From Myxococcota bacterium (GTDB lineage Bacteria > Myxococcota > B64-G9): a stretch of DNA of 64,000 nt. The stretch's first letter is position 1, and each line of letters begins with the position of its first letter. Position numbers and translations under genes: made by a program. The notes under the pieces are model-generated. The model was not told the DNA's origin. It did not search any database and was given only the letters and a program-made list of their open reading frames with translations. Shown piece by piece: positions 1-64,000 of the stretch. The DNA is taken from positions 124,001 to 188,000 of the forward strand of contig JAKLGA010000007.1 of assembly GCA_022710975.1 (NCBI GenBank), written 5' to 3'.

Positions 1-471
1 AACTCGACCCCGCGCAAGGCCGCGCTCGCGCTGTCCGTCCTGGTGTGCCTGGCGCTCGGAGGCGCCGCGGCCCAGGCCCAGGGCTTCCCGGCCTCGCTCA
101 AGGGCAAGATCATCACCTCGAACCAGGCCGTGGAGGTGCCCGCGACCCAGGGCCCGAAGTTCCTCAAGCAGCTCCAGAAGCAGGACCGCAAGGTCTTCAA
201 CAAGGACGAGGGCGGCAAGTGGGTGGTGCACTTCTGCGCCTTCTTCAACAAGGCGCTGCCCGGCGAGGCCATGGGGATCGTGGTGCTGGACGAGAAGAAG
301 GAGCCCGTGGCGTCGGCCGAGGTCTCGGGGCAGAAGGGCCAGACCACCCTGTCGGCGGACATCGTGGTGGACTCGACCGAGTTCCCCGGCAAGGAGCACA
401 AGCTCCAGATCTACTACCCCAAGGGCGGCAAGCCCGTGGTCCTGGCCGAGAAGAAGATCCTCTTGAAGTAG
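1..471 (+). CDS. Secreted protein of unknown function, 5'-truncated by window edge
   Basis: The frame is open from base 1 to the TAG at 469-471, so the true start lies upstream. The visible N-terminus has a lysine/arginine followed by a hydrophobic stretch and a small-residue cleavage region (GGAAAQAQG), the shape of a Sec signal peptide. The mature part is about 130 residues, lysine-rich and without cysteine clusters or a recognisable domain. Its alternating hydrophobic pattern could be a small beta-sandwich. I do not recognise the family. It ends convergently 37 bp from pyrI, with a GC hairpin between them. Confidence 0.7.
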   Translation, partial: NSTPRKAALALSVLVCLALGGAAAQAQGFPASLKGKIITSNQAVEVPATQGPKFLKQLQKQDRKVFNKDEGGKWVVHFCAFFNKALPGEAMGIVVLDEKKEPVASAEVSGQKGQTTLSADIVVDSTEFPGKEHKLQIYYPKGGKPVVLAEKKILLK

Positions 472-472
472 G

Positions 473-490
473 GGCGGCGAGGACGCCGCC
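473..490. terminator. GC-rich hairpin between convergent genes
   Basis: A perfect 7-bp stem (GGCGGCG / CGCCGCC) with a 4-nt loop lies directly after the first gene's stop codon and before the end of pyrI. There is no T-run, so it could serve either strand or be a simple transcription barrier. Confidence 0.4.
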
Positions 491-508
491 TCGGCCCGCC
501 CTGACGGC

Positions 509-1962
<1,454 letters not shown>

Positions 1963-2652
1963 TCACCGGCGCGCGTAGGGCGCGGGGTCGGTCAGGCCCG
2001 CCTCGGCGAAGCCGCGCAGGCGCAGGCGGCAGGCGGGGCACAGGCCGCAGGCCAGCCCGCCGGGCGCGGGGTCGTAGCAGGTGAGGGTGCGGGCGTAGTC
2101 CACCCCCAGGGCCAGCCCGCGCCGGATGATGTCGGCCTTGCCGAGATCGAGCAGCGGGGCGCGGATGTGGATGGGGCGCCCCTCGGTGCCCATACGGGTG
2201 GCCAGGTTGGCCATGCGCTCGAAGGCCTGCAGGAACTCCGCGCGGCAGTCCGGGTAGCCGGAGAAGTCCACCTGGTTGGCGCCCACGAAGATGTCCTGGG
2301 CCCCCAGCGCCTCGGCCCAGGCCAGCGCCACCGACAGGAACACGGCGTTGCGGGCCGGGACGTAGGTCGCCGGGATGTCGCCCTGGCGCGGCTCGCCCTT
2401 GGGCACCTCCAGGTCGTCGGTCAACGCGCTGCCGCCGATGGCGCGCAGATCGAGCGGGATCACCAGGTGCCTGAGCACCCCTTGGGTCCGGGCCTGGTGG
2501 GCGGCCTGCTCGAGCTCGAGCGCGTGGCGCTGGCCGTAGTCGATGGCCAGGCTGCAGACCGCGTAGCCCTCCTGCCTGGCGATGGCCAGGACCGTGGCCG
2601 AGTCCATCCCTCCCGAGAGCAGGACGATGGCAAGTTTCTTATTCGATTCCAT
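1963..2652 (-). CDS. queC: 7-cyano-7-deazaguanine (preQ0) synthase
   Basis: A 229-residue QueC, which converts 7-carboxy-7-deazaguanine to preQ0 with ATP and ammonia on the way to queuosine in tRNA. The PP-loop ATP site LSGGMDS is at about 12-18. Four cysteines of the zinc site are at 192, 202, 205 and 208 (CGLCPAC). Length is normal for the family. No other queuosine gene is in the window. The leader before the ATG is only 62 bp and shared with the divergent PilZ gene; no preQ1 riboswitch could be recognised there. Confidence 0.96.
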
Positions 2653-2679
2653 GTGAGTACCGCCGATCTAGCAGCTTTT

Positions 2680-2708
2680 TTGACAGGTATTCAGGTGTAG
2701 GATAAGAT
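2680..2708 (+). promoter_or_regulatory. Promoter of the PilZ gene
   Basis: TTGACA (2680-2685), a 17-bp spacer and TAAGAT (2703-2708). Transcription would start near 2715, which supports translation starting at 2745 rather than at the in-frame ATG at 2715. Confidence 0.65.
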
Positions 2709-2744
2709 GGGCACATGGCACACCCCGAAACCCCGGAGGAAACC

Positions 2745-3116
2745 ATGGCCCAGCCGCTCGCCCGCATCCGCCTGACGCACAGGCAGGCCTCCGACCGCCG
2801 CGGCTCCCGGCGCGACCGCCGGGTGCTGGACGCGACCCTCAAGTACGCGGGCCGCTTCTCCGAGGTGGAGGTGCTGGATCTCAGCGAGCGCGGCGCCTTC
2901 GTGGTGGCGGACGACGAGGTGCCCGTCCTGGCGGACACGCTCACCCTGGCCGTGGAGCTGCCCGAGGAGGGCACCTCCGTGCTGGTGGTGGGCCGGGTGC
3001 GCCGGGTCGGCCTCTCCAGCCGCGAGCTCGGCCGCAGGGGCGGTTTCGGTGTGGAGTTCACCCGCTTCTACTCGGACGGCGGCAGGCGCAGCCTGTCGCG
3101 CCACCTGGCGGCCTGA
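2745..3116 (+). CDS. PilZ-domain protein (probable c-di-GMP binding)
   Basis: A single-domain protein of 123 residues. The N-terminal arginine cluster (RRGSRRDRR) followed about 25 residues later by DLSERGAF fits the PilZ signature RxxxR plus (D/N)xSxxG, which binds cyclic di-GMP. The rest is the expected six-strand barrel and ends soon after it. The ATG at 2745 has GGAGGA 4 nt upstream and lies about 30 nt after the predicted transcription start; the ATG at 2715 would be at the start site itself. It is a stand-alone adaptor; its partner is not evident from neighbours. Confidence 0.85.
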   Translation: MAQPLARIRLTHRQASDRRGSRRDRRVLDATLKYAGRFSEVEVLDLSERGAFVVADDEVPVLADTLTLAVELPEEGTSVLVVGRVRRVGLSSRELGRRGGFGVEFTRFYSDGGRRSLSRHLAA

Positions 3117-3118
3117 GC

Positions 3119-3400
3119 TCAGGCCAGCGCCTCGTCCAGCCGCTGCTCGATCCTGGAGCGGATCTTCGACTCGGGCACCGGGATGAGGGACGACACCTCG
3201 ACCGACACCACCACCCGGTCCGCCTCGAGGCGCACCACGCCCTTGGCGCCGGTGCGCTTGCCCTCGCGGGTGTTGCCGGCCCAGGGCGAGAACTTCAGGC
3301 CGTAGTGGCTCTCCATCTCGCCGGCCAGGCGGTCCAGCTTGGACCGCACCTGCTCCAGCGGCTGGTTGTGGCTGCGGACGACCTCGATGTGCTTGGCCAT
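3119..3400 (-). CDS. Polyhydroxyalkanoic acid system family protein
   Basis: A 93-residue protein resembling the small family annotated as polyhydroxyalkanoic acid system proteins (PHA_gran_rgn). It starts MAKHIEVVRSH, has a central amphipathic helix with the segment SKLDRLAGEMESHYGLKF, then strands and a C-terminal helix ending KIRSRIEQRLDEAL. The family name comes from genomic association with PHA granules, and the biochemical role is not settled. It ends 2 bp from the convergent PilZ gene and is the last gene of a minus-strand run that begins at 6987. No PHA synthase is present here. Confidence 0.75.
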   Translation of the reverse strand: MAKHIEVVRSHNQPLEQVRSKLDRLAGEMESHYGLKFSPWAGNTREGKRTGAKGVVRLEADRVVVSVEVSSLIPVPESKIRSRIEQRLDEALA

Positions 3401-3441
3401 CTCCTCACCTTTCCTTCCCTGCCCGGCCGCCGGCCGGGGAG

Positions 3442-3978
3442 CTACTTGCGCATGGCCTCGCTGAACAGCCGGTATTGCCGCAGGAACCGGTAGGCCCCGT
3501 CGGGGGTGAAGAACAGGGTGTCCACCTTGCCGAAGGTGATCACGTCCCCGTCCCTGACCGGCACCGCCTGCCCGGGCCGGAGCTCCTTGCCGCGCAGCAT
3601 GGTGCCGTTGGTCGAGCCCGCGTCCACGAGCTGCCAGCGCAGCCCGTCCGCGTCGAGGGCCAGGCAGGCGTGCCGGCCCGAGACCGTGGCGTGGTTGATC
3701 ACCAGGTCCCGCCGGGCGTCTCGCCCGATGAACACCTTGCGCGGGAACTCGGGCCCCGGCTTCGGGTTGGGCCACAGCGGCTCGAAGTCGAGCAGGCTGG
3801 CGTTGAAGCGATCGATGCTGGCCTTGGCCTGCTCGACGGAGGCGAGCTGGGTGTGGCGGAGCTCCGCCAGCGCAGCGCCGGCCGGGGCGAGCAAAAGCAG
3901 GGGGTGGGGGAACTGCTCCGCGTACTGCTCGGCCGAGAGCGTGGCCGTGACCTTCATGAAGTCGCGCAGGCGTTCCAC
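3442..3978 (-). CDS. FHA-domain protein
   Basis: 178 residues. The C-terminal half (about 80-165) is a forkhead-associated domain with GRD, SGRHA and GSTNGT, the core phosphothreonine-binding loops. The N-terminal 75 residues are helical and unfamiliar. FHA proteins read Ser/Thr kinase output, and a kinase of that type lies elsewhere in the window, but no direct link is shown. Start is GTG at 3978 with GGGAGG 6 nt upstream. It sits 25 bp after the kelch gene, probably in the same operon. Confidence 0.88.
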   Translation of the reverse strand: MERLRDFMKVTATLSAEQYAEQFPHPLLLLAPAGAALAELRHTQLASVEQAKASIDRFNASLLDFEPLWPNPKPGPEFPRKVFIGRDARRDLVINHATVSGRHACLALDADGLRWQLVDAGSTNGTMLRGKELRPGQAVPVRDGDVITFGKVDTLFFTPDGAYRFLRQYRLFSEAMRK

Positions 3979-4003
3979 GCGGTGCCTCCCGGGCTCCCCC
4001 CGC

Positions 4004-5563
4004 TCAGCGCGGGTTGTAGTACCACACCTCGCCGGTGGCCTCCAGGCCCCCGTCGCCGACCCGCAGCCCGCCGGTGATCAGCACGCCCCCGCCCGCGAGC
4101 AGCGCCACCCCCGGGAAGCTCAGCGGCTGGCCGAGCTCTCCTGCGCCCACGAAGCTGACGTCGACGCTGAGCTCCGGGCGCATCATCCACTCGGCCGTGC
4201 CCTGGAGCTGTCGCTCGAAGCCGTTCAGGACCTCGCCGCCGGCGATCAGCACGGCCCCGGAGGGCAGCGGCGCCACGACCGCGCCCCGCCGGCCCACGTG
4301 GTCCGCGTGGACGACGGCCACGTGGAGCGGCACCACCCCGCTGCCCTCCTCGACGTCCAGCACCACCACCTCCGGGTCGTCCTTGGTCAGCAGGCCGTCG
4401 TCCCCGCCCAGCACGAACACCCTGCCCCCCACCTCCGCCAGGCCGGGGCGCAGGCGCGGGGTCAGCAGGCTGTCCCGGGTCAACGCGCCCTGGGGCTGGA
4501 TCAGCCCGAGGTTGGAGCCATCGAACAGCTCCACCGGCGCCACCAGGCCGGCGGCGTCCCGCCCGCCGACCAGCACGAGCCGGTGGCCGCCCGCGCCCAG
4601 GCGCGCGGCGCGCAGGCCGCTGCGCGGCCGGGCGAGCGACAGGTTGGTGCGGGTGAAGGAGCGCGTCTGGACGTCGAACAGGGCCGCCAGCCCGGTCACC
4701 GCGCCGCCGTCCAGCTCGCCGCCGGCCACCAGGATGCCGTCGCGCGCGGTCTCGCCGTTGAGCACCTGCAGCCCGGCCAGGGCGTGGCCGGTGCGGGGCG
4801 GCACCAGGGCGGGGTTGATGCCCTGCACCTCGAGCCAGGAGTCCTCGGCGTGCCGGTACAGGAGCACCCGCTGGACGAGCTGCCCGCCGGCGTCCCGGCC
4901 GCCGAACACGAAGGCGTCGCCGTCGGCGGTGGCGCAGGCCTCCTGGCCGAAGCGCCGATCGCCCTCGCCCACCACCGGGCAGCCCGCCTCGCCCAGAGTG
5001 CAGGCGCTCTGCAGGCGCGGATCGTAGAGCTCCGGGCTGGCCAGGGCCTGCGGGGCGTCGAGGTCCCCGGCCCCGGCCCCGCCCACGATCAGCACGCGCC
5101 CGTCGCCCAGCGGCACGGCGCTGTGCCCGAAGCGGGCCTGGGAGAGCGGGCCCTCGAGCTGGGCGAACTCGCCGGCCCGGGCGAACAGGAGGTCCACCTC
5201 GACCGGGACCAGCGGGTCCAGGTCGAACGGCGCGCTCTGCCCGCTGGAGACGAGCTGGTGGTCGAGGTCCAGCCCCTCGAGCCGCAGGCTCACCCCGGCG
5301 GCCGGCTGGCCCACCACCAGGGCCTCGCTGGCCGAGCCGTCCAGGCGCCACTCCTGCGACGTCCCGTCCGGGAGGGCGAGCACCAGGCGGAGCTCGGCCA
5401 CGCCCTCGAAGGGGTCCTGCGCGGGCGGCGGGTGCAGCCTCAGGCGGAGCTCCGAGGTGTCGCCGGGCACGCGGCGGACCTCGGGGCCGCAGCCCGGTCC
5501 GCCACCGCACCACGCGGCCACGGCCAGCAGGGCCGCGGCGGCTCGCCCGGCGCGGGTCCTCAT
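4004..5563 (-). CDS. Kelch-repeat beta-propeller lipoprotein
   Basis: 519 residues. The N-terminus has a signal peptide running into a Gly/Cys-rich segment (GGGPGCG) that looks like a lipoprotein anchor. After a beta-sandwich-like stretch to about residue 165 there are six or seven kelch-type blades, each with a hydrophobic strand ending in a Gly-Gly pair (VLIVGG, VFVFGG, ILVAGG, LVLVGG, VFVLGG, VLIAGG, VLITGG). This predicts an exported propeller at the outer surface; ligand unknown. The ATG overlaps the stop of the PEGA gene (ATGA), so the two are coupled. Galactose-oxidase-like catalysis is not supported, as I see no copper-site residues. Confidence 0.85.
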   Translation of the reverse strand: MRTRAGRAAAALLAVAAWCGGGPGCGPEVRRVPGDTSELRLRLHPPPAQDPFEGVAELRLVLALPDGTSQEWRLDGSASEALVVGQPAAGVSLRLEGLDLDHQLVSSGQSAPFDLDPLVPVEVDLLFARAGEFAQLEGPLSQARFGHSAVPLGDGRVLIVGGAGAGDLDAPQALASPELYDPRLQSACTLGEAGCPVVGEGDRRFGQEACATADGDAFVFGGRDAGGQLVQRVLLYRHAEDSWLEVQGINPALVPPRTGHALAGLQVLNGETARDGILVAGGELDGGAVTGLAALFDVQTRSFTRTNLSLARPRSGLRAARLGAGGHRLVLVGGRDAAGLVAPVELFDGSNLGLIQPQGALTRDSLLTPRLRPGLAEVGGRVFVLGGDDGLLTKDDPEVVVLDVEEGSGVVPLHVAVVHADHVGRRGAVVAPLPSGAVLIAGGEVLNGFERQLQGTAEWMMRPELSVDVSFVGAGELGQPLSFPGVALLAGGGVLITGGLRVGDGGLEATGEVWYYNPR

Positions 5564-6987
5564 GGGTTGCGCTCCAGCTGGATGTGGATCCGATCCGGCT
5601 CGCGGATGATCTGCTGCTCCGGCTCGAGGGTCAGCGCCAGGGTGAGCGCCAGCCCGCCCGCCACCACCGCGCCGACCGTGGTCCACAGCCACCAGCGGGT
5701 CCACAGCGGCTCCTCGGGGGGCGGCGGCGGGGGCGGCGGCGGGGGCTCCTCGGGCGGGAACACCTCCACCTTGACCCGCTGCGGCCCGCCGGTCCTCACC
5801 GCCGGGGCCGGCGCGACCAGCGCGCCGGGCCGCGCCACGCCCAGCAGGTGGCCGCTGAAGTCCAGGCCGAGGTCGGCCAGCGGCGCCGGCGGCGCCTCGC
5901 CCGCGGCCACGAAGGCCAGCACCCGCCTGGCGACCAGGCGCGCGATGCCCTCGGCCCGCTCGGTCGGGAAGCGCACGCCCTGCACCGCCGTGGCGCGCAC
6001 CGGGTCCACCTCGCGCGCCGGCGCGCGCACCAGCGCCAGGCTGAGCACCGGCTCCCCGGTCGGATCGACCCGGGCGAGCTGCAGCATGGCGACCGCGTCC
6101 ACGCCGCCCTCCGCGCCCAGGCCGCGGGCCAGCACCTCGGGCCGCTCCGAGGGCGCGGGCGCCTCGGCGGAGCCCAGGCTGGCCACGAGCCGCCGCAGCA
6201 GCTCGGGCACGGCGCGCGGCAGGAGCCTGGCCTCGACCAGCGTCTCCTCGCCGCTCTGCACCTCGATGGCCGCCCGCAGGCTCTCGCGTTCCGCCAGGTG
6301 GACCCGGACGAAGTGCAGGCCGGGCAGCAGCCCGTCGCGCGCGACCGGGCTCTTGCCCGCGGTCAGGCCGTCCAGCACCACGGTCGCCCCGGCCGGCTCG
6401 ACCGCCACCCGGATGCGGCCGGCGGGCACCTGGCGCAGCCGGTCGCGCTCCTGCTCGAACAGGCCCCGCAGGCGGGACGGCACCTCCGCGGGGTTCGGCA
6501 CGTACTCGGGCGACAGCACCAGGATCTCGCCGTAGGCCGCCCGGGCGCTGTCCTGGTCGCCCGCGCTCGCCAGCGCCTCGGCCAGCCCCATCAGGGCGTC
6601 GATCAGCGGCTCCGGATCGTCGAGCCAGGCGCCCTGTTTGCGGTAGCCCACCCGGGCGGTCTGGAAGGCCTCGATGGCCTCGTCCATCTGCAGCTCCAGG
6701 AGCTGCTCCCGCCCCTGCTCGTGGGCCCGCTTCGCCCGGCTCAGGTCGGCGGCGACCTCGGCCGGGACCGCCTCGGGCCGGGCCAGCAGCTCCTCGGGCG
6801 TCACCAGCGCGAGCCCGCCCTGGGCGGTGAGCGCGGCGCGCAGGGCCTCCGCCGCCTGGGCGGCCAGCCCCTCGGGCAGATCGCGCTCGAAGGGCGGGAG
6901 CCACAGCACGCGCGCGTCCTCGGCGAGCGCCGCCGCGGGCAGCAGCAGGCTCGCCACGACCAGGCATGTATGCAGGCGGCGCACCAC
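5560..6987 (-). CDS. Exported PEGA-domain protein with C-terminal membrane anchor
   Basis: 475 residues. A signal peptide ends at ALAEDA. Helical, possibly TPR-like segments occupy about 60-180. A PEGA domain follows (about 190-255: GRIRVAVEPAGATVVLDG). The C-terminal part has a run of prolines (PPPPPPPPPPEEP), a transmembrane helix (about 430-455) and a short charged tail. PEGA domains are common in myxobacterial envelope proteins, with unknown ligands. Start is one of two adjacent GTGs (6987 or 6984), without a strong Shine-Dalgarno. First gene of the run ending at 3119. Confidence 0.82.
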   Translation of the reverse strand: MVRRLHTCLVVASLLLPAAALAEDARVLWLPPFERDLPEGLAAQAAEALRAALTAQGGLALVTPEELLARPEAVPAEVAADLSRAKRAHEQGREQLLELQMDEAIEAFQTARVGYRKQGAWLDDPEPLIDALMGLAEALASAGDQDSARAAYGEILVLSPEYVPNPAEVPSRLRGLFEQERDRLRQVPAGRIRVAVEPAGATVVLDGLTAGKSPVARDGLLPGLHFVRVHLAERESLRAAIEVQSGEETLVEARLLPRAVPELLRRLVASLGSAEAPAPSERPEVLARGLGAEGGVDAVAMLQLARVDPTGEPVLSLALVRAPAREVDPVRATAVQGVRFPTERAEGIARLVARRVLAFVAAGEAPPAPLADLGLDFSGHLLGVARPGALVAPAPAVRTGGPQRVKVEVFPPEEPPPPPPPPPPEEPLWTRWWLWTTVGAVVAGGLALTLALTLEPEQQIIREPDRIHIQLERNP

Positions 6988-7032
6988 GGGTTTTTGGGCT
7001 CCGCTCCCGGAGGTGATGAAGATCCGCTGCTG

Positions 7033-7062
7033 AAGCTAGCACGCCCCGGAAGAGAGGGTCAA
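7033..7062 (-). promoter_or_regulatory. Probable promoter of the PEGA-kelch-FHA run
   Basis: Minus strand: TTGACC (7062-7057), 18 bp, TAGCTT (7038-7033), with TGC just before the -10. The same TGCTAG form recurs upstream of other genes in the window. Confidence 0.5.
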
Positions 7063-7126
7063 TTCGGCCGGCCCGCGCCATACTGAGGGGCTATCCACGC
7101 CTGCACTGACCTGCGCCAGGAGCCGG

Positions 7127-7156
7127 TTGACGACCAACGACCACCGCGCGCACAAT
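7127..7156 (+). promoter_or_regulatory. Probable promoter of the metalloprotease gene
   Basis: TTGACG (7127-7132), 18 bp, CACAAT (7151-7156). Predicted start near 7163, about 75 nt before an ATG at 7240 that has GGGAGG 5 nt upstream. Confidence 0.4.
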
Positions 7157-7190
7157 CGATCCGTCAGCGGACCAGCCAACGGCGGGCGGA

Positions 7191-7841
7191 TTGTCTCGGG
7201 GATGGATCCCTCGCCGGCGGCGCCACCCGGGAGGGACGCATGATCGGGACGGCGGCGATGCGGCGCGGGTTCGGCTCATCGAAGGCCTGTTCCTTGCAGG
7301 GGGGGCGTGCGGTAGCCCATCCGGGCTCCGGCTCGTCCTGCCGCTGCTCTTGCCGCTCGCCTTCTTCCTCTCTCCGCTGACCGCACGCGCGGTCGTGCCG
7401 TGCGACGATCACCTCGTCCAGGTCGCGTACGAGGCCGACACCCTGCCCGAGGACGATCCTGTCGCCCCCTGGATCGCCAACGTCACAGGCGACGTGCTGG
7501 CCTTCGTGGAGAGCGGCATCCTGACCATCGTGGCCCAGGCCAACGGCTCGGTCGTCTACGACCGCGGCGAGGAGCGCATGGCGAGCTCCGATGCCTACGC
7601 CTTCTCGGCCCGCGTGTGGCTCGAACAGACGCAGCCCGACGCAAGCCGGGCGGGGATCCTCATCGGGGGGAAGGACGGCATCAAGTCCCCGCGGATCATC
7701 CTGTTCGACTGGCCGGACTACGGCCGGCGCTTCGTGCGGCTGGAGACCCTGTCCTGGCCAGCGCCCGAGGTGGAGCTCGACTGGAGCGAGCCGCACGCCT
7801 ACCGGCTGGAGGTGGTCCGCGACGGCCTGGCCCGGGTGTAA
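7191..7841 (+). pseudogene. 5' fragment of the broken metalloprotease gene
   Basis: This open stretch and the next form one reading frame separated only by the TAA at 7839-7841. It encodes the signal peptide (LPLLLPLAFFLSPLTARA) and a concanavalin/LamG-like beta-sandwich that continues straight across the stop (RV-stop-VDGTLIIEHP). There is no ATG or GTG in this frame before the signal peptide, only TTG at 7191. A well-placed ATG at 7240 with a strong Shine-Dalgarno lies in another frame and would join this one if the seven-G run at about 7299-7305 had one more G. So two lesions, or two assembly errors, affect the 5' end. Confidence 0.65.
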
Positions 7842-10800
7842 GTGGACGGCACCCTCATCATCGAGCACCCCTACGCGGACCTCACCGATTGCACGCCAGG
7901 AGAAGAGAGCTTCGGTTTGAGCCAGTTCGGCATGGCCGAGAGCATCGTGCACTGGGACTGGGTGCGGTACGAGTTCTGCGCCACGCCTCCAGTCGTCGTC
8001 AGGCCATCCCTCGAGGAGCAGGTCGCTGGTCTCGTTGAGGTGGTGCAGGATCTCGAAGCCCCTCGCTTCGTTCGACGCTGGCTCGAATTGCGGCTCGAGA
8101 GGGTAACCGGCTTGACCGATGGGCTTTCCCAAGCCCAGGAGCTCCACCGCATCGGCGCACACCTGTTCCTGCTTCGCATGATCGGGATGGTTGAGAGTCC
8201 GGCTGACCGGGTGGATACGTTGCTCGACTTCGCCCGGACCACGGCTTCACCGGAAGTGACCCGCGAGGACGGCTACCGAGAGAGGATCCGCATCGTCTCA
8301 GGACTGACGAAGACTCCGGGATTGATCCCTGGATCCCAGCCAGAAGTGCTGCGGCTGTTCGTCGACATCGATCGGAACGCGCTGGTCGGGGCCTTCAGCG
8401 GGCGCAGGCGGCTCGGCCTGCTCGCCCGGGTCGGGGTGATCCGGGCCGAGAGCGGTGAGATCGTGAGCCTCGTCTCGGAGCTTCACCCGCTCGAGTCACC
8501 CGTGGTGTCGAGGCCGACCTACGAGGCTCTGCCCATCGACGTGACCTGGGGGGGAGAGGCCGACGCAGGAGGACTCGTCGAGGCCGACGACTACTTCATG
8601 GACGCGATCGTCGACCTGGTCGAATACGATAGCGGCACCCTCGAGGTGACCCGGGTGATCGACAGCGCCTCGTGGGACTGGGAGCTGGGCACCATGGCCC
8701 AGGCCCTGCAGACCGAGGTGGCGCGGAGCCACGTTGGCAGGGTGATGCCCACCCGAGACGAGGACTTCGGCTGGTTGATCATGAACGGCCGGTGGTTCGT
8801 GCACGCGGACTGCCCGAGCTCGGAGCCTGGCGACGAGTGCGACCCGGTGCTCCACCTGCTCAACTCCGACACCGGTCGACAGTCGGCATGGTCCGATGAC
8901 TGTCCGTTTGGTATGGAGAGCTGGATCTACCAGGGCGATCGCCCCATCGTGTTCCCGGTCCGATGCCAGGATGAAGCAGGCCAGACGGTCGCCTGCCCTG
9001 ATCCGCGAGGGAGTCGGGATGCTTGCGTGATGACGGACTTCTCCGGTCAGGGTCCGAGGGTGGTGGTTCGAGGCAGGGATGACGCGAGCCGAGGTCTCGG
9101 GCAGGTGTCTTTCTGGTACAAGAGGATAGGCAACGGCACGATCACCTACCAGCGCTTGCTGGTCCTGGACCAGGGCCCCGTAGGCGGCAGCCGGCTGGCG
9201 TTCACAGGCGGCTGGGACGCCACCGACGAACTGGACGTGATCGTTCCCTCCCCAGAGAGGGCTGCTGCGACTGCAGCCGTCCGGCCAGCCAGCAGCCCGG
9301 TGGTCTACTTGCTTGGAGCAGACGGCGACATCGAGGATCGGGTGAACGGTAACGGGATGGGGGGCGGGGCGAGGCACAGCCCATCCGTGCCCCGAAATCC
9401 GGTGGTCGTGCTCGCCTCCGGCAGCCGTGAGCCCGGTGGCGTCGCACTCTACCTGAACGACGCCTGGAGTGCATTCTTCGGCGACTCGGACGGGCTGGGA
9501 ACCGCGCTCGAGCTGGACATCGGCACGGATCCTGCCGACCCGGACACGGATCGCGACGGCATCCTCGACGGATTCGAGGTGCTCGGCATCCGGGGCGCCG
9601 GCCTCTACCCCGACCAGGCCCTGCCGAGCTGGGGCGCAGATCCTCTCCACAAGGACGTTTTCATCGAGACCGACTTCTACAATGGCTCTGGCCTCGCCAA
9701 CCCTGGGGAACCGATGACACCTGGCGGAGCCGTGTTAATGGCGTCCGTGGCCGGGAAGTGCTCGGGTGGCCCGGACTACCTCGACAACCCGGATGGACTG
9801 CCAGGGTTCGCCACCCACGTGGACAACGGTCTCGATCCGTTCGACGGGGATGGCCACCCGCTGCACTCCAAACACGGGAATTGGGGTGGGGTGAATGGGG
9901 TACCGAAGGACGCCTGGGATGAATACGAGTATGGCTGGCGACATCACCTGCGGGACATCCGCAAAGGAGTCTTCCACTACGGTGTCGGCTATCCGGGCGG
10001 AGGCGGTCAGGGGGTGATTCATGGTCCGTACTTCTATTTCGGCTCCGGCAACGGAGGTCCAACGGACAGCGATCCAGGGAAGCGAGCCATCCACGAGCTG
10101 GGCCACAACTTCGGCCTCGAGCACTTCGGCCACCACGCCGCCGGCAACGAATTCAACTACAAGCCACACTACATCAGTCTGATGAACTACGCCTATGACG
10201 GCGGTTCACCGAATCCTGAGGCTCTTGATCCGGTTGACCGCAACTGGGATCGGGACAACCTCCGCTTCTCCGAGGGCGAACGCTTGTACGTGCTGGACGC
10301 ACAGGGGCGGCGCACAGGAGTTGAGCGCGCCATCGATCCAGCGGCCATCGACGAGGGTGACCCCTGGCAGGACGTGCCGTCCTGGAGTTCGACCACGGCC
10401 TTCGACCTCTCCCACGGGGTCACCGGCTGGGGGCCCTTCCCCTGGTACGATCTGTTCCGCTGGATCTATCCCGGACACCGCCACGCGTCCCTCTGGTTCG
10501 ACTGGGATCGCGACGGCGACATCGAGATCGACCCAGGCTCCTGGACCAAGGCAGACGTGCTGGTGGCAGAGAGCTCCGCCTTCAAGCTCTGGGAGTTCGA
10601 CCGCGCCCTGGATTCCGGTCCGCAGCTCGTGGAGTACGACGGCTCCCTCCACGTGCTCTATGTCCGAGAGTCAAGGTCCGAGATCAGCTACCGCATCTAC
10701 TCCGAGGGCGACGACTGCGATCCCGAGTATATCGGCGACGTTGGGCAGCCGGGGTTGCCCGAGAGCCACCAGCCCCTGTGCGGCGACTGGTCCAGCGAGT

Positions 10801-11963
10801 ACGATATACCGGTGTCTCTGAGCACTGAAGGTGACCTGAGTGCCCTGCACAACCCCTCGACCGGCCTCATCGACATCTATTACCGGGATGACGCCAGGAG
10901 GTTGTGCGTCCTGAGCGGCGCGGGCTCATCCTGGTCGCTACCCGCATGCGCCGCGGCCGGTCTCTCCTCGGCACCTTCGGCCGTGGCCAGCGGGGACAGA
11001 ATCCTGGTCTTCGGTCTAGGGGAGACCGACCCTAACACCGGGCTGGGTCCGGTGAAGATGGTCGTCCTGTCAGCCGCGGATCCGGCCGACACCAGCCAGT
11101 GGCTCACTTGGCCTCTTCAGGAGCAGATCTTCGATGAGGGATCCGAGGAGTGGTACTGGACCGGGCTCACCTCCATCGCGCCGCCGGCCATGGCCGTGGA
11201 CCCCGGGGATGGATCCCTGGTGGGCATCACCATCACCCCCGAGCATGCCATGCACGCGATCCAGAGCCTCGGGGACACCTTCCTCTACTACCAGCGGTTG
11301 CGAGACGATCTGACCTGGCTCGATCGCCCGGTGATCGTCGAAGGGACCAACAGGTTCTCGAGTTACTCGGACCGCCGACCGGCGTTTGCTGTGGAGCGCC
11401 TCCCTGACGGTCAACCGCGGTGGCACCTCTGGCTACATGGCGACACCGAAGGACCCGGGGAGGGCACTCCCTTCCTGCGCATGCACTCGAGCATCGTACA
11501 CGACGAGGCAGGCTACCGCCCGATCTTTTCGACCATTTCGGAGGCGACCCCGGACGGGGTGAGGCAAGTCAAGGCGACCAGGAAGTCCGGCGTGAGCCTG
11601 GCCTCATACAAGGGCAAGCTCCGGGCCGCGATCGGATTCGACGTAGGCAGGGGAGACGCCGAGTTATACCAGGGCTTCATGTTCTTCCCCCTGGCCGACG
11701 GAGTGTTCCACGCCCACCTCGAGGACCACGACGACGTGCGGCACATCGGCCGGAGCATGGCGACGACCCTGGGGCCGCTGTTCTACGGCATGCTCCCTGA
11801 GCACCAGGCCATCCTCGGTCTGACCAATCACGTCCTGGTCCCTGGCGGGGCAAGGTCCAGGAACCTCGAAGCGGCTTTCGATGCCTCGGAGTTCGACGGC
11901 ATCCGGGATGAAGGCATGGTGGACCTGCAGTGCTTCCCTTCCGAGCGCGAGATACTACCGTGA
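7842..11963 (+). CDS. Large secreted metzincin-like zinc metalloprotease (main part)
   Basis: 1373 residues from a GTG directly after the TAA at 7839; the real protein should begin upstream (see the 5' fragment). The rest of the LamG-like domain comes first. A calcium-binding thrombospondin-3-like stretch follows (GTDPADPDTDRDGILDGFE, near 9520-9580). The zinc site HELGHNFGLEHFGHH is at about 10092-10136, followed by SLMNY, which fits a Met-turn: HEXXHXXGXXH plus Met-turn is the metzincin pattern. The C-terminal 500 residues look like a beta-propeller or carbohydrate-type domain. Codon use here is less GC-extreme than in neighbours. GTGA overlap with the next gene indicates an operon. Confidence 0.8.
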   Translation: MDGTLIIEHPYADLTDCTPGEESFGLSQFGMAESIVHWDWVRYEFCATPPVVVRPSLEEQVAGLVEVVQDLEAPRFVRRWLELRLERVTGLTDGLSQAQELHRIGAHLFLLRMIGMVESPADRVDTLLDFARTTASPEVTREDGYRERIRIVSGLTKTPGLIPGSQPEVLRLFVDIDRNALVGAFSGRRRLGLLARVGVIRAESGEIVSLVSELHPLESPVVSRPTYEALPIDVTWGGEADAGGLVEADDYFMDAIVDLVEYDSGTLEVTRVIDSASWDWELGTMAQALQTEVARSHVGRVMPTRDEDFGWLIMNGRWFVHADCPSSEPGDECDPVLHLLNSDTGRQSAWSDDCPFGMESWIYQGDRPIVFPVRCQDEAGQTVACPDPRGSRDACVMTDFSGQGPRVVVRGRDDASRGLGQVSFWYKRIGNGTITYQRLLVLDQGPVGGSRLAFTGGWDATDELDVIVPSPERAAATAAVRPASSPVVYLLGADGDIEDRVNGNGMGGGARHSPSVPRNPVVVLASGSREPGGVALYLNDAWSAFFGDSDGLGTALELDIGTDPADPDTDRDGILDGFEVLGIRGAGLYPDQALPSWGADPLHKDVFIETDFYNGSGLANPGEPMTPGGAVLMASVAGKCSGGPDYLDNPDGLPGFATHVDNGLDPFDGDGHPLHSKHGNWGGVNGVPKDAWDEYEYGWRHHLRDIRKGVFHYGVGYPGGGGQGVIHGPYFYFGSGNGGPTDSDPGKRAIHELGHNFGLEHFGHHAAGNEFNYKPHYISLMNYAYDGGSPNPEALDPVDRNWDRDNLRFSEGERLYVLDAQGRRTGVERAIDPAAIDEGDPWQDVPSWSSTTAFDLSHGVTGWGPFPWYDLFRWIYPGHRHASLWFDWDRDGDIEIDPGSWTKADVLVAESSAFKLWEFDRALDSGPQLVEYDGSLHVLYVRESRSEISYRIYSEGDDCDPEYIGDVGQPGLPESHQPLCGDWSSEYDIPVSLSTEGDLSALHNPSTGLIDIYYRDDARRLCVLSGAGSSWSLPACAAAGLSSAPSAVASGDRILVFGLGETDPNTGLGPVKMVVLSAADPADTSQWLTWPLQEQIFDEGSEEWYWTGLTSIAPPAMAVDPGDGSLVGITITPEHAMHAIQSLGDTFLYYQRLRDDLTWLDRPVIVEGTNRFSSYSDRRPAFAVERLPDGQPRWHLWLHGDTEGPGEGTPFLRMHSSIVHDEAGYRPIFSTISEATPDGVRQVKATRKSGVSLASYKGKLRAAIGFDVGRGDAELYQGFMFFPLADGVFHAHLEDHDDVRHIGRSMATTLGPLFYGMLPEHQAILGLTNHVLVPGGARSRNLEAAFDASEFDGIRDEGMVDLQCFPSEREILP

Positions 11964-13390
11964 GCCGAGGACCAGCCTACCTTCAAGCCGCGACCCGCGC
12001 GCTACTGCCGCTCGTGCTCTCGGGCATCCAGGCCTGCGAGGGTAACCGGGACTGTCTGGAACCCGCGTCACACGAGGGCTACTGCATACCGTCCGGCGGC
12101 TCGCCGTCGAGCTGCGATTTCTCCCCTTCGACCTGCGATGAGGGTGCCTATCGCTGCTCGCCGGGCCTCGAGCACCCGCCCGCAGGAGAGGGTTTCCTGG
12201 AGTGGGCCTGGCGGTGTGAGGAGCTCGAGTGCGATCCGCAGCGGTTCCTTCTGGGACCCGGCCCGGACTGGCAGGAGGAGCGACCCTACGTGCCCCCGGA
12301 TCCCGCCTCGTTGACCGGAGAGTGGGTCCTGTGGACGGGCTCCCAGAGCATCGTGCCGCTCGGCTGCGCGCCGCAGGCTTCCTCCTACGCGGAGGTCCAG
12401 AGCCTGGCTGTCAACCCGGTCAACCCGGACGTGCTCTATGTCGGCCTGGCGATGAACCTGACCTCGGTCCGATCGCATGCGGCCGGTGTGTACAAGAGCG
12501 TGGATGGCGGCCGGACCTGGTTCACGGCCTGGGCGGGCATAGGCAGGCTCGATGCCTTCGGACAAGACACCTGCTACGAATGCGAGCTCGCTCCCACGGT
12601 CAATGCGCTCTACGTGGACCCCGCCGCCCCCCAGGTGTTGTTCGCCTCCACGGACGAGCGCGGCCTCTTCTGGAGCCGGGACGGCGGAGCGCACTGGACG
12701 GAGCTTCAGTATCTCGATGGTCACACCCGGAATCCAGGATCGACCCGGAGAGGCATGAACGGAACCCTCTACCACTCCGCTGGCGCCTCCTTCTTCCGCT
12801 GGAATGAAGCGGAGGCAGGCTTCGAGTTCGTCCAGGTCGTGAGCCAGGACCGAAGCATTCTCGCGCTGGTGCCGGATCCCGTCCTGGCTGACAGGGTCTG
12901 GCTGGGAATGGGAACCATCGATCGAACCAGCGATGAAGCACCTATCCTGGTGAGTGATGATGCTGGTTCCACCTGGCGAGAAATCGGTCACGATCTTCTG
13001 GGAGCTGACGCCCTCGGCCAGAACGTCGCGAGCCTGGCCATCTGCCCAGCCGACCCTCGGAGGATCGCCGCAGCGGTATACAAGGGTGGGATCTACCTGT
13101 CCACGGACGGTGGAGAGAGCTGGGACAAACCCGGTCCTTCTGCCGAAGGGGTCGAGGGTTGGTACGTCGGGTACGCTCCCTACGCGGACCGTTGCGTGCT
13201 GTATGCCATGATCAGGGACGAGAGCTTGCACCCTGGCAAATGGCGAACCGAGGACGACGGCGCGACCTGGACCAGAGAGGTGGTGCCACCTCTCAGGAAC
13301 ATCGCCTTCAACGCCTTCCTCCCGGAGATGATCTTCGGAATCAGTCCGTGGGCCGGAACCTCTCCGTTCGAGCTGTGGATCAGGAGGTGA
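11960..13390 (+). CDS. Asp-box (BNR) repeat lipoprotein
   Basis: 476 residues. The GTG at 11960 overlaps the metalloprotease stop (GTGA) and starts a signal peptide ending LVLSGIQAC, a lipobox-like site. The body carries at least five Asp-box motifs (S.DGG.TW type: SVDGGRTW, SRDGGAHW, SDDAGSTW, STDGGESW, TEDDGATW), diagnostic of sortilin/sialidase-type beta-propellers. The N-terminal 100 residues contain several cysteine pairs. No sialidase arginine triad was recognised, so I call it an exported propeller, perhaps a binding partner or substrate recogniser for the upstream protease. Ligand unknown. Confidence 0.85.
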   Translation: MSRGPAYLQAATRALLPLVLSGIQACEGNRDCLEPASHEGYCIPSGGSPSSCDFSPSTCDEGAYRCSPGLEHPPAGEGFLEWAWRCEELECDPQRFLLGPGPDWQEERPYVPPDPASLTGEWVLWTGSQSIVPLGCAPQASSYAEVQSLAVNPVNPDVLYVGLAMNLTSVRSHAAGVYKSVDGGRTWFTAWAGIGRLDAFGQDTCYECELAPTVNALYVDPAAPQVLFASTDERGLFWSRDGGAHWTELQYLDGHTRNPGSTRRGMNGTLYHSAGASFFRWNEAEAGFEFVQVVSQDRSILALVPDPVLADRVWLGMGTIDRTSDEAPILVSDDAGSTWREIGHDLLGADALGQNVASLAICPADPRRIAAAVYKGGIYLSTDGGESWDKPGPSAEGVEGWYVGYAPYADRCVLYAMIRDESLHPGKWRTEDDGATWTREVVPPLRNIAFNAFLPEMIFGISPWAGTSPFELWIRR

Positions 13391-13647
13391 ACCCTGCTCC
13401 TTCGACGCCGGGAAGCTTGGCGTTGTCTCCTCGGGCTTGGGTGCCTGCTACAGCGACTGGTCGGAGGTGGAAGGTCCGGCGGACGAACCCCGAAATGCGG
13501 GTTTCGCCGCAGTGAACCTGGAGCAGTACCGGGACTGGTAGCCACACGTACAGTTTGCGCACCATCCTGACAGTCGAACGCCATGCTTTTGACAGCTCCG
13601 CGGGGGCGAGGGCAGAATGGGCCATCCACCCGCCAGGGGGAGTTTCC
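13391..13647. other. Intergenic region before the giant lipoprotein
   Basis: 257 bp without a supported gene. It holds an imperfect hairpin around 13482-13506 (CCCCGAAATGCGGGTTTCG) that could terminate the upstream operon, then the promoter at 13589-13618. Confidence 0.4.
13589..13618 (+). promoter_or_regulatory. Probable promoter of the giant lipoprotein gene
   Basis: TTGACA (13589-13594), 18 bp, CAGAAT (13613-13618). The same hexamer pair and spacing occur at the small outer-membrane protein gene (20433-20462). Start near 13625, 20 nt before the ribosome-binding site. Confidence 0.6.
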
Positions 13648-16600
13648 ATGAAGCGCGCGCTCGCCGTCGCCGTCGCCCTCGTCCAGATCCTCGGCCTGGC
13701 CGCCTGTGAGCCCGGGCCGGAGGAGCCCGCCCCGGCGGAGCTGGCCCGGCCGCTGGAGCCCGGCGACAAGGACATCCAGGCCACGGTCGTCTACCAGCAG
13801 GGCGCCCTGCCGGACGGGAGCTACCAGCACGCGGGCGCGGACGTGTGGGCCTACGAGCCGGACACCAACTACGGTTACGACACCCTGTTCATGATGGGGC
13901 TGAACGGCAACTTCGGCTGGCCCTACCTGCGCTTCGACCTCCAGGGGCTGATCCCCGCCGGCGCCACCGTGCTGTCCGCGAGCCTGGAGATGTACGTCGA
14001 GGACGCCTACGGCTACTACCACAACGGCTCCTCCCACCGGGTGCTGTCGGCCTGGACCGAGGCCGGGCTCACCTACAACACCATGCCACCGGACTGGAAC
14101 AACCTGATCTACGAGTCCACCACCTACGTGAACGCCATCGGCCAGTGGTTCTCCTGGGACGTGACCCAGATGACCACGGCCTGGGTCGCGGACCCGGCCT
14201 CGAACTTCGGCCTGTCCATCCTGCCCACCGACACCTACGAGTACGACGGCGACTTCATCGTGTGGCGCAGCGACGACTACCCCGACGCATCCTACCGGCC
14301 GCGGCTGAGCATCACCTACCTGCTGCCCGAGCACCGCGCGGCCTTCGTCAGCCAGAGCGCCCCGCCCGCCAGCCTGGGGGTCGGCCAGCAGGTCGCGGTG
14401 CAGGTGATCTTCCGCAACGACGGCGCCGACACCTGGACCCCGGCGACCGGCTACGCGCTCGGCAGCGAGGGCCCGGTGGACAACACCACCTGGGGCCTGA
14501 GCCGGGTCGCCCTGCCCGGCCCGGTCGGGCCCGGCCAGCAGGCCGTGTTCGACTTCACCGTCACCGCCCCCGTGACCCCGAGCGACTACACCTTCCAGTG
14601 GCGCATGGTGCACGACCCGGGGCTGTGGTTCGGCGAGCTCAGCCCGGCGATCGCGGTGGCCGTCACCCAGCTCGCGGGCGGAGAGGTGTGCACCGAGCAC
14701 GGCCAGTGCGCGGGCGGCCTGTGCGTCGACGGCCGCTGCTGCGACTCCGTCTGCGTGGGGCCCTGCCGCACCTGCGCGCTGCCCGGTTCGGAGGGGCTGT
14801 GCAGCTTCATCCCCGGCGGCCAGGACCTCGACGGGGAGTGCGCCGGCGAGGGCGTGTGCGGCGCCACCTGCAACGGGCTGGGCGCCTGCGCGGCGCCTCC
14901 CGCGGCCGGCACGCCCTGCGCGACCTGCGCCCGCTGCGACGGGCTGGGCGCCTGCCTGCCGGTGCCCGCGGGCCAGGACCCGCTGGAGGACTGCGTCGAG
15001 GAGCCGCCCGCGAGCTGCGGCCAGACCGGGCTGTGCGACGGCGCGGGGGGCTGCGCCCGGCAGCCTCCCGGCCTCGAGTGCGCGCCCGAGGCCTGCCTGG
15101 ACGGCGCGCACCACCCGGCCGACCAGTGCGACGGCGGCGGGAGCTGCGCGGACTCGGGCGCGCAGAGCTGCTCGCCGTACGTGTGCCTGGACGCCGTCTC
15201 CTGCCGCGTCGGCTGCAGCCAGGACGACCACTGCGTGGCCGGCTCCCGCTGCGAGGACGGCGCGTGCATCGCCTACCTCGACCCGGGCCAGCCCTGCCAG
15301 CAGGACGCCCAGTGCAGGAGCGGCGTGTGCGTCGACGGGGTGTGCTGCGCGACGGAGTGCGCGGGCACCTGCGTAAGCTGCGCGCTGGGCGGCCTCGAGG
15401 GCACCTGCACCCGCCTGGCGGACGGCCAGGACCCCGGCGACGAGTGCGCCGGGGTGGGCGCCTGCGGCGGGGTGTGCGACGGGCAGGGCGGCTGCCGCTT
15501 CACCCCGGGCGGCACGCGCTGCGCCGCCTGCGCGAGCTGCGACGGGGCGGGCGCCTGCACCGCCTTCGCCGCGCCTGGGACGGACCCCTTCGACGACTGC
15601 GCGCCCTGCTGGGCCTGCTCGGGCACGGACGCCTCCTGCCGGGCGGTGCCGGAGGGAGAGGACGCGCTGGGCGACTGCCCGGAGGGCCCGGTCGAGGGGT
15701 GCGGCCCCCTGGGCTCGTGCGACGGCCAGGGGGGCTGCCGCCTGTGGGCGGAGGGCAGCACCTGCCGCCCGGCGGCCTGCCAGGACGGCCTGCTCACCCC
15801 GGCCGATACCTGCGACGGCGCGGGCGCCTGCCTGGACGCGGGCGAGGTGAGCTGCGCGCCCTACGCCTGCCTGGACGCCGGGAGCTGCCGCGAGGCGTGC
15901 GAGCAAGACGCCCACTGCCTGCCCGGAAGCTACTGCGCGGGCCCGGCCTGCGAGCCGCTGCGGCCGGCCGGCGAGGCCTGCGGGCGCCCCGGCGAGTGCC
16001 TGAGCGGCGCGTGCGCGGACGGGGTGTGCTGCGACACGGACTGCCCGGGCGCGTGCCAGCGCTGCGATCTCGCCGGGGCGGAGGGCACCTGCTCGAGCGT
16101 GCCCGACGGGCAGGACCCGGACGCCGAGTGCGGCGGCCAGGGGGTGTGCGGCGGGGCCTGCGACGGGGCGGGCGGCTGCCGCGTGCCCGGGCCCGAGACC
16201 GCCTGCGGTGTGTGCGCCCGCTGCGACGGCCAGGGCGCCTGCGCGCTGCTCGTGCCGGCCGGGGAGGATCCCGACGACGCCTGCGGCCCGTGCCGGGTGT
16301 GCGCCGGCGATCGCGACGCCTGCCTGCCGGTCTCCGCGGGGCAGGATCCGCTGGAGGAGTGCCCGGCCGAGGAGGCCTTCACCTGCGGCGCGGACGGCGC
16401 CTGCAACGGGACCGGCGCCTGCCGGCTGTGGCCGGCCGGGACGGTGTGCGGCCCCCAGCGCTGCCAGGACGGGGTGCTCGAGCGCCCGCCGGCCTGCGAT
16501 GGCCTGGGGCTGTGCCTGCTGCAGGACACGCTGCCCTGCGCGCCGTACGCCTGCGACGGGGACTCCTGCGCCGGGCCCGCGGATCTCGCCGCCATCGCGG

Positions 16601-18441
16601 TGGAGGACGCCCCGGACGGCAGCGGCCAGCCGGTGGGCGATCGCACGCTGACCACCGACGACGCGCTCCGGCTGCACGCCGTGGGCCGGGACGCCCAGGG
16701 TGCCGCCCTGGGGCCGGTGATCGTCACCTGGAGCGTGGAGGGCGGCATCGGCCAGGCGGTGCCCAGCCCGGGCGCCGCCGTGGACTTCGATCCCACCCGG
16801 CCCGGCCAGGGGCGGGTGCGGGCCGAGTTCCACCGGCCGGAGGTGGCCGCCGGGACGACCGGCCTGCTGCAGGTCTCGCCCGGCCTGCCGGCGGGCTTCA
16901 TCCCGGTCGAGCCCGCGGAGGAGGTGCTGCCCGCCGACGGGCTCGCCAGCACCGAGGTGGCGATCGGGCCGGTGCGGGACGCCGACGGCAACGCGGTGGC
17001 CGACGGGACGCAGCTCACCGCGCTGAGCAGCCTGGGGAGCATCCCCACCGCCGACGCCAACCCGGCCGCGCCCGGGCTGCAGCTCGTCAGCCTGGACGGC
17101 CGGCTCGGGTTCACCCTGCGCTCCGCGACCAGCCCGGGCCGGGCGCGCCTGCGGGTGTTCGCGGCCGCGCCGTCCACGGCCGAGGGCCAGGCCGAGGTGT
17201 TCTTCGGCAACGGCCTGCCCGTGGCCGACGCCGGGCCGGATCAGGACGTGCTCCCGGGCGAGCCGGTCAGCCTGGACGGCTCGGGCTCCTACGATCCCGC
17301 GGGCGGCGCCCTGACCTGGGCCTGGTCGCAGACGCTCGGCCCCGCGGTCGCGCTCCTGGGGGCCGACGGCCCGAGCCCGGCCTTCAGCGCGCCCTCGCTC
17401 CCGGGCGAGCAGACCCTCACCTTCCAGCTCGTCGTCCGCGCCGGCGAGCAGGACAGCGCCCCGGACGAGGTGCAGGTACACGTGCAGGGCGACGAGCCCG
17501 ATCTGCCCACCGCCGTCCTCTCGCTCAGCCCCGAACGCGGGCCGGCCCCGCTGTGGGTGTCGCTCGACGGGAGCGCGTCGCGGGCGGCCGAGGGCAGCCA
17601 GCTCACCGGCTTCGTGTGGACCTTCGCCGACGACCACCCGCCGGCCTCGGGCCCGCTGGCCGAGCGCACCTTCGAGGCGCCGGGCGCCGTCGGGGTGACC
17701 CTCACGGTGGTGGACGACCAGGGCCGCTTCGACTCCGCCACGGCCATGGTGACGGTGGAGGGCGGCGGCGGGCAGCCGCCCGGCCTCGCCCTCGAGGCGG
17801 TGCCCTCACGCGGCCCGGCCCCGCTCGAGGTGCGCCTGAGCGCCGCGGTCAGCGACCCGGAGGGCGGCCAGGTCGGCCTGGAGTGGGATCTGGGCGGCGG
17901 TTTCGCCCCGGGCCCGCCCGAGCGCACCTGGCGCCTGGAGCAGCCCGGCCACCACCGCGCGCGCGCCCGGGCCACGGACGAGCAGGGGCTGCAGAGCGTG
18001 GCCGCCGTGGTGGTGGCGGTCTCCAGCGACGGCCGCTACCCGCCCCTCATCCTGTCCCAGCCGCGCCTGACGGCCGCGGTCGGGCAGCTGTGGACCTACG
18101 CGCCGGTGGCGGCCGGCACCGCCCCGCTCGCCTGGAGCCTGGGCAAGGAGATCGGCGGCGAGCTCATGCGCGCGCCTCCGGGCATGAACGTGGAGCCAGG
18201 CACGGGCGCGCTCACCTGGGTGCCGGCGGCGGCGCAGCGCGGCGCGGTGGACGTCAGCCTGGTGGTGCTGAACGAGGCCGGGGCCGACCTGCAGGACTTC
18301 ACCGTGCAGGTCGCAGGCGACGAGCCCGCCGCCAGCGGCTGCGGCTGCGCCTCGTCCCCGGGCGGGGCGCCCGGCCTGCTCGGGGCGCTGGGCCTGTGCG
18401 GGCTGCTGGGGCTCGGCCTGCGCCGCCGCTCACGCCGGTAG
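13648..18441 (+). CDS. Giant multidomain cysteine-rich surface lipoprotein with MYXO-CTERM-like tail
   Basis: 1597 residues. A lipoprotein signal (LGLAAC) comes first. Then a DNRLRE-type beta-sandwich (about 35-225), an NBR1-Ig-like domain (about 230-345), and about 630 residues of repeating cysteine-rich modules (345-975) with motifs such as CCD..C.G.C..C and CDG.G.C. Next an invasin-like Ig domain (985-1190), PKD/Ig-like repeats (1190-1560), and a C-terminal SGCGCAS, hydrophobic helix and RRRSRR, the MYXO-CTERM pattern. It is an outer-surface adhesin-like protein with both an N-terminal lipid site and a C-terminal sorting tail. The ATG at 13648 has GGGGGA upstream. It overlaps the convergent thioredoxin gene by 12 bp. 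Confidence 0.9.
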   Translation: MKRALAVAVALVQILGLAACEPGPEEPAPAELARPLEPGDKDIQATVVYQQGALPDGSYQHAGADVWAYEPDTNYGYDTLFMMGLNGNFGWPYLRFDLQGLIPAGATVLSASLEMYVEDAYGYYHNGSSHRVLSAWTEAGLTYNTMPPDWNNLIYESTTYVNAIGQWFSWDVTQMTTAWVADPASNFGLSILPTDTYEYDGDFIVWRSDDYPDASYRPRLSITYLLPEHRAAFVSQSAPPASLGVGQQVAVQVIFRNDGADTWTPATGYALGSEGPVDNTTWGLSRVALPGPVGPGQQAVFDFTVTAPVTPSDYTFQWRMVHDPGLWFGELSPAIAVAVTQLAGGEVCTEHGQCAGGLCVDGRCCDSVCVGPCRTCALPGSEGLCSFIPGGQDLDGECAGEGVCGATCNGLGACAAPPAAGTPCATCARCDGLGACLPVPAGQDPLEDCVEEPPASCGQTGLCDGAGGCARQPPGLECAPEACLDGAHHPADQCDGGGSCADSGAQSCSPYVCLDAVSCRVGCSQDDHCVAGSRCEDGACIAYLDPGQPCQQDAQCRSGVCVDGVCCATECAGTCVSCALGGLEGTCTRLADGQDPGDECAGVGACGGVCDGQGGCRFTPGGTRCAACASCDGAGACTAFAAPGTDPFDDCAPCWACSGTDASCRAVPEGEDALGDCPEGPVEGCGPLGSCDGQGGCRLWAEGSTCRPAACQDGLLTPADTCDGAGACLDAGEVSCAPYACLDAGSCREACEQDAHCLPGSYCAGPACEPLRPAGEACGRPGECLSGACADGVCCDTDCPGACQRCDLAGAEGTCSSVPDGQDPDAECGGQGVCGGACDGAGGCRVPGPETACGVCARCDGQGACALLVPAGEDPDDACGPCRVCAGDRDACLPVSAGQDPLEECPAEEAFTCGADGACNGTGACRLWPAGTVCGPQRCQDGVLERPPACDGLGLCLLQDTLPCAPYACDGDSCAGPADLAAIAVEDAPDGSGQPVGDRTLTTDDALRLHAVGRDAQGAALGPVIVTWSVEGGIGQAVPSPGAAVDFDPTRPGQGRVRAEFHRPEVAAGTTGLLQVSPGLPAGFIPVEPAEEVLPADGLASTEVAIGPVRDADGNAVADGTQLTALSSLGSIPTADANPAAPGLQLVSLDGRLGFTLRSATSPGRARLRVFAAAPSTAEGQAEVFFGNGLPVADAGPDQDVLPGEPVSLDGSGSYDPAGGALTWAWSQTLGPAVALLGADGPSPAFSAPSLPGEQTLTFQLVVRAGEQDSAPDEVQVHVQGDEPDLPTAVLSLSPERGPAPLWVSLDGSASRAAEGSQLTGFVWTFADDHPPASGPLAERTFEAPGAVGVTLTVVDDQGRFDSATAMVTVEGGGGQPPGLALEAVPSRGPAPLEVRLSAAVSDPEGGQVGLEWDLGGGFAPGPPERTWRLEQPGHHRARARATDEQGLQSVAAVVVAVSSDGRYPPLILSQPRLTAAVGQLWTYAPVAAGTAPLAWSLGKEIGGELMRAPPGMNVEPGTGALTWVPAAAQRGAVDVSLVVLNEAGADLQDFTVQVAGDEPAASGCGCASSPGGAPGLLGALGLCGLLGLGLRRRSRR

Positions 18442-18894
18442 GGCGCAGGCGAGCATGCCCTCGAGCACGCGCTCGGGCACCAGCCCGAGCTGGCGGCGGA
18501 GCTCCTGCCCCCGCTGGAAGAGGATCAGGCAGGGGATGCTGCTCACCCCGAGCCGCACGGCGGCCCGGGTGTGCCGCGAGGTGTCCACCTTGGCGATCAG
18601 CGCCCGGCCGCGGGCCTTGCGGGCGAAGGACTCCAGGATCGGGGCCAGCATGCGGCACGGGCCGCACTGCGGGCCCCAGAAGTCCACCAGGACCGGCAGG
18701 GCGCTCTCGGCCAGCAGGCGCTCGAGCCCGGCGTCGTCGAGCTCGAGCGGGCGGTCGGGCGGGGCCAGGTCCGCGTGGCACCTGCCGCACACCGGACCGG
18801 ACCGCAGCCCGGCCGGGGGCACCGCGTTCTTCTGCCCGCAGGCGCCGCAGGTGAGCAGGAGCTTGCCCTCGACGAGCGCGAGCGGCTCGGCCAT
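18430..18894 (-). CDS. Thioredoxin with N-terminal zinc-binding motif (Trx2/TrxC-like)
   Basis: 154 residues. The N-terminus holds CxxC (CGAC, about 16-19) and a second CxxC (CGRC, about 36-39), the zinc finger of thioredoxin 2. A thioredoxin fold follows with VDFWGPQCGPCRM (active site CGPC) and the cis-proline SSIPCLILF. The residue before CGPC is Gln rather than the usual Trp, which may alter redox potential. A reductant of disulfides in the cytoplasm. It starts 27 bp after the rubredoxin gene with GGAGGG upstream, so the two are likely co-transcribed. Confidence 0.9.
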   Translation of the reverse strand: MAEPLALVEGKLLLTCGACGQKNAVPPAGLRSGPVCGRCHADLAPPDRPLELDDAGLERLLAESALPVLVDFWGPQCGPCRMLAPILESFARKARGRALIAKVDTSRHTRAAVRLGVSSIPCLILFQRGQELRRQLGLVPERVLEGMLACALPA

Positions 18895-18921
18895 GCCACG
18901 TCCCTCCGGCGGGAGCCCTTC

Positions 18922-19083
18922 TCAGTCGTTGCGCTCGAACAGGCTCTTGTCCGCGCCGCACAGCGGGCAGACCCACTCGGCCGGGACGTCCTCGAAGCTG
19001 GTGCCGGGCTGCACCCCGTTGTCCGGATCGCCCTTGGCGGGATCGTAGACATAGCCACAGACGCTGCAGGTGTACTTGTCCAT
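18922..19083 (-). CDS. Rubredoxin
   Basis: 53 residues, the standard rubredoxin length. The two CxxC(G) iron ligands are CSVCGYVY near the N-terminus and CPLCGADK near the C-terminus, with the conserved [15 protein letters not shown] core. It carries one electron through a single Fe(Cys)4 centre. Likely partners are flavodiiron proteins (one lies at 58007-59203) or peroxide/superoxide reductases, but this pairing is inferred. In an operon with thioredoxin; GAGGAGAGG precedes the ATG. Confidence 0.96.
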
Positions 19084-19111
19084 GGTCCTCTCCTCGAAGG
19101 GTTGGTCGTCT

Positions 19112-19140
19112 CTGTTACGACGGGCGCGCGCCTGGATCAA
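19112..19140 (-). promoter_or_regulatory. Possible promoter of rubredoxin-thioredoxin
   Basis: Minus strand: TTGATC (19140-19135), 17 bp, TAACAG (19117-19112). Weak -10. Start about 20 nt before the ribosome-binding site. Confidence 0.35.
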
Positions 19141-19162
19141 GGGCTTTGTTGGGCGTGGGGAG

Positions 19163-19176
19163 CCGGACCGGTCCGG
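19163..19176. terminator. Perfect 14-bp palindrome after the Rrf2 gene
   Basis: CCGGACCGGTCCGG is fully self-complementary and lies just beyond the stop of the Rrf2 regulator. It may act as a terminator or as an operator for the rubredoxin operon; no T-run follows. Confidence 0.35.
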
Positions 19177-19182
19177 ACGGGC

Positions 19183-19617
19183 TCAGGTCTTCAGCCAGGC
19201 GGCGCGGTCGCCGTTGCCGTTCCTGAGCAGCAGATCCCCGAGGGAGGTGCCCTCCAGGGTGTGGAACAGCTGCGCCTCCGCTGCCTTGAAGCAGTCGTGG
19301 ACCAGGCAATCCTCGAGCGCCTTGCAGTCGCGCTGCGGGCCCAGGCACTCGAACAGCGGCTCCTCGGCCTCCACCGCGCGCACGATGTCGGCCAGGGTGA
19401 TCTGCGCCGGCTCGCGCGCCAGGGTGAAGCCGCCCTTCTTGCCGCGGGTGGACTTGACCAGGCCCTTGCGGGCCAGCCGCTGGAACACCTTGGCGAGGTA
19501 GCTGGTGGACACGTGCTGGGCCGTGGCCATCTCCGCCACCAGGAGCTGCCTCGGGCGGGTGGTGGCGAGCTGGAACAGGCCGTGGAGGGCCAACTCGGTC
19601 GACTTCGACAGCTTCAT
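19183..19617 (-). CDS. Rrf2-family transcriptional regulator with cysteine cluster
   Basis: 144 residues with the Rrf2 winged helix at the N-terminus (MKLSKSTELALHGLF, a recognition helix STSYLAKVFQRLARKG, and the wing GKKGGFTLAR). Four cysteines lie at about 95-115 with spacing C-x6-C-x5-C-x4-C, close to the Fe-S cluster site of IscR/NsrR. It is therefore a likely iron-sulfur sensor of redox, NO or cluster status. The neighbouring rubredoxin-thioredoxin operon is a plausible target. The ATG at 19617 follows AGGAG. Confidence 0.88.
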   Translation of the reverse strand: MKLSKSTELALHGLFQLATTRPRQLLVAEMATAQHVSTSYLAKVFQRLARKGLVKSTRGKKGGFTLAREPAQITLADIVRAVEAEEPLFECLGPQRDCKALEDCLVHDCFKAAEAQLFHTLEGTSLGDLLLRNGNGDRAAWLKT

Positions 19618-19628
19618 CGAGGGGCTCC

Positions 19629-19694
19629 TGTCGCGACACCGTTTATCGGGACCGGCCTTGTCGCAATTTACCGCCCCGTCGATACGGAAGTCAA
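19629..19694 (-). promoter_or_regulatory. Promoter and possible operator of the Rrf2 gene
   Basis: Minus strand: TTGACT (19694-19689), 18 bp, TAAATT (19670-19665). A perfect 10-bp palindrome TGTCGCGACA (19629-19638) lies in the leader between the start site and the coding region, a possible autoregulatory site. Confidence 0.45.
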
Positions 19695-19782
19695 ACGAAT
19701 AATGGACGCCGGAGGTGAGATTCAACCGTTGACAGGCGGGTCGATCGGCCCCTCTATCCTCTCGAATGTATGCAGCAAGTAT

Positions 19783-20343
19783 CTAGATCCGGAGCCCGAA
19801 GTGCAGGTTCACGGAGAAGTCGTAGCCCCATCTGCCGGTGAGGTAGTGGACGCCGACATCGGCCCCCAGCCCGGCAGCCAACCATCCGTCGAGAAATGGG
19901 AAATCGAGCCCGCCACCCGCCCGACCCTGGAAGCCCAGGGCGTTGTCCACGGCGGTCTCCGAGCCCGAGCCGCCCGGGAACATGCGGGCCTCGGCGTCGA
20001 GGGCGATCAGCCCGACGGTGGCCGAGATGTAGGGGTTGACGATGGGGATGGAGTCGAAGGTGGTGCCCACCCCCAGCCCACAGTGGATGAAGTCCGCGCC
20101 CGGGAACAGGTGCTGGTAGTCGAACACCGCCCGGATGATGAGGATCTCCAGCATGGCACGGCCGCCCACCCCGAAGCCGCTCACGTCCGTGGAGACCTGG
20201 TTCCCGCCGACCGTCCCCTCCACGTTGCCCAGCCGGGTGTAGGTCCCTTGCCCGTCGATCTCCATGCTGAAGAGATCGGCCGAGGCCGGCGACGCCGCGA
20301 GAACCATCGACCCAACCAGAAGCAAACCAAGGAGTTTTTTCAC
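19783..20343 (-). CDS. Small outer-membrane beta-barrel protein
   Basis: 186 residues with a clear signal peptide (KKLLGLLLVGSMVLAASPASA) and a mature chain of alternating hydrophobic strands rich in Gly and aromatic residues, ending in DFSVNLHFGLRI, compatible with an eight-strand barrel. Substrate or partner unknown. The start is GTG at 20343, followed by AAAAAACTC, with AAAGGAG upstream. It is divergent from kbl, and the two promoters lie almost back to back. Confidence 0.75.
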   Translation of the reverse strand: MKKLLGLLLVGSMVLAASPASADLFSMEIDGQGTYTRLGNVEGTVGGNQVSTDVSGFGVGGRAMLEILIIRAVFDYQHLFPGADFIHCGLGVGTTFDSIPIVNPYISATVGLIALDAEARMFPGGSGSETAVDNALGFQGRAGGGLDFPFLDGWLAAGLGADVGVHYLTGRWGYDFSVNLHFGLRI

Positions 20344-20432
20344 CGCGAGCTCCTTTCGGTGCAGACCCGGATCTTCCCCAGGGGATGAGACGCGCCCCCT
20401 CCGCCCGCTGTTCAGCCCGGAGCGGTCCGGCC

Positions 20433-20462
20433 ATTCTGGCCCGTCCGCTCCGGGGGTGTCAA
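20433..20462 (-). promoter_or_regulatory. Promoter of the small outer-membrane protein
   Basis: Minus strand: TTGACA (20462-20457), 18 bp, CAGAAT (20438-20433), leaving a leader of about 80 nt. Its -35 is 10 bp from the -35 of the divergent kbl promoter. Confidence 0.6.
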
Positions 20463-20472
20463 GACACCCTCC

Positions 20473-20502
20473 TTGACCCCGGCGCGGGGCGCGCCCTACA
20501 AT
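20473..20502 (+). promoter_or_regulatory. Promoter of kbl
   Basis: TTGACC (20473-20478), 18 bp, TACAAT (20497-20502). Start near 20509, 27 nt before the ATG at 20536, so the in-frame upstream start at 20473 is excluded. Confidence 0.65.
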
Positions 20503-20535
20503 CCGCGCGCACATTTACCCGAAGGGAGCGCGCGC

Positions 20536-21729
<1,194 letters not shown>

Positions 21730-21754
21730 GCCCGCGGCTCCGCCGAAGGGACGC

Positions 21755-22300
21755 ATGGACGCACCCGCCCCCACGCCCTCGTCCGAGCTCGCCAGCCTGC
21801 CGCTGTCCGCGCTCCAGGGGGAGCTCGAGACCCAGGGCGAGGCGCCCTTCCGCCGGGCGCACCCTCACGCCTACCTGCTGGTGCTGTTCGCCCCGCCGTC
21901 CTTCGACGAGCCGGCCCGCGCCGGCACCCGCCAGTCGCGCATCCCCGAGCTGGCGCTGCCCTCGATGCGGCCGGACATCCGCCGGGTGATCGAGCTCAGA
22001 CCCGGCCCCCAGAGCCAGGGCAGGGTGCGGGTCGGCCGCACGCCGGACAACGAGCTGGTCATCCCCTCCACCTGGATCTCGAAGCGCCACGCGGCGTTCG
22101 TCCCCCACCGGGCAGGGCTGGCGCTCGAGGACCTCGGCTCGGTCAACGGCACGCTCCTCAACGGGGCCAAGCTGGTGGCCCACCGGGCCTACCGGCTGGA
22201 GACCGGCGACAAGATCGCCCTGTGGCGCTACGTGTTCGAGTACCTGGACCCGGACGCGCTGATCCTCATGCTGCGCGAGCCGACCCGGCCGCGCGGCTAG
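21755..22300 (+). CDS. FHA-domain protein
   Basis: 181 residues. The forkhead-associated domain covers about 90-165 with VGRTPDNELVIPS, SKRHA and GSVNGT. The N-terminal 85 residues are proline/alanine-rich and unstructured in part. It should bind phosphothreonine peptides. Start ATG with GAAGGGA upstream. It ends 10 bp from the convergent sensor-kinase gene. Not the same subfamily as the FHA protein at 3442-3978: the FHA sits centrally and a hydrophobic tail (DALILMLREP) follows. Confidence 0.85.
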   Translation: MDAPAPTPSSELASLPLSALQGELETQGEAPFRRAHPHAYLLVLFAPPSFDEPARAGTRQSRIPELALPSMRPDIRRVIELRPGPQSQGRVRVGRTPDNELVIPSTWISKRHAAFVPHRAGLALEDLGSVNGTLLNGAKLVAHRAYRLETGDKIALWRYVFEYLDPDALILMLREPTRPRG

Positions 22301-22310
22301 CGCCCGCGCC

Positions 22311-23435
22311 TCAGGGCAGGCGGACGACGAAGGTGGCCCCGCCGCCGGGGGTCTCCTCGAAGTCGATCCGCCCCCCGTGGGCCTCCGCGATCTGCTTGCA
22401 CAGCGGCAGCCCCAGGCCGGTCCCGTCGCGCTCGTCCGTGGTGAAGAAGGGCTCGAACAGGCGCGCCCGGTGCTCGGGCGGGACGCCCGCGCCGTGATCG
22501 ATCACCCGCACGACCAGGGCGCCGGCCTCGTACGCCAGGCCGATCTCGATGGCCTGGCCCTTGGAGGAGGCCCGGGCCGCGTTCTTGAAGAGGTTCAGCA
22601 GCAGGTGCTTGAGCTGGCGGGGATCGAGGCGCCAGAGGCCGAGCTCCGGCGCGGGGACGACCTCCAGGCGCACGTGGCGGAAGGCGGGGTGGTGGGAGCA
22701 CAGGTGCACCACCTCCCGGACCAGCGCGATGGGGTCGGACTGGCTCCGGCTGAAGGGCATGGCCACGCCCTGGGCGAAGTCGCGGATGGAGGCGGCCACC
22801 TCGGCCAGGGTGGTGGCCTGCAGCTCGATCTGCTTGACCTGCTCGAGCTCGGACTGCTTCATCTCCGCGAGCTGCGTGTTCAGCATCATCACCACCTGCA
22901 GGTAGTTGGTCATCTCGTGGACCATCTCGGAGGCGAAGCGGCCCACCGCGGCCAGCTTCTCCTGGCGCAGGATGGTCTGCTGGGCGGCCTCGAGCTCGCG
23001 GGTGCGCTGCAGCAGATTTCGGTGCGCCTCGTGCAGATCGGCCGCGAGCTGGCCCTTGGCGACCAGCAGGTCGCGCCACTCCAGCGCCTGGCGGATGGTC
23101 AGGCGCATGTCGTCCACGTCCCAGGGCTTGATGATGTAGCGGTACACCCGGCCCTCGTTGATGGCCTTCAGCATGGCGTCGAAGTCGGTGAACGCGGTCA
23201 GCACCAGGCGCACGATGTCCGGCTTCCAGTCCTTGACCCGGGTGAGCAGCTCGACCCCGGTCATGCCCGGCATGCGCTGGTCGGCGATCAGCACGTCGAC
23301 CGGCTTCTCCTCGAGCACGCGCAGGGCGCTCTCCCCGCTCATGGCGGTGAGCACCAGGTAGTGATCCTCGAGCATGAGCCGCATGGGCTCCAGGCTGTCG
23401 CGCTCGTCGTCGACCAGGAGCAGGGTGTGGGTCAT
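22311..23435 (-). CDS. Response-regulator/histidine-kinase fusion
   Basis: 374 residues. A receiver domain (1-120; phosphoacceptor Asp in VLIADQRMPG, conserved Thr/Lys in VLTAFTD and YIIKPW) is followed by a short coiled coil, a dimerisation/phosphoacceptor helix (FASEMVHEMTNYL, about 165-175) and a HATPase domain (N box LLLNLFKNAA, G boxes DHGAGVP and GTGLGLPLC). REC-first kinases usually take a phosphoryl group from an upstream hybrid kinase. The ATG overlaps the stop of the 1183-residue hybrid kinase (ATGA), which makes that kinase the obvious partner. Last gene of a four-gene overlapping operon. Confidence 0.9.
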   Translation of the reverse strand: MTHTLLLVDDERDSLEPMRLMLEDHYLVLTAMSGESALRVLEEKPVDVLIADQRMPGMTGVELLTRVKDWKPDIVRLVLTAFTDFDAMLKAINEGRVYRYIIKPWDVDDMRLTIRQALEWRDLLVAKGQLAADLHEAHRNLLQRTRELEAAQQTILRQEKLAAVGRFASEMVHEMTNYLQVVMMLNTQLAEMKQSELEQVKQIELQATTLAEVAASIRDFAQGVAMPFSRSQSDPIALVREVVHLCSHHPAFRHVRLEVVPAPELGLWRLDPRQLKHLLLNLFKNAARASSKGQAIEIGLAYEAGALVVRVIDHGAGVPPEHRARLFEPFFTTDERDGTGLGLPLCKQIAEAHGGRIDFEETPGGGATFVVRLP

Positions 23436-26400
23436 GGTTGCCTCCGCGTCGTGTCCCCAGGGGCGGGCGGTTCGGGTGATGGCTCGGGACGGTGGTCGAG
23501 GCTGGGCAGCTCGAGGGAGAAACGGGTGCCGCGGCCCGGCTCGCTGTCGAGCTGGAGGGCGCCGCCGAGATCGGTCACCGTGCGCTTGACCAGGGCCAGG
23601 CCCAGCCCCACCCCCTTGCCCGGGTCCTTGGTGGTGAAGAACAGATCGAACACCCGGTCCCGGTTCTCGGGCGGGATGCCGCAGCCGTTGTCCTCCACCA
23701 CCAGGCGCGCCTTGCCGGCCTCGCGCCCGACGGCCACCCGCACCCACCCGCCCGGCTGGGTGGCCTGGACGGCGTTCTCCACCAGGTTGATGACGAGCTG
23801 GCGCAGCTCCTCCTGGGGTCCCCGCAGGCGCACCCCCTCGACCGCGGCCACCTCCAGGCGCACGCCCTTCTGCTCGGCGCTGGTCAGCCGGGACACCTCT
23901 TGGCGCACCAGCTCGCCGAGGTCCAGCTCGACCCAGGGCACGTGGAGCTGGCGGAAGGCGTAGCGCTGCAGCGACATGACCACCGCGCTGAGGCGCCCGA
24001 GCGCCCGCCGGGCGATGTCCTCCATGCGCCCGAGGTCGGCCTCCAGCGCGGGCGCCGGGTTCGCGCCCAGCGCGCGCCGGGCCACCAGCCAGCCGGCCTG
24101 CTGCGCGCTCTGGGCCTGGTGGGCGGCGTTGCGCAGCTCGTGCGCCAGTCCGGCCAGCAGCGTCTCCAGCGAGGCCGCGCGGCGGTTGGCGGCCACCTCG
24201 CTCTCGCGCACGCGCCGCGCCAGCAGCGCCTCGATGGCCGCCAGGAGCTCGGCCGGGTGGAAGGGCTTGGTCAGGTAGTGGTCGGCGCCGACCTGGTGGC
24301 CCTCGATGCGCCCCTCGTCGGCGCTGCGCGCGGTCAGCAGCAGCACCGGGATGTCTTGCAGGCGCGGGTTGGTCTTCACCCGGCGGCACAGCTCCAGGCC
24401 GCTCATGCCGGGCATCATCACGTCGCACACCACCAGGTCGTGCCGCTGGGCCTCCAGCAGCGCGAGCGCGCGCTCACCGTCCTGGACCGGCCAGAGGTCG
24501 TAGGTGGCGCCCAGCACCTGCTCGAGGAAGCGCAGCACGTCCGGGTTGTCGTCCACCACCAGCAGCCGGGCGGCCTTGGCGCCCTCGTCCTGGCGCCGCG
24601 GGGCCACGCGCCGCTCGGTGGCCTCCTCGAAGCCCAGGAAGCGGTAGTCCGGGCTGGCGCGGATCTGGTCGGTCCACTCGGGCAGGCCGGCGTCCTCCTC
24701 GCGCCGGAGCTCGGGCACCTGGTCGGTCCGCTGGCGGCGCTCGACGCGCTCCGCGGGCAGGCCGTCGGCCGAGAGCGGCAGGCGCACGGTGAAGCACGAG
24801 CCGCGGCCCGGCTCGCTCTCCGCCAGGAGCTCGCCGCCGTGCAGCTCGGCCAGCTCGCGGGCCAGCGACAGGCCGATGCCGGAGCCGCCCCGCCGCCGGG
24901 TGGCCGAGGAGTCCACCTGGTAGAAGCGGTCGAAGATGCGCCCGAGCTCCTCGGCCGGGATGCCCACGCCGGTGTCCCGCACCCGCAGCCAGGCCGCGCC
25001 GGGCGGGCCGGGATCCTCGCCCACCTCGAGCTCCACCCGCCCGCCCGGGTCGGTGAACTTGAGGGCGTTGGAGAGCAGGTTCACCACCACCCGCTCGAGC
25101 TTCTCCGGATCGGCCTCCAGCATCGGCCGCGGGCCGGCGGTCAGCTCCACCCGCAGGCGCTTGCGCTCGGCCAGCGGCCGGGCCGTCTCGACCAGCAGCG
25201 CCACCAGCCCGGCCAGGTCCACCTCCTCGAGCCGCAGGCGCAGGCGGGCGTCCTCCAGCCTGGACAGATCGAGCAGGTCGTCGATCAGCTTCAGCAGCAC
25301 CAGCGCGTTGCGCTTGAGCCCGTCGAGCTCCTGGCGCTGCTCGCCCGAGTAGCGCCCCAGCCCCTCCTCGAGCATGGCCTCCAGGGGCGAGAGGATCAGG
25401 CACAGCGGGGTGCGCAGCTCGTGGCTGATGTTGGCGAAGAAGCGGCTCTTGAGCTGATCGAGCTCGCGCAGCCTGAGGTTGGCGTCCTCCAGCTCGGCCG
25501 TGCGCTCGGCCACCCGGCGCTCGAGGCCCGCGGCCATCTCCGCCAGGGTGCGGCGCTGGGTGTCGGTCTCGTCGAACAGGAGCGCGTTCGACAGCCCGGT
25601 GGCGGCCGCGGCGCCCAGGCTGTCGAGGAACTCGAAGTCCCCGCGGGTGTAGGGCTTGAGCGAGCCCTTCTCCGCGAGGGTCAGCAGCCCGACCAGCGCG
25701 CCGGCCTGCACCAGCGGCACGGCCACCTCGGCCCCGACCCGGGCGAAGGCGCCCTCGGCCTCGGCCGCCGCGCCCGCCAGCCCGGGCATGGCGGCGAGGT
25801 GGTCGCGGCCGAGCGCGTTCGGGCTGGACGCCAGGAAGCGGCCGAGCTCGCCGCCCGGATCCAGCGGCCCCCCCTCGGGGCAGGCCGGCGCGGGCGACCC
25901 GGGCGGCCAGGCGAACACTCGCCAGGCGCCCTCGCGCCGCGGCCGCACCCACAGGCAGGCGCTGCGGGGGAAGAGCGCCTTGCCCGCCGACTCGAGCAGC
26001 GCCGTGCAGGCCTGCTCCACGCTGCGCAGCGAGGCCAGCTCGTGGGCCAGCAGGTCGAGCTCGCGGCGCTGATCAAGGGCGCTCCTCTGGAACAGCCGAT
26101 CGACGCGGGGCTTCAGCGCGCGCAGGTAGGCGAAACCGGCCAGGAAGAGCAGCGACAGCAGCAGCGTGGCGTCCAGCCGGGCGAGGCCCCGCAGCCAGGG
26201 TCCGATCAGCCACAGCAGGGCGTACAGCGGCACCAGCAGCGCGGCCAGCGCCACCAGCCAGCCGGCGGTGCGGTGCAGCACCGTGCGCACGTCCCACAGC
26301 CGGTGGCGGATCATGGCGACGGTGATGATCAGCGGCCCGAGCGGCAGCACCAGCGCCGGCAAGAAGTCCACGAAGGAGTTGCGCCCGAGGAGCGCGGGCA

Positions 26401-26983
26401 GGAGGGAACCGCTGGCTCCCACGCCGAAGCAGGCGAACGCAACCAGCATGTAGGCCGCCTGGGTGCGGCGCAGGCCGGTCGAGCGGCGGAAGAGCAGCAG
26501 GGCCAGGGCGAAGACCGAACCGAAGCCCAGCAGGATGTAGGCCATGTACAGGCCCATCAGGGATCCGGCCACCGGGGCGAAGTTGGAGACGGCGCTGGGC
26601 TCGGCGCCGCCCATGATCCAGTCCGTCGCCCAGAAGACTGGCAGCAGGGCCAGGCCCCAGACCCCGAGCGGGAGCCACAACCAGCGCAACTTGGAGAGCC
26701 CGGAGGAGAAGGCGCAGGCGAAGAGCACGAAGATCAGGATGGCCAGATCGCCGGCGGTCATGCCGGCGCGGATGAGCACGTCGGCGCCCTCGCTCGACTC
26801 GACCTCGCTGCCGTAGATGAGCAGGCCCGCGTAGACGGAGCCAATGATGCAAAACGCGATCCACAGGCGCATGACCGGGGTCCGCGCGCCCCGTGCCCAG
26901 GACAGGAAGGCCAGGATCACCAGGATGCCGGCCGTGACCAGGTTGGTCAGCAGGAAGGCGAGCTGCGCGAGGTCCTCGGTCAT
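23432..26983 (-). CDS. Multi-transmembrane hybrid sensor kinase with two kinase modules
   Basis: 1183 residues. In order: seven or eight transmembrane helices (about 5-270), a GAF-like domain (300-475), first HisKA (NISHELRTPL, about 520) and HATPase (620-735), a receiver (800-915; Asp in LVVCDVMMPGMSG), a second phosphoacceptor helix (GLAHELRNAAH, about 945) and a second HATPase (1040-1155; LVINLVENAVQAT, GVGLGLALVK). HK-REC-HK in one chain is uncommon and suggests an internal relay. The membrane part has no known ligand motif. Start and stop overlap both neighbours by 4 nt, so it is tightly coupled to the radical SAM protein upstream. Confidence 0.92.
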   Translation of the reverse strand: MTEDLAQLAFLLTNLVTAGILVILAFLSWARGARTPVMRLWIAFCIIGSVYAGLLIYGSEVESSEGADVLIRAGMTAGDLAILIFVLFACAFSSGLSKLRWLWLPLGVWGLALLPVFWATDWIMGGAEPSAVSNFAPVAGSLMGLYMAYILLGFGSVFALALLLFRRSTGLRRTQAAYMLVAFACFGVGASGSLLPALLGRNSFVDFLPALVLPLGPLIITVAMIRHRLWDVRTVLHRTAGWLVALAALLVPLYALLWLIGPWLRGLARLDATLLLSLLFLAGFAYLRALKPRVDRLFQRSALDQRRELDLLAHELASLRSVEQACTALLESAGKALFPRSACLWVRPRREGAWRVFAWPPGSPAPACPEGGPLDPGGELGRFLASSPNALGRDHLAAMPGLAGAAAEAEGAFARVGAEVAVPLVQAGALVGLLTLAEKGSLKPYTRGDFEFLDSLGAAAATGLSNALLFDETDTQRRTLAEMAAGLERRVAERTAELEDANLRLRELDQLKSRFFANISHELRTPLCLILSPLEAMLEEGLGRYSGEQRQELDGLKRNALVLLKLIDDLLDLSRLEDARLRLRLEEVDLAGLVALLVETARPLAERKRLRVELTAGPRPMLEADPEKLERVVVNLLSNALKFTDPGGRVELEVGEDPGPPGAAWLRVRDTGVGIPAEELGRIFDRFYQVDSSATRRRGGSGIGLSLARELAELHGGELLAESEPGRGSCFTVRLPLSADGLPAERVERRQRTDQVPELRREEDAGLPEWTDQIRASPDYRFLGFEEATERRVAPRRQDEGAKAARLLVVDDNPDVLRFLEQVLGATYDLWPVQDGERALALLEAQRHDLVVCDVMMPGMSGLELCRRVKTNPRLQDIPVLLLTARSADEGRIEGHQVGADHYLTKPFHPAELLAAIEALLARRVRESEVAANRRAASLETLLAGLAHELRNAAHQAQSAQQAGWLVARRALGANPAPALEADLGRMEDIARRALGRLSAVVMSLQRYAFRQLHVPWVELDLGELVRQEVSRLTSAEQKGVRLEVAAVEGVRLRGPQEELRQLVINLVENAVQATQPGGWVRVAVGREAGKARLVVEDNGCGIPPENRDRVFDLFFTTKDPGKGVGLGLALVKRTVTDLGGALQLDSEPGRGTRFSLELPSLDHRPEPSPEPPAPGDTTRRQP

Positions 26984-28635
26984 GGCGATTTTCGGCCTCT
27001 GGAGACCGGAGCGGTGAGCTCGGCGTTCAAGGTCCGGACCAGCGCGGTCAACCGGGCCGCGTCGAGGGTGAAGAACACCGCCTGCAACTGCTGGCGGAAC
27101 GCGTGCAGGCTCATCCCCAGCGCACCCGCGAGCACGACCATGTCGTCAGACAGGTTGACGATAACTCCCTCCGCGGCGACCTGGCGTTGGAATCCGGCGC
27201 TGAGCCCAGCGTAGCCAGCGAAGTCCCGACCGTCAAGGCGATAGGGCAACGGCTCCCAGAGGCTCGGGGGGATGATGTGTCGGATCCGGTACCGCGCGAG
27301 CCGCTGGCGGTACTCGCCCTCCCCCACCAGGAGCTCGAAGCCGAACGCCGCCTGCTCGTCGAACCAGCGGGTGCGCGGCACCAGGCCAGGGATCGAGATT
27401 TGCACCGGCACTGGACCCGACCGCTGGAGCCCGAGCAGCGCAGCCCGGTTTTGCGCCCTGGACTCCTCCGTCTGGCCGGGCAGCGGGACGATGAGGGAGA
27501 CCGCCGGGACGATGCCCGCGTCCTGGCAGGCCCGCAGGGTCGCCTCGGCGGCGCGCGGGTCCACCCGCTTGCCCAGCCGCCGCAGGTCGGCGGGGTGGAA
27601 CGACTCGACCCCGAAGAACAGGGACTCGCAGCCCACCCGGGCGAGGGCGGGCAGCATGTCCGCCGACAGATCATTGAGGTGCCCGAAGCCGCTCAACCTC
27701 AGCCTGCGCCCGGACGCGGCGAGCTCCGTGGTCAGCTCGCGGTAGAACCTGGCGGGAGTGCAGGAGCCGCCCAGCCGGAAGGCGCCCGTCCCGTGGGCCG
27801 CCTGGAGATCGGCCACCTCGCGCGCCACGCGCTGCACGGCCTTGACCCGCCAGAGGTCCCCGCTGGCCGAGCGATGGACGCAGAACGCGCAGCGCATGGG
27901 ACAGCCGCGGCTCTCGTCCAGCACGAACAGCTTGAGATGCTGATCGCCGGCCAGACTCGGGTAGACCTCGGTGCCGTAGCACGGAGGCGGCAGGGCATCC
28001 AGATCTGCGACCGCGGAGCGCCGGGTCCGCCTCCCGTCAGGCAGGATCAGGTTCGGCGCGTCCGCGAGCGCTCCTTGCCCCGTCGCCCATCGCGCCAGGG
28101 CCAGGACGGCCTCCTCTCCTTCCCCGTCGACCACGGCATCGAAGGCCCGGGTGAGGTCGAAGAGGGCCTGTTCGGAGTAGAGCACCGCGGGCCCGCCAGC
28201 CACGAGGCGCAGGTCGGGCCGGTGGCGGCGCAGCGCCTCTGCCAGCCGCACGCTGGCGAGGAATCCGTCCCCGCTCCACAGCTTGAAGCCCACCAGGTCC
28301 GCTCCGAACGCCCCGATCTCCTCGAGGAGCTCCGTGACCATCCAGCCGAGCGCCCGCTCGAGGTCGGTGTCCAGCGCAGCCTGGAGCGCGAGCAACCGCG
28401 GGCCGAGATCCACACCGCCGCCCGCGACGAGCTCGGGCAGCACCCGGGCCAGCTCCGCGGAGCGCTCCGCGGGAACGCAGCGCGCCAGGTGGGTGACCGT
28501 GTTGTAGTCGTGGACCCGCACCTCGTGGCCCGCCGCGAGCAGCGTGCCGGCCAGGCTGGCCAGCCCGTTGTCCGGGTAGAGCGAGGAGATCATCGCCGGC
28601 GGCCCCGCGTAGGTGATGAGCAGCACCCTAGCCAC
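26980..28635 (-). CDS. B12-binding-type radical SAM protein
   Basis: 551 residues. The N-terminal 200 residues form a cobalamin-binding-like Rossmann domain (LYPDNGLASLAGTLLAAGHEV; LVAGGPAVLYSEQ) without the His of the DxHxxG motif, as in some base-off B12 radical SAM enzymes. The radical SAM core begins at about 245 with CPMRCAFC, the CxxxCxxC ligands of the 4Fe-4S cluster, followed by LRLSGFGHLN and LFFGVESF, typical barrel strands. The C-terminal 130 residues are unfamiliar. Substrate unknown. It overlaps the kinase (4 nt) and the PilZ protein (8 nt). Confidence 0.85.
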   Translation of the reverse strand: MARVLLITYAGPPAMISSLYPDNGLASLAGTLLAAGHEVRVHDYNTVTHLARCVPAERSAELARVLPELVAGGGVDLGPRLLALQAALDTDLERALGWMVTELLEEIGAFGADLVGFKLWSGDGFLASVRLAEALRRHRPDLRLVAGGPAVLYSEQALFDLTRAFDAVVDGEGEEAVLALARWATGQGALADAPNLILPDGRRTRRSAVADLDALPPPCYGTEVYPSLAGDQHLKLFVLDESRGCPMRCAFCVHRSASGDLWRVKAVQRVAREVADLQAAHGTGAFRLGGSCTPARFYRELTTELAASGRRLRLSGFGHLNDLSADMLPALARVGCESLFFGVESFHPADLRRLGKRVDPRAAEATLRACQDAGIVPAVSLIVPLPGQTEESRAQNRAALLGLQRSGPVPVQISIPGLVPRTRWFDEQAAFGFELLVGEGEYRQRLARYRIRHIIPPSLWEPLPYRLDGRDFAGYAGLSAGFQRQVAAEGVIVNLSDDMVVLAGALGMSLHAFRQQLQAVFFTLDAARLTALVRTLNAELTAPVSRGRKSP

Positions 28636-30742
28636 GCAGCATCCTCATCAGCTCGTCCGTGTAGGCCATGTAGGCCGGCAGCACCTCTCGCCTCGCCAGG
28701 AAGCGCATCCCCTCCGCCTCGAAGAAGAAGCCCAGCGGCTCCAGCAGATCCATGGGCTCGCCGCCCCAGTGCCCGAAGTACAGGAAGCTCGGCCGGCCCT
28801 CGTCCGCGTAGTAGCGCACGGCCGCGTCCAGCAGCGCGAGCTTGACCCGATCGTCGCGCGCCGCCTCCGAGGCCAGGTAGACGATCCAGCAGCGGTCGAG
28901 CAGCCCGAACACGTTCAGCCCGGGCTCGCCCGTCTCGGCCAGCAGCGCGGCCAGCGGCTGCCCCTCGGGATCGACCGCCACCAGCACCTTGCGCGAGCGC
29001 CGGTAGCCGAACGCCTGGCAGCGCCGGCCGAAGGCGGCCAGCTCGAGGTCGTCGCCGTAGGCGTAGGCGGCGAACTCGATGGCCGGGACGTTCAGCGCCA
29101 GGTGCCGCACGAGGCGCTCGGCGTGGTCGACGCTGGCGGGCACGGCGCGCACCCCGCCCAGCCGCTCGGGCGGGACGTCCACCGGCGGCGCCGGCAGGTG
29201 GCGGTAGACCCCGTAGCCGTCGTAGGTCAGATCCTCGCGCTGCGGCTGGCGCAGCACGAACTGGCCGTACAGCATGTCGTTCCAGGGTCGCCCGGCCTCG
29301 GCGTAGATCACCCAGTGATCGATGGCCGCCAGGTTGTTGAGCAGGTGGCCCATGCCGCAGTAGGCGTCGCGCGCCAGGCGGAACAGCCCCTGCCGGTCGG
29401 CCCGGCGCTCGGCCTCGTCGATGCCCAGGTGGTGCACCATCCAGGTGCGCGGGTAGAGCAGGCTGGCGGCCACCGTGCCCACGCTGCGCTGGTCCTTCTG
29501 CACCAGCAGGAAGCGACCGAGCGCCGGCTCGTCCGCGTGCTGCTGCCAGGCGCCGGCGAAGCTCACCGCCAGGCTCGGGCGCAGGGCCTCGGCCACCTCC
29601 TCGGGGTAGCGCGCGCGCACCAGCACGTCCCAGGTGTCCGCCACGCTGTCCTCGCCGCCCAGGCGGACCCGCGGGTGGCCCGCCTCGAACACGAAGCGCC
29701 CCCAGCGCTCCTCCCCGTCCGCGGACACGAAGTCGAGCAGCTCGAGCCCGCACACCAGCCCCGCGCCGGGCTCGGTCAGCCGCACCGAGCGCAGGGCCGC
29801 CCGCGCCAGCACCGTCCCGCCCGGCAGCTCCAGGCGCACCTCGGGCAGCAGCTCCCCGGGGAACAGGCGGTCGCCCGGCGGCTCCAGGGGGAAGGCCAGC
29901 CCGCGCCCGCTCACCTCGAGCACGCCCTTCCACAGGTGGGTCCCGGCCAGCCGCGGGTGGGGGATGGCCGCGACCAGCGGCTGCCCGGTGGGCAGGGCGA
30001 CGCGCACCGACCCGCGGAAGCCCGTCTGTCGCACGTCGGCCGGGAGCGTCAGCCAGACCCGGCCGCCGGCCTGGCGCAGGACCGTGGCCTCGAAGAAGGC
30101 GATGGCCTGGTAGGACGGGAAGAAGAAGGTGAGCTCCTCCCCCTCGCGCAGGGTCTCCTCCAGCCCGTCGCGGGCGAGGCCCTCCACCACCATGCGCCCG
30201 AACACGGTGTCGAACACGCGCGGCGTCAGGGAACCCGGCAGCTCGAGCTGCCCGCGCAGGGCCCGCAGCGGCCGCCCCTGGCCGATCAGGTGGTGGGACA
30301 GCATGCGGAACACGAGATCCCGGCGGCTCACCCCCAGGGAGCGCTCGCGCGCCTCGGCCCCCAGGTCGCGCGCCTGGCCCTCGCGGCGGAAGCGCTCCAC
30401 CAGGAACACCGACAGCCGGCCCAGGGCCTCGGGCCCGATCTCGCAGAAGCGCAGGCCGACCAGCAGCCCCCCGGACGCGGGCGCGGCCCGGATCGGCTCG
30501 GCCTCCAGCTCGACCTCGCCGGCGTCGGGCAGCCCGAGCCTCAGCCGGACCCGGGCGAAGGCAGGCCAGCGCCCCGCGGGCAGCGCCAGCCCGACCCCGC
30601 TCGCGCTCAGCTCCACCACGTGGGCGTCGGCCCACACCACGGGCTCGAGCACGCGGACCCTGGGCTGCCCCACCCGGATGCGGCTCGAGTCCCTGCGCTC
30701 CCGCTCCACGGCCCACGTCCTCGGTCCCCCCCGAAAGCGCAT
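28628..30742 (-). CDS. Double PilZ-like protein fused to an acyltransferase-like domain
   Basis: 704 residues. The N-terminal part (about 10-120) is PilZ-like: RRDSSRIR followed by ELSASGVGL. A YcgR-N-like barrel (about 200-265, EGEELTFFFPSYQ) and a second PilZ-like barrel (270-370, FRGSVRV then VLEVSGRGLAF) come next. The C-terminal 330 residues resemble a GNAT/N-acyl-transferase fold with VLVRARYPEEV and LVQKDQRSVGTVAASLLYP. It would be a c-di-GMP-gated enzyme or adaptor; the acyltransferase assignment is moderate. First gene of the minus-strand operon and divergent from the second radical SAM gene. Confidence 0.7.
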   Translation of the reverse strand: MRFRGGPRTWAVERERRDSSRIRVGQPRVRVLEPVVWADAHVVELSASGVGLALPAGRWPAFARVRLRLGLPDAGEVELEAEPIRAAPASGGLLVGLRFCEIGPEALGRLSVFLVERFRREGQARDLGAEARERSLGVSRRDLVFRMLSHHLIGQGRPLRALRGQLELPGSLTPRVFDTVFGRMVVEGLARDGLEETLREGEELTFFFPSYQAIAFFEATVLRQAGGRVWLTLPADVRQTGFRGSVRVALPTGQPLVAAIPHPRLAGTHLWKGVLEVSGRGLAFPLEPPGDRLFPGELLPEVRLELPGGTVLARAALRSVRLTEPGAGLVCGLELLDFVSADGEERWGRFVFEAGHPRVRLGGEDSVADTWDVLVRARYPEEVAEALRPSLAVSFAGAWQQHADEPALGRFLLVQKDQRSVGTVAASLLYPRTWMVHHLGIDEAERRADRQGLFRLARDAYCGMGHLLNNLAAIDHWVIYAEAGRPWNDMLYGQFVLRQPQREDLTYDGYGVYRHLPAPPVDVPPERLGGVRAVPASVDHAERLVRHLALNVPAIEFAAYAYGDDLELAAFGRRCQAFGYRRSRKVLVAVDPEGQPLAALLAETGEPGLNVFGLLDRCWIVYLASEAARDDRVKLALLDAAVRYYADEGRPSFLYFGHWGGEPMDLLEPLGFFFEAEGMRFLARREVLPAYMAYTDELMRMLRG

Positions 30743-30773
30743 CCGCGGCGTCGCCAGAACTTCCCGGGTCCAG

Positions 30774-30794
30774 CATACCTCAAACCGAGGTATG
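30774..30794. promoter_or_regulatory. Operator-like dyad between divergent operons
   Basis: Perfect 8-bp arms CATACCTC and GAGGTATG separated by AAACC. On the minus strand the dyad overlaps a -10-like TATGCT (30777-30772). No good -35 is present on either side, which suggests activator-dependent transcription of both radical SAM operons. Confidence 0.5.
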
Positions 30795-30856
30795 GTGGGG
30801 TGCTCGACGAAGGCAGGCGAGGCGGGCGCAACGGGGGGGGGAGCACGGAGGACCGC

Positions 30857-33154
30857 TTGGATCGAGACGCAGAATTCGACGTGGTCTTCCTCCACCCGCC
30901 CACCTCCTTCACCAAGCTGCGGTACCCGCTGGGCGGGCTGTTCGAGGCGGCCACCGGGACCGGCGATCTCCTGGCCATGATGCCGCTGGGCATGCTGAGC
31001 CTGGCCAACGAGCTGGCCCGGGCCGGGCGCCGGGTGGCGGTGCTCAACCTGGCCAAGGCCATGCAGCCGCTGCGGCCCCTCGGGGAGGCGGCCCGGGGAC
31101 CGCTCGAGGAGCTGCTCCGCGCCCACCCGGCCAGGCTCTACGGCGTCGGGTTGCACTGGGCCGCCCACGCCCCGGGCGCGCTCGAGCTGGCCGCCTGGTT
31201 GAAGCGCCTTCACCCGCAAGCGCGCGTGCTGCTGGGCGGCCTGAGCGCCACCTGCTTCGCGGACGAGCTGCTGCGCGAGCACCCGGCGGTGGACTGCGTG
31301 GCGGTGGGCGAGTGCGACGGCTGGATGCCGGCCATCGCCGCGGCGCTGCTCGCGGACCCGCCCGACCCGTCCGCGGCCCCGAACCTGGCCTGGCGCGAAG
31401 GGGGCGCCGTGCGGCGGAGCCGGCGCGAGGCGCCCGCGCTCGAGGCGGTGGACACCCTGGACGAGCGCGGCCTGGTGCGGCCCGCGCCCGAGCGGGCCAG
31501 GCTCGACCGGGACGCCCTGCTCTGCAACCTGCCCGTGGTGCGCGGCTGCAGCCAGGAGTGCCTGTTCTGCGGCGGGAGCGGCTCGGCCTACCGCGGGCGC
31601 TACTTCCGCGAGCGGGTGGAGCTGCTGCCGGTGGAGCGGGTGCTCGACCACGCCCGGCGCGCGGCCGCGCTCGGCCTGAGCGGCATCAAGCTGTTCGGCG
31701 ACCTGCGGCTCGGCGGTGAGGACTACGTGCGCGCGCTGCAGGCGGGGCTGCGGGCGCTCGGCCCGCGCCTCGACCTGTTCCTGGAGCTGTTCTGGCCGGC
31801 CCGCCGGGAGGAGCTGGCGGGCTGGCGTCCGCTCGCCCGTGAGCTGCACCTGTCGCTCAGCCCGGAGTCCAGCCACCCGACCCTGCGCGCGGCGCTGGGC
31901 AAGACCTTCGACAACCAGGCCCTGCTCGAGCTGGCCCGGGACTGCGAGGCGCTCGACATCTCGGCCTGGTTCTTCTTCACCTACCTGCTGCCCGGCCACA
32001 CCCCGCAGAACCTCGCCGCCGAGCTCGGCCTGCTGGGCGAGCTGCTGCGCGTGGCGCCCTCCTCGGCCGCGCTCAGCCTGCCCTACCTGTTCGTGGATCC
32101 GGCCGCGCCGCTGTTCGAGGACCCGGCCCGCTGGGGTTTCACCGTCACCTTCGACAGCCTGGCGCGCATCCGGGCCGGGCTGGAGCGGCCCTACTGGCTC
32201 TCCGCCATCGGCTACCGCACCCCGTCCTTCGACGAGCACGGCCTGCACCGGGCCATCCTCGAGCTCACCCTGGGCCAGGCCCGGCTGTACTTCCAGACCG
32301 GGCGCCTGTGCGCGCGCGATCTGCTGCGCACCCGGCAGAACCTCGAGCTGCACCGCGGGCTCGGCGAGGCGCTGGCGGCCTCCCCGCAGCTCGACGATGG
32401 CGCGGTCCAGGCCGAGATCGAGCGGCGCTTCCCCGCGCACCTGCGCCAGGGCAGCCCGAGCCTGCTGCTGCGGGCCTTCTTCGGCGAGCCGCTCGCGCGC
32501 GCGGCCGCGCCCGGGGCGCTGGCGTACGAGGCCTTCCCCTGGGCGCTCGAGCTGCTGCTCGGCCGGGACCCGGGCGCCGAGGAGCGGGCCTGGCGGGGGT
32601 TGGACGGCTGGAGCGCGGAGCACGCGGCCAAGCTGCCCGGGCTGGCCGCGGCCGCGGCGCCGCCCGCGTCGCTGCTCGCGCTCTACCAGCGGCTGTTCGC
32701 CCCGACCGGGCTCTCGGCCGCCTTCCTGGAAGCGCTGCTCCGCCTGGAGTGGGAGCTGCACCGCCTGGCCCACGCGGCGCCCGGCGAGGGCACGCCGCGC
32801 GGGCTGCGGTCGCCCTGGCGGCTGCTCGATCCGCTCGAGCTGCTGGCCTCGCTGGCGGACGGCCAGGACGCCCCGCCGCGGGAGGAGACCTGGTACCGGT
32901 TCCTGCCGGCGAGCCGGACGGCGCTGGCGCTCTCCTTCGACCCGGACGCGCTGCCCGCGCGGGTGCCCCGGGCGAGGATCGTGCGGCTGAACCCGCTGGC
33001 CCGGGCCCTGGTGAAGGCCGAGCCGGCCATGCGGAAGGTGCTCGCGCGAGTGCTCGGCCGCCCGGCCCCGCTCGCCCCGGAGGTGCTGCTCGACGGGCGG
33101 GACGTGCCGGAGGCGGAGGTGCGCTCGGCGCTCCAGACCGCAGGGCTGGGGTGA
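30857..33154 (+). CDS. Radical SAM protein with N-terminal B12-binding-like domain
   Basis: 765 residues from a TTG at 30857 with GGAGG 5 nt upstream; no ATG is in frame. The N-terminal 190 residues resemble a cobalamin-binding fold (MMPLGMLSLANELARAG, VLLGGLSATCF). The radical SAM cluster motif CSQECLFC is at about 230. The barrel includes SGIKLFGDLRLGG and ELHLSLSPESSHPTLR. The C-terminal 350 residues are helical and unrecognised. A run of nine G precedes the ribosome-binding site (30833-30841). Only distantly like the radical SAM protein at 26980-28635; substrate unknown. Confidence 0.82.
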   Translation: MDRDAEFDVVFLHPPTSFTKLRYPLGGLFEAATGTGDLLAMMPLGMLSLANELARAGRRVAVLNLAKAMQPLRPLGEAARGPLEELLRAHPARLYGVGLHWAAHAPGALELAAWLKRLHPQARVLLGGLSATCFADELLREHPAVDCVAVGECDGWMPAIAAALLADPPDPSAAPNLAWREGGAVRRSRREAPALEAVDTLDERGLVRPAPERARLDRDALLCNLPVVRGCSQECLFCGGSGSAYRGRYFRERVELLPVERVLDHARRAAALGLSGIKLFGDLRLGGEDYVRALQAGLRALGPRLDLFLELFWPARREELAGWRPLARELHLSLSPESSHPTLRAALGKTFDNQALLELARDCEALDISAWFFFTYLLPGHTPQNLAAELGLLGELLRVAPSSAALSLPYLFVDPAAPLFEDPARWGFTVTFDSLARIRAGLERPYWLSAIGYRTPSFDEHGLHRAILELTLGQARLYFQTGRLCARDLLRTRQNLELHRGLGEALAASPQLDDGAVQAEIERRFPAHLRQGSPSLLLRAFFGEPLARAAAPGALAYEAFPWALELLLGRDPGAEERAWRGLDGWSAEHAAKLPGLAAAAAPPASLLALYQRLFAPTGLSAAFLEALLRLEWELHRLAHAAPGEGTPRGLRSPWRLLDPLELLASLADGQDAPPREETWYRFLPASRTALALSFDPDALPARVPRARIVRLNPLARALVKAEPAMRKVLARVLGRPAPLAPEVLLDGRDVPEAEVRSALQTAGLG

Positions 33155-33353
33155 GCATCACCGCCGGGATCAAAACGTTGGCAGATCCTGCGTGTGTGGA
33201 TCGCCCCGGGCATTCCTCGAGGGGGGCAGAGCCAAACCGCAGCGCCCTCCTGCCCTGCCCTACCCCCAAAAGAAGGCCCAGATTGGACACACACGCAGGA
33301 CCAACAAACGAATGGCCAGGATTCCAAGCGCCGGGGCAGCGCCACGCCCGGAT
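33155..33353. other. Intergenic region with repeat R1 copy A and its inverted arm
   Basis: No gene seen. It holds the first R1 copy (33177-33226) and, 89 bp after its core, the perfect inverted arm CACACACGCAGGA (33288-33300) matching TCCTGCGTGTGTG (33186-33198). Between the arms is a C-rich stretch. Confidence 0.6.
33177..33226 (+). repeat. R1 repeat, copy A
   Basis: About 50 bp beginning GTTGGCAGATCCTGCG and containing TGTGGATCGCCCCGGGCATT. Three further copies in the same orientation lie at 34692, 35992 and 36557, each in a gap between genes. Confidence 0.75.
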
Positions 33354-34511
33354 CTACTTCTGCCTGGCCAGGCGGCCCAGCCAGGCCGGTACGTCGGTCA
33401 CCAGCAGCGAGGCGTTCTCGATCTCCTCGGCCACGCGGCACACGAGGAACCGCCGCCGCGCCGCGATCATATCCGCGGCGCGGTTCAGCCGCCCGACGTC
33501 CTCGCCGCTGGGCGCGGAGGTCAGCTTGATCTCGACCGCCCACCGCTCGGCGCCCCAGTCCAGCACGAGATCCAGCTCGTGCCCGTCCGAGGTGCGGAAG
33601 AAGAACGCCTGGGCCCGCTGGTTCCGGGCCGCGAGCGTCGCCAGGGTCTGCTCGAGCACGAACCCCTCCCAGCTCGCGCCCAGCCAGGGTTGCTGGTAGA
33701 GCTGGTCGAGATCGGAGACGCCGAGCAGCGCGTGCAGCAGGCCGCTGTCCCGCCAGTACAGGCGCGGGGTCTTGGTCAGCCGCTTCCTGGTGTTGGCGGC
33801 GAACGGCTCGAGGCGCCGGACGAGGAACGCCCCCTCCAGGAAGTCGCAGTACCGCAGGACCGTCTTGTGGTCCAGGCTCAGGCTGGCCCCGAGCTGCGAG
33901 GCGTTCAGCGCCTGGCCATGGACCGCCGCGAGCATGCGCAGCAGCCGCCGGGTCTGGGGCGGCCTGGAGGGGAGCCCCCAGGTCGGCAGGTCGCGGGTGA
34001 CGAGGATCTCCAGGAAGTCGCCCTGCCAGTCCGGGAAGCGATCCGGCTCGAGGACGCCGCCGTCGGGGTAGCCGCCCCGCAGCCAGAGGTCGTCGAGCTG
34101 GCCCGGGGACAGCTCGGGCAGGAGGAAGGGGCTCATGGACACGAGCCCGAGGCGACCGGCCAGCGACTCCGAGGCAGTCTCCATCAGGGCGGGCGAGACG
34201 GAGCCGAGCAGGAGGAACCGGCCGTGGCGCTTGCGGTCCGCGTCGATGGCTCCGCGCAGGCGGGCCAGCACCGCGGGGGCGTGCTGCACCTCGTCGAGGA
34301 CGATCAGCTCGCGGCCTCCCACCAGCGCGTCCCACTCGGCGTCCAGCCGGGTCCGGCCGCCCTCGGCCTCCAGGTCGAAGTAGCGGCCCCCGAGCTGCCG
34401 GGCGAGCGTGGTCTTGCCGCACTGCCGCGGGCCGATCAGCGCCACCGCGGGGTTCCGCTTCAGCTTCTGGCGAACCAGCGGGAGGTGGAGCCGGGGAATC
34501 ACTCCTTGCAT
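33354..34511 (-). CDS. AAA ATPase with DUF4143-type C-terminus
   Basis: 385 residues. Walker A is GPRQCGKTT (about 27-35); Walker B is LIVLDEVQ (about 70-78); the sensor-like LLLGSVSPAL follows. The C-terminal half matches the DUF4143 nuclease-like fold with ELDLVLDWG and WAVEIKLT (a D...E-x-K arrangement). These ATPases are common mobile accessory genes; some act with toxin-antitoxin or defence systems, but none is shown here. The ATG at 34511 lies inside a -10-like hexamer; if the promoter at 34510-34537 is real, translation may begin at GTG 34502. Flanked by R1 copies A and B. Confidence 0.85.
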   Translation of the reverse strand: MQGVIPRLHLPLVRQKLKRNPAVALIGPRQCGKTTLARQLGGRYFDLEAEGGRTRLDAEWDALVGGRELIVLDEVQHAPAVLARLRGAIDADRKRHGRFLLLGSVSPALMETASESLAGRLGLVSMSPFLLPELSPGQLDDLWLRGGYPDGGVLEPDRFPDWQGDFLEILVTRDLPTWGLPSRPPQTRRLLRMLAAVHGQALNASQLGASLSLDHKTVLRYCDFLEGAFLVRRLEPFAANTRKRLTKTPRLYWRDSGLLHALLGVSDLDQLYQQPWLGASWEGFVLEQTLATLAARNQRAQAFFFRTSDGHELDLVLDWGAERWAVEIKLTSAPSGEDVGRLNRAADMIAARRRFLVCRVAEEIENASLLVTDVPAWLGRLARQK

Positions 34512-34537
34512 TATGGGAAACGTTTCCCGATTTGCAA
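34510..34537 (-). promoter_or_regulatory. Promoter with palindromic operator upstream of the ATPase gene
   Basis: Minus strand: TTGCAA (34537-34532), 16 bp, CATAAT (34515-34510). The perfect 14-bp palindrome GGGAAACGTTTCCC (34515-34528) fills the spacer, the classic place for a repressor site. Confidence 0.5.
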
Positions 34538-34547
34538 GAAACGTGAT

Positions 34548-34681
34548 CCCCTCGGTCCTGCCGGCTGGCGCCTGCCCGAGGGGCTCAAGACATTCGGGCG
34601 AATGCTGGTTCTCAGAAGCCCCCATCAGGGGGCTTGCCCAGCGAAGCTGGGCATCGTGGCCGCGCCCTTCAGGGCGCGGCC
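34548..34681. repeat. Cluster of four hairpins in the ATPase-lipoprotein gap
   Basis: Inverted repeats follow one another: CCCCTCGG/CCGAGGGG (34548-34583, 20-nt loop); AAGCCCCC-ATCA-GGGGGCTT (34616-34635); GCCCAGC-GAA-GCTGGGC (34636-34652); GGCCGCGCCC-TTCA-GGGCGCGGCC (34658-34681). All arms are perfect. No gene lies here. R1 copy B begins 11 bp later. This could be a structured RNA or a cluster of terminators. Confidence 0.65.
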
Positions 34682-34691
34682 GTGTCAGGGC

Positions 34692-34740
34692 GCTGGCAGA
34701 TCGTTCGTGCGTGGATCGCTCCGGGCATGCTTCGAGGTGA
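34692..34740 (+). repeat. R1 repeat, copy B
   Basis: Begins GCTGGCAGATCGTTCGTG and contains GTGGATCGCTCCGGGCAT, matching copy A at most positions of the core. Confidence 0.7.
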
Positions 34741-34805
34741 GGAGGAGAGGATCAGCAGCGGGTGCATCGTTCGCCTCTCGGCGGTCGAGCCATCTCAGCG
34801 GGGTT

Positions 34806-35939
34806 TCACGGGCGGGGCCTCATCGACTGCTCGTACTCGCGCAGGCGCTTCTCCGCCCGCTTCCAGGCTTTGCTCTCGGGGCGGGTGATGGACTGGATGA
34901 ACATCAGCTTCGCCCCGGCCTCCCGCCAGTCCTCCGCCGCCTCCAGGCGGCCGACCTCCTCGAAAGCATCCTCGGCCGCCTGCTCGAGCTGCAGCAGGCC
35001 GTTCGCGCACGCGGTCTCGGAGGGCGAACGCTGCAGGCAGTCCGACCAGGACCTGAAGGCGTCCAAGAAGCTCTTGCGGTTGCAGTGCTCCTGGCCTTCC
35101 TTGTAGAGCTGCAGGCCGAGCTGCTTGCTGATGTCCTCGCGGTAGAAGGACATCGCGCCCTCGGGCATGAGCGCGGCGTCGGCCAGCAGGGCCAGATCGA
35201 AGGCTGCCTTGGCCTCGACCGTCTGCGTGCGGTGCATCAGCGACAGGCCCTCGTTGTACTTTCCGTACACCAACCGCATGGTTCCCAGGAGCTCCAGGGC
35301 CTTGTCCGCCAGGCCCCGGTCCCGGGACATGGCCGCCAGCTTCTGCAGTTCCTGCATGGCGGGTTGCGTGCGGCCCTGGTAGTACCTGAGTACCGCCAAG
35401 GCGAGCTGCGGGTCGGGGTACTTCGCCTTGATGGCACCCTCGGAATCAGCCTCGCCTCGTCTGCCCTCCACGCGGTGTCGGCTCGAGAGCTGCTTGTTGC
35501 ACTCGGCCAGCTTGTACCTGGCCTTCTTGGCGAGGCGGCTGCCCTCGGGGAGCTTCTCGAAGCAGTCCTTGGCTGCCTGCCAGCGGTTGAGATCGAACTC
35601 GTCCACGCACTGGTCGTAGATCACCTTCGCGGCCTTCTCCTCGAGGATAACTGCCCTCGCCCTGCGGCATTCTCTGTCGATCGGATCCTGATCCAGGCAC
35701 CTGTCAGCCAGCCTCTGCGCCTCCTCGAGGTCCAGCCGATCTCTGGAAAGAGCCTCATGTAGCTGATGCATGAGAGGATTGCCACGCTCGATGTCAGGTA
35801 CTTCGACAGTTTCTTCGAGCGCGGCTCCAGAGGAGCCGCCGCCGGCCTCCCCTGGGTCCTGGCACGCCCTCGGACAACCCAGGCCGACAACGCCCAGGCC
35901 CAGGACCCATCCCATCCAGCGGAGACACTTCATCCCCAT
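34806..35939 (-). CDS. TPR-like helical lipoprotein
   Basis: 377 residues. A short signal ends at GLGVVGLGC, a lipobox-like site. The remainder is almost wholly helical with repeated pairs suggestive of TPRs (for example LDLEEAQRLADRCLDQDP, LNRWQAAKDCFEKLPEGS, AEDWREAGAKLMFIQS). Similar helical tails occur in myxobacterial FHA-TPR proteins, but no FHA domain is present here. Start is ATG 35939; an in-frame ATG at 35933 is also possible, and neither has a strong Shine-Dalgarno. Codon use is less GC-rich than the window average. It lies between R1 copies B and C. Confidence 0.7.
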   Translation of the reverse strand: MGMKCLRWMGWVLGLGVVGLGCPRACQDPGEAGGGSSGAALEETVEVPDIERGNPLMHQLHEALSRDRLDLEEAQRLADRCLDQDPIDRECRRARAVILEEKAAKVIYDQCVDEFDLNRWQAAKDCFEKLPEGSRLAKKARYKLAECNKQLSSRHRVEGRRGEADSEGAIKAKYPDPQLALAVLRYYQGRTQPAMQELQKLAAMSRDRGLADKALELLGTMRLVYGKYNEGLSLMHRTQTVEAKAAFDLALLADAALMPEGAMSFYREDISKQLGLQLYKEGQEHCNRKSFLDAFRSWSDCLQRSPSETACANGLLQLEQAAEDAFEEVGRLEAAEDWREAGAKLMFIQSITRPESKAWKRAEKRLREYEQSMRPRP

Positions 35940-35991
35940 GGCTCGATCATACGCCGACCTCGGCTGGCTGGCACCAGGAGCGGATCAAGGC

Positions 35992-36043
35992 GTTGGCTGG
36001 TCCTGCGTGTGTGGATCGCCCAGGGCGGTTCCTCGAGGAGGGA
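35992..36043 (+). repeat. R1 repeat, copy C
   Basis: Begins GTTGGCTGGTCCTGCGTG, continues GTGTGGATCGCCCAGGGC, and ends CCTCGAGGAGGG. Shares with copy A the core TCCTGCGTGTGTGGATCGCC. Confidence 0.75.
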
Positions 36044-36057
36044 GTCGGGCCGAGCCG

Positions 36058-36345
36058 CTACCTCCCGCACGACTCGCCATCATCGGCCGGCACCAGGAGC
36101 GCGGAGTCGATCAGCTCGAGCGCCGCGCCGGCCCTGGCGTCGTGCTGCTTACACAGCGGCACGACGTACCAGCGCCCGTCGGGCGCGCCCTCCTTCTGCA
36201 CCCGCGCGCCCGCCGCGACCGGCTCGAAGCAGCCCCGCACCGGGCAGAAGGCCACCCGCCGGCGGGCGGTCGCCATCCAGTGCTCCAGCCAGCTCCCGCA
36301 CGAACAGGTCGGCCCGTGCTTCCCGTTGACGTTCTGCACCCGCAT
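36058..36345 (-). CDS. Small cysteine-rich (probable zinc) protein of a widespread unnamed family
   Basis: 95 residues. Cysteines occur as TCSCGSW near the N-terminus, CPVRGC in the middle and PLCKQHD, with ETCGR-like ESCGR at the end, suggesting zinc binding. The layout (KNVNG, CSCGSWLEHW, GARVQK, WYVVPLCKQH, LVPAD) matches my memory of small accessory proteins found sporadically across distant bacteria, which would point to horizontal spread. Function unknown. ATG at 36345 with GGAG upstream. A possible promoter lies at 36469-36498, so the structured element T1 would be in its 5' leader. Confidence 0.65.
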   Translation of the reverse strand: MRVQNVNGKHGPTCSCGSWLEHWMATARRRVAFCPVRGCFEPVAAGARVQKEGAPDGRWYVVPLCKQHDARAGAALELIDSALLVPADDGESCGR

Positions 36346-36396
36346 GGCCGCTCCGGTCCGTCCTCCGCCCGCGGAGGAGTCGGCGATTCAAAACGC

Positions 36397-36454
36397 CCCC
36401 TGCCGTGCGTCTGGGTCAAGGGGGGGACTCGAACCCCAGGCTCGACGGCAGGGG
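36397..36454 (-). ncRNA. Structured element T1 (hairpin RNA candidate)
   Basis: A perfect 10-bp outer stem, CCCCTGCCGT / ACGGCAGGGG, encloses 38 nt with an inner GGGG-loop-CCCC arm whose loop reads TTCGAGT on the minus strand, as in a tRNA T-arm. On the minus strand it ends GGGGGCGTTTTG, terminator-like. A second copy (T2) is at 38483-38544. It is not a complete tRNA: no matching acceptor strand is found. Confidence 0.5.
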
Positions 36455-36468
36455 ACTAAGCCAGCTCC

Positions 36469-36498
36469 ACGCTACGTTCGCCCGCGTGCGCGCGTCTA
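36469..36498 (-). promoter_or_regulatory. Possible promoter upstream of T1 and the small cysteine-rich gene
   Basis: Minus strand: TAGACG (36498-36493), 18 bp, TAGCGT (36474-36469). The 23-bp motif M (36516-36538) lies just upstream of the -35. Confidence 0.4.
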
Positions 36499-36515
36499 CG
36501 GGAAAGAAGAGCGCG

Positions 36516-36538
36516 CTACAAGAAATTACGTTCGTCAC
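36516..36538. repeat. Conserved motif M, copy 1
   Basis: A 23-bp AT-rich site (CTACAAGAAATTACG then TTCGTCAC) that matches 19 of 23 positions at 39367-39389. Each copy lies upstream of a -35-like site on the minus strand. Confidence 0.5.
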
Positions 36539-36556
36539 CGTACGGCTGGCGGGGGC

Positions 36557-36606
36557 TGTTCGCAGACCTCCTGTGTGCATATCGCTCCGGGCATTTCTCT
36601 GAGGGA
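36557..36606 (+). repeat. R1 repeat, copy D (diverged)
   Basis: Contains TCGCAGACCTCCTGTGTG and ATCGCTCCGGGCATT, then CTCTGAGGGA. The most diverged copy, but it has the same order and spacing of conserved blocks. Confidence 0.6.
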
Positions 36607-36640
36607 GAAGCGATGAAGGGGAGCGGGTGGGGGCGCGGGA

Positions 36641-37051
36641 TCAGGGCGCGGCGGTGGGCAGGAGGCCCACCCCTTCCAGCCCCGCTCCGGGTTCGGGCCC
36701 GGACGGGCCGAGGTCGATCGTCGCCCCCCCGTCGGCCGCAAGCCCCTGGTCGCTCGCGCCGGAGTCCCCTGCGCCGTCGTCCGCGCCGAGGTACCAGAGC
36801 ACCGCGCCGACCACGACGGCCAGGAGGCTCGCGCCGAGCCAGATCCCGGCCGTGTCGGTGCTCACCACGCCGTCGCCGACGCTGCAGTCCGAGGAGTGGC
36901 CGTGGCAGCGGAGGATGGTGCCGAAGCTGATGAGCGTGGACAGGCTGCCCAGACCGACCAGCGAGATGCCCGTGTAGGTCTTCACCTGCGGCGCGCAGGC
37001 CGGACCCCAGGCGAGCGCGATCACGAGCGACGCGAGCAGCGCGTTCCTCAC
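36641..37051 (-). CDS. Small membrane lipoprotein of unknown function
   Basis: 136 residues. Signal peptide with a Cys after GP (AWGPAC), then two hydrophobic helices (about 28-47 and 66-88), separated by a loop with two cysteines (RCHGHSSDCS). The C-terminal 45 residues are Gly/Ala/Asp-rich and probably disordered. I do not recognise the family. GTG start at 37051 is supported by GGAGGAGGT upstream; an in-frame start at 37102 has none. It follows the larger cysteine-rich lipoprotein gene on the same strand. Confidence 0.65.
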   Translation of the reverse strand: MRNALLASLVIALAWGPACAPQVKTYTGISLVGLGSLSTLISFGTILRCHGHSSDCSVGDGVVSTDTAGIWLGASLLAVVVGAVLWYLGADDGAGDSGASDQGLAADGGATIDLGPSGPEPGAGLEGVGLLPTAAP

Positions 37052-37192
37052 GGCGACCTCCTCCTCGTCCCCGGGTGCGTCCCCGGGCCAGGTGGGATAC
37101 AAGATCCGTGCCGGCTCGGGAGCCTGAACTCACAGCGAATTCAACGTGCGGAGGCGTGGCAGGATTTCACGGTGTGGCGCGGCAGGTGCCGG

Positions 37193-37209
37193 CCGGCTGC
37201 AGGCCGGCT
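37193..37209 (-). terminator. Hairpin after the cysteine-rich lipoprotein gene
   Basis: GCCGGC-TGCAG-GCCGGC just beyond the stop at 37214. GC-rich stem without a T-run. Confidence 0.4.
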
Positions 37210-37213
37210 CACC

Positions 37214-38386
37214 CTACGGCTTTCGTTTGCAGTCGAGCGTCCCGGTGTAACCTTGCGGTGGCACCCAACCCACGGGGCAGCGACCGCTCCGGTCGCAGCG
37301 CTCGTAGAAGCAGCCGCCCTCCGGCAGCACGCAAACTCCGGTCCCGCGAACGGTGCCGTCCGCCTGCGGCTCGGGCCGGCAGTCCACGTCCGCGGCGCAG
37401 GGCGCGGTGCAAGTCCCGTCCAGGCAGACCTCGGTCTTCGCGCAGCTCGTGTACCCCACCTCGAACGGGCAGGCCGGGAACAGCTCGCAGTGGCCCCAGC
37501 GGTTGCAGCGCCTGCCGGCCTCGCAGCTGGTGTCGTCGAGGCAGCGCACGCAGTGCTCGGTCAGGCCGCACACGCCCGGCTGTTCGGCGGGATCGGTGCA
37601 TGGCCTGTAGTCGCACCGGAGAGTGCCCTCCCTCGGCCGGTAACCCCACTCCGCGCAGCCTGCTCCCCCGACGCAACGCACCGCCTCGCAACCCTTGAGA
37701 AGCAGGTCGACCATGGTGCAGCGCTCGTCCTCGGCGCAGTCCGCGGACCCGGCGCACTCCTGGACGCACCGGCCCCCGAGGCACACGCCGGCCTGGCAGT
37801 CCGCGAAGCGATCGCACTCCACCGGGACGCACGCGCCCGCGTCGCTGCAGATGCCCTCAGGGCAGTGCGCATCCGCGAAGCACTCGACGCACTGCTCGGC
37901 CAGGCCGCACGCCCCGCGGAGCAGGCCGAGCTCGGAGCAGCCGTCGCGGGTGCAGGCGAGGGAGCCCTCGACGGGCACCCAGCCTTCTGGGCAGGCGCCG
38001 GCCTGACAATACCGCGTCTGGCAGTAGCCCTCGGGGCCGCATTCGGAGCCGTAGCGACACTCCCCGGCGAACGTGCAGGGCGTGACGCAATGGAAATCGA
38101 CGCACTTCAGGCCGTCCTGTAGACCGAGGCACTCGTAGTCCATCTCGCAAACATGCCGGTGCGGGACGCAGGTGCCGGCGCCCGCGCAGACCAGGTTCGG
38201 GCCGACTGCCTGGCAGTCGTAGTCGTCGTTGCACTGGACGCAGGTGCCCTGGAGTCCGCACTCGCCGGGCAGGGGGCGGTCGCTGGAGGGACAGCCGTCG
38301 GGATCGGTGGCGACCTCCCGGTCGCAACCGGAGGCGGCCAGGAGGAGGAGCACAGGAAGCAGCGAGAGGAGGCTGCGCAGCATCAT
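37214..38386 (-). CDS. Cysteine-rich repeat lipoprotein
   Basis: 390 residues. Lipoprotein signal ending LLLLAASGC. The mature protein has roughly 45 cysteines in irregular repeats of the form C....C..C...YDC and CG.....CV.C, as in Myxococcota Dickkopf/EGF-like secreted proteins. It probably folds into a disulfide-rich rod at the outer membrane surface; ligand unknown. Start taken as ATG 38386 (MMLRSLL); ATG 38383 and GTG 38401 are alternatives. Element T2 lies about 100 bp upstream. Confidence 0.75.
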   Translation of the reverse strand: MMLRSLLSLLPVLLLLAASGCDREVATDPDGCPSSDRPLPGECGLQGTCVQCNDDYDCQAVGPNLVCAGAGTCVPHRHVCEMDYECLGLQDGLKCVDFHCVTPCTFAGECRYGSECGPEGYCQTRYCQAGACPEGWVPVEGSLACTRDGCSELGLLRGACGLAEQCVECFADAHCPEGICSDAGACVPVECDRFADCQAGVCLGGRCVQECAGSADCAEDERCTMVDLLLKGCEAVRCVGGAGCAEWGYRPREGTLRCDYRPCTDPAEQPGVCGLTEHCVRCLDDTSCEAGRRCNRWGHCELFPACPFEVGYTSCAKTEVCLDGTCTAPCAADVDCRPEPQADGTVRGTGVCVLPEGGCFYERCDRSGRCPVGWVPPQGYTGTLDCKRKP

Positions 38387-38482
38387 TCGCGACCCGCCCA
38401 CGAGAGCCCAGAGAGATGAGCCGAGCGTAGCACCGGCGAGGGACGGGCCTCAAGGCGGGGTGCGCTGCTCCAAGAAGAATGC

Positions 38483-38544
38483 CCCCTGCCGTTCGGTGGC
38501 CGCAAGGGGGGGAAGCCAACCTGGGCGAGGTCGAGCGGCAGGGG
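38483..38544 (-). ncRNA. Structured element T2 (second copy of T1)
   Basis: Perfect 9-bp stem CCCCTGCCG / CGGCAGGGG around 44 nt. It shares with T1 the flanks (CTTGG before and GGC-A-TT after on the minus strand) and a seven-G/seven-C run at the same distance from the stem. It begins 23 nt after the stop of the gene at 38568, so it could act as that gene's terminator. Confidence 0.5.
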
Positions 38545-38567
38545 ACCAAGCGCACGCTTCCATCACC

Positions 38568-39008
38568 TCACGCGGGCCGCGCCAGCGGCGCCTCCTCGAT
38601 CGGGTGGGCGGAGCGCCAGAGCGCGCGCGACTGCTCGTACTCCGCGTGCTGATCGAGCACCTGATCCAGCGCCTGCCGGGCCCACGCGGCCTCATGCAGC
38701 AGCGCCTCCTGGGTGGCCGGGTCCGGCGCGCCCTGCTCGTCCACGCACCGCCAGTAGGCCAGGTTCGCCCGCTCGAAGCGCAGCCGCGCCTCGGCCAGCT
38801 CGACCCGCAGCTCCGCGTCGCTCAGCACGATCACCCGGAACCCATCGGCCAGCTCGCCCGCGTAGCGCGACAGGATCTCCGCCCGGGTGCCGACCTCGTA
38901 GCGCTCGTGCATCACCAGGTCGTGCAGCACCTCGCGCACGATGAAGCCCTGCCGCAGATCCTTCCAGGCCGACAGGGCCTGCTTGCCCTCCTCGCTCCAC
39001 AGGAACAT
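38568..39008 (-). CDS. Helical protein of unknown function
   Basis: 146 residues, predicted soluble and almost entirely helical. Notable segments are REVLHDLVMHERYEVGTRAEILSRYAG (read in two halves, about 27-55) and a Glu/Arg-rich coiled-coil-like stretch (DAELRVELAEARLRFERAN). No signal peptide, cysteine cluster or catalytic motif. AGGAGGT lies 5 nt before the ATG at 39008. It lies 29 bp after the KTSC-like gene, so the two probably form a unit. I do not recognise it. Confidence 0.65.
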   Translation of the reverse strand: MFLWSEEGKQALSAWKDLRQGFIVREVLHDLVMHERYEVGTRAEILSRYAGELADGFRVIVLSDAELRVELAEARLRFERANLAYWRCVDEQGAPDPATQEALLHEAAWARQALDQVLDQHAEYEQSRALWRSAHPIEEAPLARPA

Positions 39009-39037
39009 CGCGCACCTCCTGTTCGGCGGACCCCTCC

Positions 39038-39271
39038 TCAGGCGAGCTGGGCCAGGTGGCCGTTGCGCACCGCGGGGTGCTCCTCGATGTAGGCCTCCAG
39101 CCCGCGGCCGAGCCGGGCCAGCGCCTTCATGCTCGAGAGGTGGTACAGCCCGACGCTGAGCGCCGTATAGCGGAAGCAGGCGCCGCCCCGGAGGTAGACG
39201 TCGAGGTAGTCCGTGCCGAGGTCGTAGCCGACCACGCGCGATCGACCGCCCACGTTCAGGTACAGCTCCAT
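39038..39271 (-). CDS. KTSC-like small protein
   Basis: 77 residues. The order VVGYDLGTDYLDVYLRGGACFRY (read as two parts) and LYHLSSMKALARLGRGLEAYI resembles the KTSC domain, a small beta-rich fold with a C-terminal helix found in phage and stress-linked genes; the literal KTSC residues are not present. Function unknown. GGGGAG precedes the ATG. Motif M copy 2 (39367-39389) and a weak promoter (TTGACG at 39349-39344, 19 bp, TACCCT at 39324-39319) lie upstream on the minus strand. Confidence 0.6.
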   Translation of the reverse strand: MELYLNVGGRSRVVGYDLGTDYLDVYLRGGACFRYTALSVGLYHLSSMKALARLGRGLEAYIEEHPAVRNGHLAQLA

Positions 39272-39366
39272 GCTCCCCGCTCCCGGCTCTCCTCCCCCAG
39301 GAATCGGCCCCCAGCTCCAGGGTACGCCTGTGCCCGCCCCGCCCGTCAATACGAATTCGGCTGGTA

Positions 39367-39389
39367 TTACAATAAATTACATTTGTCAC
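39367..39389. repeat. Conserved motif M, copy 2
   Basis: TTACAATAAATTACA then TTTGTCAC; 19 of 23 positions match the copy at 36516-36538. It lies about 20 bp upstream of a weak -35 for the KTSC-like gene. Confidence 0.5.
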
Positions 39390-39416
39390 ACGGGCGGGGA
39401 GACCGGGTTTCGCCCC

Positions 39417-40184
39417 TCACGGCTCGGGCCAGGGCAGCAGGCACAGCCCCCGGCCATACACGGTCCGGATGCACCCCTGGCGCTCGCCCGAGTCGCCCAG
39501 CTTGGCCCGCAGCCGGGAGACCAGCATGTCGAGCGGGCGCACCTTGAGGGGGCAGCCCACGACCTGCAGCAGGTCGTGCAGCACGGCCTTGCTGACCACC
39601 ACCCCGGGCTGGCGCGCCAGGATGGCCAGCAGATCGAACTCCGCGTCGGTGAGCTCGAGCGGCGCGCCGCGCAGGGTCGCCACCCGGGCGGCGGGGTCCA
39701 CCCGCAGCGGTCCCACCACGTAGGGGCCCGGCGCGGGCTCGGGCGCGGGCGTGACCTGCTCGCGGAAGCGCCGCCAGGTCTCGAGCTTCCGCTCCACCAG
39801 CGCCTTGACGAACTGCTCCTCGAACGGCTTGGTCACGTAGTCCTCGGCCCCGAGCTGCAGCCCCTCGACGCGGGCCTCGAGCTCGGCCCGCGCGCTCAGG
39901 ATCACCACCGGGCCCAGGTAGAAGGGCCGCACCTGGCGCAGCACCTCCAGGCCGTCGAGGTCCGGGAGCCCCAGGTCGAGCAGCACCAGATCCGGGACCT
40001 CGGTCAGGATGCGCTCGACCGCGCGGTGGCCGCTGGCCTCGAGGCTGGCCTCGAGCCGGCCGCCGGCGTTGAAGACCCGCACCAGCCGGCCGCCGATGTG
40101 GGGGTTGTCCTCCACGATCAGCACGCGCGGCCTCGCCGGCGCGCTCGCCTGTCCATCCCTGCGTTCCTCGAGCGTTCCCTGCAT
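39417..40184 (-). CDS. OmpR-family response regulator
   Basis: 255 residues. Receiver domain (about 22-140) with acidic pocket in LIVEDN, phosphoacceptor Asp in LVLLDLGLPDLDG and Lys in YVTKPF. The C-terminal winged helix (about 165-250) has LELTDAEFDLLAILARQPG and VRPLDMLVSRLRAKLG, the OmpR/PhoB pattern. The spacer between REC and DNA-binding domain is longer than usual and Pro-rich. No histidine kinase is adjacent, so it is an orphan here. Divergent from the antiporter gene, each with its own promoter. Confidence 0.92.
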   Translation of the reverse strand: MQGTLEERRDGQASAPARPRVLIVEDNPHIGGRLVRVFNAGGRLEASLEASGHRAVERILTEVPDLVLLDLGLPDLDGLEVLRQVRPFYLGPVVILSARAELEARVEGLQLGAEDYVTKPFEEQFVKALVERKLETWRRFREQVTPAPEPAPGPYVVGPLRVDPAARVATLRGAPLELTDAEFDLLAILARQPGVVVSKAVLHDLLQVVGCPLKVRPLDMLVSRLRAKLGDSGERQGCIRTVYGRGLCLLPWPEP

Positions 40185-40227
40185 CGCTCCCCGAATCCCC
40201 GTGGGTCGTGTCCGGCCAACTTCTCGC

Positions 40228-40256
40228 AGCATAGCAGGCGACGCCGGGCCTGCCAA
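40228..40256 (-). promoter_or_regulatory. Promoter of the OmpR-type regulator
   Basis: Minus strand: TTGGCA (40256-40251), 17 bp, TATGCT (40233-40228). Confidence 0.5.
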
Positions 40257-40281
40257 GATCCCACCTTCCGGCCCGCAGGGG

Positions 40282-40310
40282 TTGGAATCCGGCGGCGGCT
40301 CTGGTACCTT
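40282..40310 (+). promoter_or_regulatory. Possible promoter of the antiporter gene
   Basis: TTGGAA (40282-40287), 17 bp, TACCTT (40305-40310). Start would be about 25 nt before the ATG at 40341. Confidence 0.4.
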
Positions 40311-40340
40311 GCGCCCGATCCCGGGGAGCGAGGAGGCAGG

Positions 40341-41693
40341 ATGAGGCCCCGTCTGGTGGCGGCGAGCGCGGCGGCGGTGCTGCTCGGGCTGGGCGGGCCG
40401 GCCGCGGCCAGCCAGGGCGCGGGCGCGCTCGGGCGGGAGCTGTCGCTCCTGTGGGTCCTGCCCTTCGCGCTCATGCTGCTCGCCATCGCGGTGGTGCCCC
40501 TGTGGAAGGAGCGCTTCTGGCACCCCAACCGCAACAAGGCCCTGGTGTGCGCGGCCCTGGGGCTGCCCGTGCTGGTGTACGTCGGGAGCCAGGATCCGGG
40601 CGCGCTCCTGCACACCGGCCGCGAGTACGTCAGCTTCATCCTCCTGCTCGCCGCGCTGTTCGTCATCTCGGGCGGGATCAACGTGCGGGCGGATCTGCGC
40701 GCCACGCCCCTGGTCAACACCGCCTTCCTGGCGCTGGGCGCGCTGCTGGCCTCCCTCATGGGCACCACCGGCGCGGCCGTGCTGCTCATCCGCCCGCTGC
40801 TCGAGACCAACCACCAGCGCACGAAGGTGGTGCACACGGTCATCTTCTTCATCTTCGTGGTGGCCAACATCGGCGGCAGCCTGACCCCGCTCGGGGATCC
40901 GCCGCTGTTCATGGGCTACCTGGCGGGCGTGCCCTTCGCCTGGACGCTCCGCCTGGGGCCGGCCTGGGCCCTGGCGGTCGGGCTGCTGCTGGCCGTGTAC
41001 TTCACCCTGGACACGGTCCTGTACCGGCGCGAGCCGGCCGAGGCGCTGGCGCGCGACGCGGCCGAGCAGGTGGCCATGCGCGTCCAGGGCGCCTGGCTGA
41101 ACGGGCCGCTGCTCCTCTGCGTAGTGCTGTCGGTGGCGCTGCTGACCGAGCGGGTGGTGCCCTTCCCGGCGCGCGAGGGGGTGCTGGTCGCGCTGGCGCT
41201 GGTGTCCTGGTTCGCCACCCGGCGCGAGGTGCGCGCGGCCAACAAGTTCACCTTCTACCCGATCGTCGAGGTGGCGGTGCTGTTCGCCGGCATCTTCGCC
41301 ACCATGATCCCGCCCATCCTGATCCTGCAGGCGCGCGGCGCGGAGCTGGGGGTCACCAGCCCGGCGGCCTTCTTCTGGTCGACCGGCGCGCTGTCCTCGT
41401 TCCTGGACAACACGCCCACCTACGTCGTGTTCTTCGCCCTGGCCAAGTCCGTGGGCGTGTCCGCGGGCGCGGTCTCCGTGGCCGGCGTCGAGCAGACGCT
41501 GCTGGTCGCCATCAGCCTGGGGGCGGTGTTCATGGGCGCCAACACCTACATCGGCAACGCGCCCAACTTCATGGTCAAGGCCATCGCCGAGGAGCGCGGG
41601 CTCAGGATGCCCTCCTTCTTCGGCTACATGCTGTGGTCGCTGGGCATCCTGATCCCGCTGTTTCTGCTGCTCACGCTGATCTTCTTCTGGTAG
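40341..41693 (+). CDS. Sodium:proton antiporter / ion transporter (IT superfamily, NhaD-like)
   Basis: 450 residues with about 11-12 transmembrane helices. Family marks include FVISGGINVRADL, GTTGAAVLLIRPLL, VANIGGSLTPLGDPPLF and, near the C-terminus, SSFLDNTPTYVVF and GANTYIGNAPNFMVK. The re-entrant motif pairs with GDPP and DNTP are typical of NhaD/citrate-transporter-type carriers. NhaD exchanges Na+ or Li+ for H+, but the exact ion cannot be told from sequence. GAGGAGG precedes the ATG. It is 7 bp from the Ser/Thr kinase gene, likely one operon. Confidence 0.85.
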   Translation: MRPRLVAASAAAVLLGLGGPAAASQGAGALGRELSLLWVLPFALMLLAIAVVPLWKERFWHPNRNKALVCAALGLPVLVYVGSQDPGALLHTGREYVSFILLLAALFVISGGINVRADLRATPLVNTAFLALGALLASLMGTTGAAVLLIRPLLETNHQRTKVVHTVIFFIFVVANIGGSLTPLGDPPLFMGYLAGVPFAWTLRLGPAWALAVGLLLAVYFTLDTVLYRREPAEALARDAAEQVAMRVQGAWLNGPLLLCVVLSVALLTERVVPFPAREGVLVALALVSWFATRREVRAANKFTFYPIVEVAVLFAGIFATMIPPILILQARGAELGVTSPAAFFWSTGALSSFLDNTPTYVVFFALAKSVGVSAGAVSVAGVEQTLLVAISLGAVFMGANTYIGNAPNFMVKAIAEERGLRMPSFFGYMLWSLGILIPLFLLLTLIFFW

Positions 41694-41700
41694 GTGCGAA

Positions 41701-44610
41701 ATGGACGAGGAGAAACCGCCCGACACGTCGCCCCAGGAGGCCGAGCCGTCCGCGCAGGAGCCCGTGCCCGCGCCGCCCGACCTGTCCTCCCTGGAGCCCG
41801 GGCCCGTGCCGCCCGACCTGTCCTCCCAGGAGCCCGCGGCCATCCCGCCCGCCTTCCAGCCCTCCATCCTGCGCGCGGTGAGCGTGCAGCAGTCCAAGGG
41901 CCGCGGGGTGGGCGCCACCATCGCGCCGGCCGAGCTGGACGTGGAGCTCGGCGGCGAGGACACCTCCCAGCGCATCCCGCTGGAGGTGCTCCACCGGGCC
42001 GGCCGGCAGGTGCGCTTCAACGAGGCCGGCGAGGTCGAGGTGGGCGAGCCGACCTCCCCGGCGGGCTTCGAGGTCATGCACGTGCTCGGCCGCGGGGGCA
42101 TGGGCGTGGTGTGCCTGGCCAGGCAGGAGGCGCTGGGCCGGGACGTGGCCCTCAAGGTGGCCCGCAAGGCCAAGAGCGACGAGGCCGGCACCACCGGCAT
42201 GGAGCTGGAGATGTTCACCAACGAGGCGTTCATCACCGCCTCGCTGGAGCACCCGCACATCGTGCCGGTGCACACGCTGTGCCGGGACGCCACCGGCCGG
42301 CTGTTCTTCACCATGAAGCGGGTCACCGGCGTGAGCTGGGAGCACCTGCTCGAGCCCGCGCTGGTGCGCAACCGGGCCGAGCGCGAGCGGGTGGAGGCCC
42401 GGGCCGCGGCCATGGGGCTGGAGGAGCACCTCGAGATCCTGCTCAAGGTGTGCGACGCCGTGGCCTACGCCCACTCCAGGGGTGTCCTGCACCGGGACCT
42501 CAAGCCCGAGAACGTGATGATCGGGGACTACGGCGAGGTGCTGGTCATGGACTGGGGCCTGGCCATGCCCTTCGGCGAGCGCAACCCCTACGTGCTGGAC
42601 CCCAAGAAGGCGGCCCAGCTCGTGGGCACGCCGGCCTACGTGGCGCCGGAGATGGCCCGCGGCGAGATGACCCGCTTCGGCCCGCCCACCGACGTGTACC
42701 TGCTGGGCGGCATCCTGTACCAGCTGCTGACCGGCCACCCGCCCCACTTCGGCGCGGGCATCATGGAGGCCGTGCGCCAGGCCGCCGCGGGCAAGCTGGT
42801 GAAGCCCGAGGACGTGCCCGGGGTGAAGCCCTTCTCACCCGAGCTCGGGCGCATCGCCGTGCGCGCGCTGCAGGCCCGCATGCAGGACCGCTACCCCAAC
42901 GTGGAGGCGCTCGTCCTGGAGCTCAAGGCCTACCGCCGCCACGAGGAGAGCCTGGCCGCCAGCCGCCGGGCGCGCGAGGTGCTGGCGCAGGTCCAGGCCC
43001 GCGCGGCCCGCGGCGATCCCGAGAACCCGCGCCTGGAGAAGCTGACCCCCGAGTGGGCCGCCATGGTGTACGGGCGCCTGTCCGAGTGCATCGGCGCCTT
43101 CCGCCAGTCCATCCAGATGTGGGCCGGCAACGCGGAGGCGCACACCGGCCTGCTGCACGCGCTCCTGCTCCAGATCAAGCTGGCGCTCGAGCGCGGGGAT
43201 CTCACCCTGGCCCGCTCGCGCCTGGAGCTGCTGGACCTCTCGGCCCAGGAGTCCGAGGACCCCGCCTTCCGCGAGCGGGTGCGCGCCCACCGCGCGCGCC
43301 TGGGCCAGGCGGTGGAGGCCCGCGGCCGGGAGGCGGCCGCGCTCAAGCGGCGGGTCAAGGTGGTCCGCTACCTGGTGCTGTCGCTCATCGCCGTGCTGGC
43401 CGGGGCCATCGCCGGCGGCTTCTACCTGATCTCCGAGCAGAAGAGCCTGGTGCTCGACAACCTCAAGGCCATCGAGGGCCAGCGCCAGCTCGCCTGGGAG
43501 AACCAGCGCGCCGCCGATCGCGCCCACCGCCAGATGATCGGCAGCTCCGTGCGCGCCCAGGCGGAGCTGGTCGACCGCTACCTGCTGGACCTGGAGGCGC
43601 TGGTCGGCCAGCACCGGCTGGCGGCCCAGGCGCTGCTCGGCATGCCCGCCGAGCTGCTGCCCCCGCGCGGGCGCACGCCCGCCGGCCGCGCCGGCTACTA
43701 CCTGGACGAGGACTACCGCGCCCCGGGCACCCGCCCGCCGGACTTCGGCCCCCAGCCCGGCCACGCGCAGCCCCTGTCGCTGTCGGAGGGCACGCTCAAG
43801 CTGGCGCCCTGGGCCACCGCCGGCGCCGCCCGCGCCCAGGCCCTCGAGGACGCCCGCCGGCTCGCGCGGCTCTCGCCCCAGATCGAGGGCGTGCTGCGCA
43901 CCCGCACCGACGTGCCCTACACGGTCTTCGGCACGCGCAGCGGGGTGATGCTCACCTTCCCCGGTTACAGCCGCTTCGCGGACAAGCCCGAGTACGACCC
44001 CACCCGGCGGCCCTGGTATCTGGCCGGCCTGGGGCTGCCGGACGCCCGCCCGACCTGGACCGATCCACACGTGGACGCGAGCGGCCGGGGGCTGCTGCTG
44101 ACCTGCGTCGCCTTCCTCGAGGTGGCGGGAGAGCGCCGGGGCGTGGTCGGCCTGGAGCTGTCGCTGGAGACGCTGCAGGACATGCTGGTGCGCTTCGTCG
44201 AGGGCGCCGGCCAGGGCGGGCGGGGGCTGCTGGTGCGCGACGACGGCTCGGTGGTGGTCGACACGGCCTACGCGGCCGACCGGCGCCGCTGGCAGGAGCG
44301 TTTCGAGGTGGCCAGGGTGGGCGAGCTGGGCGAGGCGGTCGAGGCCTACTGGCGCGGCGCGCTGGCCGGCAGCGCGGACGCCAGGATGGCGGTGGAGCTC
44401 GAGACGAGCCTCGGCCCCAGCCTGCTCGGCCACGCGCGCATCGCCCGCCTGGGCTGGACGCTGCTGGTGGTGCTGCCCTCCTCGGGCACGGCCGGGTCCG
44501 GGCCCGAGCTGCCCGGCTCCACCGGCGCCGCGCCGTCCGGCCCGGCCGGGGCGGGGGCCGCACCATCCGGTTCTCCCGGTGAAGCAGCCCCGGGTCCTCC
44601 CGGGGGCTGA
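41701..44610 (+). CDS. Ser/Thr protein kinase with transmembrane helix and extracytoplasmic Cache sensor
   Basis: 969 residues. A Pro/Glu-rich tail (1-60) precedes the kinase domain (about 122-420): glycine loop LGRGGMGVV, Lys in VALKVARK, catalytic HRDLKPENV, metal-binding DWG in place of DFG, and APE. A helical region (420-550), one transmembrane helix (about 556-580) and a dCache-like domain follow (585-920; the motif DPTRRPWYLAG is typical). The tail is Gly/Pro/Ala-rich. It would sense a periplasmic small molecule and phosphorylate cytoplasmic targets. The last 265 bp overlap the convergent GHL10-like gene. Confidence 0.9.
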   Translation: MDEEKPPDTSPQEAEPSAQEPVPAPPDLSSLEPGPVPPDLSSQEPAAIPPAFQPSILRAVSVQQSKGRGVGATIAPAELDVELGGEDTSQRIPLEVLHRAGRQVRFNEAGEVEVGEPTSPAGFEVMHVLGRGGMGVVCLARQEALGRDVALKVARKAKSDEAGTTGMELEMFTNEAFITASLEHPHIVPVHTLCRDATGRLFFTMKRVTGVSWEHLLEPALVRNRAERERVEARAAAMGLEEHLEILLKVCDAVAYAHSRGVLHRDLKPENVMIGDYGEVLVMDWGLAMPFGERNPYVLDPKKAAQLVGTPAYVAPEMARGEMTRFGPPTDVYLLGGILYQLLTGHPPHFGAGIMEAVRQAAAGKLVKPEDVPGVKPFSPELGRIAVRALQARMQDRYPNVEALVLELKAYRRHEESLAASRRAREVLAQVQARAARGDPENPRLEKLTPEWAAMVYGRLSECIGAFRQSIQMWAGNAEAHTGLLHALLLQIKLALERGDLTLARSRLELLDLSAQESEDPAFRERVRAHRARLGQAVEARGREAAALKRRVKVVRYLVLSLIAVLAGAIAGGFYLISEQKSLVLDNLKAIEGQRQLAWENQRAADRAHRQMIGSSVRAQAELVDRYLLDLEALVGQHRLAAQALLGMPAELLPPRGRTPAGRAGYYLDEDYRAPGTRPPDFGPQPGHAQPLSLSEGTLKLAPWATAGAARAQALEDARRLARLSPQIEGVLRTRTDVPYTVFGTRSGVMLTFPGYSRFADKPEYDPTRRPWYLAGLGLPDARPTWTDPHVDASGRGLLLTCVAFLEVAGERRGVVGLELSLETLQDMLVRFVEGAGQGGRGLLVRDDGSVVVDTAYAADRRRWQERFEVARVGELGEAVEAYWRGALAGSADARMAVELETSLGPSLLGHARIARLGWTLLVVLPSSGTAGSGPELPGSTGAAPSGPAGAGAAPSGSPGEAAPGPPGG

Positions 44611-45917
44611 GCGGCCGGCCGGGGCACGCGCGCCGGCCCGCCGAACACGCCCTGGGGCAGGGCCTCGAGCCAGCCCCGATCGGCGAGCGCCTTCCAGGCG
44701 AATACCGCCACGCCCGGCAGCCCGGCCGCCCGGCTGAGCTCCACCTCGTCGGTGAGCGCCTGCAGATCGCCGGCCTCCGCGTTCAGCCCGGCCCACACGC
44801 CGACCTCGGCGCCGAGCGGGGCGAAGTGGGTGACCAGGGTGGCGAAGTCGGTGCGCTGCCCGGGCGGACGGGTCGGCCGCCAGTAGATCATGGGCACCAG
44901 CACGTCCACCGCGCGGCGCGTGGCCCAGGCGTGGGAATCCTGGTGGAAGTCGTGGAAGCCCTGGGTGACCCCACCCCAGCCCCACAGGTCCTGCCAGATG
45001 CCGGTCACCGCGGCGCTGACCAGGAGCCCCGGGCGGGCGGCGTGCAGCCGCCCGGTCAGGCGGGCGATGAAGCGGGTCAGCTCCTCGCGTTGCCAGGCGG
45101 CCCGGGTCAGCCCGCGCTCGCGCTGCCTGGCCGCGCGGAACAGGCGGTTCGAGACCCGGTCGTGAGAGGTGTCCCTGGCCGGGTAGCGGGCGTAATCCAG
45201 GTGCACCCCGTCGAGCGGGTAACGTGTGGCCAGCTCCAGGAGCACCGCCTCCAGGTGGCGCTGCACCTCGGGGTTCGCCAGGCACACGAACACGTAGTCC
45301 GCGTCCGTGTACGGCATGGGCCGGCCGCGCGCGTCGAGCACCCGCCAGCCCGGGTGGGCGCGCAGGATGTGCCGGGGGGTGCTGCGGCCGGGCGGAAGCG
45401 CGCCCTTCCAGGCGGTCGCCAGGTTCACCCAGGCGTGCAGCTCGAGCCCCAGCCGGTGGGCCTCGTCCACGGCCACCTGCAGCGGGTCCCAGCCGGGGTC
45501 CTGGCCCAGCCTGCCGGACAGCGGCGCGGCCCAGGGCTCCAGGCTGGAGCGGTAGTAGGCGTCGGCGGCCCCGCGCACCTGGAAGAAGATCAGGTTGAAG
45601 CCGGCGGTCTGCGCGCGCGCCAGGATGCCGCGCACCTCGTCGGCCGAGGCGTAGTCCCAGCGGGTGACCCACAGGGCCCGGGCCTCCTCGCGCGGGGGTG
45701 GCTCGGGCAGGGGGAGCGCGGACGGCGCGTCCCCGTCGGGGCCGGGCGCCGCGGCCTCGGGCCCGGCGTCCAGGGCGCCGTCCGGGCCGGCGTCCGGACC
45801 GGCCTCCGCACCGGCGTCGGCCGCGGCCGGAGCCGGCGGCGGTGGCGTCGGGGCCACCTCCTCGGCCGGGCCTGCGCACCCGCAGACCAGCAGCGTGCAC
45901 GCGAGCCAGGCTCTCAT
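44346..45917 (-). CDS. Glycoside-hydrolase-like (GHL10) lipoprotein
   Basis: 523 residues. A short lipoprotein signal (LLVCGC) and an Ala/Pro/Gly/Asp-rich linker (to about 75) precede a TIM-barrel of the GHL10 type: [65 protein letters not shown] and [10 protein letters not shown]. Characterised relatives act on carbohydrates or peptidoglycan, but the substrate here is unknown. The C-terminal 90 residues are low complexity and lie antisense to the kinase tail; the real stop may be correct, or the tail may be only tolerated. Its start overlaps the moxR stop. Confidence 0.85.
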
Positions 45918-46954
45918 CAGGGCTTCACGGTCTCGAGCAGGTGCTCGACGATGTCCAGGGAGGAGACCCCGGCCACCTCGGCCCGGAAGTTCGTCAGCAC
46001 GCGGTGCCGGAGCACCGGCCGCGCCAGCGCCCGCACGTCCTCCGCGCTGACCACGGCGCGCCCCGACAGGAGCGCGCGCGCCTTGCCCCCCAGGATCAGG
46101 AACTGGCTGGCGCGCGGGCCGGCGCCCCAGGCCACCATCTCGCGCACCCGCTCGCTCGCGCCGGGCTCGCCCGGCCGGGAGGCGCGCGCCAGGCGCACGG
46201 CGTACTCCACCACCGCGTCCGTCACCGGCACCCGGCGCACCAGCGCCTGGGCCGCCAGCAGCCGCTCGGGCCCCAGCACCTTCGACACCGTGGTCGTGGC
46301 GGCCGCGGTCGTCGACTGCACCACCCGGGCCTCCTCGGCCGCGTCCGGGTAGTCCACCCCGATGAAGAACATGAAGCGGTCGAGCTCGGCCTCGGGCAGC
46401 GGGTAGGTGCCCTCCTGCTCGATGGGGTTCTGGGTGGCGAACACCAGGTACGGGGCCGGCAGCGCGTGGGTGCGGCCCCCGGCGGTCACCTGCCGCTCCT
46501 GCATGGACTGCAGCAGCGCCGCCTGGGTCTTGGGGGGGCTGCGGTTGATCTCGTCGGCCAGCAGCACCTGGGTGAAGACCGGCCCGGGCACGAAGCGGAA
46601 GGAGCGCTCGCCTGTCGACTTGTCCTCGGCCAGCACCTCGGTGCCGGTGATGTCGGCCGGCATGAGGTCGGGGGTGAACTGGATGCGCGCAAACTGGAGG
46701 TCGAGGGCCTCGGCCAGGGTCGAGACGAGCAGCGTCTTGGCCAGGCCGGGCACGCCGACCAGCAGGCTGTGCCCGTTGGCGAGGAGCGAGGTGAGCATCA
46801 GCTCGACCACCTGCCGCTGGCCCACGATGCGCCGGCCGATCTGCTCGCCGAGCGCCGCGTGCGCGGCCGCGAGATCCTCGAGCGCCTTCCGGTCATCCAG
46901 CGGCAGCCCGGTCCCCTGCCCGCCGGCCGCCGTCTGCGTCTGCACCGCCTCCAT
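45917..46954 (-). CDS. MoxR-family AAA+ ATPase
   Basis: 345 residues. Walker A GVPGLAKT, Walker [15 protein letters not shown], sensor [25 protein letters not shown] and an AAA lid domain, all typical of MoxR. MoxR proteins act as chaperones that insert cofactors or activate von Willebrand factor A proteins. No vWA or DUF58 gene is adjacent here, which is unusual; an FG-GAP gene on the other strand separates it from the DUF4175-like gene. Start ATG 46954. Its TGA overlaps the GHL10 ATG by one base. Confidence 0.92.
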
Positions 46955-47234
46955 GCTCGACCTCGCCGCCTTCCAGGTGAGACCCTCGCACGCAGGCCAC
47001 GCTAGCAGAGCCCGCCACCCCAGGCAACCCGCGGGCCAGATCCCGGGGATCCTCCGGCGCGGGCCTCCTTGACAGCCCGAGATCGCGTGGGGCACCATCG
47101 CCGCGAAACGCACCCGGATCGCCATGGCCTTCGGGGCCGGCGCGGTCCAGGTCAAGGGCGCTGCCCAGCCCATCGAGCTCATCGGGGTCACCGACCAGGC
47201 AGGGTGAGCCCTGCCTCAGCATGGGAGGCTCGAG
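46955..47234. other. Intergenic region between moxR and the FG-GAP gene
   Basis: 280 bp. It contains the moxR promoter. An in-frame plus-strand stretch ending at 47206 (from ATG 47124, [15 protein letters not shown]) might be the remnant of a longer gene. It is only 27 codons and has no upstream start signal, so it is not called as a gene. Confidence 0.3.
46999..47027 (-). promoter_or_regulatory. Promoter of moxR
   Basis: Minus strand: TTGCCT (47027-47022), 17 bp, TAGCGT (47004-46999), preceded by TGC. Identical in form to the sigma-factor gene promoter at 54562-54590. Confidence 0.55.
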
Positions 47235-49373
47235 ATGACAGCGAGGATCGACCGCGCCATCGCGCCGCTCGCCTGCCTCGTTCTCGCCCTGGCCGGGTGC
47301 GACAGCCCCCGGCCGGAGACGGACTGCCAGGCCGGCGACCAGCAGCCGTGCGGGAGCACGGATCTGGGCGCCTGCCAGTACGGCGCCCGGACCTGCCAGG
47401 ACGGCTCCTGGGGCGAGTGCCTGGGTGCGGTCGAGCCCGTCGACGAGATCTGCGACAGCGAGGCCGTCGACGAGAACTGCGACGGGCGGCAGAACGAGGG
47501 ATGCGAGTGCACCGGAGGCGAACCGCGCCCCTGCGGCACCGAGGTCGGCGAATGCGTTGCCGGGAGCCAGCGCTGCGTCGATGGCCGGCTGGGCCCGTGC
47601 GAGGGCGGCGTCGATCCGCAGCCCGAGGAGTGCAACGGCCTGGACGACGACTGCGACGGGGAGAGCGACGAGCCGTGCACGGCGCCGGAGGCGACCGCGG
47701 CGCGGTTCCCCTGGAACGGCCAGGCCACCGGGAGCGTCCACGCCGCCTGGCCGCTGCGCCCGACCTTCCGCTGGGAGCACGTGGCCGAGGCGACGGACTA
47801 CGAGATCCAGGTCGACGACTCCTGCGGGCTCGCGGGGTTCTCGGGCTGCGACTTCCCCAGCCCGGAGATCTCGACGCGGGTGGAGGCGGCCAGCCACACG
47901 CCGGCGGACGCCCTGGCCGTCTCGATGAGCCAGCCGGTGGGCAGGCGGTACTACTGGCGAGTCCGGGCCTGCCGCGGCCTGGCCTGCTCGCCCTGGACCG
48001 CCACCCGCTACCTGGACGTGGGCCGCCTGGACCAGGACTTCAATGGCGACGGCTACTCCGATGTCGTCGTCGGGGCCTACCGGCAATCCAACCCGGAGAG
48101 CGCCGAGGGCAGTGCCTTCGTGTATCTGGGCTCGGTCTCGGGCGTCCCCGGCATGCCCGACGCCACGCTCGACAACCCCGCCGACAGCTCCCTGGGCTTC
48201 TTCGGGATCTCCGTGGCCTCGGCCGGGGACGTGAACGGCGACGGCTACTCCGACCTGGTGGTGGGGGCCAGCGGGCAGGACGACCCCGGGACCGACCAGG
48301 GCAGCGCGTTCGTGTTCTATGGCTCGTCGGCCGGCATCCCGACCACGCCCGGGGCGACGCTCGACAGCCCCACCGCTCAGCCGGGCGGGTTCTTCGGCGC
48401 GTCCGTGTCCTCGGCCGGGGACGTGAACGGCGATGGCTACGCGGATGTCATCGTGGGCGCCAGCGCCCTGGACAACCCCGAGACCGACGAGGGTGGAGCC
48501 TACCTCTTCCATGGCTCGGCCGCGGGCCTCTCGAGCGCGCCCGCGGCGGTGCTCGACAATCCGGCCGATCAGGCCGAGGCCTACTTCGGCCTGTCCGTGT
48601 CCTCGGCCGGCGACGTGAACGGGGATGGCTACGCGGATGTCCTCGTGGGCGCCAAAGGCCAGGCCGACCCCGAGAGCGGCGAGGGCAGCGCGTTCGTGTA
48701 CTACGGCGCGGCAGGGGGGCTCTCGCCCAGCCCCGACGTCGCCCTGGACAACCCCGCCGACCAGGCCGGCGGGTCCTTCGGCGCGTCCGTGTCCTCGGCC
48801 GGCGACGTGAACGGCGATGGCTACGCGGATGTCGTCGTGGGGGCCATCTTCCAGGACCACCCCGCGATCGACGAGGGCGGGGCCTACGTGTTCCACGGCT
48901 CGGCCGCGGGCCTCTCGTCGAACCCCGACGCCGCGCTGGACAACCCGGGAGACCAGGCCGGCGGCCTGTTCGGCATGGGCGTGTCCTCGGCCGGCGACGT
49001 GAACGGCGACGGCTACTCCGACCTCGTGGTGGGGGCCAGCGGGCAGGACAACCCCGAGACCGACGAGGGCGGGGCCTACGTGTTCTACGGCTCCCCGATC
49101 GGCATCCCGGCCACGCCCGGGGCGGCGCTCGACAACCCGGCCGACCAGGCCGGCGGCTCCTTCGGCGCAGCCCTCTCGTCGGCCGGGGATCTGAACGGCG
49201 ACGGTTACGCGGACGTCGTCGTGGGGGCCGCCTTCCAGGACGACCCCCTGAGCGACGAGGGCGGAGCCTTCGTGTTCCATGGAGCGGCCGCCGGCCTGCC
49301 GGCCACACCCGGCCAGTCGCTCGACAACCCCGCCGGCCAGCAAGCCGGGTGCTTCGGATACGCGGTGGAATGA
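47235..49373 (+). CDS. FG-GAP repeat lipoprotein with MopE-like metal-binding motifs
   Basis: 712 residues. Lipoprotein signal ending VLALAGC. Two MopE-type putative metal-binding motifs follow (DEICDSEAVDENCDG; CNGLDDDCDGESDE, about 70-150), then a fibronectin-like segment (RYYWRVRACRG) and seven FG-GAP repeats (D.NGDGY.D..VGA), each with a calcium-binding DxNxDGxxD loop, as in integrin alpha propellers. The repeats recur every 192 bp exactly. The protein ends at FGYAVE, within the start of another blade, which closes a seven-blade propeller. ATG at 47235 with GGGAGG upstream. Secreted, probably adhesive; ligand unknown. Confidence 0.9.
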   Translation: MTARIDRAIAPLACLVLALAGCDSPRPETDCQAGDQQPCGSTDLGACQYGARTCQDGSWGECLGAVEPVDEICDSEAVDENCDGRQNEGCECTGGEPRPCGTEVGECVAGSQRCVDGRLGPCEGGVDPQPEECNGLDDDCDGESDEPCTAPEATAARFPWNGQATGSVHAAWPLRPTFRWEHVAEATDYEIQVDDSCGLAGFSGCDFPSPEISTRVEAASHTPADALAVSMSQPVGRRYYWRVRACRGLACSPWTATRYLDVGRLDQDFNGDGYSDVVVGAYRQSNPESAEGSAFVYLGSVSGVPGMPDATLDNPADSSLGFFGISVASAGDVNGDGYSDLVVGASGQDDPGTDQGSAFVFYGSSAGIPTTPGATLDSPTAQPGGFFGASVSSAGDVNGDGYADVIVGASALDNPETDEGGAYLFHGSAAGLSSAPAAVLDNPADQAEAYFGLSVSSAGDVNGDGYADVLVGAKGQADPESGEGSAFVYYGAAGGLSPSPDVALDNPADQAGGSFGASVSSAGDVNGDGYADVVVGAIFQDHPAIDEGGAYVFHGSAAGLSSNPDAALDNPGDQAGGLFGMGVSSAGDVNGDGYSDLVVGASGQDNPETDEGGAYVFYGSPIGIPATPGAALDNPADQAGGSFGAALSSAGDLNGDGYADVVVGAAFQDDPLSDEGGAFVFHGAAAGLPATPGQSLDNPAGQQAGCFGYAVE
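48036..49230 (+). repeat. Seven tandem 192-bp FG-GAP coding repeats
   Basis: The FG-GAP loop starts at 48036, 48228, 48420, 48612, 48804, 48996 and 49188, an exact 64-codon period with no insertion or deletion and strong DNA similarity (for example TCCTCGGCCGG-GACGTGAACGG). Confidence 0.85.
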
Positions 49374-49398
49374 GCCTCGGGCGCGCGGTTGCTGGTCG

Positions 49399-51369
49399 CT
49401 AGGGTCCGGCCGGCTCGCACAGGCGCCGGTCGACGACGCTGAGCTCGCCGGCCCGGGCGTCCACCAGCTCGACCGCCTGGCCGCCCTGGCCCTCGGGGCA
49501 GTCGGCCACCAGCGCCACCCAGTGCCGTCCGGGCGCGACCTCGAGCTCCAGCACCGGGGTGGTCAGCCCGGTGTCCTGCAGATCCAGCCACACCCGCGCC
49601 CAGGGCTGGCTGAGCACCCGCAGTCGGGCCGGGGCCGGCCCCGGGGCGGTCCCGGGTCGCGGCGCCGAGCCCGCGCCGGCCGCGGGCGGGGCGCCCCGAT
49701 CCTCGTCCTCGTCAGCGTCCAGGCGCGCTAGCCCCAGGATGCGCAGCGCGGCCGTGTGCCGGGCCTCGGCCGCGGCCCAGCGCCCGTCCGCGTCGCCCCG
49801 GGCCCGCAGCGCCCGGGCCGCCGCGGACAGCAGGCGGTGGACGCGCGGATCGAGCGGGTTCTGGCGAACCGCCTCGCGCCCGTGCAGGAAGGCGGCCTCG
49901 GGCTCCTCCGGGAGCAGCACCTGGCCGAGGTGCAGGTGGGCCTCCAGCCCCTCGGGGTGCAGCTGCAGGCTCTCCTCGAAGACGGCCCGGGCCTCGGCCC
50001 TGCGGTCGAGCTCGAGCAGCGCCAGCCCCAGCTTGTCCGCCACCACCCACAGCGCCGCGTGCCGGCGGCCCGCCAGGTCGCGCGCCTTCTGGTACTGGAC
50101 GGCCGAGGCCGCCGTGCGCCCGCGGGCGCGCAGCAGCTGGCCCAGGTGGTAGTGATCCCGCAGCTCCAGCCGCCGCGTGGCGAGCAGCCGCCGCTCGCCG
50201 TCGCTGCCGCCCTCCCTCCGCGCGGCCGCCGGGCCCTCGAGCTCCTCGTCGCCGGTGAGCTCCTCGAAGCGCTCGGCGCGGAGGAAGTCGAGCCAGGCGC
50301 GCACGAACTCCGCGCGGCTGAAGCCGTACACCGCGCGGATGGCGGCCATGTCCTCGGCCCCGCCCTCCAGCGCGGCCAGCAGCTCCCTGAGCCTGGGGTA
50401 GCCGCCGCGGGACAGCAGGAAGGCGGTCACCGTGTAGACCTCGCTGAAGGCCAGCTCGGCCGCCTCGGCGCTGGGCAGCAGCGCCATCGAGGGGTGCATC
50501 TGCTCGAAGGTGATCAGCGCCTGGGCGCGCACCGCCCGGGACAGGCGGCTCTCCTCGCGCGGGCTGAGCCCGGGCCGGTAGAGCGGTTCGCCCTCGCGCC
50601 AGCGGCCCTCCTCGTGCTTGGCCAGGGCCTCGTGCAGCCAGATGGGGGTGTGGTTCCAGGTGCGCTGGGAGACCAGCAGGTGGATGAGCTCGTGGCTGGC
50701 CGTGTCCAGGTAGCCGTAGCCCATGAGCGCCGCGCGCGGGGAGGTCAGCATCAGCCGGTTCCACTTGCACACCGCGATGGTGCCGCTGGTCTGGATGGCC
50801 TCCAGCCCGAGCCCGGTCAGGCGGGACAGGGCCTCGGAGTCGGGCAGCAGCTCGACCCGGATGGGGTGATCGGGGACCTGCCCCAGATCGCGGCCCACCA
50901 CCGACAGCGTGCGCTCCACCGCCTCGACCACGTCCGGGAGCAGCACCTCGTCCACGCCGGCCGCATAGGCCACCTCCACCCGACCGTCGGGGCTGCGGAA
51001 CAGGCTGAAGCCCGCGGTCACCTGGGCCGTGTCGCGGATGAGCCCCAGGCGCGGATCGCGCTCCAGGGCGCCCTGGAACGCGGCGGCCGCGCGCTCGGCC
51101 AGCGCGCGGGCGGCGGCGTGCTCACCCTGGTGGAACTTGACCCAGGCGGCGCCGAGCTGCACGGCCGGCAGGTCGGGGTGCGCGCGCAGCAGCTCCTCCG
51201 CCAGCGCGCGGGCCGGGGTGAGCTGCCAGGCCTCCAGCAGCCGGTCGATCTCGGCGATCTTCCGCTCGAGCCCGGCCGCGGCCTCCTCGGCGCCGGCCGG
51301 AGGCGGCGGGCCGAGCAGGGCGGCGGAGCAGAGCAGCGCGAGGCCTGCCTGGCGGAGCGCGCGCCTCAT
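49399..51369 (-). CDS. Exported peptidase-MA-like zinc protease with TPR repeats
   Basis: 656 residues. Signal peptide ending PPPAGAEE, TPR-like helices (about 30-110), then a peptidase_MA-like domain: SHELIHLLV (HExxH, about 230) with a downstream LHEALAKHEEG that supplies a glutamate ligand. More TPRs follow (400-520) and a C-terminal PEGA-like beta domain (570-645). The HExxH argues for a gluzincin-type metalloprotease in the periplasm or on the surface; substrate unknown. The start overlaps the DUF4175-like gene (ATGA), so the two are coupled. Confidence 0.82.
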   Translation of the reverse strand: MRRALRQAGLALLCSAALLGPPPPAGAEEAAAGLERKIAEIDRLLEAWQLTPARALAEELLRAHPDLPAVQLGAAWVKFHQGEHAAARALAERAAAAFQGALERDPRLGLIRDTAQVTAGFSLFRSPDGRVEVAYAAGVDEVLLPDVVEAVERTLSVVGRDLGQVPDHPIRVELLPDSEALSRLTGLGLEAIQTSGTIAVCKWNRLMLTSPRAALMGYGYLDTASHELIHLLVSQRTWNHTPIWLHEALAKHEEGRWREGEPLYRPGLSPREESRLSRAVRAQALITFEQMHPSMALLPSAEAAELAFSEVYTVTAFLLSRGGYPRLRELLAALEGGAEDMAAIRAVYGFSRAEFVRAWLDFLRAERFEELTGDEELEGPAAARREGGSDGERRLLATRRLELRDHYHLGQLLRARGRTAASAVQYQKARDLAGRRHAALWVVADKLGLALLELDRRAEARAVFEESLQLHPEGLEAHLHLGQVLLPEEPEAAFLHGREAVRQNPLDPRVHRLLSAAARALRARGDADGRWAAAEARHTAALRILGLARLDADEDEDRGAPPAAGAGSAPRPGTAPGPAPARLRVLSQPWARVWLDLQDTGLTTPVLELEVAPGRHWVALVADCPEGQGGQAVELVDARAGELSVVDRRLCEPAGP

Positions 51370-54300
51370 CGCACCAGCTCCTCGTAGTAGCGCCGCACCA
51401 GCGGCTGGTAGTCCTCGGGCACCGGATCCTTCATGCCGCGCAGCAGCTCCTCGCGGAAGGCCTCGGGCGGGCGGTACTCCTCCGCGCCCGGGATGTGCAC
51501 CTTCTCGACGTTGGCCTGGCCCTCCCCGCCCTCGTCCGGGGCGCTGGGGATGGCCGCCGAGCCCATGGGCAGCGGCATGCCGCCGCCCCCGCGCGGGCAG
51601 GACTGGGCGGCCTGCTCCATGGCCTGCTGCATGCGCTCGAGCTGCTGCCGGGCGGCCTGCTGGTGCGGGTGGGCGGCGCGCGGATCGAACACCCCCAGCT
51701 CGTCGGAGGCCTGCTGCATCTCGGAGCCGCCGCGCTCCGCGCCCTGCAGCATGTCCTCGCCGAAGATGGGCGCCTTCTGGTTCAGCCGCTCCATGTCCCC
51801 GCGCAGCGCCCGCAGCTTGCCGCGCAGCTCGCGCTGCCGGCCCTCGAGCTTCCGCATCCGGCCGCGCTGCTCGGGCGAGAGCAGCCGCTCCGGGGGCGGC
51901 ATGAGCTTGGCGAGCTCCGCGTGGATGGCCTCGGCCTCCTCGGCCGCCGCGGCCGCCCGGCGGGCGTCCTCCCGCAGGCGCGCGGCGCGCGGGGACTCCG
52001 TGGCCTCCTCCATCTCGGCCTCCGCGGCCAGGCCCTCGCGCAGCCCCTCCGTCCCCAGCCGCTCGCCGCGGCTGGCCGCGATGGCCTGGGCCAGCTCACC
52101 CTCCTCGAGCGCCCGCTCCAGCACCCGGGCGTCCTCCTGGAGCCGCTCGAGCAGCGGCTGGCGGAACTCGTCGACGTCTTCGGCCGGGATGGCCTCCAGG
52201 TGCTGCCGCAGGCGCCTGGCGCGCTCCCCGAGCGCGCGCAGCCGCTCGCGCAGGCCCTTCTGCTGCAGCTCGGCCAGCTTCTCCAGGCTGAGGGTCTTCA
52301 GCTCGCCGGTCTCCTGCTCGACCGCGCGCTGGGCCTCGGCCAGCTGGCGGAGCTCGGCCTGCAGCCCCTGGGCGGCCCGGCTGAGCTCCTGGTAGCGCTC
52401 GTCGCCGTAGCCCCGCTGGGCCTGCTGGATGGCGCCCTGCAGGGAATCGAGCTGCTGCCGCAGGCGCCCGAGCTCGCGCATGGCCTCGTCCAGCTTGCCC
52501 TCCTGCAGCAGGGCCTGCATGCGGTCGAGGGCCGAGAGCGCGTCCCGCTGGGAGGCCAGCTTCTTCAGCGCCTCCGGGTTCAGGTACTCGTCGCGCAGCT
52601 CCTTGAGCACCTCGGCCTGGCGCGCCAGCAGCTCGCCCAGGCGCGCCTTGAGGCGGGCGATCTCGGCCTCGATGCGCCGGCGCGCCTCGTCGCTGGGGGC
52701 CTGCCGGTACGCCTCCATCAGCTCGCGCAGCCGGCGCTCGGCCGCGTCCATCTCGCCCGCCAGGCGCTCGATGTCGCGCAGGCGCTCGAGGTCCAGCAGG
52801 TCCTCCAGGTACAGCACGTCCCGCTCCAGCCGCTGGATGCGCCGGCCGCGGTGGGAGGCGAGCAGCCGCAGCTCGTCCTGGCGGCCGCCCGCGGCGCGCC
52901 GCTCGGCCGACTCCAGCAGCCAGCCGAGCTCCCGGCCCAGGCCGGCCAGGCCCGCCTGGAGGTTGCCCAGCGCCTCTCCGAGCGGCCGGAAGGCGCGCTC
53001 GTCCTTGGCCAGCGCCCGGCCCAGCCGCTCGGTCTCCTGCCGCAGGCCGTCCAGGCCCGCGGCCAGGCGCTGGTGCGCGGCCAGCTCCTCGACCGGCGCC
53101 GGGCCCGGGCCGCGCGCCCCGGGCTCCCCGTCCAGGTGGTCGCCCAGCCGGAGCACGAGCTGCTCCCACAGGGCCTGCACCTCCGCCATCAGCGCGCGGT
53201 GGTGCTCCTCGGCCGAGAACACCTTGAGGTTGATGGCCGCCGAGCGGCCGGCCTTGGGCCCTTGGACCGTGTCGCTGTCCTGCGCCTCGACCGCCACCTG
53301 GACCTGCTCCCCGGGCTGCAGCGCGAGCTCGCCGAGTTCCCAGCGCAGGCCGCGCCGCTCGGCCCGCGAGCCGGCCGCGGGCCGGCCCAGCGGCCGGCGC
53401 TGCTCGCCCTCGGGCCGCCCGACCACCCGCCACACCAGCGCGAGCTCGGTCAGGCCGAAGTCGTCCCGGGCGTCGAACAGGAGCTCCAGCGAGTCCGTCT
53501 CGCGCACCACCTGGTCGCGGGCCGGCTCCATCAGGCGCACCTCGGGCGGCCGATCGGGCTCCAGGCGGATGGGCAGGCCACGCGGGCTCTGCCAGCGCTC
53601 GCCCTCGACGCTCTCGAGCTCGAAGCGGTACTCCCCCGAGGCCATCACCAGCAGGCTGCCGGTGACCGCCTGCGCTCCCTCCAGCCGGAGCGGCACCTGC
53701 TGCTCGCCGAGCCTGAGCGCGCCCCCGCGGAGCGGGCGATCGGCCCGGGCCCGCAGCTTCACCTCGGTGCCCGGGAGCGCCAGGATGGCGCCGTCGGCCC
53801 CGGGCACCACCCGCTCGGGCCGGCCGGAGTAGGCCGGGTAGCGGTAGGCGAGCTCCAGATCGCCGAGCCAGCTCGGGCCCGCCACCGCCTGGCCCGGATC
53901 CGCCCGGGCGCCTTCCTGGAGCGCCGCCCAGGCCTGCTCCGCCCGCTCCGGGAACCCGGCCGCGGCCGCCAGGAGCCCGAGCGCCAGCAGGCAGGCCAGC
54001 CCGGCCGCGGAGGCGAGCCGCCCGGGCGGCACGAGCCCGGCGGGCCGCTCCACGGCCAGGCGCCCGGCCACCCGCCCGAGGTGCGCCTCGGCCAGGGCCG
54101 GGCTCATGCCCTGGGCCTCCAGGCGCTCGGCCCCCAGCAGGGCGAGCTCGGCCGCGGACACGAGCTCGAGCCCCATCCCGCCCAGCCGGCCCTCGACCAC
54201 CCGGGCCAGGTGGGCGCCGTGCCCCAGCCGGCGCCGGGGCAGCCACCCGTGACGCAGCGCGGCGGCGAGCAGCCCCGCGGCCGCCAGGGACAGCGCGAGG

Positions 54301-54470
54301 GAGCGGACCCAGCCCAGCCCCAGCGGCTCCGGGCCGAGCGCCAGCAGCCCCAGTCCGAGCAGGAGCAGCCAGGCGAGCGCCAGGCACAGCCCGGCCCCGA
54401 GCTCCAGTCGGAGCTCTCGCTGCCGGACCCGATCGAGGAAGCCCAGGATGTCCGCCGCCAGGGGCTCCAT
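51366..54470 (-). CDS. DUF4175-like membrane protein with long coiled coil
   Basis: 1034 residues. Two N-terminal transmembrane helices (about 28-72) and a third (150-172), beta-rich extracytoplasmic domains (200-410), then about 500 residues of charged coiled coil (410-900) and a Pro/Gly-rich tail. This arrangement matches DUF4175/TIGR02302-type proteins often found near MoxR and vWA genes, and probably acts as an envelope scaffold. The moxR gene lies 4.4 kb away on the same strand, separated by the FG-GAP gene. Overlaps the peptidase-MA-like gene by 4 nt. Confidence 0.75.
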   Translation of the reverse strand: MEPLAADILGFLDRVRQRELRLELGAGLCLALAWLLLLGLGLLALGPEPLGLGWVRSLALSLAAAGLLAAALRHGWLPRRRLGHGAHLARVVEGRLGGMGLELVSAAELALLGAERLEAQGMSPALAEAHLGRVAGRLAVERPAGLVPPGRLASAAGLACLLALGLLAAAAGFPERAEQAWAALQEGARADPGQAVAGPSWLGDLELAYRYPAYSGRPERVVPGADGAILALPGTEVKLRARADRPLRGGALRLGEQQVPLRLEGAQAVTGSLLVMASGEYRFELESVEGERWQSPRGLPIRLEPDRPPEVRLMEPARDQVVRETDSLELLFDARDDFGLTELALVWRVVGRPEGEQRRPLGRPAAGSRAERRGLRWELGELALQPGEQVQVAVEAQDSDTVQGPKAGRSAAINLKVFSAEEHHRALMAEVQALWEQLVLRLGDHLDGEPGARGPGPAPVEELAAHQRLAAGLDGLRQETERLGRALAKDERAFRPLGEALGNLQAGLAGLGRELGWLLESAERRAAGGRQDELRLLASHRGRRIQRLERDVLYLEDLLDLERLRDIERLAGEMDAAERRLRELMEAYRQAPSDEARRRIEAEIARLKARLGELLARQAEVLKELRDEYLNPEALKKLASQRDALSALDRMQALLQEGKLDEAMRELGRLRQQLDSLQGAIQQAQRGYGDERYQELSRAAQGLQAELRQLAEAQRAVEQETGELKTLSLEKLAELQQKGLRERLRALGERARRLRQHLEAIPAEDVDEFRQPLLERLQEDARVLERALEEGELAQAIAASRGERLGTEGLREGLAAEAEMEEATESPRAARLREDARRAAAAAEEAEAIHAELAKLMPPPERLLSPEQRGRMRKLEGRQRELRGKLRALRGDMERLNQKAPIFGEDMLQGAERGGSEMQQASDELGVFDPRAAHPHQQAARQQLERMQQAMEQAAQSCPRGGGGMPLPMGSAAIPSAPDEGGEGQANVEKVHIPGAEEYRPPEAFREELLRGMKDPVPEDYQPLVRRYYEELVR

Positions 54471-54505
54471 ACACGCTCCAGACGCGCCAGCGCGCCCCAG
54501 GGGGT

Positions 54506-54535
54506 ACGCTAGGGTCTCCCTTCAGGGGGTGTCAA
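54506..54535 (-). promoter_or_regulatory. Promoter of the DUF4175-like/peptidase operon
   Basis: Minus strand: TTGACA (54535-54530), 18 bp, TAGCGT (54511-54506). Confidence 0.6.
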
Positions 54536-54561
54536 GGAGCGGACGAGCCCGAGGACGCCAC

Positions 54562-54590
54562 TTGCCTCGGGCCGAAAGCGCTGCTAGCAT
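54562..54590 (+). promoter_or_regulatory. Possible promoter of the ECF sigma operon
   Basis: TTGCCT (54562-54567), 17 bp, TAGCAT (54585-54590), with TGC before the -10. Leader about 80 nt to the TTG start. A self-recognised ECF promoter (AAC...CGT type) was not clearly seen. Confidence 0.45.
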
Positions 54591-54677
54591 CCGGCGGTAC
54601 GCAGACGGCAGGGTCGGCATGGCCATGAATACCCTGCGGATTCAACCGTCCCAAGCCTGTGGGACCTGGGGTCGCCG

Positions 54678-55364
54678 TTGGGCGCGGACGACAGCAATCT
54701 GGTGAGGCTCGCCAAGCGCGGCGACCAGCAGGCCTTCCGAGGGCTGATGGAGCGGTACAAGCGCAAGGTCTACGCGATCGCGTACGGCATGGTGCGGGAC
54801 TCCGAGGCTGCCATGGACATCAGCCAGGAGGCCTTCATCAAGGTGTACCGCTACCTGGAGACCTTCCAGGGGCAGTCGAGCTTCTACACCTGGCTCTACC
54901 GCATCGTGGTCAACCTGTGCATCGACCACATGCGCAAGGAAGCCAAGCACGACGCGCTGGACTACGACGACATGCTGCAGCGGCGGGCGCCCGACGACTC
55001 CGAGGCCTGGGTGGTGCCGAAGCTCCTGGATCACAACCCGCTCTCGGCCCTGGATCGCAAGGAGCTCTCCGAGCGCATCGCCCAGGCCTTCGCCGGCCTG
55101 AGCGAGAAGCACCGGGCGGTGCTCATGCTGCGGGAGATCGAGGGGCTGTCCTACGAGGACATCGCCCGCGCGCTCGGCATCCACAAGGGCACGGTCATGT
55201 CGCGCCTGCACCACGCGCGCAAGAACCTGCAGGCCGCGCTGCAGGGGTACCTGGAGGAGCGCGGCGAGGGTCTGCCGGCCGGGACGCCGGGGGCCCTGCA
55301 CGCCGACGAGGGCGAGGAGACGGACGCGGTGGCGGACAAGGCGGCCACCCCGTCGGGAGCATGA
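54678..55364 (+). CDS. ECF RNA polymerase sigma factor (RpoE-like)
   Basis: 228 residues. Sigma region 2 (about 18-85: FRGLMERYKRKVYAIAYGMV, SEAAMDISQEAFIKVYRYL, FYTWLYRIVVNLCIDHMRK, each a separate block) and region 4 (about 135-190: LSEKHRAVLMLREIEGLSYEDIARALGIHKGTVMSRLHHARK in two blocks) are complete. A variable acidic linker lies between. The start is TTG at 54678 without a strong Shine-Dalgarno; no better start is in frame. ATGA overlap with the anti-sigma gene. Confidence 0.93.
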   Translation: MGADDSNLVRLAKRGDQQAFRGLMERYKRKVYAIAYGMVRDSEAAMDISQEAFIKVYRYLETFQGQSSFYTWLYRIVVNLCIDHMRKEAKHDALDYDDMLQRRAPDDSEAWVVPKLLDHNPLSALDRKELSERIAQAFAGLSEKHRAVLMLREIEGLSYEDIARALGIHKGTVMSRLHHARKNLQAALQGYLEERGEGLPAGTPGALHADEGEETDAVADKAATPSGA

Positions 55365-55951
55365 CCATGGGCACCGAGCGCTGCGACACCAGCCTGCTGC
55401 TCCGCCACCTGGACGGCGAGCTCTCCACCCGGGAGCGGCGCCGGCTGGAGGCCCACCTCGAGGCGTGCCCGGACTGCCGCCAGGCGCTCGACGGCCTGCG
55501 GCTGGTCTCGGGGCTGCTGCGCGAGAAGCTCGAGCAGCCGGCCCAGGCCGCGGACTTCTCGGGCTTCGAGGACCGGGTGCTCGCGGCCGTGGCGAGCTCG
55601 GCCCGGCCGCCGCTCGGCGAGCGGCTGCGGGTGGCCTGGGGCGAGTGGCAGCGCGCCTGGCGGCCGGTGTGGGTGACGGCCGTGGTCACCGCGGCCGTGG
55701 CGTTGCTGGTGCTGGTGCCGCTGCTCACCCGCGGCCCCGACGTCCCCAGCGCGCCGATCGGGCCGCCCGACGGCGACAGGCCCCAGACCGCCCTCGGCGA
55801 CCGCGTGGACAACCAGGTGATCATCGACGAGCTGGAGTACCGCGGCCAGCGCTCGATGATCTTCAGCGTCTCGAAGAACAACACCACGGTGATCTGGATG
55901 TACGACTTCGACAACCAGGCCGGCGCCAAGGACCAAGGGGACGACCTATGA
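55361..55951 (+). CDS. Zinc-finger anti-sigma factor, membrane-bound
   Basis: 196 residues. The ZAS motif HLEACPDC (HxxxCxxC, about 33-40) binds zinc and clamps the sigma factor. A transmembrane helix at about 102-122 is followed by a 70-residue extracytoplasmic part that contains VIIDELEYRGQRSMIFSV. It should hold the sigma factor at the membrane until a periplasmic signal releases it. The ATG at 55361 overlaps the sigma stop; ATG 55367 has better spacing from GGGAG. The stop overlaps the next gene (ATGA). Confidence 0.9.
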   Translation: MTMGTERCDTSLLLRHLDGELSTRERRRLEAHLEACPDCRQALDGLRLVSGLLREKLEQPAQAADFSGFEDRVLAAVASSARPPLGERLRVAWGEWQRAWRPVWVTAVVTAAVALLVLVPLLTRGPDVPSAPIGPPDGDRPQTALGDRVDNQVIIDELEYRGQRSMIFSVSKNNTTVIWMYDFDNQAGAKDQGDDL

Positions 55952-56490
55952 TCCGTTCGCTCGCCATCGCGTGGGTTGCCTGGCTGCTCCTGGCGGGGGC
56001 CGCGCTCCCGGCCCAGGCCGAGGAGCAGGCCGCGCAGATCTCCATCCGGGTGATCTTCGCGGTCAAGGACGGCCCGGTCAGCATCGACCCGGCCCTCAAG
56101 GACATCCAGGCCGAGCTCAAGGACCTGCCCTACACGAAGTTCCGCCTGCTGGACAAGCTGGAGAGCCAGGTCCAGAGCGGGGCCAGCGTGGAGCTGCAGT
56201 TCCCGGGCAACCGCTCCATCTCGGTCGGCTTCGAGGGCCTGGACGCCACGGGCGAGAAGAACATGCTGGCCCTCAAGCTGGCGGTCCGGCCGCAGCTCCA
56301 CATGCAGCTGCGGGTGGCCAACGGCGGGCGCACGCTGCTCGGCGGCCCGGCCCACCTGGAGGGCACGCTCATCCTGGACGTGTCCGCCAGGCTGCAGCCC
56401 CCGGCGAAGCCGCCCGAGGCGCCCGCGCCGGGCGTGGACCAGCCCGTGAACCGGAACCAGGAAGGCACCGGCAAGGAGAAGACGCCATGA
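55948..56490 (+). CDS. Periplasmic protein of unknown function in the sigma operon
   Basis: 180 residues with a signal peptide ending LPAQAEE. The mature part is beta-rich (ISIRVIFAVKDG; LHMQLRVANGG; GTLILDVSARLQ) with a helical insert, and a Pro-rich C-terminus. No catalytic motif. It overlaps both neighbours by 4 nt, so it is made in step with the anti-sigma factor and the outer-membrane protein. It could be the signal-sensing partner; this is inferred from position only. Confidence 0.75.
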   Translation: MIRSLAIAWVAWLLLAGAALPAQAEEQAAQISIRVIFAVKDGPVSIDPALKDIQAELKDLPYTKFRLLDKLESQVQSGASVELQFPGNRSISVGFEGLDATGEKNMLALKLAVRPQLHMQLRVANGGRTLLGGPAHLEGTLILDVSARLQPPAKPPEAPAPGVDQPVNRNQEGTGKEKTP

Positions 56491-58019
56491 AGCTGCGTGG
56501 GACGGCGACCCTGGCGGCCGCGCTGTGTCTGGGCTGGGTGGGCCTGGCCGCGGCCCAGGACGCGGAGACCATCAAGAAGCAGGTCGGCGCCCCCGTCGAG
56601 AGCTGGACCGGCTCGATCGGCGGCGACATGAACTTCGGCAAGATCGGCGAGGACTGGTACGCCACCCTCAACCTGGGGCTCACCTTCGACTTCGGCATCG
56701 TCGGCTTCGGCATCCAGGCGCCGCTCCGGCTGCTGATGAAGGACAACGATCCCGAGAACAACGACTACGGCGGGGTGCTGCGGCGCGAGGACTGGGACGA
56801 GTGGACGGACTACCTCAAGATCATCCGTTACTTCCGCTTCGGCCACAAGGGCGAGCTGGTCTTCCTGCAGCTCGGCGATCTGCCCGGGGTGACCATCGGC
56901 CACGCCAGCATCGTCAACCGCTACTACAACAACACGGATCTCGCCCACTTCAAGCTGGGCGTCACCCTCGACGTGAACACGGACTACGCCGGCGTGGAGA
57001 CGCTGCTGAACAACGCCTTCGTCTCCAACCTGATCGGCGGGCGCGTGTACCTGAAGCCCTTCTCCTTCTGGGACAAGGACTCGTACCTGAACAACTTCGC
57101 CATCGGCTTCACCGCCATCTCCGACTACGCCGCCCCCTACTGCCCGGACTTCGAGCAGCAGGACACGGCCGGCGGCCCGTGGACGCCGGGGGGCGCCTGC
57201 ATGCCCGCCGCGCTCGACCACGACCCGGCCACCTTCCCCAACGTGCGCCAGCGCTTCGACGAGGACATGAACATCGTGCTGGCCGACAAGAAGGCCGCCA
57301 CCGTGCTGGGCGGCGACCTCGAGTTCAAGGTGCTGAACCTCGAGTGGATCAACCTGACGCCCTACGTCGACCTCAACGGCATCATCGACGGCGGCTTCGG
57401 CTTCCACGGCGGCATCATGACCAACTTCAACATCCCGGTGATCAGCGTGGGCCTGCAGACCCGCATCGAGTACCGCTGGATGGAGCGCGGCTACATCCCC
57501 TCCTACTTCGACTCGTTCTACGAGATCCAGAAGTTCAACTACCCGTTCAAGGACGAGAACGGCCGTTTCGGCCCGGCGCACAGCGAGGTGACCGACCGGC
57601 CCAAGGCCGCGGTGGTGGAGGAGCTGGCCGCCCAGGAGGGCAAGGGGCTGAACGGCTACTACGCCGAGCTGGCCATCAACGTGAACGACTGGGTCGTCGT
57701 GGGCGGCTCGTACGACGACTACGACGGGCCGTACAACTCGAACCTGCGCATGTACCTCACGGTGCCGGCCTTCGACTTCATCAAGTTCGGGGCGTACTAC
57801 TACCGCCACAACTTCGAGGGGGCCGGCGACGCCTTCGACTTCGACGAGAAGAGCCTGTTCCTGGCCGAGGCGCGCTACCAGATCATCTCCTTCCTGTACG
57901 TGGTCGGCCAGTACTGGCGCGTGTGGCGCCTGGACGAGGACCCCACCAGCGCCTCCTACGGCGACTACGTGGCGACCGACGACTGGAGTATCGGCGTCGG
58001 CGCCGCCTACAACTTCTGA
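56487..58019 (+). CDS. Large outer-membrane beta-barrel protein
   Basis: 510 residues. Signal peptide ending LAAAQDAE. The mature chain is rich in amphipathic strands with aromatic girdles (for example WYATLNLGLTFDFGIVGFGI; RYFRFGHKGELVFLQLGD) and ends in VGAAYNF, the C-terminal Phe typical of barrel insertion. Length suits 16-20 strands. Contains two cysteines in a loop (YCPDF, GACMP). Last gene of the sigma operon. A porin or a surface reporter of envelope state is plausible; function unknown. Confidence 0.8.
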   Translation: MKLRGTATLAAALCLGWVGLAAAQDAETIKKQVGAPVESWTGSIGGDMNFGKIGEDWYATLNLGLTFDFGIVGFGIQAPLRLLMKDNDPENNDYGGVLRREDWDEWTDYLKIIRYFRFGHKGELVFLQLGDLPGVTIGHASIVNRYYNNTDLAHFKLGVTLDVNTDYAGVETLLNNAFVSNLIGGRVYLKPFSFWDKDSYLNNFAIGFTAISDYAAPYCPDFEQQDTAGGPWTPGGACMPAALDHDPATFPNVRQRFDEDMNIVLADKKAATVLGGDLEFKVLNLEWINLTPYVDLNGIIDGGFGFHGGIMTNFNIPVISVGLQTRIEYRWMERGYIPSYFDSFYEIQKFNYPFKDENGRFGPAHSEVTDRPKAAVVEELAAQEGKGLNGYYAELAINVNDWVVVGGSYDDYDGPYNSNLRMYLTVPAFDFIKFGAYYYRHNFEGAGDAFDFDEKSLFLAEARYQIISFLYVVGQYWRVWRLDEDPTSASYGDYVATDDWSIGVGAAYNF

Positions 58020-59203
58020 GCCGCTCCGCCCTCGGCCAGCGCGGCGTGCCGCGCGGCCACCTCGCCGGCCAGCCGGTCGAGCGCCTCGAGCTCCGCGCCG
58101 CCGGCCGGGCCCTTGCACAGCACCGGGGAGAGGACCTCGACCTCCAGGTTCGGGACCAGGGCCGCGAGCTGCTCGACCGCCTTGCCGCCCCAGCCGTAGG
58201 AGCCGATCACCGACAGCCAGCGCGCCTTGGGCCGCAGCGCGTTGGCCAGCAGGGCCGCGTAGGCCGCGCCGGGGTGGGGCCCGCCCAGCACGGTCGGCGT
58301 CCCCACGACCAGGGTGGCCGCGTCCACCAGGGCCATGGCCAGCTTGCCGATGTCGGTCACCGCGAGATCGAACACCTGCACGCCCACGCCCTTCGCCCCG
58401 AGCGAGCGCACCAGGCGCTCGACCATGGCGCGGGTGCTGCCGTGCATCGAGGTGTAGGCCACCACGGCCAGGTTCTTCGGCGCGCCCGTGGCCCAGGCCC
58501 GGTAGGCGTCCAGGATGAGCGCCGGCCGCGCGTGCAGCGGTCCGTGGCTGGGCGCGACCAGGCGCAGGTCGAAGCCCTCGAGCCGGACCAGGTGCTTGGC
58601 GATGGACTTGCGGAAGGGCTGCATGATCTCGGCGTAGTAGCGCTTGGCCGCCTCGAGCACCTGCCCCTCGTCCTCCACGTACAGCCCGCTCTGGGCGATG
58701 TGGGAGCCCAGGAAGTCGCAGGAGAAGAGCGTGCCCTCCTCCCGCAGGTAGCTCACCATGGTCTCGGGCCAGTGCACCCAGGGCGTGTGCAGGAACTCCA
58801 GCGTCCGATCGCCGAGCGACAGCCGCTCGCCGTCCTGCACGGCCCGGATGCGCTCGGCGGACAGCCCGAGCTGCTCCATGAGCAGGGCGCGGCCCTTGGG
58901 GGTCGCCAGCACCTGAGCCTGCGGGTAACGCTCCAGCACCATGGGGATGGCCCCGGAGTGGTCCTGCTCGGCGTGGTGCGAGACCACGTAGTCGACGCGC
59001 GGGACCGCGGCGAGCTGCGCCTCGAGCACGGCCCGCATGCTGGGGTCGACCGAGTCCAGCAGCGCCACCTTCTCGCTGCCGCGCACCAGGTAGGCGTTGT
59101 AGCTGGTGCCGTCGGGCAAGGGGATCAGCGAGTCGAACAGCCGCCGGTCCCAGTCCACCGCGCCGAGCCAGCTCACCCGCTCGCTCACCGGTCGGGCGTT
59201 CAT
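58007..59203 (-). CDS. Flavodiiron protein (NO/O2 reductase)
   Basis: 398 residues. N-terminal metallo-beta-lactamase-like diiron domain with HHAEQDHSG (HxExDH), SCDFLGSH and PSHGP ligands. C-terminal flavodoxin domain (about 255-395) with FMN loop YTSMHGSTRAM. No fused rubredoxin domain, so an external electron donor is needed; the rubredoxin at 18922-19083 is a candidate. It reduces NO to N2O or O2 to water. The start at 59203 overlaps the DUF6448-like gene (ATGA). Third gene of the NorR-facing operon. It overlaps the sigma-operon barrel gene convergently by 13 nt. Confidence 0.95.
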   Translation of the reverse strand: MNARPVSERVSWLGAVDWDRRLFDSLIPLPDGTSYNAYLVRGSEKVALLDSVDPSMRAVLEAQLAAVPRVDYVVSHHAEQDHSGAIPMVLERYPQAQVLATPKGRALLMEQLGLSAERIRAVQDGERLSLGDRTLEFLHTPWVHWPETMVSYLREEGTLFSCDFLGSHIAQSGLYVEDEGQVLEAAKRYYAEIMQPFRKSIAKHLVRLEGFDLRLVAPSHGPLHARPALILDAYRAWATGAPKNLAVVAYTSMHGSTRAMVERLVRSLGAKGVGVQVFDLAVTDIGKLAMALVDAATLVVGTPTVLGGPHPGAAYAALLANALRPKARWLSVIGSYGWGGKAVEQLAALVPNLEVEVLSPVLCKGPAGGAELEALDRLAGEVAARHAALAEGGAAQKL

Positions 59204-59853
59204 CGCGCACCTCCCTCGGCATGCCCGTGTCCGGCCGGGTGCCCGTCGCGCGCGGGCTGGCCGTGCGCGTGGCCGGGCTCGGAGTGCGCCTGGCCGCCCT
59301 CGACGAAGTGCACGTACTCGACGTAGGCCTTCACGTAGGCGCGGCCGGCGGCCAGATCGTCGGCGGAGAACTGGCGGCGCGCGAGCGCCGCGCGGAAGAG
59401 CTCCTCGAGCCCGGCCTGGCTGGCCGGCGGCACGAGGCGGCTCACCAGCGCGAGCTCGCCGCGCGCGAGCGCCTGGTCGGCCGCGGCCACGGCCGGCGGC
59501 ACGGGCAGGCCCGCGGGCTTGATTCCGGTGTAGGGCGCCCCCTCGCCCTGGCGGTGCAGGCGCACCAGGGTCTCCAGGAAGCGGCGCTCCGCCACTTCCT
59601 GCTCCTGCCCGCCGGCCCGTCGCGCGGCTTGCGCCCTGTCGAACTCGGCGCGCAGGGCGGCCTCGTCCCCGGGCTGGACCCAGATCAGCACCCGGTTCAC
59701 CTCCCCGCGCTCCAGGGCGGCGCGGGCCGCGACCAGCACCGGCCCCTCGGGCGTGTCGCAGTGCGCGCGCGCCTCGCCCGCGGCGGCCGTCAGCAGCAGC
59801 AGCGCGGTCCCCAGGACCCACGCCGGATTCGTCAGCCTCGTGTTCTCGCGCAT
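59200..59853 (-). CDS. Secreted DUF6448-like protein
   Basis: 217 residues. Signal peptide ending GEARA, then HCDTPEGPVL, the hallmark start of DUF6448-type proteins, followed by paired helical repeats (ALERGEVNRVLIWVQPGDE and LARGELALVSRLVPPASQ) and RLHRQGEGAPYTGIKPAG. The C-terminal 40 residues are His/Gly-rich (HSEPGHAHGQ, HPAGHGH), a likely metal-binding tail. Family function is unknown. Here it is coupled between RIC and the flavodiiron protein, which points to NO or metal-repair stress. The identification rests on motif recall. Confidence 0.75.
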   Translation of the reverse strand: MRENTRLTNPAWVLGTALLLLTAAAGEARAHCDTPEGPVLVAARAALERGEVNRVLIWVQPGDEAALRAEFDRAQAARRAGGQEQEVAERRFLETLVRLHRQGEGAPYTGIKPAGLPVPPAVAAADQALARGELALVSRLVPPASQAGLEELFRAALARRQFSADDLAAGRAYVKAYVEYVHFVEGGQAHSEPGHAHGQPARDGHPAGHGHAEGGAR

Positions 59854-59888
59854 GTCTCCTCCTCCGTTCGTGAACGACCCGCCCTGCT

Positions 59889-60551
59889 TCACCCCGCCAG
59901 CGCGCGCGGGAACAGGATGGCGTTCTCCAGGTGAATGTGGACCATCAGCTCGTGCTCGAGGCTCGCCAGCCCGCGGTAGAGCGCGCGCCAGCTCGCGCAG
60001 GCCTCCGGCGGCGGCGCAAGCCCCCGGGTGAGCGCGCGGGTGCGGCGCAGGTTCTGGCCGTGGTCCTCGTGCTCCTCTTGCATCACCTTGATGGGCATGT
60101 GGGCGGTCTCGGCCCGGCCGGCCAGGATGAGCGGGAACAGGATGCGCTCCTCCTTGGCCAGGTGGTCCTCGACCGCGGCCTGGACCCGCGCCAGGTGCGC
60201 GGCCAGCCCGGTCGGGCAGCTGGGCTTGTCCGCGTGGACCCGCTCGACCGTCTCGGCCAGCGCGACCAGGCCGGGCAGGTCCTGCCGCAGCGGCGCGTGG
60301 TAGCGCTCCAGGATGTGCGCCACGAGCTCGTCCAGCGGCCGGACGGCCCAGGACTCTCCGGCCGGTCGGTCCGCGCCCGCGGCCGCGAGCTCTGCGAGCA
60401 GGTCGCCCGCCTCGAGGCCCGCGCCCTGGCACGCCTCGCCCAGGGTGCGGCTCCCCCGGCAGCAGAAGTCCAGCCCGCGGCGGGCGAGCACCTCCGCGGC
60501 CAGGGGGTTGGAGATCACGAGCTGCGCCAGCGTCTGATCGATCGGGTTCAA
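59889..60551 (-). CDS. ric: Iron-sulfur cluster repair di-iron protein (RIC/ScdA/YtfE-like)
   Basis: 220 residues. N-terminal ScdA domain with DFCCRG (about 27-32) and a C-terminal hemerythrin-like di-iron domain (about 80-220) with ERYH, EDHLAKEE, EEHEDHG and EHELMVHIHLEN, supplying the expected His and Glu ligands. RIC proteins repair Fe-S clusters damaged by NO and peroxide. Start is TTG 60551, with GGAGGT about 6 nt upstream; the sigma-54 promoter would start near 60576, which excludes the in-frame GTG at 60578. First gene of the operon facing norR. Confidence 0.93.
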   Translation of the reverse strand: MNPIDQTLAQLVISNPLAAEVLARRGLDFCCRGSRTLGEACQGAGLEAGDLLAELAAAGADRPAGESWAVRPLDELVAHILERYHAPLRQDLPGLVALAETVERVHADKPSCPTGLAAHLARVQAAVEDHLAKEERILFPLILAGRAETAHMPIKVMQEEHEDHGQNLRRTRALTRGLAPPPEACASWRALYRGLASLEHELMVHIHLENAILFPRALAG

Positions 60552-60586
60552 GGGTCCACCTCCGTCCCTGTTTCGCACCCTCCTAG

Positions 60587-60602
60587 AGCAACTCGCGTGC
60601 CT
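60587..60602 (-). promoter_or_regulatory. Sigma-54 promoter of the NO-detoxification operon
   Basis: Minus strand AGGCACGCGAGTTGCT (60602-60587) fits TGGCAC-N5-TTGC(A/T) at all but the first base, with GG at -24 and GC at -12, ten bases apart. A NorR-type activator gene is divergent. Possible upstream dyads include GATG-N9-CATC (60641-60657) and GTCATCTTGAA (60612-60622), close to the GTCA-N3-TGAC type NorR site. Confidence 0.75.
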
Positions 60603-60702
60603 CGCAACAAGGTCATCTTGAACGGGGGGTTAGGAAAATGGATGTAAAATTGGCATCTCTGGGCTGTTGCATCATTCACATCTTCGATGTATGTTCTGCA
60701 TC

Positions 60703-62265
<1,563 letters not shown>

Positions 62266-62274
62266 GGGCTCGTC

Positions 62275-62613
62275 ATGGAGACGAAGCGCCGCGCGCTGCA
62301 CGCCGGCCTGCTCGAGGGCCTGGCCTTCCTGGCCACCATCCTCGGCTGCGTGTACTTCGCCTGGTGGCTCTACCCCAACGACCTGTTCGGCTTCGCCATC
62401 GGCGGGGCGGGGCTGTTCCTCATCGCCGGGTTGGTGTTCGCCTTCCACGGGCGCTGCCCGGTCTGCCGCGGGATCTTCACCCGCAAGGTGCTGCGCAAGT
62501 GGTACTCGCACACCGGCACCCGGACCGAGAACGGCCGCGCGACGAGCGTGAAGATCTACAAGGGCGACTTCCTGTGCTTCCGCTGCGGCCACCGCTGGAC
62601 GGACTTCATGTAG
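62275..62613 (+). CDS. Small membrane protein with zinc-ribbon tail
   Basis: 112 residues. Two transmembrane helices (about 12-34 and 40-60) are followed by a soluble tail with CPVC and CFRCGHRW, two CxxC knuckles of a zinc ribbon. I do not recognise the family. It starts 9 bp after norR in the same direction, so it may be co-transcribed, but a role in NO response is only positional. Confidence 0.7.
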   Translation: METKRRALHAGLLEGLAFLATILGCVYFAWWLYPNDLFGFAIGGAGLFLIAGLVFAFHGRCPVCRGIFTRKVLRKWYSHTGTRTENGRATSVKIYKGDFLCFRCGHRWTDFM

Positions 62614-62662
62614 CGCGGGCCGGCTTTCCTTCCCGCCCGGATTGCGCTAACACCTTGGGGCG

Positions 62663-63562
62663 ATGCGACTCCCCCCCCAGGCGGCCTTCCGGCTGCTACC
62701 GCTGGCCGCCGTCCTCGGCCTGAGCCTGGTGTGCGCCGGGTCCTGGCTGCTCCGGCCCCTGCTCCAGCCCGACCCGGAGGACACCCGGCGCGCGGCCGAG
62801 CGGGTGCTGGCCGAGTGGCGCCCGGGGGACGCCGTGGCCGTGCGGCCCTGGTGGGCCCAGCGCCTGCGGGAGCACCTCGGCGAGCGCCCCTGGGTGCTCG
62901 CGCGCGACCTCGAGGCCGAGGACCTGTCCCGCTTCGGCCGGCTGTGGGTGCTCGAGCAGCCTGGCCACCGCGATCGCCTGGGCGGACCCTTCCGGGACGG
63001 GACCTACCGCCTGGAGGCCGAGGCGGAATTCGGCCCCCTGCGCCTGGCGCGCTACGGCCTGCCCCCGCCGGCCGAGGTGCTCTACGACTTCCGGGCCGAG
63101 CTCGCGCGGGCCCAGGTGAGCATGCGCGCCCGGGGGGCGGACAAGCCCTGCGACCTGTGGCTCACCGACCGCTGGGCGTGCAGCCCGGCGGACTGGAACT
63201 TCGTGGGGCGGATGATCGTCGAGCTTGGCGACGATCCGCGCGAGGTGATCTGGACCCACCCCAGCGAGGAGGGGCCGATCTCGATCGGCTTCGCCGAGGT
63301 GCCCCACGGGCGCACGCTGCGGGTGCACACCGGCTTCACCCCGCCCGCGGCCCGGGCCGCGGACGGCGGCCCGGTGACGCTGTCCGTGGAGGTGGACGGC
63401 CGGGTGCTCCAGCGCCTGGTGCAGGACAACCGCACCGGCTACTTCCCCGCCGACGTCCCGCTCTCGGCCCTGCCCGACCAGCCGCACCAGGTCACCTTCC
63501 GGGTGAGCGCCCCGCGGGCCGGGATGCGCCACTTCTGCTGGAGCGCGGAGGTGCGCCGGTGA
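62663..63562 (+). CDS. Membrane-anchored extracytoplasmic protein of unknown function
   Basis: 299 residues. An N-terminal hydrophobic segment (about 10-34) is either an uncleaved anchor or a signal. The mature region has mixed strands and helices with segments ERVLAEWRPGDAVAVRPWWA and SIGFAEVPHGRTLRVHTGF, and a C-terminal VTFRVSAPRAGMRHFCWSAE. It overlaps the following glycosyltransferase gene (GTGA). Similar small companions of GT-C enzymes occur, but I cannot name the family. Confidence 0.6.
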   Translation: MRLPPQAAFRLLPLAAVLGLSLVCAGSWLLRPLLQPDPEDTRRAAERVLAEWRPGDAVAVRPWWAQRLREHLGERPWVLARDLEAEDLSRFGRLWVLEQPGHRDRLGGPFRDGTYRLEAEAEFGPLRLARYGLPPPAEVLYDFRAELARAQVSMRARGADKPCDLWLTDRWACSPADWNFVGRMIVELGDDPREVIWTHPSEEGPISIGFAEVPHGRTLRVHTGFTPPAARAADGGPVTLSVEVDGRVLQRLVQDNRTGYFPADVPLSALPDQPHQVTFRVSAPRAGMRHFCWSAEVRR

Positions 63563-64000
63563 GCGCCTTCGCCCGCAAGCACGCCACGGGCCTCATCGCC
63601 CTGGGCCTGGGGCTCGGGAGCCTGCTGGTGTTCGCGCTGGCCGCGCCCCGCACCGGCTACACCCGCGACGAGGGCTTCTACTTCGAGGCGGCCGAGGCCT
63701 ACGCCGGCTGGTGGAGGACGCTCGCGCGCGAGCCCGGCCAGGCCTTCAGCGAGCCGGTCATCCGCCGCTCCTTCGAGGTCAACCACGAGCACCCGGTGCT
63801 GGTGAAGAACCTCATGGCGCTCAGCTTCCTGGCCCTGGCCGCGGACGAGGAGCGCTCGCCCACGGACTGGCCCGCCGCCCGGCGCGGGGTGTTCGCCCGG
63901 GCCATGCGGCTCCCCTCCCAGGCCTTCTCGGCCCTGGCCGTGGCGCTCACCTTCCTGCTGGGCGCGGCCGTGACCGGCAAGCGGCGGGTGGGGCTGGTGG
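63559..64000 (+). CDS. GT-C membrane glycosyltransferase (PMT/ArnT-like), 3'-truncated by window edge
   Basis: At least 147 residues, open to the end of the window. N-terminal transmembrane helix (LIALGLGLGSLLVFALA) followed by TGYTRDEGFYFEAAEAY; the DE pair after the first helix is the catalytic loop of GT-C enzymes that use lipid-linked sugars. A second hydrophobic segment begins near the edge. GTG 63559 overlaps the previous stop (GTGA). Family PMT/ArnT (GT39/GT83) is likely; sugar and acceptor unknown. Confidence 0.8.
   Translation, partial: MSAFARKHATGLIALGLGLGSLLVFALAAPRTGYTRDEGFYFEAAEAYAGWWRTLAREPGQAFSEPVIRRSFEVNHEHPVLVKNLMALSFLALAADEERSPTDWPAARRGVFARAMRLPSQAFSALAVALTFLLGAAVTGKRRVGLV

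Follow-up and report, generated by a model that had tools for sequence, protein, structure and literature searches.

A conserved Myxococcota gene set with a PixB-type PilZ-GNAT protein, B12-binding radical SAM proteins and two histidine kinases

We analyzed a 64,000-nucleotide stretch (the window) from the assembly GCA_022710975.1 of a Myxococcota bacterium (contig JAKLGA010000007.1, positions 124,001–188,000 of the forward strand), which is part of a genome of 7.13 Mb. Four of its genes follow each other on the minus strand. They encode a PixB-type protein with a PilZ domain, a YcgR-like PilZ unit and a tandem GNAT unit (PZG, about 704 aa, 28628–30742), a B12-binding radical SAM protein (RS1, 551 aa, 26980–28635), a membrane HK-REC-HK hybrid kinase (HHK, 1183 aa, 23432–26983) and, as the last of the overlapping set, a REC-histidine kinase (RHK, 374 aa, 22311–23435). 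A second B12-binding radical SAM protein (RS2, 765 aa, 30857–33154) is encoded on the plus strand and diverges from PZG. The initial annotation had described this layout correctly, i.e., four overlapping minus-strand genes and a second radical SAM gene diverging from a shared gap, and its gap, given there as 115 bp, measures 114 bp (30743–30856). This value presumes ATG (30742) and TTG (30857) as the starts of PZG and RS2, respectively, with an uncertainty of some tens of bases, and PZG could alternatively start at GTG 30709. By consensus, no sigma-70 promoter was found in the gap, a scan that is uninformative at such G+C. The overlaps amount to 8 bp between the PZG stop and the RS1 start (28628–28635) and to 4 bp each for RS1/HHK and HHK/RHK. 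The 8-bp overlap is identical in three genomes, i.e., the window and the loci L069 and L090 introduced below, and likely leads to translational coupling. Gene calling was kept simple; the longest mechanical open reading frames at 28590–30776 (−) and 28613–33154 (+) were rejected as shadow or over-extended frames, and the true PZG frame lies inside the open reading frame 28628–32773.

Pfam recognized one PilZ domain in PZG (34.7 bits), namely the N-terminal one. We modeled PZG with AlphaFold2 from a four-sequence alignment (mean pLDDT 72) and searched the model against the PDB. Residues from about 136 to 357 matched MrkH and YcgR as a second PilZ unit with Z scores of 12.2–12.6, at an rmsd of about 12 that we attribute to a different setting of the two domains. 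Residues from about 356 to 689 matched as a tandem GNAT (Z 14–15.8), a fold that cannot separate acetyl from long-chain donors. It was most similar to a histidine acetyltransferase whose solved structure contains N-myristoyl histidine (9emp, Z 15.6 over 283 residues, rmsd 5.9); a Z score of 15.8 was obtained with 9emd and of about 12.5 with N-myristoyltransferases. By motif scan, RxxxR is present in both PilZ units (R17xxxR21 and R243xxxR247), and ExSxxG, at 44 and 276, replaces [D/N]xSxxG in both.

RS1 and RS2 both matched PF02310 and PF04055 above cut-off, with 50 and 59 bits for the B12-binding and Radical_SAM domains of RS1 and 39 and 36 bits for those of RS2, respectively. The CxxxCxxC motif is formed by C245/C249/C252 in RS1 and by C231/C235/C238 in RS2; together with the signature GFKLW[NS]G it is invariant across an alignment of 39 RS1 sequences. 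Neither protein reached any named NCBIfam equivalog, and the methylation or rearrangement of a substrate that the initial annotation took from family knowledge is thus no more than a possible reaction for them. The best matches of RS1 were ApyD (NF050148, 98.7 bits, cut-off 750) and rSAM_ocin_1, both far under cut-off, and TIGR03975, the RiPP radical SAM C-methyltransferase family, scored 86.5 bits (cut-off 281.85). RS1 represents an unnamed B12 radical SAM family. From its two best matches one might suppose that RS1 modifies a small, RiPP-type peptide pheromone sensed by the kinases. We consider this very unlikely, since all RiPP-family matches stay far under cut-off, no small open reading frame is conserved near RS1 beyond close relatives, and the overlapping minus-strand genes of the window leave no space for a precursor between them. 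RS2 matched TIGR04190 over residues 8–477 (211.6 bits, cut-off 500) and extends beyond this part by about 300 C-terminal residues; its AlphaFold2 model from a three-sequence alignment had a pLDDT of 54, with the C-terminus mostly below 50.

HHK and RHK contain the domain set of a hybrid phosphorelay, i.e., HisKA/HATPase, REC and a second kinase. In HHK, Pfam found a weak GAF, HisKA, HATPase, REC and second HATPase domain, and hydropathy scanning showed a hydrophobic stretch of residues 1–290 with about eight to nine predicted transmembrane segments. Its His boxes were placed by motif scan at H521 (HisKA) and H948 (second kinase). RHK matched Response_reg (73.7 bits) and HATPase_c (97.9 bits), and its candidate His box is at His173. 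Among the five genes, Pfam found no DNA-binding or enzymatic output regulator; NtrC-like regulators occur in seven other RS1 loci. Pfam, the PZG model and the motif scans thus bear out the domain calls made initially, i.e., a double PilZ/acyltransferase-like protein, radical SAM proteins, HK-REC-HK and REC-HK.

All five genes were found again in the same order and orientation, RS2 likewise divergent, in a genome that belongs to the same family as the window's but to another genus (G005, JAFGRB010000189.1, loci L066/L069). Identities to the window are 49% for RS2, 39% for PZG, 50% for RS1, 55% for the C-terminal part of HHK (47% overall) and 62% for RHK. A further contig, JAADFL010000087.1 (L090), carries PZG-RS1-HHK-RHK without RS2 (HHK 45%, RHK 54% identity), and JASJCT010000057.1 (L097) carries PZG-RS1-HHK (HHK 43%). 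In the genome G006, PZG and RS1 are present as far as the contig end, and in G015 (L067/L093) RS1 is preceded by a 559-aa PilZ protein, whose C-terminus we read by eye as GNAT-like and for which Pfam gave no name. When all called genes were compared, the loci with five, four and three of the genes had no flanking gene in common; the sole exceptions were two weak matches in L090, one Rrf2-like (24%) and one sigma-factor-like. As the same arrangement occurs in another genus with non-homologous flanks, we conclude that the five-gene set is conserved beyond chance. Radical SAM genes and kinases that merely adjoin would not keep order, orientation and overlaps at 39–62% identity while their flanks change; this explanation is hence refuted for PZG-RS1-HHK-RHK. 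It could apply only to RS2, which is missing from two of the four PZG-RS1-HHK loci (window included), and taken as a whole it is the most improbable of the explanations that we considered. RS2 is the least firmly linked of the five genes, with an RS2-like gene found once more directly before RS1 in L073. The initial proposal that all five genes act together is therefore supported, by the five-, four- and three-gene sets, for PZG-RS1-HHK-RHK, and more weakly for RS2.

We scanned GTDB genomes with the RS1 alignment and obtained 42 clear relatives; another 38 B12-rSAM loci with weaker matches were used as controls. The relatives span many lineages, i.e., Zipacnadia, Armatimonadota, PVC, WOR-1, Calescamantes, Desulfobacteraceae, Anaerobacterium and others, and most are contigs of metagenome-assembled genomes, some of unsure binning. 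With a kinase profile built only from the window's genes, a kinase was found within 6 kb in 33 of the 42 relatives compared with 3 of the 38 controls (Fisher p ~6e-11); the controls came from the same collection scan, so that the reference for this enrichment is other B12-rSAM loci and not a random genome. After clustering at 55% identity, 16 of 20 RS1 clusters had a kinase, and RHK matches of at least 100 bits were present in 22/42 RS1 loci versus 0/38 controls. The enrichment speaks further against chance neighbors, and RS1 with kinases is a recurring multi-phylum association. One relative labeled 'Aenigmatarchaeota' (L076) closely matches the Phycisphaerae locus L072, and its label hence probably reflects a binning error. 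No plasmid-borne copies were found, and a role as a defense system was rejected as PADLOC gave weak generic domain matches only. In the open-access literature we found nothing relevant on a B12 radical SAM protein and a kinase with a ketosynthase or an N-acyl amino acid, nor a description of a kinase phosphorelay as the main companion of the RS1 family in many phyla. This agrees with the statement in the initial annotation that it knew of no described system with such a gene set, although it had missed both this multi-phylum link and the relative PixB.

RS1 loci are also enriched in genes of acyl metabolism. FabF-type ketosynthases lie within 6 kb in ten RS1 loci, FadL porins in six and FeeM-type acyltransferases in five, compared with none in the controls in each case; by wider gene clustering, 15 RS1 loci have a ketosynthase. 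Pfam confirmed sampled ketosynthases, FadL and FeeM (127 bits in L072). The RS1 family is thus statistically linked to both kinases and acyl-metabolism genes. In two Desulfobacteraceae loci (L100, L101), the gene just before RS1 encodes a PilZ-FeeM fusion according to Pfam. In Anaerobacterium (L095), RS1 adjoins KAS III, an AMP/acyl-CoA ligase, an acyl-CoA dehydrogenase and a PapA-like acyltransferase; LuxC/LuxE-like genes were rejected there, as the LuxE candidate had no Pfam family and the LuxC candidate a weak Aldedh match only. RS1 with adjoining KAS III and ligase genes is present in the culturable strain Anaerobacterium chartisolvens DSM 27016. An RS2-like gene in presumed Myxococcaceae adjoins acyl-CoA dehydrogenase, AMP ligase and condensation-domain genes. 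PilZ-GNAT partners appear in two separate places of the RS1 tree and FeeM or PilZ-FeeM partners in three others, its deep branches being weakly supported.

Acyl chains of structural lipids could be another target of RS1 (and RS2), with HHK controlling this remodeling as a membrane-state sensor and PZG tying it to surface or biofilm life. Consistent with this, RS1 is weakly similar to the lipid-acting B12 radical SAM families TIGR04072, HpnR and HpnJ, the HHK N-terminus is hydrophobic, and a HisKA_7TM kinase and FadL occur in other RS1 loci. FeeM-type enzymes, however, yield free N-acyl amino acids and not membrane glycerolipids, and the gene clusters that recur beside RS1 include none for glycerolipids or hopanoids. 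We hence regard membrane-lipid remodeling as unlikely.

The neighbors FeeM, ketosynthase, FadL and KAS III/ligase of RS1, as well as the similarity of the PZG fold to N-acyl-histidine-forming enzymes, rather point to an acylated small molecule. Moreover, PixB binds c-di-GMP (PMC8316039), and PilZ-NAS fusions make N-acyltyrosine (PMC4897644). We therefore tentatively favor, with a little less than even confidence, that PZG-RS1-HHK-RHK, the genes for which this holds most firmly, form a module linking c-di-GMP and a phosphorelay to acylated-small-molecule chemistry. Its substrate, its reaction, the direction of signaling and the binding of c-di-GMP may be envisaged as follows. PZG would be an N-acyltransferase whose activity is set by c-di-GMP via the PilZ domains. 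RS1 would act either on the molecule handled by PZG or on its acyl donor, C-methylation being the most likely modification, and RS2 could perform a second radical step in the same pathway. HHK would sense the product or the resulting membrane state and, via its REC domain, pass phosphate on to RHK; the regulator targeted by RHK would be encoded elsewhere. Several results count against this module: the ambiguity of the GNAT fold regarding the donor, the lack of a ketosynthase, ACP and FadL in the window locus, and the exclusion of PZG from the FeeM family, as it matched neither FeeM in Pfam (PF21926) nor a FeeM profile built from the RS1 loci. Also, no FeeM was found in the window's own genome. 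The weak deep branches of the RS1 tree, the metagenome-assembled origin of many loci, the choice of controls and the view of PixB as an acetyltransferase by its authors (PMC8316039) count against the module as well. A broader proposal is possible but doubtful, i.e., an undescribed, phylum-spanning system with an acyl-based signal that is made or tailored by a cobalamin radical SAM enzyme and perceived by the adjoining multi-kinase phosphorelay, to which Myxococcota have added c-di-GMP control via PixB-type acyltransferases.

Among known systems, RS1 resembles the Class B cobalamin radical SAM enzymes CysS, TokK, AprD4, TsrM and OxsB in its B12 domain and CxxxCxxC motif, with profile matches of E 7e-12 to 3e-21. 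In contrast to these, RS1 and RS2 score under every named NCBIfam equivalog. To our knowledge, none of the five enzymes is tied to a kinase. RS2 resembles the Ta0216-type B12/radical SAM family (TIGR04190), from which it is set apart by its score below cut-off and its C-terminal extension. PZG shares the fusion of PilZ to an acyltransferase of GNAT-like fold with the N-acyltyrosine-forming proteins Nas343 and Nas354 (PMC4897644), and the PilZ-FeeM fusions before RS1 in L100/L101 are of the same type. However, PZG has no FeeM sequence match, its domains differ in order and number, and the available excerpt of PMC4897644 does not mention a radical SAM enzyme or a kinase alongside.

The closest parallel to PZG is PixB (MXAN_2604) from Myxococcus xanthus, in which a GNAT domain follows two PilZ domains. 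PixB binds c-di-GMP, and by means of its acetyltransferase domain it regulates both motility and development (PMC8316039). Its authors describe an acetyltransferase whose substrate is still to be determined, and pixB may form an operon together with the two genes behind it (PMC8316039). PZG has the same two PilZ units with RxxxR in both, ExSxxG as second motif and a C-terminal GNAT, and it aligns by sequence to a PZG-like protein in locus L049 of a presumed Myxococcaceae genome. This protein is very probably the PixB orthologue, because its RxxxR motifs at R122 and R332 correspond to the residues R121 and R331 mutated in PixB (PMC8316039). Behind its gene lie, in this order, those for a SAM methyltransferase and an HK-REC-HK kinase, which parallels the second gene and HHK behind PZG. 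On the other hand, the identity amounts to 23%, the C-terminal half of PZG was modeled as a tandem GNAT, the middle gene at the pixB-type locus is not a radical SAM gene, and RS2 is lacking there. Given this gene order, the window locus resembles a pixB-type operon; judged by position and not by homology, its B12 radical SAM enzyme takes the place of the methyltransferase of Myxococcaceae. The PixB precedent also supports that the locus may be coupled to c-di-GMP via the PilZ domains of PZG.

The same precedent raises the question whether proteins are modified, i.e., whether PZG acetylates and RS1/RS2 methylate motility or envelope proteins under kinase control and no small molecule is involved. 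This would agree with the mode of action of PixB (PMC8316039), and the SAM methyltransferase at the RS1 position in Myxococcaceae could be a protein methyltransferase. Yet no other recurring protein-modification genes were seen near RS1 relatives, and FeeM, ketosynthase, FadL and ligase/KAS III beside them fit small acyl substrates better, so that we find protein modification rather unlikely. The acylated-small-molecule module that we prefer hence provides a lead on what PixB-type PilZ-acetyltransferases act on, as the gene neighbors suggest an acylated small molecule, instead of or besides protein.

The kinase end of the window locus is bordered by two genes convergent with it, encoding a glycine C-acetyltransferase (window 20536-21729) and an FHA-domain protein (window 21755-22300). 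Elsewhere in the same genome (G000:C26, L060 8288-17843), four to five radical SAM-type genes lie side by side, two of them confirmed by Pfam. One gene of this run shares 30% identity with RS2, the divergent radical SAM gene of the window, and the run looks like a separate biosynthetic cluster.

In Zipacnadia-type genomes (L071 9977-20187 and loci resembling it), the gene order after RS1, the minus-strand B12-binding radical SAM gene, does not vary: three kinase genes, then one for a FabF-type ketosynthase and one for an outer-membrane-barrel-like protein. In L090 (10001-11628), RS1 is divided by an apparent frameshift, with residues 1-304 and 293-541 in separate frames, apparently through decay or assembly error. 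Several kb away from RS1 in L097 (265-2375), a peptide-like gene adjoins a B12/radical SAM-like gene. By eye, the former is of the nitrile-hydratase-leader type and the pair reads as RiPP-like; the peptide-like gene had no Pfam match.

In Myxococcaceae, a PixB-type protein, a SAM methyltransferase and a hybrid histidine kinase (HK-REC-HK by Pfam) stand in a row (L049 8859-14988). The same row occurs in another family of the phylum (L053 195-6224), the kinase there being assigned by similarity only. A further PilZ-GNAT copy in Myxococcaceae (L048 9364-12268, L054 9528-12267) is followed by a Haem_oxygenas_2 gene, Pfam-tested in L048, i.e., an iron-containing redox enzyme.
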